A stretch of 53,710 nucleotides of DNA from an uncultured Chlorobiaceae bacterium. GTDB taxonomy: Bacteria; Bacteroidota; Chlorobiia; Chlorobiales; Chlorobiaceae. The notes beneath the pieces are model-generated. The model was not told the DNA's origin. It searched no databases and saw nothing but the letters and a program-made list of their open reading frames with translations. Every line of letters begins with the position of its first letter. The first letter of the stretch is position 1. Made by a program: the position numbers and the translations under genes. Below, one piece after another: positions 1 to 53,710 of the stretch. The DNA lies in the NCBI GenBank assembly GCA_903882665.1, contig CAIRXW010000006.1, positions 1-53,710 on the forward strand. Reading direction: 5' to 3'.

Positions 1-136
1 ACCCCTTGAATAGCCTCAAGTGCTACCTTGGCCTTGAAGTCACCGCTGAAATTTTTTCGTGTCCTTTTTGTCATTACTTGCTCCCTTTTGGGGCAAGTTA
101 ACATCTTAAACCGCTGTCTAAAAATCGGGGTCCACT
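1..136 (-). mobile_element. IS3-family insertion sequence, left-edge fragment (OrfA N-terminus and terminal repeat)
   Basis: On the minus strand an ATG at 74 opens a frame reading MTKRTRKNFSGDFKAKVALE and continues off the left edge. This is the characteristic N-terminus of the small OrfA (HTH_Tnp_1) of IS3-family transposases. A purine-rich ribosome binding site (AAAAGGGAGC) precedes it. The sequence at about 115-134, reading TGGACCCCGATTTTTAGACA on the minus strand, fits the outer terminal inverted repeat. Only 24 codons are visible, so completeness of the element and any target duplication cannot be judged. Confidence 0.8.
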
Positions 137-308
137 ATATTCTGATTCGTGTTATTCAGGGCCGACGCATTTGACTTGCAAAACAAGTCAGCGGCGGTAT
201 TCGTAACCCCGGAAAATTTTGGAAAGAGCTGGTGGGATGTTTTTTTTCAATCTACAGTGGCGATCCACTTTTGTCGTCGCCAAGCAGCATGTTAACAGGA
301 GAGTGATA

Positions 309-1034
309 ATGAATAAAAAAATATGGTTAGTGGCAGGCATCGCAGGCATGCTTCTGGGCAATCCTGCTGCCGATGCCAAGGCGGCGATAAGCGTTCAAAT
401 CAACACGGGGAGCAACCCCTCTTTTGTGATCAAGTCAGCGCCGAATTTTATCTATCTGCGTTCCCAGGGATTTTCAGTATCCATCGGAAACCCTTATGAT
501 ATAGTCTATTACGGAGACTATTACTACATATACTACAACTCTCATTGGTACCGTTCTTCCAGTTACCATGGCCCGTGGATTATCATCTTGAACAACAGGC
601 TTCCTTATCAGATAAGAAGGCATCGCTGGGAAGATATCAGAAGGTATCGCGACATTGAGTACCGCCGGTCCGATCGTAATGATAACCAATATCAGCGTAA
701 CGATGACAACAGACGGAAAATTCTGGATCAGCGTAATGAGGCCAACAGTCGTCGAGTTCAGGATCAGCAGAACAAGGCTGTCGAGACCCGCCGAGTTCAG
801 CAGCAGAACAAAGCCGTTGAGATCCGCCGAGTTCAGCCCAAGAACAAGGCACACAATATAAAGCGAGTTCAGGAACAGCCAAAAAAGGGCACCGATAATC
901 AGCGAACCCAGGAAGAGCAGGGTAAGGGTGTCATCAACAACGACAGGCAGGGTAAGGGTGTCAACAGCAACGACAGGCCGGCTAAGGGTGACAACAGCAA
1001 CGACAGGCAGAATAATGGCGGAAAAAGAAACTGA
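309..1034 (+). CDS. Exported protein with Tyr-rich domain and Arg/Gln/Asn-rich repetitive tail
   Basis: A 241-residue protein of unknown function. The ATG at 309 is preferred over an upstream ATG because AACAGGAG lies just before it and because it gives a clean signal peptide (MNKKIWLVAGIAGMLLG, cleavage probably after the Ala-rich stretch near residue 24). Residues about 55-105 are rich in Tyr and Trp (YYGDYYYIYYNSHWYRSS). From about residue 130 the chain is low complexity: repeats of the form RRVQxQNKAVE are followed by three GKGVNSNDRQ-like units. The composition suggests an envelope or extracellular protein with a charged, probably unstructured tail. No enzymatic motif is seen. Confidence 0.75.
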   Translation: MNKKIWLVAGIAGMLLGNPAADAKAAISVQINTGSNPSFVIKSAPNFIYLRSQGFSVSIGNPYDIVYYGDYYYIYYNSHWYRSSSYHGPWIIILNNRLPYQIRRHRWEDIRRYRDIEYRRSDRNDNQYQRNDDNRRKILDQRNEANSRRVQDQQNKAVETRRVQQQNKAVEIRRVQPKNKAHNIKRVQEQPKKGTDNQRTQEEQGKGVINNDRQGKGVNSNDRPAKGDNSNDRQNNGGKRN

Positions 1035-1136
1035 CTGATTTTTTTCTCATGATAAGGCAGGAGGGTGCGGCATAATTATTTCAGCGCCCTCCTGCTGATT
1101 TTTAACTGTTCATCAATAACAAAACGGGAGTCGATT

Positions 1137-1301
1137 ATGAAAAACTATGCGTTATTAATCATGGCTATTGTAGCTCTGGCCGGTTGTTCTACATCGTACA
1201 AGGGTAGTATAAAAGCTCAAAACAATCCGGATGCCTCAAAAAGCGTCAGTTATGTCGCAAGTCAAGGGACAGGTCACTCTGCGGTGCTCATCAACAGATA
1301 A
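1137..1301 (+). CDS. Small lipoprotein
   Basis: A 54-residue ORF starting MKNYALLIMAIVALAGCSTS. The LAGC lipobox predicts lipidation at Cys17, leaving a mature peptide of about 38 residues (KGSIKAQNNPDASKSVSY and so on). ACGGGAG lies upstream of the ATG. It follows the exported protein by about 100 bases and precedes a good hairpin terminator, so it may be the last gene of a short transcription unit. Function is unknown; similar entericidin-size lipoproteins exist in many Gram-negative bacteria, but no specific family is claimed. Confidence 0.7.
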   Translation: MKNYALLIMAIVALAGCSTSYKGSIKAQNNPDASKSVSYVASQGTGHSAVLINR

Positions 1302-1320
1302 GCAAAGCATTGATTTGTTA

Positions 1321-1358
1321 CAAAGCCTCGTGCAACTCGCCGGGGCTTTGTTTTGTTT
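1321..1358 (+). terminator. Rho-independent terminator after small lipoprotein gene
   Basis: The arms CAAAGCC and GGCTTTG (1321-1327 and 1344-1350) pair around a 16-base loop and are followed by TTTTGTTT. The hairpin lies 20 bases past the lipoprotein stop codon. Confidence 0.75.
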
Positions 1359-1488
1359 GTCGATCAATTGTTCTATGCCGATTTTTTGTAAATTTTATCA
1401 CATAAAGCACAAGATTATCAAGCAAAAAGCGTCGAATCACAAAAGCTGTTGTTCAGGATGGTCGTTTACAAAAAGGTAGAAACAGGAC

Positions 1489-2763
1489 ATGTGCATAATG
1501 AGATCAAAAATTTATCTGTTTTTGGGGATGTTTTTTCTCATCCTCGCCTCGCCGTTGCATGCAGAAGAATCGCTGACGTGGCAGCAGTGCGTCAGCGAGG
1601 CCAAAGTAGCGCATCCCGACCTTTCCTCGGCTCTGGCGCTCTTGCAGCAGGCAGAAGCCGAAAAACGCATCACGGGCGGCGCACTTCTTCCCTCGCTCAG
1701 TTTGGGGGCAAGCTCCGTTGAGAGCGGGTCGACAGCCAGAGGGAGCAGCCGCTCCGCATTATACTCCTACTCGCTGACGGCACAGCAGCTTGTGTATGAT
1801 GGGCATAAAACGTCGAACATGGTTGCCAGTACCAGAGAGGCGATCAAGGGTGCACAGTACAATTATAATGTGGTCTCCGCTGATCTCCGTTTTGCCCTTC
1901 GAAGGGCGTTTACGCAATTGCTCAAAGCACAGGAACTTGTCGGTCTTGCCGGTGAGATTGCAGACCGGCGGCAGAAGAATTTCCGCTTGATCAGTTTACG
2001 ATATCAGGGAGGACGGGAGCATATCGGTTCGCTTCGCCAGGCGGAGGCCGATCTGGCCCAGGCGGAGTTTGAGGTTTCACAGGCCAGACGGGGACTGGTT
2101 CTTTCCCAGACAACGCTTGCTTCGGCCCTTGGTCGTGACAGTCACAAGCCGATAAGGGTTCAGGGAGGATTCAATGCCAGTGACCTTTTGACTACAAAGC
2201 CCGATCTTGCCCTTCTTGCAAAAAACAACCCACTCTTCCAGCAGCTCGATACCAAAAGCAAAGCTGCCCGTTTTGATCTTGATACGGAGAGAAATGCTTT
2301 TTCACCAGAACTTTATTTGACTTCGTCGATCGGAAGGCGTGCTGTTGACAGCCTGCCGTTCAAGGCAGTGGACTGGAGTGCGGGGCTCACGATTTCTGTG
2401 CCGATTTATGAGGGAGGGTCAGGCCAGGCAAGGGTTTCCAGGGCGATGGCGGTGTTGAGCCAGAAGAATGGAGAGGAAAAAAGTGGTTATCTCCAGATTT
2501 TCAACGTGCTCGAAGAGAGCTGGAAAAATTATCAGGATGCCCGTCAACTGGTTGTGGTGAAGAAAAAATTTCTTGATGCAGCAATGGAGCGTTCTACCAT
2601 TGCCAATGCGCAATATTCGAATGGTCTTGTTTCGTTCAACGATTGGGTGATTATCGAAAACAATCTTGTGAGTGCAAAAAAGGAGTTTCTCAATGCCGGG
2701 GCAGATCTGCTGATTGCCGAGGCTCAATGGATTCAGGCAAAAGGAGAGGGAATTGATGGGTAG
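1489..2763 (+). CDS. TolC-family outer membrane efflux protein
   Basis: Outer-membrane channel component of a tripartite exporter. The 424-residue chain has an N-terminal signal peptide ending near LHAEES and two OEP-type halves rich in long amphipathic helices. An example is residues about 130-200, with the RYQGG turn and QAEADLAQAEFEVSQARRGL. Two starts are possible: ATG at 1489, or ATG at 1498 (MRSKIYLF), the latter better spaced from the AGGA at 1484-1487. The stop overlaps the start of the MacA-like gene by 8 bases, so the three genes to 5694 form a coupled operon. The family assignment is firm; the export substrate is unknown. Confidence 0.88.
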   Translation: MCIMRSKIYLFLGMFFLILASPLHAEESLTWQQCVSEAKVAHPDLSSALALLQQAEAEKRITGGALLPSLSLGASSVESGSTARGSSRSALYSYSLTAQQLVYDGHKTSNMVASTREAIKGAQYNYNVVSADLRFALRRAFTQLLKAQELVGLAGEIADRRQKNFRLISLRYQGGREHIGSLRQAEADLAQAEFEVSQARRGLVLSQTTLASALGRDSHKPIRVQGGFNASDLLTTKPDLALLAKNNPLFQQLDTKSKAARFDLDTERNAFSPELYLTSSIGRRAVDSLPFKAVDWSAGLTISVPIYEGGSGQARVSRAMAVLSQKNGEEKSGYLQIFNVLEESWKNYQDARQLVVVKKKFLDAAMERSTIANAQYSNGLVSFNDWVIIENNLVSAKKEFLNAGADLLIAEAQWIQAKGEGIDG

Positions 2764-3721
2764 TCGCAAAAAGCTGGTATGGGGTGTTCTGGTTGCATTC
2801 CTGGTTCTCGGAGTCGCCGGGTTCTATTATTTTCGCAACAACAACAGTGCAAAGCAAAGCTTCCAGGAGGTTCATGCTTCAAGAGGCACCATCTCCTCAA
2901 CAGTATCAACGACCGGAGCTGTTGAACCGCAAACCCGCGTAAAAATACAGTCTTCTGTCGGCGGCAGAATTGAGGAGATTCTGGTCGAAGAGGGACAGCT
3001 CGTGAAGAAGGGAGAGGTGCTTGCCATGTTGAGTTCAACCGAACGGGCTGCGCTGCTTGATGCTGCAAAATTACAGGGAAAAAGTGAGCAGGGCTACTGG
3101 CAGAAGGTCTACAAGGAGACCGCTGTTGTTGCGCCAATGGCCGGACAGGTTATTGTGCGCAGCGTCGATCCCGGTAAGACGGTCACCACGAGCGACTCAC
3201 TCTTTGTGCTCTCCGACCGGCTTCTTGTGAAGGCCTACGTCGATGAAACCGATATCGGACGTGTCAAGGTTGGACAGAAAGCCTTGATTGGCCTTGATGC
3301 CTATCCTGAAATCAAGGTGAACGGGGTTGTTGACCATATCTACTACGAGTCACACCTGCAGAATAACGTGAATATCTATAATGTTGATGTTGTTCCTGAC
3401 CGGATTCCTGAAGTGTTCCGTTCCGGCATGAGTGCCAATATTGAGATTATTGTCGAGGAGAAGAGCAATGCGCTGCTTTTGCCGGTCGCGGCAGTGCAGA
3501 GCAGAAACGGCAAAACGGTGGTGTTGCAGCGCCGACGCAGCAAGCCGGACGAGGTTCGCTACCAGTCGGTGCAGACCGGGCTGAAGGATGAAGCGCATAT
3601 CGAGATTCTTGCAGGATTGACGGACAGCGCTGTTGTGCTGCTTCCCGACACCTCTTTTGTTCTTCCAGGGAAAAAAGGCGGTTCAAATCCTTTTATGCCT
3701 CAGCGCAACAGGACACGATGA
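2756..3721 (+). CDS. MacA-like periplasmic adaptor (HlyD/RND membrane fusion protein)
   Basis: Periplasmic adaptor linking the inner-membrane MacB-type transporter to the TolC-type channel. The 321-residue chain starts MGSRKK after AAAGGAGAGGG. It has one N-terminal membrane anchor (residues about 6-26) and a lipoyl-like half with [20 protein letters not shown]. Then come a short helical segment and the second lipoyl half ([20 protein letters not shown]), followed by beta-barrel and membrane-proximal domains. The coiled-coil hairpin is very short, about 25 residues, compared with E. coli MacA. It overlaps its neighbours on both sides by 8 and 4 bases. Confidence 0.88.
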
Positions 3722-5694
3722 TGAAACCACTGCTTGAAGTTCGGGATATTCACCGGACATACCAGATCGGTGAAAGCACCGTTCATGCGCTTCGGGGGGT
3801 TTCCCTGACCATAGAGCGGGGTGAGTTTGTTGCCATCATGGGAGCCTCGGGGTCAGGGAAATCTTCTCTGCTTCAGCTTCTTGGACTGCTCGACAATCCC
3901 GACAAGGGAGAGTTCATGATTATGGGCAATAATGTCAACACCTTGACGGAAGATGAGCAGGCCGGGTTGCGCAATAATGTTGCAGGATTTGTTTTTCAGC
4001 AGTTTCATCTGCTCAAGCGTATGACCATTGTCGATAATGTGCGGTTGCCGCATATCTACAGCGGTTTGAAAGGGGACTTTCGTCAGGAGGCGATAGCTCG
4101 GCTGAAGCTGGTAGGACTGGATCATAGAATGAATCATACGCCAAACCAGCTTTCAGGTGGTGAGCAGCAGCGGGTGGCCATCGCGAGGGCGCTGATCCGC
4201 GATCCGCTGATCATCTTTGCTGATGAGCCGACTGGCAATCTCGATTCGAAAAACTCCGCAGAGATCATGAAGATTCTCAAGGGGCTTCATGACGAGGGAA
4301 AGACCGTCATCATGGTTACGCATGAAAACGATATTGCGGCTTATGCGGGGCGGGTCATTATTATGAAAGACGGTCGTATTGTCTCCGATGAACGTCGGGC
4401 GGGGATGCAGCCCTCGGAGGCTGCAGCAGGGGAGATCGGTTTTGAATCAACCATTTCCGCAAAGGGTTCGTTATGGCAGGACGGCCGTTATGCCGGATTT
4501 TTGGCACAGGCCTTTCAGTCCATTCTTGCCAACAAGATGCGCTCTTTTCTTTCTGTACTTGGAATCTTTGTCGGGGTTGCCTCGGTGATTGCCATGATGG
4601 CGCTTGGCGAAGGAGCAAAAGCGGCCATGCAGGAGCAGTTGAAATCCATGGGGTCGAACATGCTCTCCATCAGGGGAGGATCGGCCAAGATTCATGGCGC
4701 GGCTCAAGGGGCTGGCGCCGTTGCACGCTTTACCTTTATAGATGTTGATGATATTGCCTCGCTTCGAACGCTGGTCAAGAATGCGAGCGGAGTTGTCAAT
4801 GGCAACGGCAGGATGGTGTATGGCAACAAAAACTGGAGCTCGCAGTTGACAGGGGTGGGATTTGATTACGGTACCATGCGTGCGGTGGTACCCACAGTGG
4901 GAAGGTGGTTTACCCGTGAAGAGATTCAGACGCGTGAAAAGTTGGCCATTATTGGCGTGACGGTGGTCAAGGAGTTGTTTGGCAGTAGCAATCCGCTGGG
5001 CAAAACCATCAAGATAAACAGAATTAATTTCAAGGTCATCGGAATTGCTCCTGCAAAAGGCTTTTCAGGTCCGCAAGATGAGGATGACGTGGTGATCATA
5101 CCGGTAACGACGGCCATGTACCGGGTGCTCGGTAAGGATTATCTCAGTGGAATTTTTGTCGAAGTCGCTTCGCCCAACTTGATTGAACAAGCCAAAAGCG
5201 GCATCAGTGAGCTGATCCGTAAACGCCATCGGCTGAAAGCGGATGATGACTCCTTCAATATCAGGGATATGACCGAGATCCAGAAGATGCTCAGCAGCAC
5301 CACGCAGACCATGAGTCTCCTGCTCGGTTCCATTGCGGCCATTTCGCTGCTGGTAGGAGGAATCGGCATCATGAATATCATGCTTGTTTCCGTGACCGAA
5401 CGAACCCGCGAAATTGGTTTGCGCAAGGCCATTGGCGCGAGAAAAAACGATATCATGATGCAATTTCTTATTGAATCGGTCGGCATGACTATCAGTGGAG
5501 GCGTCATCGGGGTTCTTGCCGGTATCGGTATCTCCCTGATTCTCGCAACTTATGCTGGCTGGGCGGTTAAAACCCGGTTTGTTTCGGTTTTGCTTGCAAC
5601 AACCTTTTCAGCGCTCACCGGCATTTTTTTCGGCCTTTGGCCTGCAAGAAAAGCTGCGAACCTCAAACCGGTAGAAGCCCTCCGCTATGAATAA
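3718..5694 (+). CDS. macB: MacB-like ABC transporter (ATPase-permease fusion)
   Basis: Inner-membrane ATP-driven component of the TolC-MacA-MacB-type exporter, 658 residues and close to the usual MacB length of about 650. The N-terminal ABC domain carries Walker [10 protein letters not shown] (residues 42-50), signature LSGGEQQR (145-152) and Walker B LIIFADE (164-170). A first transmembrane helix follows at about 275-295, then a MacB periplasmic core domain and three C-terminal helices with the FtsX signature [14 protein letters not shown]. The first ATG overlaps the MacA-like stop. Family members export macrolides, lipoproteins, peptides or siderophores; nothing here identifies the substrate. 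Confidence 0.93.
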
Positions 5695-5848
5695 AAATAC
5701 GGGTTAAGGATGAGGGCAAAGCAGAAAACAGGAAAGTTTTGCGCTTCCGTAACATAAGGATGCTCGATTAAAATCCTGGCAAAGTTTATATAGACTGAAA
5801 CGGGGATAACTTTTCTTTTAAAGAGAGTAAAAAAAACCAAAACGAACA

Positions 5849-6211
5849 ATGAACAACGTTAAGCCCTATAAGATCATCATAGAATGGAAAGGTGAGGAAG
5901 ATTTTTATTTCATTTGCGATTACGCTCGTCCTGATATGGAAAAAACCGGGCAGAATCCCCCTGTCAGTAAAGCCAGAACGTTTCCCGTCATGGCACAGGC
6001 GATGGGCAATGTTCTCAGAAAGCTTCGAAAAGAACATATTGCCTTTCCCTTGTTTCTTGTCGCTCTCGCCTTCAATCATCGCAATCTGCTCCATGAAATA
6101 GACCAACTGCTCCATCTTCTTCACCTTCATCTCGAAAAGGAGCAGGTTCCCGGAACCTTTGCCTGCCATATCTCTTCATCAAAACAAGAGCTATCCTCTA
6201 ACCTCGAATAA
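5849..6211 (+). CDS. Hypothetical protein
   Basis: A 120-residue ORF with no recognised domain. The N-terminal half (YKIIIEWKGEEDFYFICDYA) has a credible alternating strand pattern. The C-terminal half is helical and Leu/His-rich. The ribosome binding site is poor. A 127-codon frame overlaps on the opposite strand (5786-6169), so the coding strand is not certain. The plus frame is preferred for its balanced composition. Confidence 0.4.
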   Translation: MNNVKPYKIIIEWKGEEDFYFICDYARPDMEKTGQNPPVSKARTFPVMAQAMGNVLRKLRKEHIAFPLFLVALAFNHRNLLHEIDQLLHLLHLHLEKEQVPGTFACHISSSKQELSSNLE

Positions 6212-6408
6212 AAAGCAGACATTTAACTTTTTTTGCAAAACCTGTCGAAATGCAAGCTGTCCGGAGTTCTGTTAATTATTTGAAAACAACCATAAGAGCA
6301 AAATAGATTTACGCGTCCTCTTCATATATTATTGACAAAATTTACTGGACTGTCATAAAGTATAGATGATATGCAGCAATAAAAACTGTCATAACTTTTC
6401 TTCTGACT

Positions 6409-6570
6409 ATGCATAACAATAGATCACCCTGGCCTGAAACGATCAATGGTGCTGCAGAGCGGATCATTTCGATAATGACCGACAAAGAGAAAAATAAAGT
6501 CTGCTCTATTCCAGAGGGCAAATTGCAGAAACTTCGTTTTGTTCCTGGGATGTACTACCGATATATTTGA
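6409..6570 (+). CDS. Small DUF6794-like protein
   Basis: A 53-codon ORF from ATG 6409 to TGA 6568-6570. The sequence runs from WPETINGAAERIISIMTDKE to a C-terminal LRFVPGMYYRY. This resembles DUF6794 domains, which open with WP-x-T-L-x-x-A and end with a G-M-Y-I-R-N-type motif. It stops at the motif where family members usually continue with a few more residues, so it may be slightly truncated. Function is unknown. The next small ORF begins 57 bases downstream on the same strand. Confidence 0.45.
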   Translation: MHNNRSPWPETINGAAERIISIMTDKEKNKVCSIPEGKLQKLRFVPGMYYRYI

Positions 6571-6627
6571 ACTCTCAATTCCAGATTCAAAAACAAACGG
6601 CTCATTAACAGAAGAAGGCACAAAAAC

Positions 6628-6888
6628 ATGACACTGAGAGAGCTTGTCACTGCTCATGATTCTGACGGCTTCTTTCTTGCTACCGTGGGAAAGGATTTTT
6701 CTTCAAGTGAACCGGATTTTCTTTTTTTTGATGATGATATGAATGAAAAATACGGGGAAACGGAGATGCGGAAACTCAAGACCACCGACTATTTCGATAC
6801 AGCAGTACCAGAAGAGGCGGAATATGCCAGTGACTGGATTATAAAATGCCCGAATGATAACTATTACATGATCAAACTTTTCTTTTAG
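6628..6888 (+). CDS. Small acidic hypothetical protein
   Basis: An 86-residue ORF (MTLRELVTAHDSDGFFLATV and so on), rich in Asp, Glu and Phe, with AGAAGG before the ATG. No family is recognised. Its position just after the DUF6794-like ORF suggests the two may be co-transcribed. Confidence 0.45.
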   Translation: MTLRELVTAHDSDGFFLATVGKDFSSSEPDFLFFDDDMNEKYGETEMRKLKTTDYFDTAVPEEAEYASDWIIKCPNDNYYMIKLFF

Positions 6889-6915
6889 CAAAAGAAACCC
6901 TGACCACCGGAAAAC

Positions 6916-7005
6916 ATGACAAAAACGGAGCACCCCGAAGAGGTCAAGTCAATTCATGAATGGCTTACAAACACGTCGGATACCGTGGTTCCGGGCTTTT
7001 TATGA
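6916..7005 (+). CDS. Possible 29-residue leader ORF coupled to the RodZ-like gene
   Basis: ATG 6916 opens MTKTEHPEEVKSIHEWLTNT and ends at TGA 7003-7005. That stop overlaps the ATG of the RodZ-like gene as ATGA. GGAA precedes the start by a few bases. The four-base overlap is typical of translational coupling, but so short a frame may be chance. Confidence 0.3.
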   Translation: MTKTEHPEEVKSIHEWLTNTSDTVVPGFL

Positions 7006-7691
7006 CAGACACCTTATCGAATAACGACTCACTTGAGTTTTTGGCAAAAGAGCTTAAAAGAGGCCGACTGGAAAAAAAACTTTCTGTAGATGATGTGAGT
7101 CAGTTGACCAGGATTAAAAAACAATACCTGGAACAACTTGAGGATGGGAATTTCGGTTTTCTGCCAAACACCTATGTATATGCCTTTGCAAAGGCATACA
7201 TAAGGGCTATGGAACTCGACTGCAACGAAATTCTTGAACAATGCAAAAAGGATCTCCAATTACACAGTGCACTTAACAAGAATGAGATCATCGAAACAGG
7301 TTCCGGACATAATGAAAAGAACTCGTTGAGCAAGATAAACATCTATAAATCGGAGCTTATGAAGTCCATACTACCGTTAACCATCGGCATGTTTGTCGGC
7401 GTTCTTATAGGCGTCTGCTCCAGTTATAACGACCAGAGTACCAATGTTTCAACTCCTCGCCCGCGAGTTTTAACAGCAAGGCCATCAGTCACTACAGCAG
7501 ACACATCTGCCATAATAAAACACCGTTCAAAGCGCCTTGTAACGTCATCACTGCCGGCAAAACCCTCCCCTGCAGGTCGTCCACACTCGTCTGTGTCTGC
7601 CATTGCTCCTGCCCCCTTGGCCCAACCTGTTTCAGGCACTCAGCATGAGGCAACAACCATAATGAGGCTGTTGCCTGATACTGTACGTTAG
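7002..7691 (+). CDS. RodZ-like membrane-anchored helix-turn-helix protein
   Basis: A 229-residue protein from the ATG at 7002; an in-frame ATG at 6960 would add 14 residues. Residues about 10-80 form an HTH_25 domain of the RodZ type (LAKELKRGRLEKKLSVDDVS, then LPNTYVYAFAKAYIRAMEL). A single membrane helix follows at about 125-145 (ILPLTIGMFVGVLIGVCSS), and then a Pro/Thr/Ser/Ala-rich tail that would lie in the periplasm. RodZ proteins link MreB to cell shape. This copy has no DUF4115-like C-terminal domain and stands alone, so a shape role is only inferred. Confidence 0.7.
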   Translation: MTDTLSNNDSLEFLAKELKRGRLEKKLSVDDVSQLTRIKKQYLEQLEDGNFGFLPNTYVYAFAKAYIRAMELDCNEILEQCKKDLQLHSALNKNEIIETGSGHNEKNSLSKINIYKSELMKSILPLTIGMFVGVLIGVCSSYNDQSTNVSTPRPRVLTARPSVTTADTSAIIKHRSKRLVTSSLPAKPSPAGRPHSSVSAIAPAPLAQPVSGTQHEATTIMRLLPDTVR

Positions 7692-7726
7692 AATCATGAC
7701 GAAGCCCTTTAAGGCAACCGGGATGG

Positions 7727-8779
7727 TTATAAAAAGCAGTTGCCCTTAACATTTAAAGCAGCTCTAACGTGTTCCGCACTAAAAGGTTGAGCGTTCTGTC
7801 CACAAATCAAGTCTCCTCCAACTTTCTTCAGGGAACCCTCAAGTGCAGTTAACTGGTTTCCTGAACAATCGAAATTACCCTTGACCTTTTTGGGAGCGCC
7901 CTCAAGTGTTACGAGCTGATTATCTGAGCAATTAAAATAACCCTTCACTTTTTCAGGAGCCCACTTGAGTGAAATCAATTGATTATTTGAACAATCAAGC
8001 CCGTCAACTTTTTGAGGAGCACCTTTAAGGGATGTCAGTTGATTACCGGAACAATCAAATACCCCGACTTCCTGAGGAGCACCTTTGAGAGAAGTCAACT
8101 GATTTGCTGAACAATCGAAGGTGCAGCGCACTTCAAGAGAGACTCCTTTAAGCGTGGTCAACTGGTTTCCGCTGCAAGAGAAATCTCCCCTGACAACATC
8201 GGGGCTGCCTGCCAGAGACGCAAGTTGGTTGCGGGCACAATCAAAATCACCCTGCACCTTTATTGGCGCACCCTGGAGTGTCACAAGCTTATTATCTGAG
8301 CAGTTATAATCACCACCCACTATCAAAGGGGCCCCCTCAAGTGAGGTGAGCTTGTTTGCTGAACAGTTGAAATCTCCTTCTACTATCTCCAAGCCGCCCG
8401 CGAGAAGGGTATCCGTATTTGTAAGAACCTCCCCTTTGAACACGGTCAACTGATTTCCTGCACATGAAAAATCTCCCATAATGAATGTTGGACAACCCAA
8501 AAGAGAGGGCAGTTGATTGCCTGAACAATCAAAGTCCCCTTTAACCTCCTCAGGACCACCTTCGAGTGAGGTCAACTTGTTCCCTGAGCAGTTGAAATCT
8601 CCTTTAATTTTTTTTGGGCTCCCCTCAAGTGTGGTGAGCTTGTTGCCTGAGCAGTTGAAATCTCCCTTTACCCTCTCCGGACACCCTTCAAGCGAAGTTA
8701 ATCCCTTATTGGAACAATCAATGTCACTTTTTCCATCAAGCTCCCCAATGACATCGGCAAACGTTACTTTTTTACTCAT
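7727..8779 (-). CDS. Cys-ladder leucine-rich-like repeat protein (copy 1)
   Basis: A 350-residue protein built almost wholly of 15 repeats of about 21 residues, pattern CSxNxLTSLxGxPxxVxGxF. It resembles short LRR-like solenoid repeats seen in some phage and bacterial hypothetical proteins. Nearly every repeat carries a Cys at the same position, so a ladder of about 15 Cys is predicted along the solenoid. ATG 8779 is preferred over an upstream in-frame ATG because AACGGAGGTACA precedes it. There is no signal peptide, so it is probably cytoplasmic. It lies 72 bases after phoU on the same strand and may be the last gene of the ppk-pdaD-phoU unit. A 17-repeat paralogue lies at 12649-13836. Confidence 0.85.
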   Translation of the reverse strand: MSKKVTFADVIGELDGKSDIDCSNKGLTSLEGCPERVKGDFNCSGNKLTTLEGSPKKIKGDFNCSGNKLTSLEGGPEEVKGDFDCSGNQLPSLLGCPTFIMGDFSCAGNQLTVFKGEVLTNTDTLLAGGLEIVEGDFNCSANKLTSLEGAPLIVGGDYNCSDNKLVTLQGAPIKVQGDFDCARNQLASLAGSPDVVRGDFSCSGNQLTTLKGVSLEVRCTFDCSANQLTSLKGAPQEVGVFDCSGNQLTSLKGAPQKVDGLDCSNNQLISLKWAPEKVKGYFNCSDNQLVTLEGAPKKVKGNFDCSGNQLTALEGSLKKVGGDLICGQNAQPFSAEHVRAALNVKGNCFL

Positions 8780-8851
8780 TGTACCTCCGTTGAAAAACAA
8801 GTTATCGTCATTTATTAATAACAAATTATTTTCCTGTGATTTTTTACGCAT

Positions 8852-9508
8852 TTAATGTGACGATTCCTTATGGATGACTTCACCTGTCACAAGATAAATG
8901 ACCTCCTGTGCAATTTTTACAGCATGGTCGGCAATATGCTCGATATACCTGGAGATATTCAAGACCGCCATAAGCTGACTCACATCAGCATCCGGGATTT
9001 TTATCAAAGCTGTTGCCTTGTTAACGACTGCGCGGTGCATTGCCTCAATTTCTTTATCAAGATCAGAAAGCTGATCAGCAAGAACCTGCTCTTTTACAGC
9101 AAAGGCCTCAATCGACTTTTTAACCATTTCGGCAGCAAGTACACCCATCTTCTCGAACTCAAAGGATTCGATAATCCCGGGAGTGATATCAAGCATAAGA
9201 TCAAGACTATGAAGAGAAAGATCGCCAATTCGCTCCAGCTCATCATTGATCATGATAATGGCCATTATGGTGCGCAGGTCACTTGCAACCGGATGCTGAA
9301 GGGCGAGAAAAGAGAGGCATCGCTCTTCGAGATCAACTTCTGCCATATCAATTTCATAATCAGCAAGCTTGCTCTGCACTGTACCATGTTCATCATGCTG
9401 TACAACCGCATGCAGTGAAAGCAAAAAATTCTCCAACACTTTATTGGAAAGTTGAACAAGAACTTCAGAAAGTTCTGTTATTTGCGCATGAACGGGCCGT
9501 TCTGACAT
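8852..9508 (-). CDS. phoU: PhoU family phosphate regulator
   Basis: PhoU-type regulator of phosphate uptake and Pho signalling, cytoplasmic and all-helical. The 218-residue length matches the family. Two PhoU repeats are visible, the first with DLRTIMAIIMINDELERIGD and the second with LMAVLNISRYIEHIADHAVK. The metal-binding E/DxxxD-type signatures are in ELERIGD and YIEHIADHA. No pst transporter is present here, but ppk and pdaD lie upstream and a PhoB/PhoR-like pair lies 11 kb away. The 36-base gap to pdaD suggests a shared transcript. Confidence 0.92.
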   Translation of the reverse strand: MSERPVHAQITELSEVLVQLSNKVLENFLLSLHAVVQHDEHGTVQSKLADYEIDMAEVDLEERCLSFLALQHPVASDLRTIMAIIMINDELERIGDLSLHSLDLMLDITPGIIESFEFEKMGVLAAEMVKKSIEAFAVKEQVLADQLSDLDKEIEAMHRAVVNKATALIKIPDADVSQLMAVLNISRYIEHIADHAVKIAQEVIYLVTGEVIHKESSH

Positions 9509-9544
9509 GAGATTTTATAAGGGTTAGTCGAACTTTACAAAAAA

Positions 9545-10090
9545 CTACGGAAGAAGGACTGCGCAGGAGATAACGGTTGTCCACAGACCATTTTCACCCT
9601 CTGCGGTCGCAGTGATGTTGTATGAATTGATGATTTTGTGACTCATTTTGTAAATTCCTTCACGCTCATCCCAGTCCTTGTTGGGATCAAACTCAATACC
9701 GAGGGTGGTTGCAAGCATCGTAGCCGCCAGGTCTTCGGCATACTCCCCTGACTGCTCGGCCGATTCCCCATAAGGATGGTGTTCCGACAGATAGCCATAC
9801 TGCGTATCGTCTGCCGGAATGGCAACACCAACCGATGCGGCAATAAGGCGGTTATATTCATTGGTTGAATTACGGGCCATAACAGTAAAGGTAATCTGCC
9901 CTGGGGTGAGCAGTTTCAGACCCTCTTCGACACTGATGCGCTCGCAGTGGGGAGGAAAAATACTTGATACGGTAACCAGGTTACATTTTTCAATTTTTGC
10001 ATCTCTCAAAGCAAGCTCGAATGATGAGAGATACTCCTTGTGGTGTCCCACACCCTTGGTGAAAAAAACTTTTGTTGGAATAAATGACAA
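9545..10090 (-). CDS. pdaD: Pyruvoyl-dependent arginine decarboxylase proenzyme
   Basis: Converts arginine to agmatine, the first step of polyamine synthesis, with a pyruvoyl cofactor made by self-cleavage. The 181-residue length fits the family. The cleavage site is the Ser42-Ser43 pair in VSSIFPP, which would give a short beta chain and a longer alpha chain whose N-terminal Ser43 becomes pyruvoyl. The C-terminal half has the conserved HHPYGES and a Glu-rich helix. These enzymes occur in archaea, Chlorobi and chlamydiae. It sits between ppk and phoU, an arrangement that hints at a link between polyamines and polyphosphate but proves none. Confidence 0.92.
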
Positions 10091-10241
10091 TGCCGTTCCT
10101 CCCGAATTATTTGGTTATATGATCCAATTAACCGTAACGGAAAGTAAAAAAAAGTGATATTTTCGGAGTTATTTTCTCCAACAACATCCCTGGTTGACTC
10201 TTTGCCTGTTTATGTGCAAAAAGTTCGATTGATGAATCAAT

Positions 10242-12368
10242 TTATTGTACTTGCAACATTTTTTTCTGGGCTGAACGGGTTAAAAAAAGTGCCTGACTGT
10301 TCACTTTCGGGCCCTCACTGCTGATCTTCGAGTATGTTGCGTCAGCATGCATCTCCCATGCCTTGACATTATCGCTCATAATCAGATCAAGATCCGATTT
10401 GACAACACGGATTATCGCCTTGTCAAACACCGGAAAAAGGGTTTCTACCCGATCATCAAGGTTTCGTGGCATGATATCAGCACTTCCGAGATAGAGCTCC
10501 TCCTTTCCTCCGTTATGGAAGTAGTAGGCCCGGCTGTGCTCAAGAAAACGTCCAATAACACTGATGACCCTGATATGCTCACTAACCCCCTTTATACCAG
10601 GCTTGAGGCAGCAGATTCCCCGGATGATAAGGTCGATCTTTACCCCTTCGCACGAAGCCCTGTAAAGTGCCCGGATGGTTTTTCCATCCACCAGAGCATT
10701 CATTTTCATGATTATCCTTCCTTTATTCTCCTTTCGGCTCCACTCGACCTCCCGTTCAATCATCTCGATAATCCTTTTTCTGGTATTGATCGGCGAGACA
10801 AGCAGCTTTCTGTATTCGGTATGTTTTGAATATCCCGTCAAGGCGTTAAAGAGTTCTGCAACATCGTTGGCAAGTTGCTCATTGACAGTAAAGAGGCTGT
10901 AATCGGTATAAATTTTCCCGGTTGCAGGGTTGTAGTTACCTGTACCAAGATGGAGGTAGCGCTTCAGCTTATTTTGCTCACGTCGCACAATCAGGGTAAG
11001 CTTGGCATGGGTTTTCAGCCCCGGAAGACCGTAGGCGACATGTGCTCCGACATCTTCAAGTGCCCGCGCCCAGATAATGTTGTTTCCTTCGTCAAACCGC
11101 GCCTTGAGTTCTACGAGAACAGCCACCTGTTTGCCCGCTTCAGCAGCCTTCATCAAGGCCTTGACAATCGGCGAGTTACTGCCAACCCTGTAGAGTGTCT
11201 GCTTTATCGAGAGCACATCAGGATCAAGGGCTGCCTGATTGATAAAATCGACGACTGGCTGAAAAGAGTCGTAAGGATGGTAGAGTAACTGATCTTTGGC
11301 TTTTATTGCGCTGAAGATATCGGGGGTGGAGTACTCTTCGATAGGGTTTTTTTGCACAAAGGGCTCATCTTTTAAAGAGGGTAGTTCAATTTTCAAAAGT
11401 TCCATAAGAGAGGCGAGGCCAAGAGCACCATCTATTTCATAGACGTTTCTTTCGGCAACACCAAGATTTTTCATCAAAAGCTTTCTCACCGGCAGTGGCA
11501 TTGTGGACGTGATATCAAGGCGAACAACCTTTCCGTAACGGCGTGAGCGGATTCCCTTTTCAATGGTTTTCAGCAAATCTCCCGCTTCATCCTCCTCAAT
11601 TTCAACATCTGCGTCGCGGATCAATCTAAAAAGATAGGCCTTGGTTACCCTCATTTTTGGAAACAACTGCTCCAGATTGTTTTCAATAAGATCCTCAAGC
11701 CAGATAAAGCGAATAATGCCATCATCATCAAAACCCCTGATCTCATTAAGCCGAAGAAGCCGTGGAAGAATACTTGGGACTTTGACACGGGCAAACTTTA
11801 GCATACTGCTTTCATCGTCGTCAATTTCTATGGCGAGATTCAGCGAAAGGTTCGACATAAAGGGAAAGGGATGGCCCGTATCGAAGGCCAACGGGGTCAA
11901 GACGGGATAGATCTCCTTGCGGAAATAGTGGCTCAATGCATGCTGCTTCGTCACAGATAATTCTGAAAACCGAAGGAACTCAATACCCTCCTGCTGAAGT
12001 GACGGCACCAGGTCTTGATAAAAGCACTTGTTTCTCTGGCTGAGCTGCTGCAAAACCATCGTCCTGATTTTTTCGAGCTGTTCAAAAGGGGTGTGACCAT
12101 CAATCGTTCGCTCAACAATGCCCGCCTCATACTGATCCTGAATACCGGCAACCCGGATCATGAAATATTCATCGAGGTTTGCACTGAAAATCGAGATGAA
12201 TTTCACTCGTTCCAAAAGCGGGTGTGCTTCACCGTCAAGCGCCTCTTCAAGTACACGCTGATTAAAAGAGAGCCAGCTCAGCTCCCTGTTGAGATAATAA
12301 GAGGTGTCGAAAAAATCCGGAAGCGCCACTACCTTGCCATCTTCCTCATTTGTCTGCATAAGAGGCAT
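10242..12368 (-). CDS. ppk: Polyphosphate kinase 1
   Basis: Reversibly polymerises the ATP gamma-phosphate into polyphosphate. About 708 residues from the ATG at 12368; an upstream ATG at 12437 adds 23 unlikely residues. The N-terminal domain begins [19 protein letters not shown]. The two catalytic PLD-like domains carry the phospho-accepting His in [10 protein letters not shown], followed by [19 protein letters not shown], and the second His in [13 protein letters not shown]. It is the first gene of a minus-strand run with pdaD and phoU. The divergent intergenic region up to 12649 probably holds promoters for both ppk and the second repeat protein. Confidence 0.96.
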
Positions 12369-12648
12369 AAAAAAATTGACCCCGGTTTTCCCATGCGGTA
12401 AAAAAAGAATGCCATAAATTTTGGGCACAATGAACATCGAATGAACCTAATGTAGAGGCTTTGGCGTCACAAACCAATGAGCTTTTGTTACGAGTATGAA
12501 AACAAGTTCCCCCGAAGATGGGGAAAAAGGAAGCACTTCTTATCGGAGAAGTATATTGGGCAATCTTGATCCTTTGCCAGCAGAAGAACGGCCAAAACAG
12601 AGATCCGCTGACAAGGGTATCTATCAATTCATTTATGGAGAGTAAACA

Positions 12649-13836
12649 ATGAGTACAAAAGAAACGCACAGAGTATTTGCCAATATTATGGGCCCTCTTG
12701 ATGGTACAGGTGACATCGATTGTTCAAACAGGGGGCTGACCTCACTTGATGGTTGCCCGGGAATCGTGGCAGGGAATTTCAACTGTTCCGGGAATCAGTT
12801 GACATCACTGGAGGGGGGCCCTCACAGCGTTACCGGAGATTATTCCTGTTCAAATAACCAGTTAACCTCGCTTGAAGCTGCCCCGGATGAAATTCACGGC
12901 GATTTCGATTGTTCTCACAATCAATTGCTCTCACTTGATGGCGCTCCAAAAAAGGTGACTGGTAATTTCGATTGTTCCGCCAACCAGTTGACAACACTCC
13001 AGGGCACTCTGAAAAAAATTGGTGGCGACTTCTGCTGTTCAGATAACCTGCTGACCTCACTCCATGGTGCACCTCGTAAAGTTGGCGGCGATTTTGCCTG
13101 TTCGGATAACCAATTGACCTCACTTGAAGGCGCTCCCCGGGAAGTTGGTGATTTTGACTGTTCCCATAATCAGTTGACCTCACTCGAAGGGAGCCCGGAT
13201 GAAATTCACGGCGATTTCGATTGTTCCGGCAATCATCTAAGCTCACTGGCAGGATGCCCGAATTTTATTATCGGTGACTTTTTTTGCACAGGCAACCAAC
13301 TGACGTCACTGAAAGGGGGGCCGATTGTTGTTTACGGAAACTTCGACTGTTCAAACCATAAGCTGGTGTCCCTAAAGGGAGCCCCCAAAGAGGTTGAGGG
13401 CGATTTTGATTGTTCTGGAAACCAACTGACCTCACTTGCGGGAACACCTCAAGAGGTTCGTCATTTTAATTGTTCCGGCAATCAGTTGACAACACTCCAG
13501 GGCGCCCCGCATAAAGTCAGTGGAAATTTTAATTGTTCGGCAAACCGGTTGACATCGCTCAACGGTGCCTCAAAAAAGGTCAAGGGGGATTTTGATTGCT
13601 CAAATAACCAGTTAACCTCTTTCGAAGGGGCTCCAAAAAAAGTCAAGGGAAATTTCGATTGCTCAGGGAACAAACTAACCGCTCTCAATGGATCGCTCAA
13701 GAAAGTTGGTGGCAATTTTATGTGCGGAGGAAATGCCGGAATATTTGATGAAGAAGAGACTCGGACAACATGTTCGATAAAAGGAAACTATATCGATGGA
13801 ACAACACCCGTTACAGCGAAAGAACCCCAATCATAA
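12649..13836 (+). CDS. Cys-ladder leucine-rich-like repeat protein (copy 2)
   Basis: A 395-residue paralogue of the protein at 7727-8779, with 17 repeats of about 21 residues of the same CSxNxLTSLxGxPxxVxGxF pattern. It has a related N-terminus (both have FADVI/FANIM, then L-D-G and DIDCSN). The C-terminal cap is also shared (GSLKKVGG, then a Cys-Gly-Asn and IKGN/VKGN). TGGAGAG precedes the ATG by 7 bases. It lacks a signal peptide. It is divergent from ppk, so the two copies bracket the ppk-pdaD-phoU genes on opposite sides. The solenoid fold is inferred from the repeat pattern; no partner or ligand is visible. Confidence 0.85.
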   Translation: MSTKETHRVFANIMGPLDGTGDIDCSNRGLTSLDGCPGIVAGNFNCSGNQLTSLEGGPHSVTGDYSCSNNQLTSLEAAPDEIHGDFDCSHNQLLSLDGAPKKVTGNFDCSANQLTTLQGTLKKIGGDFCCSDNLLTSLHGAPRKVGGDFACSDNQLTSLEGAPREVGDFDCSHNQLTSLEGSPDEIHGDFDCSGNHLSSLAGCPNFIIGDFFCTGNQLTSLKGGPIVVYGNFDCSNHKLVSLKGAPKEVEGDFDCSGNQLTSLAGTPQEVRHFNCSGNQLTTLQGAPHKVSGNFNCSANRLTSLNGASKKVKGDFDCSNNQLTSFEGAPKKVKGNFDCSGNKLTALNGSLKKVGGNFMCGGNAGIFDEEETRTTCSIKGNYIDGTTPVTAKEPQS

Positions 13837-13872
13837 CCATCGCCAATGCCATGATGTTGTATGAATGACAGT

Positions 13873-13904
13873 AAAAAGGCCATTCCCGAAAGAGTGGCCT
13901 TTTT
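13873..13904. terminator. Bidirectional hairpin terminator
   Basis: A perfect 10-bp stem, AAAAAGGCCA with TGGCCTTTTT, encloses a 12-base loop. It lies 37 bases after the second repeat-protein gene and just past the end of the convergent DUF2934 gene. A and T runs on the two sides let it act in both directions. Confidence 0.9.
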
Positions 13905-13930
13905 GTCTGTTTAACCGCAATTGTCTTTGT

Positions 13931-14086
13931 TCAATATCCAAGATACTCTTCCGCCTGAAACCAGTCTTCACTATCTGACCCATGATTTTCGCCTTTCTCT
14001 TTCCACAGATAGTATGCTGCGAGCCTGATCTCTTCGTCGCGCAATTCCGGTGTCGTCAGCATTGTTTCGCCTGTGTTGTTTTCCAT
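13931..14086 (-). CDS. DUF2934 domain protein
   Basis: About 51 residues from the ATG at 14086; in-frame upstream starts exist to 14203. The C-terminal 35 residues (EEIRLAAYYLWKEKG, then SEDWFQAEEYL) match the DUF2934 pattern of a helix with A-Y-x-L/I-W-x-x-x-G followed by W-x-x-A-E-x-x-L. Function of the family is unknown. The ribosome binding site is weak, so the start is uncertain. It converges on the second repeat-protein gene and shares its terminator. Confidence 0.65.
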   Translation of the reverse strand: MENNTGETMLTTPELRDEEIRLAAYYLWKEKGENHGSDSEDWFQAEEYLGY

Positions 14087-14413
14087 TGCATTTATTGTTA
14101 AGGGGTTAGAGGTAATAGTCTGCATAAAAAACGCCCAATTGGCATCCGTCACAACATCTACTTTACTACAAGAAAGTTTACCGATTTCTCGCTGACCTGG
14201 CAAGAGGCACTCTGTTACATTGGTGCAAACTTCCCTTCACTTTTTCTGACAACTCAATAAGAATATTTCAAAAATAATTGATAACGTCTATCCATTTGAA
14301 TAGAGAAAAGATGGAATTGAATTGTTAACTTTACTTTGATGTAAACTCTTTTATCTTGATAGTGTGAGGGTTTATTGTCCGTTCAGTTCATTCCATTTTA
14401 ACGTAAGCTGCGG
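14087..14413. other. Intergenic region between divergent DUF2934 and CHAD genes
   Basis: AT-rich DNA between two divergent genes. No convincing extra ORF or structured RNA is seen. Part of it may be the 5' extension of the DUF2934 frame, and the rest probably holds promoters. Confidence 0.4.
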
Positions 14414-15985
14414 ATGCGCACCTCCCCGAAAACGGTATATCTCAGATTGAATCCGGCAGTCTCCACTGAGTCGCTGGCTGAAAGCGCACTTTTTTCCGGA
14501 TGGCAACTCAAAGCTTATTCGTCCCGCAAAGAACGACGGGAGTTCTACGATACATTCGAGTGGCAGGCTTTTGAGAACGAGGTTGCAATTGTAAAAAAGA
14601 GGAGAACCCTTTTTCTTGTTGATCTCAAGAGCGGCCAGGAAACAGCCACCCTCCCCTTCCCCGCAGCTCCCTCCTCTTTTTACGCCGACGCACTTCCGAC
14701 CGGCATCCTGAAAGCGGCGCTCTCAACTCTAACGGATATCAGGGCGTTCATCAGGCTCTGCGCCATTGATACCGTCATCACCACATACCGCATTCTTGAC
14801 GATAATGAGAAAAGTATCGCCTTTCTGACCTCCGAATCGCTCTGCCTTGCCGACAGGGAAAAGCAGGAACCCTTTGTGCATCTCTTTTCGCTCTCGCCGC
14901 TCAGGGGATATGATGATGAGATGGATCAGATGGTAACGTCATTGACAAACGACGACAAAATTGCGAAAACTCTTGATTTCAGGGAGCTTTTTTTGCTGAT
15001 CATGAAGGAGGCTGGCGTCAGCGTACATGGCTACTCTTCGAAAATCAACCTCGATCTTGATCCCGATGCTCCTGTTCATGAAAGTGCCCGTCAGTTGCTT
15101 CAGTTCACCTTCTCTGTCATGCGAGCCAATGAAGAGGGGATAAAAAGGAACCTCGATACGGAATTTTTGCACGACTATCGTGTCGCCATACGCCGAACCC
15201 GTTCCATCCTGAAGCAGCTCAGAAGTGTTTTTGAGCCCGAAGAAACCGCATATTATCTCAATCTTTTCAAGGAGATTGGAACGCGAACCAACGAATTGCG
15301 TGACCGGGACGTCTCTCTTCTGCGGCAGGGAAGCTATTTTCACAATTTGCCCCCTTGTCTCCAGCCATCGCTCAAGCTTTTTTTCAGTGAGATTGCTGTT
15401 TCCCGCAAAAAACTGCACAAGCAGTTCTGCCGCTATCTTGCCTCCGACGCCTGCAAATCCTTTCTTGACGAGTGGGAGGCTTTTGTACATCGGCAATCTG
15501 CCCCTGATCCAGAGCAGTGCCCGAACGCCTCACTTTCGACTGCCAGTGTTGCTGTGGAGAGCATTAAAAAAGCATGGAAAAGGGTTATCCGCCACGGCCG
15601 TCAGGTCAGCGAGGAGACAACGGACAGCGAGCTCCATGCACTGCGGATTGACTGCAAAAAACTGCGCTATCTGCTTGAATTTTTTTCCTCGATTTTTCCC
15701 CATAAATCGGTCGCTCCTGTGCTCCGCCAATTAAAAGAGCTGCAGGACAACCTCGGTGACTTTGTTGATTATTCGGTTCAACTGCACTTTCTTCATGAAC
15801 GTCTGACCACACTGCCTCTCGGAAAAGAGGCAAACTTGCTTGCCGCATCAATGGGTGGACTTATGGCAATCCTTTTTCAAAAACAGGAAGAGGCGAGGGG
15901 TACATTCCACAAAACCTTCGAGGCGTTTGACCATGAAAAAACCGCTCAACTCTTTCACGATCTTCTGACAAGCAAACTGAAATGA
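14414..15985 (+). CDS. CYTH-like/CHAD domain protein, probable polyphosphate-binding
   Basis: A 523-residue protein. Residues about 1-200 look like a degenerate CYTH-type triphosphate tunnel domain ([20 protein letters not shown], then [14 protein letters not shown]). Residues about 225-510 are a CHAD domain of helical repeats with conserved basic and His residues: [17 protein letters not shown] in the first half and [18 protein letters not shown] in the second. CHAD domains bind polyphosphate and are known to localise to polyP granules. The stop codon overlaps the start of a ParA-type ATPase (ATGA). Together with ppk 2 kb away, this points to a role in polyP storage. Confidence 0.88.
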
Positions 15986-16731
15986 AAACCATAGCACTCT
16001 ACAGCATCAAGGGCGGGGTCGGCAAAACGGCTGCTGCAGTCAACCTCTCCTACCTCTCCTCCCTGCTCTCTCAGCCAACCCTGATATGCGATCTCGATCC
16101 GCAGGGAGCCAGTTCCTACTATTTCAGGATTACCGCCTCAAAAAAATACAACAGCGACAAATTTCTGAAGGGAAACAAAAAAATCTATCACAACATCAAG
16201 GCGACCGATTTTGAGAACCTTGACCTGCTCCCTTCAGACTTTTCCTACCGCAATCTTGATATCGAACTCTCTGAAGAGAAAAAGCCTCAAAAAAAGCTTA
16301 GAAAAAACCTTGAAGAACTAAGCGAAGATTACCAGTATCTCTTTTTCGACTGCCCTCCAAACCTGACACTCCTTTCTGAAAGCGTTTTTGCGGCCTCCGA
16401 CCTGATCCTGGTTCCGTTGATACCCACGACACTCTCAATTCGCACCTACATCCAGTTAAAGGATTTTTTTGAAGCCAATAAACTCGACGGCTCAAAAATC
16501 CGCCCTTTTTTCAGTATGGTGGAGAAACAGAAAAAATTACACCGCGACATCATTCTTGAATTCGGTAATGGCCCGGAGTTCATCACCCAATCAATCCCTT
16601 ACAATTCCGAGGTTGAAAAAATGGGGCTCTACCGCGCACCGCTCAATGCCGTTCTGCCCAACGCTCCAGCCTCAAAAGCATACCGCAACCTCTGGGAGGA
16701 GCTTCGCTCGCACCTTGAAAAAAGCGGGTAA
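15982..16731 (+). CDS. ParA/MinD-family ATPase coupled to CHAD gene
   Basis: A 249-residue P-loop ATPase of the ParA family. It has a deviant Walker [11 protein letters not shown] near residues 8-17, Walker A' CDLDPQGAS (about 37-45) and Walker B LFFDCPP (about 119-125). There is no N-terminal HTH, as in small ParA (type Ib), and no ParB gene or obvious parS repeats are next to it. The ATG overlaps the CHAD stop by four bases, so the two proteins are probably made together. ParA relatives lacking ParB position cargos such as carboxysomes or storage granules; here the cargo is inferred to be polyP granules through CHAD. Confidence 0.88.
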
Positions 16732-16881
16732 CCCTCTCGCTCTTGCTTCAGCATCTGCAACTCAGAAATCCCATTCAGTTTTTACACGACTGTAACATTG
16801 TCCTCTGCATTAAAACGCAGATATTTAACTTATAAAAAGCCGGCATGTTGAGCATTTAACCACCCGTCACAGGAAAAATTC

Positions 16882-18324
16882 ATGAAGGGATATCGTCAAA
16901 AAGAGTCACTCTTCAGGGTGCTTAAAATTGCACTGCTGCTGATCATCGTGGTATCAGTATCTTACCCCACACCCCGGACAACGCAGGCTGCTCAGAAGGA
17001 CATAATCAGAACACCGCACTACCTCTTTCTCTTTATTGGAGATGGCATGGGAGCTGCACAGGTGAAACTCTCCAGCGCACTGCTTGAGAGCGGCCACACC
17101 CTCGCCATGACCTCGTTACCAGTGCTCGGTATGGCAACCACCCATTCGGCAGAGCGCCTTATCACCGACTCCGGAGCCGCAGCCACGGCACTTGCTACAG
17201 GCAGCAAAACCACCATCGGCACCATTTCCATGGCTGGCAATCACCTCGATACACTGAGAACCGTTGCAGAAATGGCAAAGGCAAAAAGGATGAAAATAGG
17301 AATTGTTTCAAGTGTTGGAATCGACGACGCAACCCCCGCCTGCTTCTATGCCCACAACGCCTCCCGCGCCAACCTGTACGACATTGCCGTGCAGATGGCC
17401 TCAAGCGGTTTCGACTACTTCGGAGGAGGGTACAGCCTTGGAAACTTTCCTGAAAACCAGATAAAATCAAAAACGTTCAGGGGAGATATTACCACTCTCA
17501 TGCAGTCGGCTCACTATCTTCTTGCCCGCAACAACAAAGAACTGAACACTATAAAGCCGGGAACGCGATGCTGGGCATACAGCGATTATGACAGTAAAGG
17601 AGCACTGAGCTTTGCCATGGATCGCCGGAATGGAGGGAAGATTGAACTTGCAGAATTTACCCGCGAGGGAATCAGGTTGCTCGACAACCCAAAAGGCTTT
17701 TTCATGATGGTTGAAGGGGGAAAGATCGACTGGGCCTGCCACGCAAACGATGCCGCAGCAGTAGCGCACGATGTTGAGGCATTCGACAAAGCCATAGAGG
17801 AGGCCCTTGCCTTTTACCATCGCCACCCAAGGGAAACCCTTATTGTCGTTACCGCCGATCACGAGTGCGGCGGACTTTCACTTGGCAACGCAGCAAACGG
17901 CTACGAAACCCGTTTTGACCTTCTGCGCCATCAGAAAATTTCGCAGCAACGTTTTGCCGAAAAGGTACACACATGGAAACAACAGGGCACCATAACCTTC
18001 CCCATGGCGCTCGACAGTGTCAAGGTCTATTTCGGACTTGAAAATGTTGATGCCGGGGATCGCAACGCACTGCAGGAAGCTTACCTGACGACCATGAAAA
18101 GTGATGCTCCCGGAACAAAGGGAAATGATGCCTTCAGCCCTGCCGTAACCTCCCTGTTGAACCGCAGAGCTGCAATCGGCTGGAGCAGCAACGCCCATAC
18201 GGCAGTGCCGGTTCAGGTTTTTGCCATAGGGCGTGGAGCTGAAGCATTCAGGGGCTTTTACGACAATACCGATATCGCAAAGAAAATCATACAGATCGCT
18301 GGATTAAAACCCTCGGGAAAATAG
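16882..18324 (+). CDS. Alkaline phosphatase (PhoA superfamily), exported
   Basis: Hydrolyses phosphomonoesters in the periplasm to release phosphate. 480 residues, with an N-terminal signal or anchor helix at about 15-30. Motifs in order: FIGDGMG with metal-binding Asp54, TDSGAAATA with nucleophile Ser97, VEGGKIDWACHANDA with metal ligands, VTADHECGG, and a late His in SNAHTAVPV. CACAGG lies 9 bases before the ATG. No Pho box of the E. coli type could be confirmed in the 150-base upstream gap. The PhoB/PhoR-like pair 2.4 kb downstream is the likely regulator. Confidence 0.93.
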   Translation: MKGYRQKESLFRVLKIALLLIIVVSVSYPTPRTTQAAQKDIIRTPHYLFLFIGDGMGAAQVKLSSALLESGHTLAMTSLPVLGMATTHSAERLITDSGAAATALATGSKTTIGTISMAGNHLDTLRTVAEMAKAKRMKIGIVSSVGIDDATPACFYAHNASRANLYDIAVQMASSGFDYFGGGYSLGNFPENQIKSKTFRGDITTLMQSAHYLLARNNKELNTIKPGTRCWAYSDYDSKGALSFAMDRRNGGKIELAEFTREGIRLLDNPKGFFMMVEGGKIDWACHANDAAAVAHDVEAFDKAIEEALAFYHRHPRETLIVVTADHECGGLSLGNAANGYETRFDLLRHQKISQQRFAEKVHTWKQQGTITFPMALDSVKVYFGLENVDAGDRNALQEAYLTTMKSDAPGTKGNDAFSPAVTSLLNRRAAIGWSSNAHTAVPVQVFAIGRGAEAFRGFYDNTDIAKKIIQIAGLKPSGK

Positions 18325-18521
18325 TCTAACCCTCATCATGTCTGCCCGGGTTCTCCAGAGTCAATATAACTTCGATTTCATGACAGGGAGAACAATGTTG
18401 CAAAATTGTTACAAACAACCTCTCCATTTTTGCTGTACATTCAGGAACATCTGAAACGGATTAAATGGCAACGCCTGTAATAATTCTGCAACTCAACAAA
18501 CAAATTTAAACAACACCCAAA

Positions 18522-18896
18522 ATGTCCATAACGACTATAATTCAGGTTTTTGATCCCGCATTATGCTGCAGCAGTGGGGTATGCGGGATCGATGTCGATC
18601 AGGCACTGGTCAGCTTTTCGGCTGACGCGGATTGGGCTCAACAGAATGGGGCTCAGATAGAGCGCTTCAATCTGGCCCGACAACCGCTGGCCTTCGCAGA
18701 AAACCAGACGGTAAAATCATTTCTCGACAGTTTGGGGGCGGAAGCCCTGCCGCTGATTCTTGTCGATGGCGAAGTGCTCTTGAGTGGCCGATACCCAAGC
18801 CGGGCTGAACTTGCCGGTTGGGCATCCATCACGCTGCCAGCCGCAGAGTCGAAACAAGCCAAAAGTTGCTGCTCCAATAGCAATTGCTGCGGATAA
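18522..18896 (+). CDS. arsD: ArsD arsenic metallochaperone
   Basis: Passes As(III) to the ArsA ATPase. The 124-residue chain has the conserved DPALCCSSGVCG near the N-terminus. Its Cys15, Cys16 and Cys21 have the same CC-x4-C spacing as E. coli Cys12, 13 and 18. A second CC-x4-CC cluster (CCSNSNCC) at the C-terminus is also typical of ArsD. The 197-base upstream gap has no recognisable arsR. The arsA start lies 17 bases after the arsD stop. Confidence 0.95.
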   Translation: MSITTIIQVFDPALCCSSGVCGIDVDQALVSFSADADWAQQNGAQIERFNLARQPLAFAENQTVKSFLDSLGAEALPLILVDGEVLLSGRYPSRAELAGWASITLPAAESKQAKSCCSNSNCCG

Positions 18897-18913
18897 TTCA
18901 CGAAACAACTCCA

Positions 18914-20686
18914 ATGAAATTTCTCAAAGAGCCTCCACGCTTCCTTTTTTTTACCGGAAAAGGGGGCGTCGGTAAAACCTCAATTGCCTGCGCAACGGCC
19001 ATGCAACTCGCTGAAGCAGGGCAACATGTTTTGCTGGTGAGCACCGATCCTGCCTCCAATGTCGGCCAGGTTTTCGGTATCACAATCGGCAGCAAAATCA
19101 CTCCTGTTGATGCCGTTACGGGCCTCTTTGCGCTCGAAATTGATCCGCAGGCAGCAGCACAGCACTACCGCGACCGTATCGTTGAACCGGTACGCGGCCT
19201 CCTGCCAGAGAGCATCGTGAAAAGCATTGAGGAACAACTTTCCGGCGCCTGCACAACGGAAATTGCCGCATTCGACGAGTTCACTGCCCTTTTGAGCGAC
19301 TCAGCCCTGACCGCCGACTTCGACCACATCATATTCGACACTGCGCCAACCGGACACACCATCCGGCTGCTGCAACTGCCCGGCGCATGGAGCGGTTTTC
19401 TTGAAGAGGGCAAGGGCGACGTATCCTGCCTCGGCCCATTAGCCGGTCTTGGAAAGCAACGCACTCAATACAAGGAGGCTGTCGAAGCCTTGGCCGACCC
19501 CTTGCGTACGCGCCTGATTCTGGTCTCCCGGGCCCAGCAATCCTCTTTGCGCGAAGTCGCCCGAACCTGTGAAGAGCTCGCCGCAATTGGCATCTCACAA
19601 CACTATCTCATCATCAACGGCATATTCCCTCAAAGCGAAGCGGCAGAGGATGCACTCGCTGCCGCACTCTTTTTGCGTGAGCAGGCAGCATTATCGGCCA
19701 TGCCGGAGAGCCTCAGGGCATTGCCGTCCGATCATGTCACACTCAAGCCATTCAATATGGTCGGCCTTGAAGCGCTGCGCCAGTTATTCTCCGACAAAGA
19801 GCAGCACTCTTTTTCCAGTAAAGAGGCCATCACACTCAACGCTCCCGGCCTCCTGACACTGGTTGACGACATCGCACTCAAAGGCAAGGGCCTTGTCATG
19901 TTCATGGGTAAAGGAGGTGTTGGCAAAACAACCCTCGCGGCAGCAACAGCTCTTGAGCTTGCCCGTCGTGGCCTGCCGGTGCACCTTACCACCTCCGATC
20001 CTGCGGCTCATCTCACGGAAACATTGAACGGGAACATCGACAATCTTACCGTCAGCCGGATCGACCCCCGCGCCGAAACCGAACGCTACCAACAACAAGT
20101 TCTGGCTACCAAAGGAAAGGAACTCGACCTGGAAGGTATCGTCCTGCTTGAAGAGGATTTGCGCTCGCCCTGCACCGAAGAGATTGCCGTCTTCCAGGCT
20201 TTTTCACGCATTATCAGTGAGGCTGACCGAAAAATTATTGTCATGGATACGGCCCCCACCGGTCATACCCTGCTGCTGCTTGATGCAACCGGTGCCTATC
20301 ACCGTGAATTCACCCGTCAAAGTGGAAAAACAGAGCAGCACTCTCTTACGCCAATGACGCGGATGCAAGACACGAAACAGACCAGCATCGTGCTCGTGAC
20401 ACTGGCTGAAACTACCCCGGTGCTGGAAACCGCCAATCTGCAAGAGGAGTTGCGACGTGCCGGCATTGAGCCATGGGGCTGGATCATCAATAACAGCATA
20501 GCCGCCGCCGGATCACACTCCCCTCTTCTCAACCGACGAGCGCAGAACGAATTAAAAGAGATTGACGCCGTGGCCCGCCTTTATGCCACACGCTACGCCG
20601 TAGTACCGTTGTTGAATGAAGAGCCAACAGGAGCGAATCAGCTTCTGAAGCTCATCCATGGCCAGGTAACAGAGCACACAATATAA
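18914..20686 (+). CDS. arsA: ArsA arsenite-stimulated ATPase, two-domain
   Basis: A 590-residue tandem ATPase. P-loops GKGGVGKT occur at residues about 15-22 and 332-339, and DTAPTGHT signal motifs in each half. With the ATG at 18914, the metal-binding Cys fall at positions 113 (SGACTTEIA) and 172 (DVSCLGP), the E. coli ArsA numbers. The third, in RSPCTEEIA, is near 420. This supports the chosen start over the one ten codons upstream. ArsA normally energises ArsB, but no ArsB, Acr3 or ArsR gene is in the window. In green sulfur bacteria the efflux partner may lie elsewhere. Confidence 0.95.
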   Translation: MKFLKEPPRFLFFTGKGGVGKTSIACATAMQLAEAGQHVLLVSTDPASNVGQVFGITIGSKITPVDAVTGLFALEIDPQAAAQHYRDRIVEPVRGLLPESIVKSIEEQLSGACTTEIAAFDEFTALLSDSALTADFDHIIFDTAPTGHTIRLLQLPGAWSGFLEEGKGDVSCLGPLAGLGKQRTQYKEAVEALADPLRTRLILVSRAQQSSLREVARTCEELAAIGISQHYLIINGIFPQSEAAEDALAAALFLREQAALSAMPESLRALPSDHVTLKPFNMVGLEALRQLFSDKEQHSFSSKEAITLNAPGLLTLVDDIALKGKGLVMFMGKGGVGKTTLAAATALELARRGLPVHLTTSDPAAHLTETLNGNIDNLTVSRIDPRAETERYQQQVLATKGKELDLEGIVLLEEDLRSPCTEEIAVFQAFSRIISEADRKIIVMDTAPTGHTLLLLDATGAYHREFTRQSGKTEQHSLTPMTRMQDTKQTSIVLVTLAETTPVLETANLQEELRRAGIEPWGWIINNSIAAAGSHSPLLNRRAQNELKEIDAVARLYATRYAVVPLLNEEPTGANQLLKLIHGQVTEHTI

Positions 20687-20698
20687 AAAGTGAATCCC

Positions 20699-21409
20699 AT
20701 GTCAAATCCATTGCTGCTTGTTGTCGAAGATGACCAGAACCTTGCAAAGCTGCTTGAATATAATCTCAATCGGGCAGGCTATAGATCTCATCTTTCCGGC
20801 ACCGGCGAAGATGGGCTTGAGCAGCTCTCACAAAAAAGCTTTGACCTTGTGCTGCTTGATGTTATGCTGCCGGGAATGGACGGTTTTGAGCTTTGCCGAA
20901 AAATCAGGCAGCATCAGCGTTACAAGGATATCCCCATCATCATGGTAACTGCCAAAGGAGAGGAGATCGACCGGATTCTCGGCTTTGAACTCGGCATTGA
21001 TGACTATGTGGTTAAACCCTTCAGCCCCCGTGAGCTGACACTGCGCATACGGGCAATCCTCAAGCGGGATCACCGGCAGAGCGGTAAAACTGAGGAACTG
21101 CTCAAGGCAGGAGCCCTTGAAGTCGATCTGACACGACACCTTGTGACGCTTGAAGGCAAAGAGCTTGTGGTGACGCTGATGGAGTTCAAGCTTCTCGTCG
21201 CCCTCCTCAAAAGGAAGGGAGAGGCACAATCGCGCGAGAGGCTGCTCAGTGATGTCTGGGATATCGATAAAAGCATCAACACCAGAACCATCGACACACA
21301 CATCACCAGAATCCGCGAAAAACTTGGTGAAACTGGCCGCATGATTACAACTGTGCGGGGACTTGGTTACAAGTTTGAGGAAAAAGAGGGTGATGACCAT
21401 GCAGGTTAA
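20699..21409 (+). CDS. phoB: PhoB-like response regulator (OmpR family)
   Basis: A 236-residue receiver plus winged-helix regulator. The receiver has the acidic pair in VVEDDQN, phospho-acceptor Asp in LVLLDVMLPGMDG and Lys in VVKPFSPREL. The Trans_reg_C domain ends TIDTHITRIREKL, then TVRGLGYKFE. ATG 20699 is preferred to the GTG at 20690. It begins 13 bases after arsA and overlaps its kinase. Placement with an alkaline phosphatase, phoU and ppk supports a phosphate role, but OmpR-type regulators cannot be told apart with certainty by sequence alone. Confidence 0.88.
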   Translation: MSNPLLLVVEDDQNLAKLLEYNLNRAGYRSHLSGTGEDGLEQLSQKSFDLVLLDVMLPGMDGFELCRKIRQHQRYKDIPIIMVTAKGEEIDRILGFELGIDDYVVKPFSPRELTLRIRAILKRDHRQSGKTEELLKAGALEVDLTRHLVTLEGKELVVTLMEFKLLVALLKRKGEAQSRERLLSDVWDIDKSINTRTIDTHITRIREKLGETGRMITTVRGLGYKFEEKEGDDHAG

Positions 21410-23174
21410 GCTCTCCTTCAAGTTCGGCCTTGTTATAGGGATGATTATTTTTTTGTCGGTAGTCATCAGCTACTTCTCAATTGAGCATCGGTTAACAGAG
21501 ATACTGGTCACTGCAACAAAAAAGGAGCTACACCGTGATCTTCTGCAAAGCAAACAGATGTTTGAAGAGGAAGCGCGGGAATGGCCGACAAATAAGCAAA
21601 GCAACGCATGGGTAGAGCGTATCGGACGCACACTTGATATCAGGGTCACCCTGATTGACCTTCAGGGAGAGGTCATCTCCGACTCCTCTGTCCCCCCCGG
21701 CAAGCTCTACGGAATGGAGAACCACTGGAACAGGCCGGAAGTACAGGAGGCCATTGCAAAAGGGTACGGTGAAAGAACCCGATACAGTCAAACCGTCAAA
21801 GAGCACATGCTCTATATGGCCATCCCTGTCGGTTTGCCGAAACCCTGCGCCATCCTTCGATTCGGAAAACCGCTCTACGATATCGGAGTGTTCGACAGCG
21901 TAATTCAGAGAGAGATCACCCAAGGTATCTTTCTGGCCTTATTTTTCTCACTGATCGCAGGTTTTCTGGCAGCGTTTTTTCTGACCCGTCCGCTCAGGAT
22001 TCTTGCCAAAACCGCTCAAAAAAGGATTCACGGCGATTTTTCAGCCACCACTCCTGTATCAAAAAAGGATGAAACAGGAGTGCTTGCCCGCGCATTGCAG
22101 GTCATGACGGATGAAATCATAACACTGCGACGCAGTGAAGAGTGGCTCCGTGCTGTTTTTTCAGGAATTCGTGAGGCCATCATTGTTACCGATTCGACTG
22201 GCGACATCATTCTGGTCAACCCGGCGGCATCAAGAATGTTCCGCATTGATGGCACCATGTTCAAGTCTCGCCCGCTCCGCCATCTTTCCGACAGCAACCT
22301 TCAGGAGCTTTTTGCAAGGGTTCACAGCGCACGCCTGGCCCTGCTCAAGGAGGAGATGACACTCATGACTACAAGGGGAGGGCGCATCATGCAGATCAGC
22401 TCCATGCCGCTTACAAAAGAGGAGCAGTTCGAAGGAACCGTTTTTGTTTTGAACGACATCACCAAACTGCGCAACCTTGAAGCAATACGCAGGGATTTTG
22501 TCTCCAGTGTTTCCCACGAACTTCGCACCCCACTCACCGTCATCACCGGCTACGCCGAGACGCTGCTCGACGGGGCCATGCTTGAGCCCGAACATGCCAC
22601 ACCCTTCCTGCAAATTATTTTGCAGGCAAGCCAGCAACTCACCGCTCTCGTCAACGATGTGCTCGACCTGTCCAAAATTGAATCGGGCTATATTGAGTAC
22701 CAGTTCAGTGCGGTTGACCTCAAAAGCATCGTGCAGAAATCGGTTAATCTTCTGCAACATGAAGTTGAAAAAAAGCAGATCAGGCTTGAAGTCCATATCC
22801 CCGAAGAGCTTCCGCCGGTTTATGCTGATCCCCGCTATCTCGACATTATTATCCGCAATCTCCTCGACAACGCCATCAAATATGTTGACGACCGCAACGG
22901 AAAGATCAGAATTTCAGCATTCAGAAGTGATGATGCTATCCGGCTGGAAGTGGAAGACAACGGTATCGGCATATCGAAATCCGATCTCGAACGTATCTTT
23001 GAGCGATTCTACCGGGTCGACAAGGCCCGTTCACGCGAGCGCGGAGGAACGGGCCTCGGGCTTGCCATTGTCAAGCACATTATCCTGGCCCACAAAGGCA
23101 ACGTCGAGGTACGTTCACGCATCAACCATGGCTCGGTCTTCAGTGTGGTTTTGAGGATAGCGACGGGGAAATAA
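21399..23174 (+). CDS. phoR: PhoR-like membrane sensor histidine kinase
   Basis: About 591 residues. An N-terminal membrane helix (FGLVIGMIIFLSVVISYFS), a periplasmic domain of about 130 residues, a second helix near residue 180 and a HAMP segment come first. Next are a PAS domain at about 250-350 (IREAIIVTDSTGDIILVNPA) and HisKA with phospho-His in SHELRTPLTVITGYAETL. HATPase_c ends the chain, with NLLDNAIKY, DNGIGI and GTGLGLAIVKH. GAGG lies 9 bases before the ATG at 21399; an ATG two codons earlier is possible. It overlaps the regulator gene by 11 bases, so expression is coupled. Confidence 0.9.
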   Translation: MQVKLSFKFGLVIGMIIFLSVVISYFSIEHRLTEILVTATKKELHRDLLQSKQMFEEEAREWPTNKQSNAWVERIGRTLDIRVTLIDLQGEVISDSSVPPGKLYGMENHWNRPEVQEAIAKGYGERTRYSQTVKEHMLYMAIPVGLPKPCAILRFGKPLYDIGVFDSVIQREITQGIFLALFFSLIAGFLAAFFLTRPLRILAKTAQKRIHGDFSATTPVSKKDETGVLARALQVMTDEIITLRRSEEWLRAVFSGIREAIIVTDSTGDIILVNPAASRMFRIDGTMFKSRPLRHLSDSNLQELFARVHSARLALLKEEMTLMTTRGGRIMQISSMPLTKEEQFEGTVFVLNDITKLRNLEAIRRDFVSSVSHELRTPLTVITGYAETLLDGAMLEPEHATPFLQIILQASQQLTALVNDVLDLSKIESGYIEYQFSAVDLKSIVQKSVNLLQHEVEKKQIRLEVHIPEELPPVYADPRYLDIIIRNLLDNAIKYVDDRNGKIRISAFRSDDAIRLEVEDNGIGISKSDLERIFERFYRVDKARSRERGGTGLGLAIVKHIILAHKGNVEVRSRINHGSVFSVVLRIATGK

Positions 23175-23203
23175 AACCAGCAAGAGAGGTTGGTAAAATC
23201 AAG

Positions 23204-23689
23204 TCAAAGGGATCCAGCACGAGACTTTTCATGCCTTTTGACTATCGGCAGAAGTGACCGCAATGCCTCGTTGACAGAGTCGTGGTCAGGGAAATATTTT
23301 GCCACATCAGGATCAATAACAACGACATTGGTTCCCTCGGAATATCTCGCTGTATACTTGCCCCTTGCGCCTTTGCTGAAATCATACTCATCAAGCATAT
23401 CAGGATCATTTGGCATGACTTTCATATACTGTGACCTCTCGTTTTTCGTTGCCTTTCTGGCGCTGATTATTCGAATACTATCGCCCCGCTCCGTATGAAC
23501 AACAATTAATATACGGTTTTTATGAGATCTCCCAATGACAACAAATCGCTCCTCATTTGCAGAATGCTGGGGGTCATGAAGCGTCAGTGACAGAGGATCT
23601 CCAAAGACTGTACTGGCTTCATCGAAAGAAATTCCATGTTTTTGTTCATTGCTGAGCGCTTTTGGGTTATCCCACTCAAATAACAGCAT
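23204..23689 (-). CDS. brnT: BrnT-family toxin fused to its antitoxin-like partner
   Basis: One 161-residue ORF joins two parts that are normally separate genes. Residues 1-88 are a BrnT ribonuclease toxin (FEWDNPKALSNEQKHGISFDEA, interrupted here only for length, then ERFVVIGRS and IRIISARKATKNERSQY). Residues 89-161 match the antitoxin usually encoded next to such toxins (LDEYDFSKGARGKYTARYSE, then VVVIDPDVAKYFPD). An internal ATG at 23425 with AGAGG about 10 bases upstream could still make the antitoxin alone. A degraded second copy of the same fusion is at 31298-31400. Confidence 0.8.
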   Translation of the reverse strand: MLLFEWDNPKALSNEQKHGISFDEASTVFGDPLSLTLHDPQHSANEERFVVIGRSHKNRILIVVHTERGDSIRIISARKATKNERSQYMKVMPNDPDMLDEYDFSKGARGKYTARYSEGTNVVVIDPDVAKYFPDHDSVNEALRSLLPIVKRHEKSRAGSL

Positions 23690-23996
23690 GTTTGGCCATT
23701 TTTCGATTTGCTCTGAATTAATCGGATACCACCCGCGTTACGCATGGAAAAAGATAAAGAGTTTATCAAACTTAACCCACACCAAAATTTTTCGATAGCT
23801 ACCTTTACCAACTTATATACGCAAGCAAGGAAAAACATGTGCATATCAGTGAGGAGGACGATAACTGGTTGCTTCAAAAGCAAAAAAGTCGCTCTTTCAG
23901 GAATACTTTATATTTTTCAATCCTGAAAAGATGGAGGAAAACAACAGGCGCCTCAATCACAATGACAAACACATGAAAAAGTGATCCACCAAAGGA
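23690..23996. other. Region between brnT fusion and DUF2269 gene: degenerate repeat and possible ORF remnant
   Basis: Contains a short repeat shared with 32664-32703. Past it, a plus-strand frame from about 23803 reads LYQLIYASKEKHVHISEEDD and looks like protein-coding sequence with no usable start. No family is recognised. It may be a fossil. Confidence 0.3.
23752..23790. repeat. Degenerate repeat with small inverted repeat, copy 1
   Basis: A stretch of about 39 bases containing AAACTTAACCCACACCAAAA is nearly identical to one at 32664-32703. Both contain a short inverted repeat (AGTTT-N3-AAACT) that survives although the spacer differs. Each copy lies about 60-70 bases upstream of a minus-strand TA gene start. 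Confidence 0.5.
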
Positions 23997-24479
23997 GTGA
24001 ACTGGCTGAAAGGGTTTCACCTCATTGCTGTTTCCTCCTGGATAGGTGGCGCTGTGTCCCTGCTGGCGCTTTACTTCCCGAAAGAGGGTGTTAACGACGG
24101 CGGCGTCCTGTACGGAATAAACCGGAGCATTCATCATGTTGACATGAACATCGTGGTCATTCCCGGCGCTATCGGAAGCCTGCTCACCGGCTTATTCTAC
24201 TCCCTGTTCAGTCATTGGGGATTTTTCAAACACAACTGGCTTACCTTCAAATGGATTGTAACGGTCACCGCGATTCTGTTCGGAACCTTTTTCCTCGGAC
24301 CCTGGGAAACAGCCATGATGGAGATCTCCGGTAAAATCGGACTGGCATCGTTAACTGATTCAGCATACCTCTTCAATCAACAGATGAATCTGATGTTCGG
24401 CACGTTGCAGGTTCTGGTGCTGATCATCACCCTCTTTGTTTCCATCCTCAAGCCCTGGAAATCAAAAAAGCAGGAATAA
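23997..24479 (+). CDS. DUF2269 family integral membrane protein
   Basis: A 160-residue protein with four predicted membrane helices, starting GFHLIAVSSWIGGAVSLLAL and including VVIPGAIGSLLTGLFYSLF. The pattern of His and Trp in helix 1 and the central IPGA/GLFYS segment match DUF2269 proteins of unknown function. The GTG at 23997 is the first start after a stop codon, with AAGGA directly against it, which is poor spacing. Four codons upstream an ATG AAA AAG TGA continues in frame, so the original N-terminus may have been longer. Confidence 0.7.
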   Translation: MNWLKGFHLIAVSSWIGGAVSLLALYFPKEGVNDGGVLYGINRSIHHVDMNIVVIPGAIGSLLTGLFYSLFSHWGFFKHNWLTFKWIVTVTAILFGTFFLGPWETAMMEISGKIGLASLTDSAYLFNQQMNLMFGTLQVLVLIITLFVSILKPWKSKKQE

Positions 24480-24613
24480 ACAAGCGGGCAACTCCAGATT
24501 CGGCTCCCCTGCCATATTCATAGGCATTGCTTTAGAACGCATATTTTACGCTTCCGTATCCCATTCAAGTCATTTTTCATTACATTGGGGGCGGAGCACA
24601 AAATTTCGAAACT

Positions 24614-24838
24614 ATGACTGATTGGCAAAAACGGATTACGATTAACCCCGAACAATGTGGTGGAAGACCCTGCATTCGAGGATTGCGTATACGGGTAATT
24701 GATATCCTTGACCTGCTGGCGGCTGGTCTCAACAATGAAGAAATTCTTGATGAACTGCCCGATCTCGAAAAAGAGGATATTCAGGCTGCGCTGAAATATG
24801 CAAGCCGCAAACTCGATCATCCTGTCATTGCGGCATGA
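24614..24838 (+). CDS. DUF433 antitoxin
   Basis: A 74-residue protein (RITINPEQCGGRPCIRGLRI, then LPDLEKEDIQAALKYASRKL) that matches DUF433, an HTH-type antitoxin paired with PIN-like DUF5615 toxins. The reading frame is intact. Its stop overlaps the ATG of the toxin gene (ATGA), the usual layout. Confidence 0.88.
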   Translation: MTDWQKRITINPEQCGGRPCIRGLRIRVIDILDLLAAGLNNEEILDELPDLEKEDIQAALKYASRKLDHPVIAA

Positions 24839-25179
24839 TCATCTGGATTGATGCACAACTATCACCATCAATTGCGGCATGGATCAACCGCAGTTATCCG
24901 AATATTCAGGCATAATCACTGAGATCACTTGACCTTCTTCGAGCGGATAACCATGCCATATTTGATGCCGCAAAACATTCGGAAGCAGTGATCATGAGTA
25001 AAGATTCGGATTTCCTGAAACTTGTCGATCAGTTCGGCACGCCACCTCAAATCATCTGGATCACTTGTGGAAATGCTTCGAACAACAGAATGAGAGAAGT
25101 CCTTGAAAAATCTCTTGAAAAGGCTGTAGAACTGATACGTTCAGGGGAACCGGTCGTCGAAATCGGTGACAAAGCCTGA
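24835..25179 (+). pseudogene. DUF5615 PIN-like toxin with in-frame TAA
   Basis: The 115-codon frame reads MIIWIDAQLSPSIAAWINRS at the start. It ends with EAVIMSKDSDFLKLVDQFGT, TPPQIIWITCGNAS and EVLEKSLEKAVELI, a full-length DUF5615 PIN-like toxin. Codon 27 is TAA (24913-24915), inside the conserved region between NIQA and SLRSLDLL. All sequence on both sides is in one frame, so a single base change would restore it. Restart at an internal ATG (24994 MSKDSDF) would give a fragment lacking the N-terminal Asp. The cognate antitoxin is intact. Confidence 0.85.
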
Positions 25180-25215
25180 ATTTTCGATGGATTGACTGTT
25201 ACGTTAATTTCAGGG

Positions 25216-26037
25216 TTATTTAATATGCAGTCTGGCACAAGTCTTTCGAATGGTAACGGTAGAAGGATGATTTTTCCCCAATGTTTTCTCCATCATTCTG
25301 AGAGCTCGACGGTAAAGCTGCTTCGCTTCGGTGAACTTTTTCCGCTTTTCCAGTAATATCGCAAGATTACCCAGACTCATGGCTACATCAGGATGCTCAA
25401 TACCCAGCTTATCTTCCCTGATCCTCAACGCTCGACGACAGAACGATTCCGCTTCGTCAAACTTTCCCTTTGTTTGCAGCAATGACGCAAGATTACCCAG
25501 ACTTATGGCTACATCTGGATGCTCAGTACCCAGTTTATCTTCCCTGATCCTCAATGCTCGACGGTGCAATGCCTCAGCTTCCGTATACTTTTTCTGATAG
25601 TCCAGCAATAGCGCAAGATTATTTAGACTTGTTGCAAAATGAGGATGCTCCGTACCTAACTGCTCTTCCACAATACTCAGAGCTCGACGATGCAACAGCT
25701 CCGCTTCAACGTTTCTCCCTGTTGCATACAGCAATTGAGCCAGATTGTTTAGGCTAAAAGCAACATTAAGGTGCTCCGGGCCCCGCTTATCTTCGACAAT
25801 CTTTAGAGCGGAACGGTAGAGCGATTCCGCTTCGGCAAACTCCCCCTTTGTTTTTAGCAATCCAGCCAGATTATTCAGGCTATAGACTACATCAGAGTGC
25901 TCAGAGTATAGCTGCTCTTCAAAGATACGAAGTGCGCGACGGTGCAACAGCTCCGCTTCAACGTATCTCCCAGTTGTATGCAGCAATGCACCCAGATTGT
26001 TCAGGCTTGTTGCTACATCAGGATGCTTTGGACCCAA
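25216..26037 (-). pseudogene. C-terminal TPR part of frameshifted TIR-NB-ARC-TPR gene
   Basis: This 273-codon frame holds about six tetratricopeptide repeats of 42 residues of the kinesin-light-chain type (EHPDVATSLNNLAxLL, then EAEALHRRALRIREDKLG). It lacks its own start signal and continues directly from the frame at 26013-27929 once one missing base near 26051 is restored. It ends with KTLGKNHPSTVTIRKTCARL. In the intact gene these repeats would be the sensor or ligand-binding region of a STAND ATPase. Confidence 0.8.
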
Positions 26038-27929
26038 CTGTTCTTCCCTGACCGTAGTGCACGACGGTAGAGGGGCTCCGCTTCTACATACTTCCCCTGT
26101 TCATTCAGCACCATAGCCTGATTGTTCAGGCTATAGGCAACATCAAGGTTCTCAGGGACAAACTGCTCTTCCCTGATCACCAATGTACGATGGAAGAGCA
26201 AATCCGCTTCGGCGTATGCTGCCCGCCCATAGTGATACTCCCCAATATTGTTCAACAATATGGCGCGTTCCCGCCAGCTTTCGTCTAAATCATCCTCGGT
26301 GTCATCAAGTAGTGCTTGCGCATGAGGCAGCAAGCTTGCACATTCAGGCCAGCAAGATGGGTTGTTGTATGCCTTATCCGGAAATCGAACACTCAACGCT
26401 TGTATCATCGCATCCCGATAGCGTGCCAGCTCATCCTTACTCATCCGGTCACGAACCACTGCCTGGACAAGCCGATGAGTGGAAACTTTTTCCGTGTCAG
26501 GCGTGATGAGTGAATAGGAACGAAGTGCTGCAACAGCATCATCAAGCGTAAAGCTATCAATGATTACTCTTGCCTCAGCTTCTTGCTCATAATGCACCAG
26601 AGCTTTTTCCAAGAGGCTTTTGGGAATAGTGTCAGGAGCCGCCATGCTGCAAAGGGCAAGCAACTCTTTGGCCATGAAGACGCTCTTTATCTCATCAAAA
26701 GCAAGACTCCACGTTGTTGCAATCGTATCAGGATAGTCATCTGGTGGTTCTTCTCTTTGCCACAGCTCTTTTCTTCGGGAGTTAAACAGATCAAGATATT
26801 CTGCATAAGTTTTCTTCCTGGTTTCGATATAGGCTGCAGCCTGTTCCAGAGCAAGTGGCAGATCTCCAAGTGCCTCTGCAAGCTTATCAGCAACTTTTTC
26901 ATCCGATTGACCCGTCCGTTTCTGCAGAAAAGCAATGGATTCATTCCGATTCCATACTTCAATGGATAATGGCTTGCCAAACGCTCTCCAGTCCTGATTC
27001 CGGGAGGTGATCAGCACATGGCCGCCAGAGGATTCCGGAAGATAATCGCGAATACTCTTTGCATCTTTGGCGTTGTCAAAGATGAGCAACCAGCCCTTGT
27101 TCTTATCCAGCCATTTCCGCATAGCCCGAACAACAAGCTCCTGTTCTGACTCACTCTTTTCCGGCAATTCCAGTTCAGTTGCGAGTGCGATGTAATCGGC
27201 AATAAGGCTTGATGGCGCTTCTGCGCGCAGCCACCAGACAAGATCGTAGGATGCACTCTGCTGAAAAGCATATTCCATGGCAATCTGCGTCTTGCCGATT
27301 CCGCCAAGCCCATAGAGCGCCTGCTGCGTCAGAGCGGTATTATGCTCTTTATTCAAGGAGTCGCGAATATCCTCCAGCACCTGAACGCGACCTGTAAAGT
27401 TCGGATTGCGCCGTGAAAGATTCCAGACAGGTGGAAGTGTGCCCGGAAAACGGGGCTCTTGTTTCATGGAATGCACGGCCGATCCGGGAAAGTTGGGTGC
27501 TGTTTCTGGTCGCGCAGAATCATTGCTTAACGTTTGCCGTATTTCTTTGAGCAAACGATCTTTCGCAACACTCTCTGATAATCCAACCAGATCGATATAA
27601 ATCAGCGATGCAAGTAATCCATCAGGTTGAACATCTTCAATGCGAATCGGAATCAATAGTCTTTTGATTCCTGTAGGATCTTGAACCAATGCGGCTGCCC
27701 ACTCCGGTTGCGCGTATAAAGATTCAAGATATTGAGATGACAAAACTGCAATCGTACGATCAGTTTCTTTTGCCGCCCGATGCATTTCAAGAATAAAATT
27801 TCCTCCTGCATTAAAATCCCATGCCTGAATAACCGTGGAATAACCGCCTGTTTTTTCCAGATGCCAGGCAATCCATTCTGCCCATTGCCGATCTCTGCCG
27901 GTATAACTAATGAAGAAATCTTTTTTCAT
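26013..27929 (-). pseudogene. TIR-NB-ARC-TPR STAND defence protein, N-terminal part
   Basis: 638 codons. Residues 1-140 are a TIR-like domain (FFISYTGRDRQWAEWIAWHL, with Glu76 in AQPEW at the position of the catalytic Glu of NAD-cleaving TIRs). The NB-ARC domain follows, with P-loop GLGGIGKT at 207-214, LLIFDNA Walker B and the LPLALEQAAAYIE motif. Residues about 540-625 start the TPR array. The frame then goes wrong at about 26051: RRALRS replaces the expected RRALRxREEQLG seen in every later repeat. Domain order matches bacterial STAND anti-phage proteins whose TIR effector degrades NAD. The antiviral role is inferred. Confidence 0.85.
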
Positions 27930-28093
27930 ACCAGCAGATGAAGGCGAATGAAAAGTTTTTCAGTAAAGATAAAGCTGATATACGATAATAACAACAATAT
28001 TGACGAAAAAAAGTCCAGCAAAATATTTCAAAACATTGATTTATCGAATAGCCGGAATGTGACTCCGACGACTGTAACGCCGTTTATATCTCC

Positions 28094-29215
28094 TTAAACG
28101 GCCACCTTCCGGTACCGGTTCACCGCCAGCGTCACCATCACAGAGGCATAGCCGACCAGCCAGAGCACCTGCACCCGGATCTCCATCAAGCCGGAGCCTT
28201 TGAGCATGACGCGGCGCATGATATCGACGAAGTGGCGGACGGGGTTGATCAGGGTCATGGTCTGGGCCCAGTGGGGCATACTTTCGATGGCGGTGAAGAG
28301 GCCGCTCATCAGGGTGAAGATGACCATGAAAAACCAGGCGACAAACATCGCCTGCTGCTGGGTTTCGGTGATAGTGGAGATGAACAGCCCTATACCAAGC
28401 ACGACAAGCATGTAGATGGCTGATACGAGGTAAACAAGCCAGTAGCTTCCGAGCATGGGTACATGAAAAAGGAAGTGGGCAATCAGCAGGCCGATGCTCA
28501 TTTCAGCAAGGCCGATAATCCAGAAGGGAAGCAGCTTGCCGGTGATGAACTCGTATCGCTTGATGGGGGTGACGTTGATCTGGTCGATAGTGCCAATCTC
28601 CCGCTCTCGCACCACGTTCATGCCTGAGAGAAAAAGGCCGATGAGGGTGACGAGAATGACAAGAATGCCCGGCACCATGTAGTGAGTGTACTCAAGTTCA
28701 GGATTATACCAGCCTGCGGAGACAAGGGCGATCTCCGGCTTCGCCTCAAGGGTTATCGCGCCCGATGATTTCGGTAGCTCTTCGCGGTTGAAGTTGCCGA
28801 TAATTTCACTGGCGTAGGCCTGGATCACACCTGCCGAAAAGCCATCTTCAGCATTGATCATCAGTTGTACCTTCGCATGGCCAGTTGTGGCAAGGTCGCG
28901 CTCAAAATCTTGCGGGATGACGAGCACAAGGTCGGCACTCCGGCTGAGCAGCTCCCCGATGCTTTCGCGGTTAGAAAAGGAGGTGCCCGTCAAACGGAAA
29001 TATCCGGCGGCGATGAAGCGCTCCGTCAGCCTCTCCGAGAGGGCTGTGCGATCCCTGTCCTGCAGGTGCATCGGCACTCGCTTGATGTCAAAGGTTGCGG
29101 CGTTGGAGAGAATCACCAACTGGATAAAGGGCATGACAATGATGATCGGCAGCATCCCCCGGTTGCGGAAGATCTGCAAAAACTCTTTTTGCACCAGAAA
29201 CCATATCGTACGCAT
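28094..29215 (-). CDS. ABC-2 type permease (YbhR/YbhS-like), distal
   Basis: A 373-residue inner-membrane permease of the ABC2_membrane_3 type. It has one N-terminal helix, a periplasmic domain of about 140 residues, then five helices. The conserved VVREREIGTIDQINVTPIKR lies before the helix bundle and NPVRHFVDIMRRVMLKGSG near the end. AGAGGGA lies 9 bases before the ATG. It follows its partner permease by 80 bases and would pair with the ATPases at 35381-37043. Confidence 0.92.
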   Translation of the reverse strand: MRTIWFLVQKEFLQIFRNRGMLPIIIVMPFIQLVILSNAATFDIKRVPMHLQDRDRTALSERLTERFIAAGYFRLTGTSFSNRESIGELLSRSADLVLVIPQDFERDLATTGHAKVQLMINAEDGFSAGVIQAYASEIIGNFNREELPKSSGAITLEAKPEIALVSAGWYNPELEYTHYMVPGILVILVTLIGLFLSGMNVVREREIGTIDQINVTPIKRYEFITGKLLPFWIIGLAEMSIGLLIAHFLFHVPMLGSYWLVYLVSAIYMLVVLGIGLFISTITETQQQAMFVAWFFMVIFTLMSGLFTAIESMPHWAQTMTLINPVRHFVDIMRRVMLKGSGLMEIRVQVLWLVGYASVMVTLAVNRYRKVAV

Positions 29216-29295
29216 CAGCTTGTTCCCTCTTTATTATCCATGAGCCTCAAGGCACCGTCATAAGCGGACAAGTTGCCGCTGAGTTGAGAGGCCCA

Positions 29296-30414
29296 CTATT
29301 GAAGCCTTGTCCTGAATTTTTTGACACTGGCGGCCAGCAGCACCGTCGCCATCACGGCAAGGATGAGTGTCTCTTTCCAGATATAGCCGAAGCTTGTTCC
29401 CTTCAGCATAATCCCCCGCACAATGATGAGGTACCATTTTGCCGGAATGAGGTTGCTGATGAGGCGTAGCGGCAGCGGCATACTCGCAACCGGAAAAATG
29501 AAACCAGAGAGAAGAATGGTCGGCAAAAGCAGTCCGGCGAGGGAGATCATCATGGCAACCTGCTGCGAGTCGGTGATGGTGGAGATGAAGATGCCAAGCG
29601 AGAGCGCCGTAACAATAAAGAGGAGCGATTCGAGCATGAGCAAGGTCACACTCCCCCTGCAGGGAACGCCGAAAACAAAGGAGGCGAGAGCCACCACCGT
29701 CACCACATTGACAAAAGAGAGCAGAAAGTAGGGCACCACCTTGCCGACAATGATCTCCACCGGCCTGAGTGACGAAACGAGCAGCACCTCCATGGTGCCG
29801 CTCTCCTTCTCCCGGGTAATGCTGATGGAGGTCATCAACGCCGAAACGAGCATGAGAATAAGCGCCATCAGCCCCGGCACAAAGAGGTAGACACTTTTCA
29901 GCTCAGGGTTGAACATCATGAGCGGCACCGCCTCAACGCCGACCTGTGCCGCCCCGAATGCCGCGTTCCGGTACTCCTGCAACACCGAGGCGGTGTAACC
30001 GGTGATAATTTTTGAAACATTGGGGTTCGACCCATCGGTAATCACCAAGACGGTCGCCCTCCCCTCCCGCATCATGCGCGAAGCAAAGCCCGGTTCAAAC
30101 ACCATTGCCTCGGTAATGCTCCCCTCCGAGAAGGCTTGCTCTATCTCTTTTGTGGAGTGCAGCTCTTTGGTCAGGATAAAGTAGCCGGAGGAGGCGAGCT
30201 TGTCAGTAATTTCACGGGTGACGGTATCGTGCGACTGGTCAAAGATACCGAGAGTGACCTCCTGAATCTCGTTGCGAATGGCAAAACCGAAGAGGAGCAA
30301 CTGAATAAGCGGCATCCCGAAAAGAATGGACGCCGTTCTGCGGTCACGAAAAATGTGGTAAAACTCCTTGAGCACAAAGCCCCTGAAACTGTCCATTCCC
30401 TTCACGAGCATCAT
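29296..30414 (-). CDS. ABC-2 type permease (YbhR/YbhS-like), proximal
   Basis: A 372-residue paralogue of the next gene with the same topology. It has a conserved SITREKESGTMEVLLVSSLR and ends NLIPAKWYLIIVRGIMLKGT. The start is either the ATG at 30414 or an internal ATG at 30396 (MDSFRGF) that sits directly after AAGGGA. In related operons this gene follows the ATPases within a few bases. Here about 5 kb of unrelated TA-rich DNA separates it from them, so its present promoter is unknown. Confidence 0.92.
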   Translation of the reverse strand: MMLVKGMDSFRGFVLKEFYHIFRDRRTASILFGMPLIQLLLFGFAIRNEIQEVTLGIFDQSHDTVTREITDKLASSGYFILTKELHSTKEIEQAFSEGSITEAMVFEPGFASRMMREGRATVLVITDGSNPNVSKIITGYTASVLQEYRNAAFGAAQVGVEAVPLMMFNPELKSVYLFVPGLMALILMLVSALMTSISITREKESGTMEVLLVSSLRPVEIIVGKVVPYFLLSFVNVVTVVALASFVFGVPCRGSVTLLMLESLLFIVTALSLGIFISTITDSQQVAMMISLAGLLLPTILLSGFIFPVASMPLPLRLISNLIPAKWYLIIVRGIMLKGTSFGYIWKETLILAVMATVLLAASVKKFRTRLQ

Positions 30415-30527
30415 TACAAAAAATTCAACGAATTGAAAGGCATTGTCGCCAACAATATTTCAATTACACTCGCATTGATTGAAAATGTTGGATGGAGGGT
30501 AATTTCGACAACGATAGAAGCGCGTCA

Positions 30528-31070
30528 CTATCCGGTAATATACATTCGTAATGCTCCTGCAAGAGGAAACTCTTTAAATGTTTGCATCACGGTATAATTA
30601 ACAAACCTGAATTGTCTTCCGTATGCTTCCATCATTATTTTACCTTCCATGGAAAGCATAATGCTCTCATAATGAAAATGAACATCGGTAAATTTTTCTT
30701 GTATAGTCTCTCTCATGCCGTATTTATCAAATTGAAACGATTCATCTGGTTTATTTTTTGCCCAGGCAATCCATTCTGAAGGCGGCAATGTGGGGAGTTT
30801 CTGAAGAGGATATTGATACATTTCGCTATTCTCATAAAGCAGCGGATAGAGTTGTTCTAACAACGGAAGCAGTTGTGCATAAAAAATATCTTCTTTCAAG
30901 TCGAAGCTATAAAAGTCATCATTGTCACATAAGAGATAAAGTGCAGGATCATAATGCAACTCCGCTTTCATTCGTTCCTGCAGTTGTTCAGGTGTAAGTT
31001 GAGTTCGAGCAAGTTTTTTTTTATCTACACTAATTTGCGTAACAAGTCCTATAGCTAAAAATTGTCCCAC
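30528..31070 (-). CDS. Hypothetical protein in TA island
   Basis: 180 residues from a GTG at 31070, chosen because AAAAGGAG lies 5 bases before it; a TTG at 31127 opens the frame further but has no such site. The protein is acidic and helical (DPALYLLCDNDDFYSFDLKE, then PPSEWIAWAKNKPDESFQF) with no recognised domain, signal or membrane segment. It lies at the inner edge of the insertion between the permease and ATPase genes. Confidence 0.6.
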   Translation of the reverse strand: MGQFLAIGLVTQISVDKKKLARTQLTPEQLQERMKAELHYDPALYLLCDNDDFYSFDLKEDIFYAQLLPLLEQLYPLLYENSEMYQYPLQKLPTLPPSEWIAWAKNKPDESFQFDKYGMRETIQEKFTDVHFHYESIMLSMEGKIMMEAYGRQFRFVNYTVMQTFKEFPLAGALRMYITG

Positions 31071-31129
31071 AGGGTCTCCTTTTAATAGTAATGAAAAATC
31101 CCTCCTATCCTGTAACTCAAGGCTCAAGA

Positions 31130-31400
31130 CTATTGCAGCAATGCAACCGGCACACCAGCAATCCCGGCAACTTGCTCAGTACTCATCCCACTCTCCACCA
31201 ACCGCCGGGGAACCTCAAGCGTGCCCTCTTCGATACCCTCATCCCTTCTGCCTTGCCCTCATCAAATGCCGTATCAATGACATTTATTCCCTCAGAATAT
31301 CTGGCTGTATACTTACCCCTTATGCCTTTGCAGAAATCATATTCAGCAAGCATGTCATGATCATCAGGCATTACTTTCATACTGGCCTCATCGAAAAAAT
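31130..31400 (-). pseudogene. Chimeric fossil: BrnT fragment, antitoxin fragment and Rpn-like C-terminus
   Basis: From high to low coordinates, the first five residues FDEAS equal BrnT residues 22-26 of the fusion at 23204-23689. They run straight into MKVMPDDHDMLAEYDFCKG and KYTARYSEGIN, which equal its antitoxin part, so about 62 codons are deleted. The frame then joins AFDEGKAEG. After a one-base shift come EGTLEVPRRLVESGMSTEQV and AGIAGVPVALLQ, the usual C-terminus of Rpn/PD-(D/E)XK transposase-like proteins. It is not expected to work. Confidence 0.75.
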
Positions 31401-31421
31401 TACACAGGAAATGAGAATGAA

Positions 31422-31646
31422 TTATTCTGGTGAGAAATATTTATAAAAATCTTCACGGTGTCCAACCCGCAAAAGTTTGACTGTATTATTCGCAACATAA
31501 GCACCGATGCGATAACGATATTCAAAAGGGATGCGATAATAACCAAAATATCCTGATAACCCAGAGGCTTCAACAATATCTTTAAGTGAACCACAATCCT
31601 CGATAGCAGCAATTATTTTACGCAATTTCAATTAAAATACGATCAT
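31422..31646 (-). pseudogene. RelE/ParE-type toxin fossil
   Basis: In one frame the sequence reads MIVF, then TAA (31632-31634), then LKLRKIIAAIEDCGSLKDI and YRYRIGAYVANNTVKLLRVG, ending HREDFYKYF. RelE-like toxins begin MIVF and have about 25 residues before the LRKII helix. Those are missing, so both an internal deletion and a stop codon have occurred. The C-terminal strand and RxxHRxDxY motif are well kept. A likely antitoxin lies 33 bases upstream on the same strand. Confidence 0.75.
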
Positions 31647-31678
31647 CTTAAATTTTCCGGGTATCCATTACAAAACGC

Positions 31679-31912
31679 TTATTGATTAAGAGTTTCATTG
31701 TGGCAAACTGGCAAGAAAGGCGGTCTTTCATCGTCTGTTAAAAAATCACCTTCATCTTTGGCTTCACGGCACGCTTCATACAATGCCAAAGTTTCAAGCC
31801 TGTCAGCTTCTTGATGCAGTAACTTTTGCAAAAAGCGTTGCTGTTCATCGTGCAGCAATGCTTTATACATTCCATACAACCCTTCGGCTGAGGTAACAGG
31901 TACGGTTATCAT
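31679..31912 (-). CDS. Probable antitoxin partner of RelE fossil
   Basis: A 77-residue acidic protein (MITVPVTSAEGLYGMYKALL, then LLHQEADRLETLALYEACRE). Size, charge and position directly before a RelE-type toxin remnant suggest an antitoxin. No DNA-binding motif is certain. AGGA is close to the ATG, with CAGGAG further upstream. Confidence 0.6.
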   Translation of the reverse strand: MITVPVTSAEGLYGMYKALLHDEQQRFLQKLLHQEADRLETLALYEACREAKDEGDFLTDDERPPFLPVCHNETLNQ

Positions 31913-31975
31913 GTCCTATGGTGTTTTCTTACTCCTGTAAAATCAAGAATATCTGACCAATATCCTTATTCTACG

Positions 31976-32365
31976 CTATAGCAACCTGTTCTCCAGTTCT
32001 GTATAACCGCTGAATTTTCGATCAGAGGACATAAGACTCGCATTATGCACGAGAGCTGTTGCAATGATTATTCTATCCTGAGGATCACTGTGGTGCTCAG
32101 GCAACTCAACCGCTGTACAGGAAATTTCAGGAGTAACGGGTAGCAGTTTTATACCTGATCCATCAAGCGCTTTTTCAAACCAATCACTTTTTCCAGCAGG
32201 TAAAGCAATACGTCCGTGATGCTCCAACCAAGCCACTTCAAAACAGCTTATTGCCGATACAGCGACGATATCAGCATTTGCGATCTGTTCGATTCGACAC
32301 TGAGCAAGATTACCAGTATCCCTGTTCACCCACCAAAGCCATATATGAGTATCAAGAACAATCAT
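31976..32365 (-). CDS. vapC: VapC-type PIN domain toxin
   Basis: A 129-residue PIN ribonuclease. The acidic active-site residues are in IVLDTHIWLWW (Asp), FEVAWLE (Glu), DPQDRIIIATAL (Asp) and SSDRKF (Asp). The frame is intact, and it overlaps the upstream antitoxin by four bases. It belongs to the PIN group with a DTHIWLWW start, which is often paired with DUF2281- or Phd-like antitoxins. Confidence 0.9.
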   Translation of the reverse strand: MIVLDTHIWLWWVNRDTGNLAQCRIEQIANADIVAVSAISCFEVAWLEHHGRIALPAGKSDWFEKALDGSGIKLLPVTPEISCTAVELPEHHSDPQDRIIIATALVHNASLMSSDRKFSGYTELENRLL

Positions 32366-32592
32366 TCAGGCAAATCCCAATTTGAGCAAGGCACGCTGCT
32401 CATGATATCGCCTTTAATGACAACCTTTCCTGCTATATCAGGATGTGGCACTCGACGAAGGGCTTCCGTAGAAACAGCATTCTCTGAAATAACCAGAAAA
32501 ATAGCCTCAAGCTTTTTGTTGGGGGGGAGTTTCGGCACTCGCTTCAGTTTACCCATCATATCGGTCTCCAATATCAATCGTTCTGCATACAT
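32362..32592 (-). CDS. Antitoxin of VapC-type pair
   Basis: About 76 residues from ATG 32592; a TTG at 32601 is possible. It has MGKLKRVPKLPPNKKLEAIF, then DIAGKVVIKGDIMSSV. The basic middle, acidic end and four-base overlap with vapC mark it as the antitoxin. The sequence from VVIKGDI onward may fold onto the toxin. Family is not certain. Confidence 0.65.
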   Translation of the reverse strand: MYAERLILETDMMGKLKRVPKLPPNKKLEAIFLVISENAVSTEALRRVPHPDIAGKVVIKGDIMSSVPCSNWDLPE

Positions 32593-32663
32593 AGCTTTCA
32601 ATCAAATAAGCCGTTACGTTGAATAACACACTTCAAATATCAGCAATATTTTGCTTTCACAAA

Positions 32664-32703
32664 AAAATAAAAAGTTTGGCAAACTTAACCCATACCAAAA
32701 TTT
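32664..32703. repeat. Degenerate repeat with small inverted repeat, copy 2
   Basis: Contains AAACTTAACCCATACCAAAA, one mismatch from the copy at 23752-23790. It has a perfect AAGTTT-GGC-AAACTT inverted repeat. It lies 60-70 bases upstream of the VapC-pair antitoxin start. Confidence 0.5.
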
Positions 32704-32757
32704 ACCAAAGCCTCCTTTTTTCAAACAGATGTACAAACGAGGAGGGCAACGCCTCTT

Positions 32758-32847
32758 TCAAGTAAAAAAACGATAATCAGCAACTCGACCCGTTTGGCTT
32801 GAAGCAGCAAGAGCAATCAAGGCGGAAGCATCTGCGACAAGAATCAT
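32758..32847 (-). pseudogene. PIN toxin fossil, N-terminal 15 residues retained
   Basis: ATG 32847 overlaps the UPF0175 stop as ATGA and opens MILVADASALIALAASSQTG, ending after 29 codons. The first 15 residues are the strand-1 signature of DUF3368/PIN toxins. The rest of the about 150-residue domain is gone. The antitoxin next to it is intact. Confidence 0.7.
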
Positions 32848-33095
32848 AATTGAGAAAACCCATTGAGTTCTTCAAGTAACTCATCCCGCGAAATATCGAT
32901 GACCGGTTGTCGATTGGTTTTGCAGATACTCATAAAATCACAAATATTGCACCCGGCCAACTCCGCCGCTTTACCCAGCGTAACCCTCCTTTGCTGATAG
33001 AGCCAAAGAGCATAAGAGATGCGAATTTCTTGCCGAATGTCGGGCACTGCCTGAAATGCGACAAAATCATTGGGTAAATCAATGGCTATTTGCAT
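32844..33095 (-). CDS. UPF0175 antitoxin
   Basis: An 83-residue protein from ATG 33095 with CAGG upstream. RISYALWLYQQRRVTLGKAA, AELAGCNICDFM and the final DISRDELLEELNGF match UPF0175, HTH antitoxins of PIN/DUF3368 toxins. The frame is intact but its toxin is reduced to 29 codons. Confidence 0.85.
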   Translation of the reverse strand: MQIAIDLPNDFVAFQAVPDIRQEIRISYALWLYQQRRVTLGKAAELAGCNICDFMSICKTNRQPVIDISRDELLEELNGFSQL

Positions 33096-33320
33096 AAGAA
33101 GCACCTGCTTTATAATAAAGTTGATACAATAATCATAACGAACGCACTTTGACTTTGAACCGTTCCTTGAACTGCTTTCGGAACATTTTCATTCCACCAT
33201 TGTAACAACATCCTTTCAGGAAATTTACGCTTCTCCACGACCAAAGTATAAAAATTTCTCCGCTATAAACGATTATGTAAAAAAACAGAAATTCAACATT
33301 ATAAGTTTTGGCTCTTCAAT

Positions 33321-33458
33321 TTAAGCCGCCAGGCTCCCATCAACGTCACCCTTGACAATGCCGATCAGGTACAACTCGTGATCCATATTGAGCGTAACCG
33401 ATAGCTGATTGTCACTCTTCCCACACTCTACCAACCGCCGAGCAAGCTCATGCTGTTC
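33321..33458 (-). pseudogene. Possible Rpn-like C-terminal remnant
   Basis: A frame without a start reads EQHELARRLVECGKSDNQLS and continues to LIGIVKGDVDGSLAA. ARRLVECGKS resembles the RRLVESGMS of the better remnant at 31130-31400. The remainder is not recognised. Confidence 0.3.
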
Positions 33459-33472
33459 GATTCACACTATCA

Positions 33473-34403
33473 TCACTTATATCGCATATTTTGAATCACC
33501 TTATCAAGATAGCTGTTCGTCTGTTTCACACCTTGATCACCAATTTTCTGAATATCTCTGCCAAAATTTGAATTTGATGAGGATGAACTACTCGACAGAG
33601 AACTGTATGACGATGAGCTATTGTATGATGGTTTCGATAAACTGGAGGAGTGGTAACTGCTACTCTGTCCACTGCTGTACCCACTTGAATAATTTGCTTT
33701 TTCAGCCTCACTCTGCCTTTGGGCTGCAACTGCTCTCTGGGCTTCATCATTCCACTTATTAACCCAATTTTGGGCATTAGAATAACCAAGTCCACTTGCC
33801 TGCTGCATGTCCTACAAAGCACCGGTTCTATCACCGGTTTTGTTTTTTACAACACCTCGATTGTAATAAGCGGTTCCATATTGAGGATAAAGCTCAATGG
33901 CCTTATTATAGTCAGCTATTGCTCCAGAGTAATCGTTCAATCCGTCTTTTGCGCAGCCTCTAAGATTATAAGACGATGCGGATTTTGGATCAAGTTCGCT
34001 TGCCTTATAGCTGTCAGCTATTGCTCCATAGTAATCCTGAACTTTGATTTTCGCCAGACCTCGTTCGTTATAGATATAGCAATATTCAAAGCCAAGCTTA
34101 ATTGTCATACTGTAATCGTCTATTGCTCCATAGTAATCTTTCAATTCGTATTTTGCATTTCCCCGTTGTTCATACGAGTAGGCAGACTTCGGGTTAAGCT
34201 CTATTGACTTATTGAAATCGGCTATAGCTCCAGAGTAATCCTTCAATTTGTATTTTGCATTCCCTCGATCAAGAATAATCTCTTGTGGAGTCATAATATG
34301 TATCAACGAATGTAAATTTTTTTTTAGCTATTGCAACACCCACATTACTACTCAGCATAAATGCAACAATAAAAAGCATAAAAAGCCGAAAAGAATTTTT
34401 CAT
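33473..34403 (-). pseudogene. Exported TPR protein broken by A-run slippage and TAG
   Basis: Three frames join into one protein. First, MKNSFRLFMLFIVAFMLSSN gives a signal peptide from 34403, ending near AIAKK. Second, four tetratricopeptide repeats at 33812-34306 of the form RGNAKYKLKDYSGAIADFNK. Third, after an in-frame TAG at 33812-33814, DMQQASGLGYSNAQNWVNKW and a long Ser-rich tail (SYSSLSSSSSSSNSNF). The first join is lost through a nine-A run at 34317-34325; eight As would give AKKNLHSLIHIMTPQEI in frame. Function of the ancestor is unknown. Confidence 0.75.
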
Positions 34404-34688
34404 ATTTTCAATGTTTAGAGTATGCTCTGTCCAAAGAGATAAAAGAAAATGCCACCCATAGATGGCACTGCGTATGGTAACAACAAACGGGAAATTCGCC
34501 GCCAAAATACGTTTTTATCATGAGTATAATGTAGTAAAAAGAGAAGTAACGGAACAACGTTTCCGATAAAACACGTATCAGACAAGCTGTTTTTATCACA
34601 CAACCACCCATCACAAGAAAATATAATGAGTTATATTTCAGGCAATAATGCTCGGCTGGTGGCGAGGGAAAGAAATAATTTCTGAATT

Positions 34689-34706
34689 GTTACCATCTTT
34701 GGTAAC
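34689..34706. promoter_or_regulatory. Palindrome upstream of higBA, probable HigA operator
   Basis: GTTACC-N6-GGTAAC, a perfect 6-bp inverted repeat, ends 8 bases before the higB ATG. HTH antitoxins commonly repress their own operon through such sites. The link to HigA is inferred from position. Confidence 0.55.
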
Positions 34707-34714
34707 TTCAGACT

Positions 34715-35041
34715 ATGGCTTATCAAATTGACTATTTTCACCCTCGGCTCCTGAAAGAGATTGAGGCTTGGCCGGAGTCAATCAAGACAGATTACGCACG
34801 CATTGTTGAATTGCTTATGGATTATGGCCATGATTTGCGTATGCCTTATTCACGGGCAATGGGAAATGGCTTGTTTGAAATTCGGCCCAAGGGAAAGGAT
34901 GGCATTGGAAGAGCACTCTACTGTTTTCAGGCAGGACAGCGAATCATTATCCTGCACGCATTTATCAAGAAATCGCAAGCGACGCCACGAAAAGAGTTGT
35001 TGCTCGCGCTTAAACGAATGAAGGAGGTAATCAATGGATGA
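34715..35041 (+). CDS. higB: HigB-type toxin (phage Gp49-like, RelE superfamily)
   Basis: A 108-residue protein with the Gp49/HigB signature: MGNGLFEIRPKGKDGIGRAL, YCFQAGQRIIILHAFIKKSQ and TPRKELLLALKRM. This matches ribosome-dependent mRNA interferases. The frame is intact and overlaps the antitoxin by 8 bases. Toxin-first order is typical of higBA. Confidence 0.9.
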   Translation: MAYQIDYFHPRLLKEIEAWPESIKTDYARIVELLMDYGHDLRMPYSRAMGNGLFEIRPKGKDGIGRALYCFQAGQRIIILHAFIKKSQATPRKELLLALKRMKEVING

Positions 35042-35360
35042 TCTCAAATACCAGCCTGTGGAACACAATCACGAAGAATTTCTACGCAAGGCGATGGTAA
35101 ATAAAGAATTTAAAGCGGGGTATGAGGCTCTTGGAACGAAGTATGCCCTGATAAGGGAACTCCTTGCCGCCCGCAAGCGCTCAGGCATGACGCAAGAAGC
35201 TGTCGCTCTGAAAATTGGCACGTCAAAAAGTGCCATCTCCAGGCTGGAGTCCGGCAGCAAGCATACCCCCTCTGTTGCCACACTGAGGAAATACGCCGAT
35301 GCAGTTGGCTGCGAACTGGAAATCAAACTGACACAAAAAAAAGAACCGCAAACAATCTGA
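35034..35360 (+). CDS. higA: HigA-type XRE antitoxin
   Basis: A 108-residue protein with a Cro/C1-type HTH at residues about 45-95 (LLAARKRSGMTQEAVALKIG, TSKSAISRLESG) and a C-terminal strand VGCELEIKLTQ. AAGGAGG overlaps the end of higB. It would neutralise HigB and repress the operon. Confidence 0.92.
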   Translation: MDDLKYQPVEHNHEEFLRKAMVNKEFKAGYEALGTKYALIRELLAARKRSGMTQEAVALKIGTSKSAISRLESGSKHTPSVATLRKYADAVGCELEIKLTQKKEPQTI

Positions 35361-35380
35361 ATTGCCCCTTACGGTGCCAT

Positions 35381-36118
35381 TTATTCCATTCTTCCGGGTC
35401 GGGCAAGCTGGATAAAGACGTCGTTCATGCTCTCGGCGCTGAAGTGCTGCTTCATTGCTTCCGGCCGGTTGAGCGCGGCCACACGGCCATCTACCATGAT
35501 GCAGAGGCGGTCGCAATATTCGGCTTCGTCCATATAGTGGGTGGTGACAAAGATGGTCAAGCCACGCCCGGAGGCTTCATAGATCATATCCCAGAAGCGG
35601 CGCCTTGTAACCGGATCGACACCGCCGGTTGGCTCGTCAAGAAAAACAATCTTTGGTTCATGCAGGATGGCGACTGAAAAGGCAAGCTTCTGTTTCCAGC
35701 CGAGGGGGAGCGACGCAAGGCGTACATCGGCAACCTCCACCAGTTTGAGCGTTTCAAGGAGCTGGCGGCTCTTTTCTTTTATGGCCTGAGTGGTGAGACC
35801 GTAGATACCGGCAAAGAAGCGGATGTTCTCGCGCACCGTCAGGTCATCGTAGAGGGAGAAGCGCTGGCTCATGTAGCCGATGTTCCGCTTTATTCCCTCC
35901 GAGCCGGTGTAGAGGTCGAACCCGGCAACTGTTGCACTCCCTGATGTCGGGGCGAGGAGGGCGGTCAGCATCCTGATGGCGGTGGTTTTTCCTGCCCCGT
36001 TCGCTCCAAGAAAGCCGAAAATCTCGCCGCCGGAGATACTCAGCGAAAGGGCATCAACCGCCACGAAATCGCCAAACCGTTTGGTCAGTTTGTCGGTATG
36101 AATCACCAGTTCACTCAT
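35381..36118 (-). CDS. ABC transporter ATPase (YbhF C-terminal half-like)
   Basis: A 245-residue ATPase with Walker A GANGAGKTT and Walker B IVFLDEP. The altered signature ASLPLGWKQKLAFSVA replaces LSGGQ, as is usual in this drug/Na exporter subgroup. ATG 36118 is preferred, overlapping the preceding ATPase by 8 bases. With the HlyD and the two permeases it would form an exporter equivalent to E. coli YbhGFSR, where the two ATPases are one fused protein. Downstream, TA genes interrupt the operon. Confidence 0.92.
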   Translation of the reverse strand: MSELVIHTDKLTKRFGDFVAVDALSLSISGGEIFGFLGANGAGKTTAIRMLTALLAPTSGSATVAGFDLYTGSEGIKRNIGYMSQRFSLYDDLTVRENIRFFAGIYGLTTQAIKEKSRQLLETLKLVEVADVRLASLPLGWKQKLAFSVAILHEPKIVFLDEPTGGVDPVTRRRFWDMIYEASGRGLTIFVTTHYMDEAEYCDRLCIMVDGRVAALNRPEAMKQHFSAESMNDVFIQLARPGRME

Positions 36119-37043
36119 GGGCAGCCCCCTGTTTCTCCTCCATGAGGGCGATGAAGGTATCTTCAATGCCGGGCTGAATCACCGAAACCGAAAGCTCCGA
36201 AAACCCTTGTGCATGGAGAGAGGCAAGAAGTTCATCAGCGCTGACGGAGGGACGGTTGTCGGTGTAGTGCAGGGCGCTGCCGAAGGCGTAGACGGAAGCG
36301 GCATGGGAAGAGGAACGCAAGACCGAGAGCAGCCGACCTGTTTCGCTTGCACGGATGGCAAAAAGCGGTTTCGGGAAAAGGGTGGTGATGCCCGCCGGGG
36401 TATCGATTGCAAGAATCCTCCCCTCCTGCATAAAGGCGATCCGGTCGCAGAGCACCGCCTCGTCCATATAGGGTGTCGAGACGAGAATGGTCATACCCTG
36501 CTCGCGAAGGCGGCCAAGCATTTGCCAGAACTCCTGACGCGAGACGGCATCGACGCCAGTGGTGGGTTCATCGAGAAAGAGCACTTCAGGCCGATGCACC
36601 AGCGCGCAGGAGAGGGCGAGCTTCTGCTTCATTCCGCCAGAGAGTTTGCCTGCCCTTCTTGTTTTAAAGGGCTCAAGCTGGCTGTAAATTTCACGGATCA
36701 GCTCGTAGTTTTTTTCGACCGTCGTGCCAAAAACCGAGGCAAAAAAGCGGAGATTCTCTTCGACACTCAGGTCAGGATAGAGTGAAAATTTGCCCGGCAT
36801 GTAGCCTATGCGCTGGCGAAGTTCCCGGTAGGAGCCTACCACGTCAAGCCCGAGCAGCTCTGAGCGCCCCTCATCGGCCAAAAGCAGGGTGACCAGAATC
36901 CGGATCAGCGTTGTCTTGCCTGCCCCGTCCGCGCCAATAAGGCCAAAAAGCTCACCCTCTCCGACCGCAAAATTGATCTCCCGAAGCGCCTGGACTTTAC
37001 CAAAGCGCTTGCCGACACCGGCAACCAGCAGAGCCTCCTTCAT
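36111..37043 (-). CDS. ABC transporter ATPase (YbhF N-terminal half-like)
   Basis: A 310-residue ATPase with Walker A GADGAGKTT, signature LSGGMKQKLALS and Walker B VLFLDEPTTGVD. About 70 residues past the ATPase core resemble the C-terminal extension of DrrA/YbhF-type proteins. It overlaps the HlyD gene by 4 bases and the second ATPase by 8. Confidence 0.93.
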   Translation of the reverse strand: MKEALLVAGVGKRFGKVQALREINFAVGEGELFGLIGADGAGKTTLIRILVTLLLADEGRSELLGLDVVGSYRELRQRIGYMPGKFSLYPDLSVEENLRFFASVFGTTVEKNYELIREIYSQLEPFKTRRAGKLSGGMKQKLALSCALVHRPEVLFLDEPTTGVDAVSRQEFWQMLGRLREQGMTILVSTPYMDEAVLCDRIAFMQEGRILAIDTPAGITTLFPKPLFAIRASETGRLLSVLRSSSHAASVYAFGSALHYTDNRPSVSADELLASLHAQGFSELSVSVIQPGIEDTFIALMEEKQGAAHE

Positions 37044-37945
37044 GAGCCACGCTTTTTGGGCAACCTCATCTCTCCGGGCATCCCGATTTTAAGGCGGCCA
37101 TCGGGGTTGTTGACCTGCACCTTCACGGCGTAGACCATGCTCACCCGATCTTCCCTTGTCTGGATTATTTTCGGGGTAAACTCGGCTTTTTCAGAGATCC
37201 AGGTGATGCGCCCCTTGAGGCTCCTGTTGCCATCAATCAGCACCTCGACCTCTTCGCCGATGCTCACCTGCGGAAGTTGCGCGCCACTCAGGTAGACTCT
37301 CAAAAACATGGTCTGGAGATCGGCAATCCTGTAGAGTGGTTTGCCGTATGAGGTGAGCTCACCCTGCTCGGTATACCGGGTGAGCACGACACCATCAACC
37401 GGATTGCGGACAACGCTCTTGCTAATCTGATCGTCGAGCTGGGAGATGCGGGCCTCCTTGGCGCTGATCTCTCCGGCAATGCCGGGGTTCTCCGTTTCAA
37501 GGGAGCGAATCTGCCGGTCGATCACAGCAATCCCGTTCTGGATGGTCTCAAGCTGTTTTGAGGGAACTGCCCCCTCACTCAAAAGCCGCCGGTAGCGCTC
37601 ATCATCGCGCTTCATGTTCCGCCGTTCCTCAAGCAGCACACCGATGCGGGCGGCAAGGGCTGGACGTTTGGCAGCAAGCGCCCTACGCTCTGCCTGAAGC
37701 TGGGTACGGCTGAAATGCAGTTGAGTGGTATCAATAACGGCGGCCACACTTCCTGCCGCCATTCGGCTCCCCTCTTCGACCCTCAGTTGCTCCAGCTTTC
37801 CGTTTGCTTCGGATGAAACAATGATCTCTGTGGCCTCAAAATTGCCGTAGCCGTCCGACCGGTCGCTCTTCTGGCAACCTGCAAAAGCAAGGAAAAAGAG
37901 GCAAAACATGAATTTGACCGTTAAAAAAAATGGTGCCTGTCGCAT
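37040..37945 (-). CDS. HlyD-family periplasmic adaptor lipoprotein (YbhG-like)
   Basis: A 301-residue adaptor. A lipoprotein signal ends in LAFAGC, so it is probably anchored by lipid at Cys24. Two lipoyl halves (SSEANGKLEQLRVEEGSRMA and VRNPVDGVVLTRYTEQGELT) flank a coiled coil at about residues 75-165. The gene opens the exporter operon. TolC-family partners of such systems are usually encoded elsewhere; one is at 1489. Confidence 0.9.
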   Translation of the reverse strand: MRQAPFFLTVKFMFCLFFLAFAGCQKSDRSDGYGNFEATEIIVSSEANGKLEQLRVEEGSRMAAGSVAAVIDTTQLHFSRTQLQAERRALAAKRPALAARIGVLLEERRNMKRDDERYRRLLSEGAVPSKQLETIQNGIAVIDRQIRSLETENPGIAGEISAKEARISQLDDQISKSVVRNPVDGVVLTRYTEQGELTSYGKPLYRIADLQTMFLRVYLSGAQLPQVSIGEEVEVLIDGNRSLKGRITWISEKAEFTPKIIQTREDRVSMVYAVKVQVNNPDGRLKIGMPGEMRLPKKRGS

Positions 37946-37960
37946 GGTTATAGAGTGTTT

Positions 37961-39034
37961 TCAAGCCAGAAGATGAATACGGGTAAAGAGGTAATCGAGA
38001 GAGTCTTCGTTCAAGACAACCCTTGAAAAGCCTGTCGAGCCTAGTTCCATTGGCCGATTATCGCGGTCGCTGGTGAACTTGCGGCTCTGCTTGCCGTTAT
38101 ACCAGTAGACCAGCCTGATTTTGTTCCCTTCGATTTCAAGAGCCGTGATACCCCGTTTTCCAATGGCACAGCCGGAGTTGAAGATACTTGGAATGGTGAG
38201 ATTATTGTAGAGTCCACTCCGGAGACCAATTTTTTTGCCTTGTTTGTAGCACTCCTCAAGCTCAACTTTCAGTGCTGCGATTTTTTGTTCGATAGCCGCA
38301 CGTTTTTGACTATCTGCTGCCGGATAGGCCCTGCACAGCTCCTCTATCCGATAGTTCAGAAAATCCACCTTTGAGAGCGACTCAAAGAGGGGACGGTGGG
38401 TATGGCCTATAATCGAGACAATTTTTGCATGGTTGGAGAACTCATAAATCGATTTCTCGATGGCAAAGCGTCGGGTACTGTTGTAGGCGATAGAAAAACC
38501 CCTGATACCGACCGGTTTTATGATATAGCGGATAAAGAGGACAACAGCACGGCTCACTATCGGATAGGTCTCCCACAGAAGTACCGATGCCTGGTGGCCG
38601 TGAAACAGCAGAAGGGTCTCCTTGCCGTACTGAAACTTCAGCGATTCAACCATTGATGAAGCAAGCCGGTACTTCCTCTCCTCAAGCAACTCAGCGTCAT
38701 GGTTCCCGTATATTTTCCAGAAAAAACCGTTCTGCTCAAACTTCAAAAAAAGGTCGTAGAGTTCACCCCACACCGCCTCAATGCTCTCAAGCGGGAACTT
38801 GAAAAGCTCCTCAACATCACCATTAAGGACAAGACTGTATTTTTCAGGCAGATAGTAGCTCCCGAGCATGGTTTTGACCAGTTCGGAATTGCGCTTGAAC
38901 TCATCGCGCCGTCCGCCATTGCCGATATGCAGATCACTGAGAATCAGAACCTTTGAGGTGTTGTCCAAATTGATCGGCCTTGCATTCTGAAGCAGGCGCT
39001 CAAGATAGGGATGTTTTTTGTACTTGAAACTCAT
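37961..39034 (-). CDS. Metallophosphoesterase (calcineurin-like)
   Basis: A 357-residue enzyme with all metal-binding motifs: LSDLHIGNGG, NGDVEEL, YGNHDAEL, FHGH and IGHTHRP. The order D-x-H, GD, GNHD, GH, GHTH is standard for this superfamily. It resembles the LpxH/YbbF-related group in general layout, but a specific substrate is not assigned. The stop lies 15 bases before the HlyD gene on the same strand, so it could head that operon. Confidence 0.88.
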   Translation of the reverse strand: MSFKYKKHPYLERLLQNARPINLDNTSKVLILSDLHIGNGGRRDEFKRNSELVKTMLGSYYLPEKYSLVLNGDVEELFKFPLESIEAVWGELYDLFLKFEQNGFFWKIYGNHDAELLEERKYRLASSMVESLKFQYGKETLLLFHGHQASVLLWETYPIVSRAVVLFIRYIIKPVGIRGFSIAYNSTRRFAIEKSIYEFSNHAKIVSIIGHTHRPLFESLSKVDFLNYRIEELCRAYPAADSQKRAAIEQKIAALKVELEECYKQGKKIGLRSGLYNNLTIPSIFNSGCAIGKRGITALEIEGNKIRLVYWYNGKQSRKFTSDRDNRPMELGSTGFSRVVLNEDSLDYLFTRIHLLA

Positions 39035-39282
39035 AGTGATAGAACCGTTCTTCCTTTCTCCGGAATATCTGCCATCCCGGAGGGAAGGCCCACTTCTGAT
39101 ATACTCAAAAAAAGTAACCCCCGCAAGATTGAAGCCTGCCGGAAGAGGGTTATCTCACGTGTTGCGACAGGGAAGCAATCTTTCCCCTTTTTCGAGCGCG
39201 ATTGAGGAAAAAAGAAAAAAAGAGCTTTCTTGTCTTCCAGAACACGACAAACAATGGCTCATCAATATTACGCTGCACCATC

Positions 39283-39957
39283 TTGATCTCTCCTGAACGA
39301 TTCCGCAAAATCCATGAAATGCTGCTTCATCGCCAGCCTGACCTGACGGTTATCATGGATAACGTCAACAAAGCCCACAACCTCTCGGCTATTATCCGTA
39401 GCTGTGATGGAGTTGGTATCAATGAACTCCACGCTGTTTCATACCGCAAATCAATCTATACCGAACAGAATGCCGCAGCAGGTGCAAGCAAATGGCTGAC
39501 GCTGAGCCTTCATTCAGATATTACATCGGCCTTCAGGAAGGTCTCGGAGTGTGGTATGCAGATTGTTGTCGCAACCGGCAAGGAAGGTGCGCTGGATTTC
39601 AGGGAGGTCGATTATACCCTTCCAACGGCCCTTGTGGTAGGCGCCGAGTGGGATGGCATATCAGAAAAGGCAATTCAGGGGGCCGACTACGCCATTACCT
39701 TGCCGATGCTTGGCATGGCGGAGTCCCTCAACGTCTCTGTCGCCACAGCAGTCATTCTCTTCGAAGCGCAGCGACAGAGAGCTGCCAAAAAGATGTACAG
39801 CCAGGCGCGTCTCGATCCGGAAAGCTTTCGGCAAATGCTTTTTGAGTACACCCATCCGCGCCTGAGTCGGGAGCTCCGCCAAAAGGGTGCGCCCTACCCG
39901 CAACTTGATGCCCAGGGAGCCATCTGCACCCTTCAGGGAAGCGAAAGCGTCCGGTAG
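39283..39957 (+). CDS. trmH: tRNA (guanosine(18)-2'-O)-methyltransferase
   Basis: SpoU/TrmH-family SAM-dependent methyltransferase of about 224 residues. The open frame extends to a TTG at 39202. A TTG at 39283, just before ISPERFRKIHEMLLHRQPDL, aligns with the start of E. coli TrmH. The three motifs are present: NKAHNLSAIIRSCDGVG, LVVGAEWDGIS and LPMLGMAESLNVSVATAVIL, which together form the trefoil-knot SAM site. The C-terminal region after QRQRAAKKMY is typical of TrmH. The last 25 bases overlap the convergent gene at 39933. Confidence 0.9.
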   Translation: MISPERFRKIHEMLLHRQPDLTVIMDNVNKAHNLSAIIRSCDGVGINELHAVSYRKSIYTEQNAAAGASKWLTLSLHSDITSAFRKVSECGMQIVVATGKEGALDFREVDYTLPTALVVGAEWDGISEKAIQGADYAITLPMLGMAESLNVSVATAVILFEAQRQRAAKKMYSQARLDPESFRQMLFEYTHPRLSRELRQKGAPYPQLDAQGAICTLQGSESVR

Positions 39958-40475
39958 CTGTAGATGAAGGCAATGGTGCCAAGCCTTGAGTTGAGCCCCA
40001 TAACCGGCACAAGAAACATGCTCTTCCCCTGCGGCAGCACGTAGGAGACCTGTACCAATGCCCCAAGCTTCATTTGGGGGTAACGAATAAGAAAAGAGCT
40101 CCCCAGCAACTTTCGGTCAGTCGATACTTTTATGGTGCCTGCAGGGTCAAGCAGCATAATCACACCAAACCCCTTGCGCTGGATCAGTTCGTTGAAATAG
40201 TCATCAATCTGGTCATAATTGGAACGCATCAACTCCTTGCGCACCGACCAGGCAAGCGGCAGAGTGAAAAGCTGAATATCCTGGCGCTGAATAATCACAG
40301 AACGGCTCTCGGCAAGCTCCGCAAGCTCTTTCACCTTTTGCTCTCCAAGGTAGCGGGTCAAAAAAATTCCCCCGACAAGCAGCGCAAGAACCAGAGGAAG
40401 CGCGATCAGAAAGATGCGTTTCCAGATTGATGGCTTTGGCTGCGGGGTTACCCCGAAATCATTGCTGTTCTTCAT
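39933..40475 (-). CDS. Membrane-anchored periplasmic sensor-like protein
   Basis: 180 residues from ATG 40475 (MKNSNDFG). One membrane helix lies at about 20-42 (IFLIALPLVLALLVGGIFLT). The periplasmic domain contains GFGVIMLLDPAGTIKVSTDR and LNSRLGTIAFIYSYRT, a layout resembling dCACHE/PAS-like sensor folds. There is no cytoplasmic output domain. It overlaps ybeY by 17 bases and the 3' end of trmH by 25 bases. The role is unknown. Confidence 0.7.
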   Translation of the reverse strand: MKNSNDFGVTPQPKPSIWKRIFLIALPLVLALLVGGIFLTRYLGEQKVKELAELAESRSVIIQRQDIQLFTLPLAWSVRKELMRSNYDQIDDYFNELIQRKGFGVIMLLDPAGTIKVSTDRKLLGSSFLIRYPQMKLGALVQVSYVLPQGKSMFLVPVMGLNSRLGTIAFIYSYRTLSLP

Positions 40476-40908
40476 TGGTCGATAATGATGAGGTTGCCTC
40501 GGCAAAACGGTTGAGATAGAATACCTCTTTTTCCTCCATCACGGTGCGCTCATCGGGTGACTGGTCATCATAGCCGATGAGATGCAGTGCGGAATGGATA
40601 GTGACGCGCAGCAGTTCCTGCTGAAAATCAACGGCGAATCGGGCAGCATTCTCCTTCACCACATCAAGCGAAATATAAAACTCGCCATCAACCTCGCTCC
40701 CCGTGCTGTAGGGGAAGGTGATGGTATCAGTAGGATAATCGTGGCCAAGAAACTCGCGATTGATGCGCTGTATCATTTTGTTGCCGCAGTAGACGCCAAC
40801 GATTGACTCAACCGTGCACCCCTCGATCTCCATAACGAGACGCAAGGCACGCTCAATGGGTTGCTCCGGAATCTCTTTTTTGGTGGTGTTATGGATTTGC
40901 AGCATCAT
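40459..40908 (-). CDS. ybeY: Endoribonuclease YbeY (rRNA maturation)
   Basis: A 149-residue metalloprotein needed for 16S rRNA maturation and ribosome quality control. The UPF0054 signature reads RVTIHSALHLIGYDDQSPDE. The first two zinc-ligand His are present, while the third position, usually His in HGxLHLxGYDH, is Asp. The N-terminal part has EFLGHDYPTDTITFPYS, as expected. Start overlaps the hflX stop by 4 bases. Confidence 0.9.
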   Translation of the reverse strand: MMLQIHNTTKKEIPEQPIERALRLVMEIEGCTVESIVGVYCGNKMIQRINREFLGHDYPTDTITFPYSTGSEVDGEFYISLDVVKENAARFAVDFQQELLRVTIHSALHLIGYDDQSPDERTVMEEKEVFYLNRFAEATSSLSTNEEQQ

Positions 40909-42194
40909 CCGGGAAGGGTTTGTGATGAGTTGATAAGGGCATCAATATGCTTGATCTGATTTTTGCGCACCCTGAAGGTGAGTTCAACCTCTTCATCAAC
41001 ATAGCGCTTGTCGATAACTTCAGTATGCTCGTAGAGGTAAGTGATCAACTTGTAGTTGGAGACATGCACGCTGATTTTGCGCTCTGCATACTCGCGGGCA
41101 ACCTGCTCGCCGATCATCTCCTTGAGCAGAGCAATATTGACCCCCTTGATAGCGGATATACAGACGGCATCGGGATACTTTTCGCGGATCTCCGCCAGAC
41201 GCACGGGATCTTCAACCGCATCAATCTTGTTGAAAACCTCAATAATGTTGTCGTGCTCAACGCCAATCTCCTTGAGTGTCTCTCGGACAACATCTCTCTG
41301 ATCCTCAAAACTATGATGGCTGATATCAATGACATGGAGCAAAAAATCAGCCTGCAGCACCTCATCGAGGGTCGATTTAAAGCTCTCGACAAGCGTGTGC
41401 GGAAGTTTGCGGATAAAACCAACCGTATCCGAAAGCAGAACCAGCTTGTTGATGTTCAGCTCCAGACGACGGGTTTTGGTGTCGAGCGTGGCAAAGAGCC
41501 TGTTTTCGGCAAAAGCCTCAGCCTCGGGGCAGAGAACGTTCATCAGGGTTGACTTGCCGGCATTGGTATAGCCCACAAGGGAGACTCTCGGCACGCTCTG
41601 TCGCCCGCGGGTCTGGGTATCGTGCTGCAGCGAAACCTCCTGAAGCTTCTTTTTCAAGAGGGAGATCCGGTTGCGCACCAGACGGCGGTCGGTCTCAATC
41701 TGGGTTTCGCCCGGCCCCTTGTTGCCGATTCCTCCTTTCTGTTTCGATAAATGGGTCCACTGCCCCGAGAGGCGGGGCAACATGTACTCAAGCTGGGCAA
41801 GTTCAACCTGCATCTTTGCCTGGGCCGACTGCGCCCTGATGGCAAAAATCTGCAAAATCAGGCCGGTACGGTCGATAACCTTGCACTCAAGCGTCTTCTC
41901 AAGATTTCTTGCCTGGGCAGGGGTAAGATCATCATCAAAAATGACGAGATCAATCTCCTTCTCCTTGACAAAGAGCACAAGCTCCTCAACCTTCCCTTTT
42001 CCGATACAGTAAGCCGGGTCACGCAGTTTTTTGTCCTGTATGAACGATTCCACCACATCCGCTCCGGCGGTATCGGCAAGAAAAGCAAGCTCATCGAGGT
42101 ACTCCTCAACAAGGGATCGTGGTGTTTCGGGGGGGGAGCAGAGACCGACCAGAATGGCCTTTTCCCTCCTGTTTTCAGGGGTGACAGTATTCAA
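40905..42194 (-). CDS. hflX: GTPase HflX
   Basis: A 429-residue ribosome-associated GTPase that splits stalled ribosomes. The N-terminal HflX domain includes DDDLTPAQARNLEKTLECKV and the GKGKVEEL segment, followed by a coiled coil with KGPGETQIETDRRLVRNRI. The G domain has GYTNAGKSTLMN (G1), DTVGFIRKLPHTLVESF (G3 and switch II) and FNKID (G4). It is the first gene of hflX-ybeY-sensor. The 209-base divergent region to crtB probably carries both promoters. Confidence 0.95.
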   Translation of the reverse strand: MNTVTPENRREKAILVGLCSPPETPRSLVEEYLDELAFLADTAGADVVESFIQDKKLRDPAYCIGKGKVEELVLFVKEKEIDLVIFDDDLTPAQARNLEKTLECKVIDRTGLILQIFAIRAQSAQAKMQVELAQLEYMLPRLSGQWTHLSKQKGGIGNKGPGETQIETDRRLVRNRISLLKKKLQEVSLQHDTQTRGRQSVPRVSLVGYTNAGKSTLMNVLCPEAEAFAENRLFATLDTKTRRLELNINKLVLLSDTVGFIRKLPHTLVESFKSTLDEVLQADFLLHVIDISHHSFEDQRDVVRETLKEIGVEHDNIIEVFNKIDAVEDPVRLAEIREKYPDAVCISAIKGVNIALLKEMIGEQVAREYAERKISVHVSNYKLITYLYEHTEVIDKRYVDEEVELTFRVRKNQIKHIDALINSSQTLPG

Positions 42195-42403
42195 CGGCGC
42201 AGTAATAAATTACGTAAGTATTTGAATGATAAAGGACTGCTATATGGCATGTTGCTATATTACAACCATTGTTTTATCTTGACAGCTCATTGTTGTAAAC
42301 GTACTCAGTCGATAAAAAGGTACACATTTTTGCTTTCACCCCACACCGCAAAAGGGTAAAAAAGCTGTGACTACCAGAAGAGGCCCATAAAAGCGCATAT
42401 CAG

Positions 42404-43336
42404 ATGAATCTGAACGATAACCGAAACAATGCAGTGCCGGAGCCTGACAAGGTGACAACTCTTGAAGATGCTTACAGCTACTGTCGGCAGATTTCAAAAG
42501 ATCATGCAAAAACCTTCTACCTTGCAAGCATGTTTCTGCCAAAAAAACAGCAGAAACCTATTTTCGCCATTTACGCACTGCTGCGCACGGTTGATGACAT
42601 TGTCGATCTGGCAGAGATGAAACTGAGCAACGGCCTGATTACGAGTGACGAGATCCAGAGGTTGCTTGATGGCTGGAAATCGAAGCTTCTGGCCTGCTAC
42701 GCCGGCAAAACCGACAATGATCCCATCATGATGGCTTGGCACGACACGCTGAAAAGCCATTCGATCCCGATAGAGCTTCCGCTCGACCTGATGGATGGTG
42801 TTGCCATGGATATCGAGTTCAAACCCTTCGAAACTTTCGACGAACTCTACGTTTACTGCTACAAGGTGGCCGCCGTCGTCGGACTGATGACCTCCGAAAT
42901 TTTCGGCTACAGCGACAAAAAAGCGCTCGAACACGCCATAGAGCTCGGCATTGCCATGCAGTTAACCAATATCCTGCGCGACGTCGGCGAAGATGTTGAC
43001 CGGGGGAGAATCTACATCCCGCTTGAGGATCTGCGCCGTTTCAACTACTCAAGTGAGGAGCTGATGCAAAAGGCCATGAACGACAACTTCCTCAATCTGA
43101 TGAAGTTTCAGGTCGAACGGGCAAGAGGCTACTACCGCTCCTCCGAAAAAGGAATTCCCATGCTTGAAAAACGAAGCCGCTTTGGTGTCGCCATCAGCAG
43201 CGTCAACTACGGCAACATTTTAACCGCCATCGAGAAAAACCGGTACGATGTCTTTTCAAAGAGAGCCTATCGCTCTTTTTTTCAGAAAATCAGCACCATT
43301 CCCTACGTATGGTATAAAACCCGTACCTGCTCCTGA
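42404..43336 (+). CDS. crtB: Phytoene synthase
   Basis: Condenses two geranylgeranyl diphosphates to phytoene, the first committed carotenoid step and needed for the photosynthetic carotenoids of green sulfur bacteria. The 310 residues have Asp-rich motifs [12 protein letters not shown] and [20 protein letters not shown]. The sequence fits trans-isoprenyl diphosphate synthases of the squalene/phytoene group. Squalene synthase cannot be fully excluded by sequence, but the motifs fit CrtB best. It precedes lysS by 67 bases on the same strand. Confidence 0.88.
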
Positions 43337-43403
43337 CGGGCTGGAGCATGCAGACTCACCATATTTTTTAACTTACAGAATTTCAAGAGGCCGCCAAACC
43401 ATC

Positions 43404-44939
43404 ATGCAGAAAGAGAACGAACCGAACAAGAATATTCCTGAACAGCCAGCCCCGATTTCGCTGAACGACCAGATGCAGCGCCGTCTTGAAGAGCGCCAGC
43501 AGCTTATGGATGCAGGAGTAAATCCCTACCCCACCCACTTTGAGGTCACCCACTCCTCCCTGGAAATCATCACCAATTTCGTAGAAGAAGCCAAAACACC
43601 GGTTTCTGTAGCCGGGCGCATCATGACCATCCGAAAGATGGGAAAAGCCTCCTTTTTCCACCTCCAGGACTCAGCAGGCAGAATCCAGATCTACATGAAA
43701 AAGGATGAGGTTGGCGACGCCACCTACGACACCTTCAAACTGCTCGACATCGGCGATATCATCGGCGTCAAGGGCTTTACCTTCAAAACCAGAACCGGCG
43801 AAATCTCCGTCCATACCGAATCGCTGGAACTCCTCACCAAATCCCTGCGCCCCATACCCGTCGCCAAAGAGAAAGAGGTTGATGGCGAAAAGGTTGTTTT
43901 TGACGCCTTCAGCGACAAAGAGCTTCGCTACCGCCAGCGCTATGTTGACCTCATCGTCAATCCGGAGGTCAAAGATACCTTTATCAAGCGAAGCGCCATC
44001 GTCTCCTTCATGCGCAACTCTTTTACCGGCAACGGCTGGCTCGAAGTTGAAACCCCGATTTTGCAGCCCATCTACGGTGGCGCTGCGGCTCGCCCCTTTA
44101 CGACGCACCACAATGCGCTCGACATGCAGCTCTACCTGCGCATTGCCAACGAACTCTACCTCAAACGGCTCATCGTCGGCGGTTTTGACGGCGTCTTTGA
44201 ATTTGCCAAGGATTTCCGCAACGAGGGGATCGACCGTTTCCACAACCCTGAATTCACCCAGGTTGAGCTCTATGTTGCCTACAAGGATTACAACTGGATG
44301 ATGACAATGGTCGAAGAGCTCTTCAGCCAGACCGCCTTGGCAGTCAACAAGAGCGAAGTGACCACCTTCCTCGGCAACGACATCAGCCTCAAGCCCCCCT
44401 TCCGCCGCCTGAGCATTATTGACGCCATCGCCGAATACACCGGCAAAAATATTGCTGGCCAAACTGAAGAGCAACTGCGCTACACCGCCAAGGATCTCGG
44501 CCTCGAACTCGACCCAAAAATCAGCAGCGGCAAAATTATCGACGAAATTTTCGGTGAATTTGTAGAGCCAAAGCTCATTCAGCCAACCTTCATCATCGAC
44601 TACCCCACCGAGATGTCGCCCCTTGCCAAGGAGCACCCCTCCCAGCCCGGTATCGTTGAGCGTTTTGAGCTGATCATCGGCGGCAAAGAGGTCTGCAACT
44701 CCTTCTCCGAACTCAACGACCCCGTCATCCAGCGCGAAAGGCTCGAATCGCAGGCGAAATTAAGGCAGCGCGGCGACGAAGAGGCGATGATTGTGGACGA
44801 AGACTTCCTCCGCGCCATTGAGTACGGTATGCCTCCATGCGCCGGTATCGGCATCGGTATTGATCGTCTGGTGATGATTCTTACCGGGCAGGACTCCATA
44901 AGGGAGGTCATCTTCTTCCCGCATCTGAAACCGGAGTAA
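43404..44939 (+). CDS. lysS: Lysyl-tRNA synthetase, class II
   Basis: Charges tRNA-Lys. The 511-residue length is usual for LysS. The N-terminal OB-fold anticodon domain spans about 60-180 ([20 protein letters not shown]). The class II core has motif 1 ([13 protein letters not shown]), motif 2 ([18 protein letters not shown]) and motif 3 ([15 protein letters not shown]). ATG 43404 (MQKENEP) is preferred over an upstream ATG at 43248 that lies within crtB. Confidence 0.96.
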
Positions 44940-44983
44940 GAGAGGGCAATAGTTTAGCGCGAGTTTTGGATGAGATAATCAAG

Positions 44984-45472
44984 TCAGTGATTCAGTGCAA
45001 AATTGATAACACTTTGGCTAAGCCAAATGCCATGCTCGCGCATCCGGCTTATTGCATCAGGCATTGATACCCGATACCCCGTAGATTTTGCTTTGAGCAG
45101 TACACCGATAGCTCCGGTAACATTAAGGTTCGACAAACGGGCAGTGCGCCTGCCAAGTATTTCATCAATGCATACCAGATTGATGCCAAGCTGTAAGGCC
45201 GTTTGTATAACCGATGCTTCTCCGCTATCAAGCGTGTTTTGCAGATAAGGCATAAGCACCATTGGCTGAGGGCTAATATCCAACCATGATGCCTGCTCAA
45301 ACACCTCGACCCCAAAAGCATCCCGACCACCAGCCCTGATTTCTTTGGCCACCTCATAGGGGACGACGACCCTTGAGTACAGACAACGTAGCACATCAAG
45401 GTTTCAGGTTGCGGCAGTCAAGGCAATGAGTGGCGTGGTGTTGATAACAACCACTTTCGTTTGATCAGGCAT
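44984..45472 (-). pseudogene. DUF3368 PIN-like toxin with in-frame TGA
   Basis: The 163-codon frame begins MPDQTKVVVINTTPLIALTA and then has TGA at codon 23 (45404-45406). It continues NLDVLRCLYSRVVVPYEVAK, LDSGEASVIQTALQLGINLV and CIDEILGRRTARLSNLNVTG. The last segments are strong DUF3368 signatures. Its ATG overlaps the stop of an intact UPF0175 antitoxin by 8 bases. A GTG at 45394 could start a shortened product that lacks the first acidic strand. Confidence 0.85.
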
Positions 45473-45713
45473 TACTGACATCCTGGGCAAGTTCATTCTG
45501 ATCCAAATCAATCATTGGTACACCATACCGATGCAACTCAGCCAGAAATTCGACCCTGCTCATCCCAATAAACGCAGCAGCCATCCCTGACGACAAACGT
45601 TTCATTTCAAAAAGTTTGATTGCCATGGCCAGTTTGGCCTCTTTTATGAATTGCTGCGGTGTGCATTGTGCTGCATCAGGCAGATTGCTTGGCACTTCAA
45701 GAAGGAGTTGCAT
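45465..45713 (-). CDS. UPF0175 antitoxin
   Basis: An 82-residue protein with QFIKEAKLAMAIKLFEMKRL, SSGMAAAFIGMSRVEFLAEL and YGVPMIDLDQNELAQD, matching UPF0175 antitoxins. AAGGAG lies 6 bases upstream on the minus strand. The frame is intact while its DUF3368 toxin is interrupted. Confidence 0.87.
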   Translation of the reverse strand: MQLLLEVPSNLPDAAQCTPQQFIKEAKLAMAIKLFEMKRLSSGMAAAFIGMSRVEFLAELHRYGVPMIDLDQNELAQDVSNA

Positions 45714-45824
45714 GGTGTTCTATGGTCCAGCATGATTGGGATACCCTGATTGGTTAAAGTCAACCAACAGTCAAGAAACACATTTTTAACGAAAAAAGAA
45801 CCGATTTTTATTTCCATAACATCG

Positions 45825-45841
45825 GTCCACCTTCGGTGGAC
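45825..45841. other. Perfect 7-bp hairpin
   Basis: GTCCACC-TTC-GGTGGAC, followed on the plus strand by ATTTCTTTA. It could end transcription, but no plus-strand gene lies just upstream and the tail is imperfect. Confidence 0.35.
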
Positions 45842-45963
45842 ATTTCTTTAGTCGGTGGTGCCAGAACATTTTGGCGTGCGGTGGTTCGTCCCTCACCTCC
45901 GCTCACCAAAATGTTGGTACTGCCCTCTCGCTCAAAGCAAAGACGGAATGAGCTGCCAACTGA

Positions 45964-46914
45964 CTACGGGACGAAAACAAGGCGGAAGCCAACGTAGTAG
46001 TTCCGGTAGTCGGGCGGGCGGTTGCACCGAGAAGCCGACCGACAGTACCCGGCAGGGTCGTCCCAGCTCCCGCCACGAATAACACGGTGCGAACCGCTTG
46101 CTGGCCCCGTAGGGTTGGTAACCGTTCCTTTCGCTTTACAGTCATCATAGTAAGTGCCGCTGTACCAGTCACTGCACCACTCCAAAACATTGCCATGCAT
46201 GTTGTATAAACCCCAAGCATTAGGCGCAAAACTGTTTACCGCAACGGTATTCTGCCGGTATACCCCTTTTGGATTGCCATTATAGGGATAGTTACCGTCA
46301 TAATTTGCCTGATTGGTCGTCAAATTCTCCCCCGTATTGAATGGGGTTCTGGTTCCTGCTCGGCAAGCATACTCCCGCTCCGCTTCTGTTGGTAACCGAA
46401 AATGCTTCCCTGTTTTTGTTGAGAGCCATTTGCTGTAGGCGACAGCGTCATTCCAGCTCACATGCAATACAGGATGATTCTCTTCACTCTGAGGGCGAAC
46501 ACTTCCAGAAACTCCATGACGCCAGTTTACTCCTTCACCTTTTTTAACTTCACCATTGGAGAAAATCGAGCTAAAGCCTTCTTTTTCAGCATCTGTCCGG
46601 TACCCCGTTGCTTCAACAAATCTCCTGAACTCGGCAAGCGTTACAGCATATCTGCTCATCGAAAAGTTACTCAATCGCACTTGATGCTGGGTCTCACTGT
46701 AGGCAATACCATTTTTCTGCCAAAAAGCCGTTATTGCAGCCCTGCCAACTTCACCTTCAGGGCTCCCCATCGTAAACTCCCCGCCTCGTATCAGTACATA
46801 GTTTGCTGGCTCATAGAATGCCGCAGTCGCTTTCGCTGGCAATGCTCCGCTGAAAAGCAGGAACACTGCAAGAAAAAGGGCTGAAACGATAGAACATGGG
46901 CGTTTTGGTTTCAT
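45964..46914 (-). CDS. SUMF1/FGE-sulfatase domain protein, exported (copy A)
   Basis: 316 residues from ATG 46914. An N-terminal signal peptide (IVSALFLAVFLLFSGALPAK) is followed by one FGE-sulfatase domain: RGGEFTMGSPEGEVGRAAI, HPVLHVSWNDAVAYSKWLS, RLPTEAEREYACRAGT, WGLYNMHGNVLEWCSDWYS and a final YVGFRLVFVP. The catalytic Cys pair of true formylglycine-generating enzymes is not evident. A binding or regulatory role is as likely as an enzymatic one. It is about 60-65 percent identical by eye to copy B. Confidence 0.88.
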   Translation of the reverse strand: MKPKRPCSIVSALFLAVFLLFSGALPAKATAAFYEPANYVLIRGGEFTMGSPEGEVGRAAITAFWQKNGIAYSETQHQVRLSNFSMSRYAVTLAEFRRFVEATGYRTDAEKEGFSSIFSNGEVKKGEGVNWRHGVSGSVRPQSEENHPVLHVSWNDAVAYSKWLSTKTGKHFRLPTEAEREYACRAGTRTPFNTGENLTTNQANYDGNYPYNGNPKGVYRQNTVAVNSFAPNAWGLYNMHGNVLEWCSDWYSGTYYDDCKAKGTVTNPTGPASGSHRVIRGGSWDDPAGYCRSASRCNRPPDYRNYYVGFRLVFVP

Positions 46915-47095
46915 CTTTTGCCCTTGGTTATGGATTGCGTGAAAATTCAAAGCAGTTGGCAAGCAATTTAGCGCTTATGCAGTGGTTTCACAAAAAGGTG
47001 TTAACGGCTGGTGCAATTCTGCCATTTTTTCCGGATTCTTTTTTTTCAGGCAAAATTGCCGAAGAGAGAGAACCATGTTGCCGATGGTGTGATAC

Positions 47096-47124
47096 TTTTT
47101 GGTAAACAATATTATTTTTGGTAA
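47096..47124. promoter_or_regulatory. Two TTTTTGGTAA direct repeats upstream of AbrB/PIN pair
   Basis: TTTTTGGTAA occurs at 47096-47105 and 47115-47124, spaced 19 bases, about two helical turns, and ending 38 bases before the antitoxin ATG. This suits binding by an AbrB-type dimer, so an autoregulatory operator is inferred. Confidence 0.45.
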
Positions 47125-47162
47125 GGTATTCTTACTCCATTACTATTTTTGATGTACATGCC

Positions 47163-47390
47163 ATGTTAGCCAAACTTACCAGCAAGAATCAGTTGACCTT
47201 GCCAAAATCTATTATAACATCAATTCCTGAAACAGATTACTTTGAAGTGGAAGTTGAGAATGGTCGCATCATGCTTACGCCTGTGCGTATGCAGCAGGCA
47301 GATGCCGTGCGTACCAAATTAGAAGCTTTGGGTATTAATGACCAGGATGTTCTGGATGCAATACAGTGGGCAAGAAAAAGTCAGCCGTGA
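47163..47390 (+). CDS. AbrB/SpoVT-like antitoxin
   Basis: 75 residues from ATG 47163 (MLAKLTSKNQLTLPKSIITS). The swapped-hairpin AbrB motif covers residues 1-45. The rest (EALGINDQDVLDAIQWARKS) resembles the C-terminal toxin-binding tail of such antitoxins. Overlaps the toxin start by 4 bases (GTGA). Confidence 0.85.
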   Translation: MLAKLTSKNQLTLPKSIITSIPETDYFEVEVENGRIMLTPVRMQQADAVRTKLEALGINDQDVLDAIQWARKSQP

Positions 47391-47809
47391 GCTATCGTAT
47401 AGTGCTTGATACGAACTGCATTATTTCCGCATTGATATTTTCACGCCAGAAAATGGCATGGTTGCCTCACAACTGGCAGTCCGGGGCGATCATCCCGTTA
47501 GTCAGCAAGGAAACGGCCAGCGAACTATTGAAAGTGTTGGCCTATCCAAAATTCAAGCTCACAAAAACGGAGAAATTGGTATTGCTGGCTGATTTTCTGC
47601 CTTACGCTGAAACGGTCACTTCGCTTGAGGTGCCACTTAACTTGCCAGTAATCAGAGATCAAGCAGATCAAATATTTATAACGTTAGCCGTAGTTGGCAA
47701 GGCGGATGCTTTGGTGACTGGTGATAATGACCTGCTTGTTCTTAAGGATCTCTTTAAAACTCCGCCAATTATGTCGCTCAGTGAATTTGAGCAGTGGCAA
47801 AAAAGCTGA
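47387..47809 (+). CDS. PIN-domain toxin (COG1569-like)
   Basis: 140 residues from GTG 47387. RIVLDTNCIISALIFS contains the first catalytic Asp, ASELLKVL the Glu, IRDQADQIFITLAVVGKADA the central Asp and LVTGDNDLLVL the last acidic pair. All active-site acids are present and the frame is intact. It ends before the 3' flank of SUMF1 copy B, which is convergent. Confidence 0.88.
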   Translation: MSYRIVLDTNCIISALIFSRQKMAWLPHNWQSGAIIPLVSKETASELLKVLAYPKFKLTKTEKLVLLADFLPYAETVTSLEVPLNLPVIRDQADQIFITLAVVGKADALVTGDNDLLVLKDLFKTPPIMSLSEFEQWQKS

Positions 47810-47931
47810 GGCGCGGCAGGCATTCCCGATGCTGCTAAAAAAAGCTTGAAGCGCTTGACTGGTCGGAGGTAACCAGAACATTTTGATGCCCTCTCGCTCA
47901 AAAACAAAGTCCGCAATGAGCTGCCAACTGA

Positions 47932-49026
47932 CTACGGGACGAAAACCAGGCGGAAGCCAACGTAGCTGTTCCGGAAGTCGGGGGTGCCGCTGTCACGATA
48001 CGCCGACCGACAGTACTCGGCAATGTAGTTCCAGCCCCCGCCACGAAGCACACGTTTCGAACCCGTTTCAGGTCCTGCAGGGTTTTCAACTACGCCTTTC
48101 GCTTTACAATCGTCATAATACGTTTCACCGTACCAGTCGCTGCACCACTCCAGGACGTTGGCGTGCATGTTGTACAGCCCCCACGCATTTGGAGCAAAAC
48201 TGTTTACCGCAACGGTGTTCTGGCGGTACACACCTTTCTGATTGTTGTTGTATGGATAGTCGCCGTCATAGTTGGCCTGATCAGTCGTCAGGTTCTTGCC
48301 CGTATTAAATGGTGTTGTCGTACCTGCCCGGCAAGCATATTCACGCTCGGCTTCAGTCGATAAACGAAAATGTTTCCCCGTTTTTGCTGAGAGCCATTTG
48401 CAGTAGGCTACTGCATCATTCCAGCTCACATGCAATACAGGATGGTTCTCTTCGAGCCGAAACCAGCGTCGCCAAGGATACCACCAACTACCAGATACTC
48501 CGTCACGCCAGTTTAATCCTTCCCCTTTTTTCACCTCACCATTGGTAAAAATAACACTGAAACCTTCTTTTTCAGCATCGGTCTGGTACCCCGTTGCTTC
48601 AACAAATCTCCTGAATTCAGCGACGGTTACCGCATATTTGCCTATATAAAAGTTGCTCAGCTTCACCTGATGCTGGGTCTCGCTATACTTAACCCCATCT
48701 TCCTGATAACTGGCTTTGGCGTCATCCCTGCCAACCTCACCATCAGGGCTCCCCATCGTAAACTCGCCGCCATGGATGAAAACAAAATTCTTTAGTTCAA
48801 AAAGTGGTGCTGACATCTTTGCGGAATCTGTACAGGCGCTGAGAAAACAGAACAAACTGGCACCAATCAACAGGAGGCGTTTGTCGCAAACCATTCCTGC
48901 ATAAAAAGCTTTGATAATCAGCCGCAACGCAAGTGTGTTTTTCATGAGCGCTGCTGCATAGCCACTCTCAAGCTCCCTGTCACCGCCCGACAACGTAACT
49001 CTGTCACGAATCGTCTCTGGTTTCAT
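47932..49026 (-). CDS. SUMF1/FGE-sulfatase domain protein (copy B)
   Basis: 364 residues from ATG 49026, the position equivalent to the copy A start. A later ATG at 48894 gives MVCDKRLLLIGASLFCFLSAC, a good lipoprotein signal, and may be the true start. In that case the first 44 codons are leader sequence. The domain has the same motifs as copy A, with an extra WWYPWRRWFRLEE insertion before HPVLHVSWNDAVAYCKWLSA. One Cys remains in the final AEYCRSAYRDSGTPDFR segment, where copy A has two. Confidence 0.85.
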   Translation of the reverse strand: MKPETIRDRVTLSGGDRELESGYAAALMKNTLALRLIIKAFYAGMVCDKRLLLIGASLFCFLSACTDSAKMSAPLFELKNFVFIHGGEFTMGSPDGEVGRDDAKASYQEDGVKYSETQHQVKLSNFYIGKYAVTVAEFRRFVEATGYQTDAEKEGFSVIFTNGEVKKGEGLNWRDGVSGSWWYPWRRWFRLEENHPVLHVSWNDAVAYCKWLSAKTGKHFRLSTEAEREYACRAGTTTPFNTGKNLTTDQANYDGDYPYNNNQKGVYRQNTVAVNSFAPNAWGLYNMHANVLEWCSDWYGETYYDDCKAKGVVENPAGPETGSKRVLRGGGWNYIAEYCRSAYRDSGTPDFRNSYVGFRLVFVP

Positions 49027-49120
49027 CTTTTGTCCCGGATTTTGGATTGCGTGAAAATTCAAAGCAGTTGGTGAGCAATTTATCGTTTATGAAGTGATTA
49101 CACAAACTGGTGTTGGCTGT

Positions 49121-49690
49121 GGCCATTCTTGCTGAACATTCAATCAGCAGCGTTTACCTGCTTGCTTCTTGTTTCTTCCATGATTTTGTTGCCAAACGCT
49201 GGAGTTCCCGGTTGCCAAACTGACCGATTACGAAGAGAAACTTGATGAGCTGCTGGCGTCGGACTCACTGTCCCGACGCTGGTAGCTGTTTTCAGGTAAA
49301 CCAACTCATAAATCAGCCATCTCCCGCATCAAAATCCATGCGGAGGTCATCTCCTGCTTTCAACGCTCTCTCATTATGCTGAGGCGTTAGGCAAAAAACT
49401 GGAGATATTCATACAGTAAAACAAGAAGAACCGATAACAACGGCAGAAAAAAAGAGCTGAAACAACAAGGCGCGGAAATCTCGCAAACCGTATTCAAAAC
49501 CGCTTTAAAGAGTTGGACACGGAAAACATTCCTGTTATAAATATTTGCACCGGCGACGCCGCACTGTTTATGAGACTGGTTACTTTTGAATAATTTTCAA
49601 AGAAAATAACAAAAAAAATAATACTGCAATCTGCGCTTTGCGACACGACTAATGAGAGGTTACAATGACAGTAGAATATTGAAAGATTTT
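49121..49690. other. Gene-poor region with protein remnants
   Basis: About 570 bases with no intact gene. Besides the Rpn-like fragment at 49199-49285, a frame near 49440-49540 reads AEKKELKQQGAEISQTVFKT and ends soon after. It looks like debris of an inactivated gene. No RNA structure is recognised. Confidence 0.45.
49199..49285 (+). pseudogene. Rpn/PD-(D/E)XK transposase-like internal fragment
   Basis: Twenty-eight codons reading LEFPVAKLTDYEEKLDELLA, then SDSLSRRW and TAG. The FPVxKLxDYxxxxxELLASDN pattern is typical of the middle of Rpn-family recombination-promoting nucleases. No start or catalytic core remains. Confidence 0.5.
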
Positions 49691-51741
49691 TTAGCTTGAC
49701 GAAGCATCCTCCTCACCAATAGTATCAATCTCTTTCATGATTCTATCGGTCTCGGTGAGTGCTACGATGATGCGCTGGTAATGACGGACATCCTCAAAGC
49801 TGAGTTCCCGGCCTTTGCGGTCTTTCAGCCACTTTTGTGCGGGCTGGTATCCGCCGATGTAGAACTCCCATGCTGCCGATGGGACTCCTTCGAAATACTG
49901 GGTTTCGTTGATGTACACTTTGCCATCCTGATAGTTCAGTTTGCCCACGATGTTGTCGCCGGTGACGGGATAGCTGGTCAAGCTCTGGTCAACGGTCGGG
50001 CTTTCGAGCAGGTGGAGTTGGCGCAGTTCGCTGCCAAGGGCTGCGAGTTGCCAAAAGGTTTGCTGATTTTTCGGGTATGGCACTCTCGGGAAGTCGATCT
50101 TCAGGAACTTTTTGTATTTTTCCCGGTAGCCTGGGCTGTGGAGCACGGCGTAGATGTAGTCGAGGAGGTCGATGGGGACAAAGGTTCCGGCTCTCTCCTC
50201 TTTTTCCGGGGTGAAGGTCAGGCCGATTGATGTGGCTATCTCGTCGACAATTGCCCTGTTGAGGTTTGGGGTTCTCTGTTGCTGGCCATCTGTGGCAATC
50301 TGATTTCCTGATTCGGGATAGAGGTAAAGAGGTAAAATATTGGCATTATCGAGAGACGAAGAAATGCTTTTATCTGCAATATGGGCAACAAGAAACGGAG
50401 TATTGAAAAAGTTGGCTCTTGACCTTCTGATCAAAGAGATAGCGATATTGTTTTGCAGTAGATGCCTCATGACCTCTCTTCTTGGCCTGCAAATAAATCC
50501 GTTGGATTTGCCGGTGTAATAGGTGTATCGAATATCAAAAAGGCGGTAACTGATCGGCACAATATTTGTGTAATCAGGGCCCGATTTCAATACATCATCT
50601 TTTGCATATTCAACCTTCCAGTCCATAGCATCGTCTCCGAGATTAAACCGGATTCTTGCATTTTCGGTATCAAGCGAAAGAAATTCTTCAAGATTACGTT
50701 GAACCGCGTTACGTTCACTTTTGATGGTAAACTCATCTCTTGCAGAATATATTCCTGCCGAATTGACCGTATAAAGTTCATGAACAGCAAAACCTTCGTC
50801 ATACTGTTGCTGTCCGCTTACATCTTTTTGGACAAAGAGATACTGCGGTGCGGAGAGAATAAGAGGAACAAAACCAACCGTTGCAAGGCTATTCTTCCAG
50901 AGAAAATCGTATTTGAAGGTTCTTTCACCATAAAGGTTATAATGCAGCACTTCAGCCAACTCGTTATTTTTCTTTTTTCCGGTTTTCACAAAGAGGTTGA
51001 TACTCACTCCCTGCTGAATATCAAAGACGTTCTTGTCGGGCGAACCGTCAGGGCAAACTTCCTTTTTCTTGGAGTTGCCGTGAAGGTCAAGAATATAGAT
51101 TCGATCGAAGGTAGAAAGGAGATGCCATCGCATCCCCCGGAAAGTGGGGTTATCCAAAAAGCTATGGTTATTGATAAACGCAAGAATTCCCTCTTCGTTT
51201 TTCTCAATAAACGACTGAGCATAACGAATGAATTTCACATAATCATCATTTATCGGTTTCATATTCTTCTCGCGCAGTCTCTCTTTTCGAGAGGGCTCTT
51301 TTTTATAACTCTCCATCAATTTTAATATCCACTCACCGTTATTTTCACTTTCACCTCTATAGGGCGGATTCCCCAACACCACCATCACCGGCGTGTCCCG
51401 TTTGATGTGGTTGGCTTCGTTGGCCTCCTGCGACAACCAAGTTGCAAAGAGTGTGCCGGTTTCGGAGTGATGCTCTTCGAGTGAGTTGGTCAGGTAGATC
51501 CGGAAACGCTGTTCGATAGTTGGTTTGTAGCCGGTTTCGGCAAGCAGCAGGTCGAGCTTGAGGTGGGCCACTGCGTAGGAGGCCATGAGGATTTCAAAGC
51601 CGTTCAGCCTCGGAATAAGGTGATGCTCGACGTAGTTGCTCCAGACTTCCTCCTGCCCGGCAAACTGCTTGTGGATGTGCCGGATAATTTCGGCCAGAAA
51701 GGTGCCTGTACCGGTCGCCGGGTCGAGCACCTGCACTTTAA
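49691..51741 (-). pseudogene. Type ISP restriction-modification protein: methyltransferase and specificity part
   Basis: The largest of three pieces of one gene. After a one-base shift near 51740, the frame has methyltransferase motif I (VLDPATGTGTFLAEIIRHIH) and motif IV NPPY in VVLGNPPYRGES, both of gamma-type N6-adenine methyltransferases. About 480 residues follow that fit the specificity and C-terminal region of Type ISP enzymes (NRAIVDEIATSIGLTFTPE, LLDYIYAVLHSPGYREKY, GYQPAQKWLKDRKGRELSF). The frame is long and clean. The ATG at 51811 is in another frame relative to the middle piece and is unlikely to be the native start. Confidence 0.85.
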
Positions 51742-52568
51742 TGAACTTCGATCTGCCGGGTGGTGTAGCCATCTTTTGAGCGCTTGTCGGTCGTTGCGCG
51801 TTTGATATCAACGGTGGTTTTGCTGGTATCGGCCAGCCCCTCCCTGAGGCCGAACTCGCTTTTCAGAATCTCGTCAACGCCGCGGACAATAAAGTTGACC
51901 ACCGGTTCGGGAGTATACCAGACGCCACGGCTTTTGCGCAGTGCAGGGTCGTATTCGGCAAGAAAGGTTTCGTAAAAATGGATAATGGGGTCGTGCTGCT
52001 GTGTCGCTTTGCGGAAATCCTTGAGGAGGGCGGCAACGTCGGTGGCCTTGAAGAGGTCGGCGAGAGCGTCAACAATCCAGACAATTCGGCTGTCGAGATC
52101 GTAACCGGCGATGTACTGAAAAAGCTTGCGAAGAAAGGGGTTTGTTCTGGGAATCAGCTCAGCCGCCTCTTTTCGGTTGAAATCTTCCAGCGTCGGGTCA
52201 TGCAGACGGGCGGCGAACATGCCGTAGGCAATCGTTTGTGCGTAAATATCGGCAAACTGTTTGGGGGTAATGTCATGAATGAGCAAATCGCGGAACCCCT
52301 CCAACTGCTCTTTCAGGCTGTTGTTGGCTTCGTGGAGCTGCGTGTTGGGCTCACTGATGAGGGCGGAGAGCGCTTTTTCGATCACGTCAGCCAGTAACCG
52401 CGCTTTCGCGGCCATCATTTTGGAGAGCTTTGATGCCGAAGTGATGGTCTGCCCTTCGTATCGGCTGAACTCCCCGATGAGGTCTGTGAATGCCTTGAAG
52501 CTTTCGGGCCGGGCTACGATTTTGCCGTTTTGTATCCCGGCAAGAAAAATGGAGGTGGTCAGTACGCC
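51738..52568 (-). pseudogene. Type ISP restriction-modification protein: middle part
   Basis: In frame with the N-terminal piece across the TAG at 52569-52571. Reads TTSIFLAGIQNGKIVARPES, SKMMAAKARLLADVIEKAL, FADIYAQTIAYGMFAARLHD and RGVWYTPEPVVNFIVRGVDE, the helical lead-in to a Type I/ISP methyltransferase. It stops at TAA after RQIEVH, where one extra base has shifted the frame. Removing one base gives HKVQVLDPATGTG. Confidence 0.85.
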
Positions 52569-52892
52569 CTACAGATAGAGCCGGAACTCAAGGTAATCAG
52601 TAATGATGAGATTGGGTAGCGAGCTCTGGTAACGGGCAAACTGCTCGTTATAGAGCTTGCTGTCGAGCGACTTGCCGATATCCTTGGCCTCGATGTAGCC
52701 GACCGGAATGCCCTTGCGGGTCAGAATATAGTCAGGAGCGCCGCAATCAATCCGCTGTGGTTCATTGGTGACCTCAACCTGTGGTGCCAGCGCCTTCAAC
52801 AGGTTTTGCAGATCTCCCCGGTAGCTGTGCTCGGTTGCATTTCCAGCCTTGAACCGCCTGTTGATGGTCTCAATGTACTCCTGAATGGTCAT
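52569..52892 (-). pseudogene. Type ISP restriction-modification protein: N-terminal nuclease part
   Basis: 107 codons, MTIQEYIETINRRFKAGNAT to YLEFRLYL, then TAG. A PD-(D/E)XK nuclease core is visible: Asp in GAPDYILTRK and E-x-K in VGYIEAKD. The next 50 codons after TAG are in the same frame and belong to the same family, so a single nonsense change has cut the gene. GAGAGG lies some bases before the ATG. Confidence 0.82.
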
Positions 52893-53110
52893 GGAGAGAG
52901 GTGGTTAAAGCAAGTTTGCCGGACAGGACAAAGTTGTTGCTGAAAGGTAATAAAACGGGGAGTAATTGACGAACACAAATCAGCTTCCCTCACCATCAGG
53001 ATTGCTCCTGGACACGCACGCCACTTCAGTTATATTAGGGTTAATTGCTGATATTTTCAGCACATTTGCTACCACCATTTGTTTCACAATATGCGGTTTG
53101 GTTGAGCCGA

Positions 53111-53215
53111 CTGTCTGAAGTGGTTGAAGATGGAGTTACGTTTATCCAAAAGCCCTTTTCCATTAAAACGCTCATAAGCAACGTTCATGAGTTACTCAAT
53201 TCTTGTAATTGCTGA
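53111..53215 (+). pseudogene. Response-regulator receiver domain, C-terminal remnant
   Basis: The frame ends EDGVTFIQKPFSIKTLISNV then HELLNSCNC and TGA. FIQKPFS with its Lys is the end of a receiver domain, as at the C-terminus of hybrid kinases. The frame is not receiver-like before about 53111, and the phospho-acceptor Asp is absent. Confidence 0.6.
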
Positions 53216-53296
53216 CCGCGCAGCCCCGCATTCGCCCTGCAAAGTGAGGCAACATCATCGATAGCCATAAGGATACGTTATTGAGGCGCTCCTGAA

Positions 53297-53710
53297 TCAT
53301 TTTGCCGTTTTGGGCAAAGTCATGATGACTGTGGTGCCACGCATTGGAGCGCTGTTTATCCTGATAGTGCCATTCATCTCCTTGATGATTCCATAACTGA
53401 TCGAGAGGCCGAGGCCAGTCCCTTTTCCTGACTCCTTGGTTGTATAAAAAGGGTGCATAATGTACTCCATATTCTTTTCGCTGATGCCGATGCCGTTATC
53501 CTTGACGCTTACGACCACGGAGTCGTTCAATGCAAAGGAGCGTATAAGAATTTTCATTTCAAATGGTATGGCATGAAGCTGTTTCTTCTCTTCAAGAGCG
53601 TCCATGGAGTTCTTGACAAGATTGAACATCACCTGCTCAAACTTGTAGATATTGCCGGTCACCGGAAATCTCTCCTGTTCAGGTTTGAAGTCAAGGGTGA
53701 TTGAGCGGTG
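53297..53710 (-). CDS. Sensor histidine kinase, C-terminal part (runs off right edge)
   Basis: The frame is open from the edge to TAA at 53297: 137 codons of a HATPase_c domain. N box FEQVMFNLVKNSMDALEE, G1 DNGIGISEKN, F box HPFYTTKES and G2 GKGTGLGLSISYGI are all present. The upstream residues (ITLDFKPEQERFPV) fit the kinase ATPase lead-in. The sensor and HisKA domains lie outside the window. Confidence 0.88.
   Translation of the reverse strand, partial: HRSITLDFKPEQERFPVTGNIYKFEQVMFNLVKNSMDALEEKKQLHAIPFEMKILIRSFALNDSVVVSVKDNGIGISEKNMEYIMHPFYTTKESGKGTGLGLSISYGIIKEMNGTIRINSAPMRGTTVIMTLPKTAK

Follow-up and report, generated by a model that had tools for sequence, protein, structure and literature searches.

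A conserved CHAD-ParA gene pair points to a possible, hitherto undescribed system for positioning polyphosphate granules or distributing them between daughter cells

How cells place their polyphosphate (polyP) granules and share them between daughters is an open question. In a 2025 review, the positioning of polyP granules is represented by AlgP alone, and its ATP dependence is marked as unknown (PMC13052382). A survey of the cargos of ParA/MinD ATPases mentions neither polyP nor CHAD domains (PMC10241942). The question is raised anew by a locus in a 53,710-nucleotide stretch of DNA from an uncultured Chlorobiaceae bacterium (contig CAIRXW010000006.1; the whole stretch is called the window here), in which the gene for a CHAD-domain protein runs into the gene for a ParA-type ATPase (Table 1). 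The pair is a concrete two-gene candidate for granule placement and sharing. Could the two proteins position polyP granules together, as an earlier note on this DNA proposed?

Table 1. Positions of the CHAD-ParA pair, its domains, and nearby genes in the window.
Feature	Position	Strand	Remarks
CHAD protein, 523 aa	14414..15985	+	N-terminal predicted pseudo-TTM (CYTH-like) domain and C-terminal long CHAD domain
Predicted triphosphate-tunnel (CYTH/TTM) fold, residues ~4-201	14423..15016	+	Without ExExK; invariant R110 and K133
CHAD domain, residues 207-521	15032..15976	+	polyP-binding by homology
ParA/Soj-like ATPase, 249 aa	15982..16731	+	Deviant Walker A motif KGGVGKT
CHAD/ParA stop/start overlap ATGA	15982..15985	+	Read from the sequence
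PPK1, polyphosphate kinase	10242..12437	-	TIGR03705, E 5.7e-260; context, outside the conserved pair in Chlorobiaceae
PhoU	8852..9508	-	TIGR02135, E 1.1e-44; context
LRR-like repeat protein	12649..13836	+	Elsewhere in Chlorobiaceae within a PhoU-LRR-CHAD-PPK1 cluster
Alkaline phosphatase	16882-18324
PhoB/PhoR-like pair	20690-23174

The local arrangement that the earlier note described was borne out. On the plus strand, the stop codon of the CHAD gene (TGA, 15983-15985) overlaps the start codon of the ParA gene (ATG, 15982-15984), and the same 4-base overlap is found in 35/57 Chlorobi loci and 14/41 other loci. The polyphosphate kinase gene, which lies 2.0 kb from the start of the CHAD gene, was located in the window along with phoU, a phosphatase gene, and PhoB/R-like genes. 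As had also been claimed, no ParB gene adjoins the CHAD-linked ParA gene, and the window contains no parS-like sites with up to three mismatches allowed; a separate chromosomal Soj with a neighboring ParB is encoded elsewhere in the genome. The CHAD protein matched the Pfam CHAD family (PF05235, E = 2.8e-55, residues 228-461), and the ATPase, with its KGGVGKT motif, matched AAA_31 (E = 4e-32). No NCBIfam model scored above its cut-off for either protein, so assignment to a named family was dropped. Among the surrounding genes, those for PPK1 and PhoU are flanked by two paralogous LRR-like proteins (12649-13836 and 7727-8851), both built from a repeat of about 20 residues (GDFDCSxNQLTSLEGAP), and arsD-arsA-like genes (arsenical pump-driving ATPase; 18522-20686) lie between the alkaline phosphatase gene and the PhoB/R-like pair.

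To characterize the conservation of the pair, we searched 86 Chlorobiaceae genomes, defining presence by a ParA profile match (E < 1e-60) and a CHAD family match. Both genes were present in 79 genomes and neither in 7, and no genome had a single gene. Some of the seven genomes lacking both are incomplete assemblies, and their joint absence is weaker evidence than it may seem because one missing contig would remove both neighbors. Of the 79 genomes with the pair, 72 have the two genes side by side (in one of these over a break between contigs), and the other seven retain both genes at unlinked positions. Because the genes flanking CHAD and ParA vary between species, the conserved unit is the pair itself and not its surroundings. 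The same variation undercuts the use of the local ppk neighbor as support: many Chlorobiaceae species carry the pair with no ppk nearby, and we dropped ppk adjacency as a key local feature within this family, while noting that linkage to ppk recurs in other groups.

Where the neighborhoods of unlinked genes were read (G005, G016, and G033), ParA is a solo gene, whereas CHAD belongs to a PhoU-LRR-CHAD-PPK1 cluster. CHAD copies linked to PPK1 branch from within the ParA-linked copies in the CHAD tree, and the CHAD-ParA arrangement therefore looks like the older one; in the ParA tree, the solo ParAs likewise nest within the CHAD-linked ParAs. In its deep branches, the ParA tree does not clearly set the CHAD-linked ParAs apart from three CHAD-less relatives. 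Chlorobi that appear to be Chloroherpeton-like encode a short CHAD protein of 322 residues that has no N-terminal domain and no such ParA nearby. In one Chlorobium clade (L070, L072, and L074), a solo ParA about 80% identical to that of the window lies between genes for an SDR-type oxidoreductase and a BMP-type lipoprotein.

Adjacency in relatives had been set beforehand as a test of the proposal, and it holds far beyond Chlorobi. When about 85,000 species genomes were scanned with the ParA alignment, 80 loci matched, 15 of them outside the Chlorobiaceae. The ParAs of these 15 loci, which are 52-59% identical, come from KSB1, Dadabacteria, Deferribacteres, Gemmatimonadetes, Desulfobacterales and relatives, Opitutae, and one Methanophagales archaeon. 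A CHAD gene lies directly upstream on the same strand in all 15, with two exceptions in form: the CHAD gene of L194 is disrupted and spread over several frames, and the two genes of L193 are about 500 bases apart. Samples of a Desulfobacterota class, Verrucomicrobiota, and an archaeal phylum contained 29 ParA loci, of which 26 had CHAD upstream; the three that lacked it were the three lowest-scoring. The pair was also found on two large Paracoccus plasmids (L253 and L254) in the order CHAD-ParA-CYTH-NUDIX, where the homologs are annotated merely as a CHAD domain-containing protein and an AAA family ATPase. Carriage on these plasmids makes the module mobile and places it in hosts that can be cultured. 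Altogether, CHAD was directly upstream of ParA on the same strand in 39/39 non-Chlorobi loci, a count from which four duplicates were removed and in which membership was set by a ParA score of at least 294 bits rather than by tree clade. The hosts belong to at least eight groups (KSB1, Dadabacteria, Deferribacteres, Gemmatimonadetes, Desulfobacterota, Verrucomicrobiota, Methanophagales archaea, and Paracoccus), and many of their genomes are metagenome-assembled. Given adjacency in 72/79 Chlorobiaceae genomes with differing flanks and in all 39 loci elsewhere, the neighborhood of CHAD and ParA is not due to chance.

The two genes are also inherited together. Random genomes of the Desulfobacterota class and of Verrucomicrobiota were searched with a full-length CHAD alignment, and the genomes with a full-length CHAD were the same as those with the ParA, namely 14/147 in the first sample and 10/195 in the second. 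The corresponding probabilities of chance overlap are 7.5e-20 and 5.8e-17 (hypergeometric, with shared ancestry ignored). One Verrucomicrobiota genome (G442) has part of its CHAD gene at either end of the same contig. CHAD matches of other kinds occurred in 4 genomes of the first sample and 25 of the second, and every one of these genomes lacked a CHAD-linked ParA. CHAD is single-copy in the 15 non-Chlorobi genomes in which copy number was checked. One genome of the Desulfobacterota class without the ParA (G201, locus L248) retains a broken pseudo-TTM-CHAD remnant behind PPK1, which looks like a joint loss of CHAD and ParA.

Outside Chlorobi, the pair recurs among genes of polyP metabolism. 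PPK1 is directly upstream of it in two KSB1 loci, one Deferribacteres locus, and one archaeal locus (L189, L193, L197, and the archaeal L201), and 1 kb upstream in a Desulfosarcina locus; further neighbors encode Ppx/GppA, CYTH, NUDIX, histidine phosphatase, and PPK2 proteins. Of the 28 host genomes with PPK1, 13 have it no more than 10 kb from the pair, against about 0.2 expected by simple arithmetic from genome sizes. A PPK1 match was absent in 9 of 37 host genomes, some of which have PPK2. The link to polyP that the earlier note had drawn is thus upheld by these recurrent PPK1, PPK2, and Ppx neighbors, together with an orthologous protein shown to bind polyP (PMC6537752).

That ortholog is CtCHAD from Chlorobium tepidum (3e0s, 6qv7, and 6qva), which shares its numbering and polyP-binding residues with the window CHAD protein (phmmer, E = 1e-104). 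The AlphaFold2 model of the window protein (mean pLDDT, 90.4) has two parts. Residues 207-521 superimpose on CtCHAD 6qv7 (Z = 38.9, rmsd 1.5, 315 aligned) and are 52% identical to it. Five residues (H253, R256, R296, R418, and Y419 in CtCHAD numbering) are invariant across groups. In the CtCHAD study, mutating them in CtCHAD/SsCHAD weakened polyP binding, CtCHAD bound polyP in vitro, CHAD domains bound polyP and not nucleic acids in vitro, and Ralstonia CHAD proteins are said to localize to polyP granules in vivo (PMC6537752). With a CHAD domain and the conserved basic residues for polyP binding, the window protein belongs with the CHAD polyP-binding proteins (phosins).

The N-terminal part, about 200 residues, is predicted to have a triphosphate-tunnel (CYTH) fold that lacks the catalytic motif. 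In VIA-align comparisons, the model of residues 4-201 matched 6yp4 (Z = 13.7, rmsd 3.5, 180 aligned), 7nsf (Z = 13.4, rmsd 3.5, 162 aligned), and 5a68 (Z = 13.4, rmsd 3.6, 178 aligned), and a Foldseek search with the CHAD model matched full-length ygiF (E = 3.3e-8). Pfam CYTH had no match in this region, and ExExK was absent from the first strand in 41/41 aligned CHAD proteins, on which ground we rejected an active triphosphatase. R110 and K133 are invariant in the pseudo-TTM domain and could still hold a ligand inside the tunnel. Among the CHAD proteins sampled, the domain is confined to those associated with ParA. Known partners contact ParA/MinD ATPases through a basic, flexible N-terminal tail (PMC12204374, PMC10241942). 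Such a tail is not conserved in the 41 CHAD proteins, whose first 20 aligned columns have a mean net charge of -0.8 and no shared K/R.

The modeled ATPase (mean pLDDT, 87.6) most resembles partition proteins. It matched ParA 8ray (Z = 28.8, rmsd 2.5, 244 aligned) and Soj 2bej (Z = 28.4, rmsd 2.5, 237 aligned) and, with lower Z, McdA chains (Z = 25.0, rmsd 2.8, 243 aligned) and BcsQ 6yb5 (Z = 24.8, rmsd 2.8, 227 aligned). KGGVGKT is invariant in 37 aligned ParA rows. On the strength of the model, we class the protein as a ParA/MinD (deviant Walker A) ATPase with a Soj-like fold and intact ATPase motifs. As a reference for the alignment, we used two positions that we take to be the DNA-binding arginines of Soj. 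The first is K or R in 86% of the ParA family and Q in the window; the second is lost in the family. K184 and K213 are invariant and R218 is nearly so, and judging from the alignment these residues may substitute for the Soj arginines.

The pairing of a polyP-binding protein with a ParA-type ATPase suggests an undescribed system that places or shares out polyP granules. We consider it probable that CHAD and ParA form a two-gene cargo-positioning module for these granules, in the manner of McdAB, which positions carboxysomes, with CHAD as the adaptor and ParA on the nucleoid. As part of that reading, the CHAD domain would bind polyP and so coat granules, and the catalytically dead triphosphate-tunnel domain would make the contact with ParA. 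By analogy with other ParA/MinD systems, ParA would dimerize with ATP and bind the nucleoid, CHAD-coated granules would release it, and the granules, following gradients of ParA, would spread out so that both daughters inherit them. Cells of Chlorobium thiosulfatophilum are reported to form as many as three polyP granules each (PMC11269200). Counting against the positioning reading are the lack of a conserved basic tail in CHAD, which does not suit a textbook ParA partner, the only partial retention of the Soj arginines, the host genomes with no PPK1 match, and the much higher conservation of ParA than of CHAD. A broader proposition also seems somewhat likelier to hold than to fail: that bacteria and archaea share an undescribed ATP-driven system for positioning organelles in which a pseudo-enzyme-CHAD protein is the tether between granules and a dedicated ParA, phosphate stores are spaced along the nucleoid and passed on when the cell divides, and the two genes spread between phyla as a module, also on plasmids. 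What stands of the original positioning claim is the conserved pair and its link to polyP; the neighboring ppk, which is not conserved in Chlorobiaceae, does not.

An unlikely alternative is that the ATPase belongs to a polyP-metabolizing complex as a subunit for regulation or assembly, a counterpart of BcsQ in cellulose synthesis, and governs the recruitment of PPK or the nucleation or mobilization of granules instead of their position on the nucleoid. In several groups, PPK1, PPK2, Ppx, CYTH, and NUDIX genes surround the pair, which would fit such a role, as would the presence of BcsQ chains among the structural matches, but Soj and ParA chains match better (Z of 28 versus 25). Moreover, the conserved partner is a polyP-binding CHAD protein and no enzyme, and most Chlorobiaceae have no adjacent PPK. 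Because the usual basic tail is missing and the Soj arginines are only partly kept, a BcsQ-like role retains an appreciable minority share of the probability.

It is very unlikely that the ParA serves chromosome or plasmid partition, with CHAD acting like ParB and coupling polyP granules to chromosome segregation. Granule inheritance in Caulobacter does depend on chromosome segregation (PMC13052382), and in Paracoccus the pair is plasmid-borne. However, a separate Soj-ParB pair is encoded in the genome, no ParB adjoins the ParA and no parS-like site occurs in the window, the CHAD-ParA pair lies within polyP metabolic clusters in several groups, and CHAD domains bind polyP but not nucleic acids in vitro (PMC6537752); we therefore set partition aside. 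We find it barely credible that the genes are merely co-transcribed and co-inherited while their products do not work together. Each protein could plausibly have an independent role, and the genes are unlinked in one Chlorobium clade, but all seven unlinked genomes kept both, the sets of genomes with and without each gene are identical in three taxonomic samples, and order and strand never varied in the non-Chlorobi loci.

Most likely, then, the pair is a form of ParA cargo positioning in which both the partner and the cargo are new. McdAB is similar in having a ParA-type ATPase beside a cargo-binding adaptor (here CHAD, adjacent at the frequencies given above), a cargo other than DNA, and no ParB or parS. 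It differs in that the CHAD-ParA adaptor is a pseudo-TTM-CHAD polyP-binding protein and not McdB, the cargo would be polyP granules, and the CHAD-ParA loci read contain no carboxysome genes. Membership in McdAB was rejected because CHAD does not resemble McdB and has no basic tail at its N terminus. The closest structural relatives of the ParA are in ParABS/Soj-Spo0J, which, unlike the CHAD-linked locus, includes ParB and parS. AlgP of Pseudomonas aeruginosa also organizes polyP granules along the cell (PMC9239181, PMC13052382); unlike CHAD-ParA, it is histone H1-like, binds DNA itself, and has no known ATPase. The Escherichia coli TTM-CHAD triphosphatase YgiF (5a60) has the same domain order as the window protein, TTM then CHAD, but it is a catalytic short-chain polyphosphatase (PMC6537752), whereas the ParA-linked CHAD proteins lack ExExK.

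We found no description of a CHAD-ParA link in the literature searched, the coverage of which leaves out bioRxiv and most subscription journals. If the positioning module is real, its ATPase would be the first tied to polyP granule organization as far as that literature shows, and polyP granules would join the candidate cargos of the ParA/MinD family. A role in engaging ParA might also account for the N-terminal half of the crystallized CtCHAD protein: the CtCHAD study covered only residues 207-522, and its text discusses neither the N-terminal domain nor a ParA gene. Candidate hosts such as Chlorobaculum and Paracoccus are culturable.

The two proteins differ in conservation, with a mean column identity of 80% for ParA versus 53% for CHAD. 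Because ParA is so much more conserved, it could have further partners. ParA relatives scoring below 285 bits had no adjacent CHAD wherever the flank was readable, and are possibly related ParAs with other cargos. In a plasmid search, such relatives came from Pontibacter (273 bits) and Marinobacter (242 bits), neither with an annotated CHAD next to it; the Pontibacter flank was read through the start of the record. A Halomonas relative matched at the start of an unannotated record, so that its upstream side falls outside the adjacency reading. Five loci scoring 242-284 bits against the CHAD-linked profile (L218, L219, L230, L255, and L256) have no adjacent CHAD and varied neighbors, among them genes for a PAS coiled-coil protein and an HlyD-type exporter. 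On the Marinobacter plasmid, the neighbors include phbB, and a short CHAD gene lies a few kilobases from the ParA relative. Finally, some Chlorobium genomes (G030, G008, and G020) have two CHAD paralogs, one with ParA and the other with PPK1 (L086, L087, and L095 compared with L085, L088, and L096).
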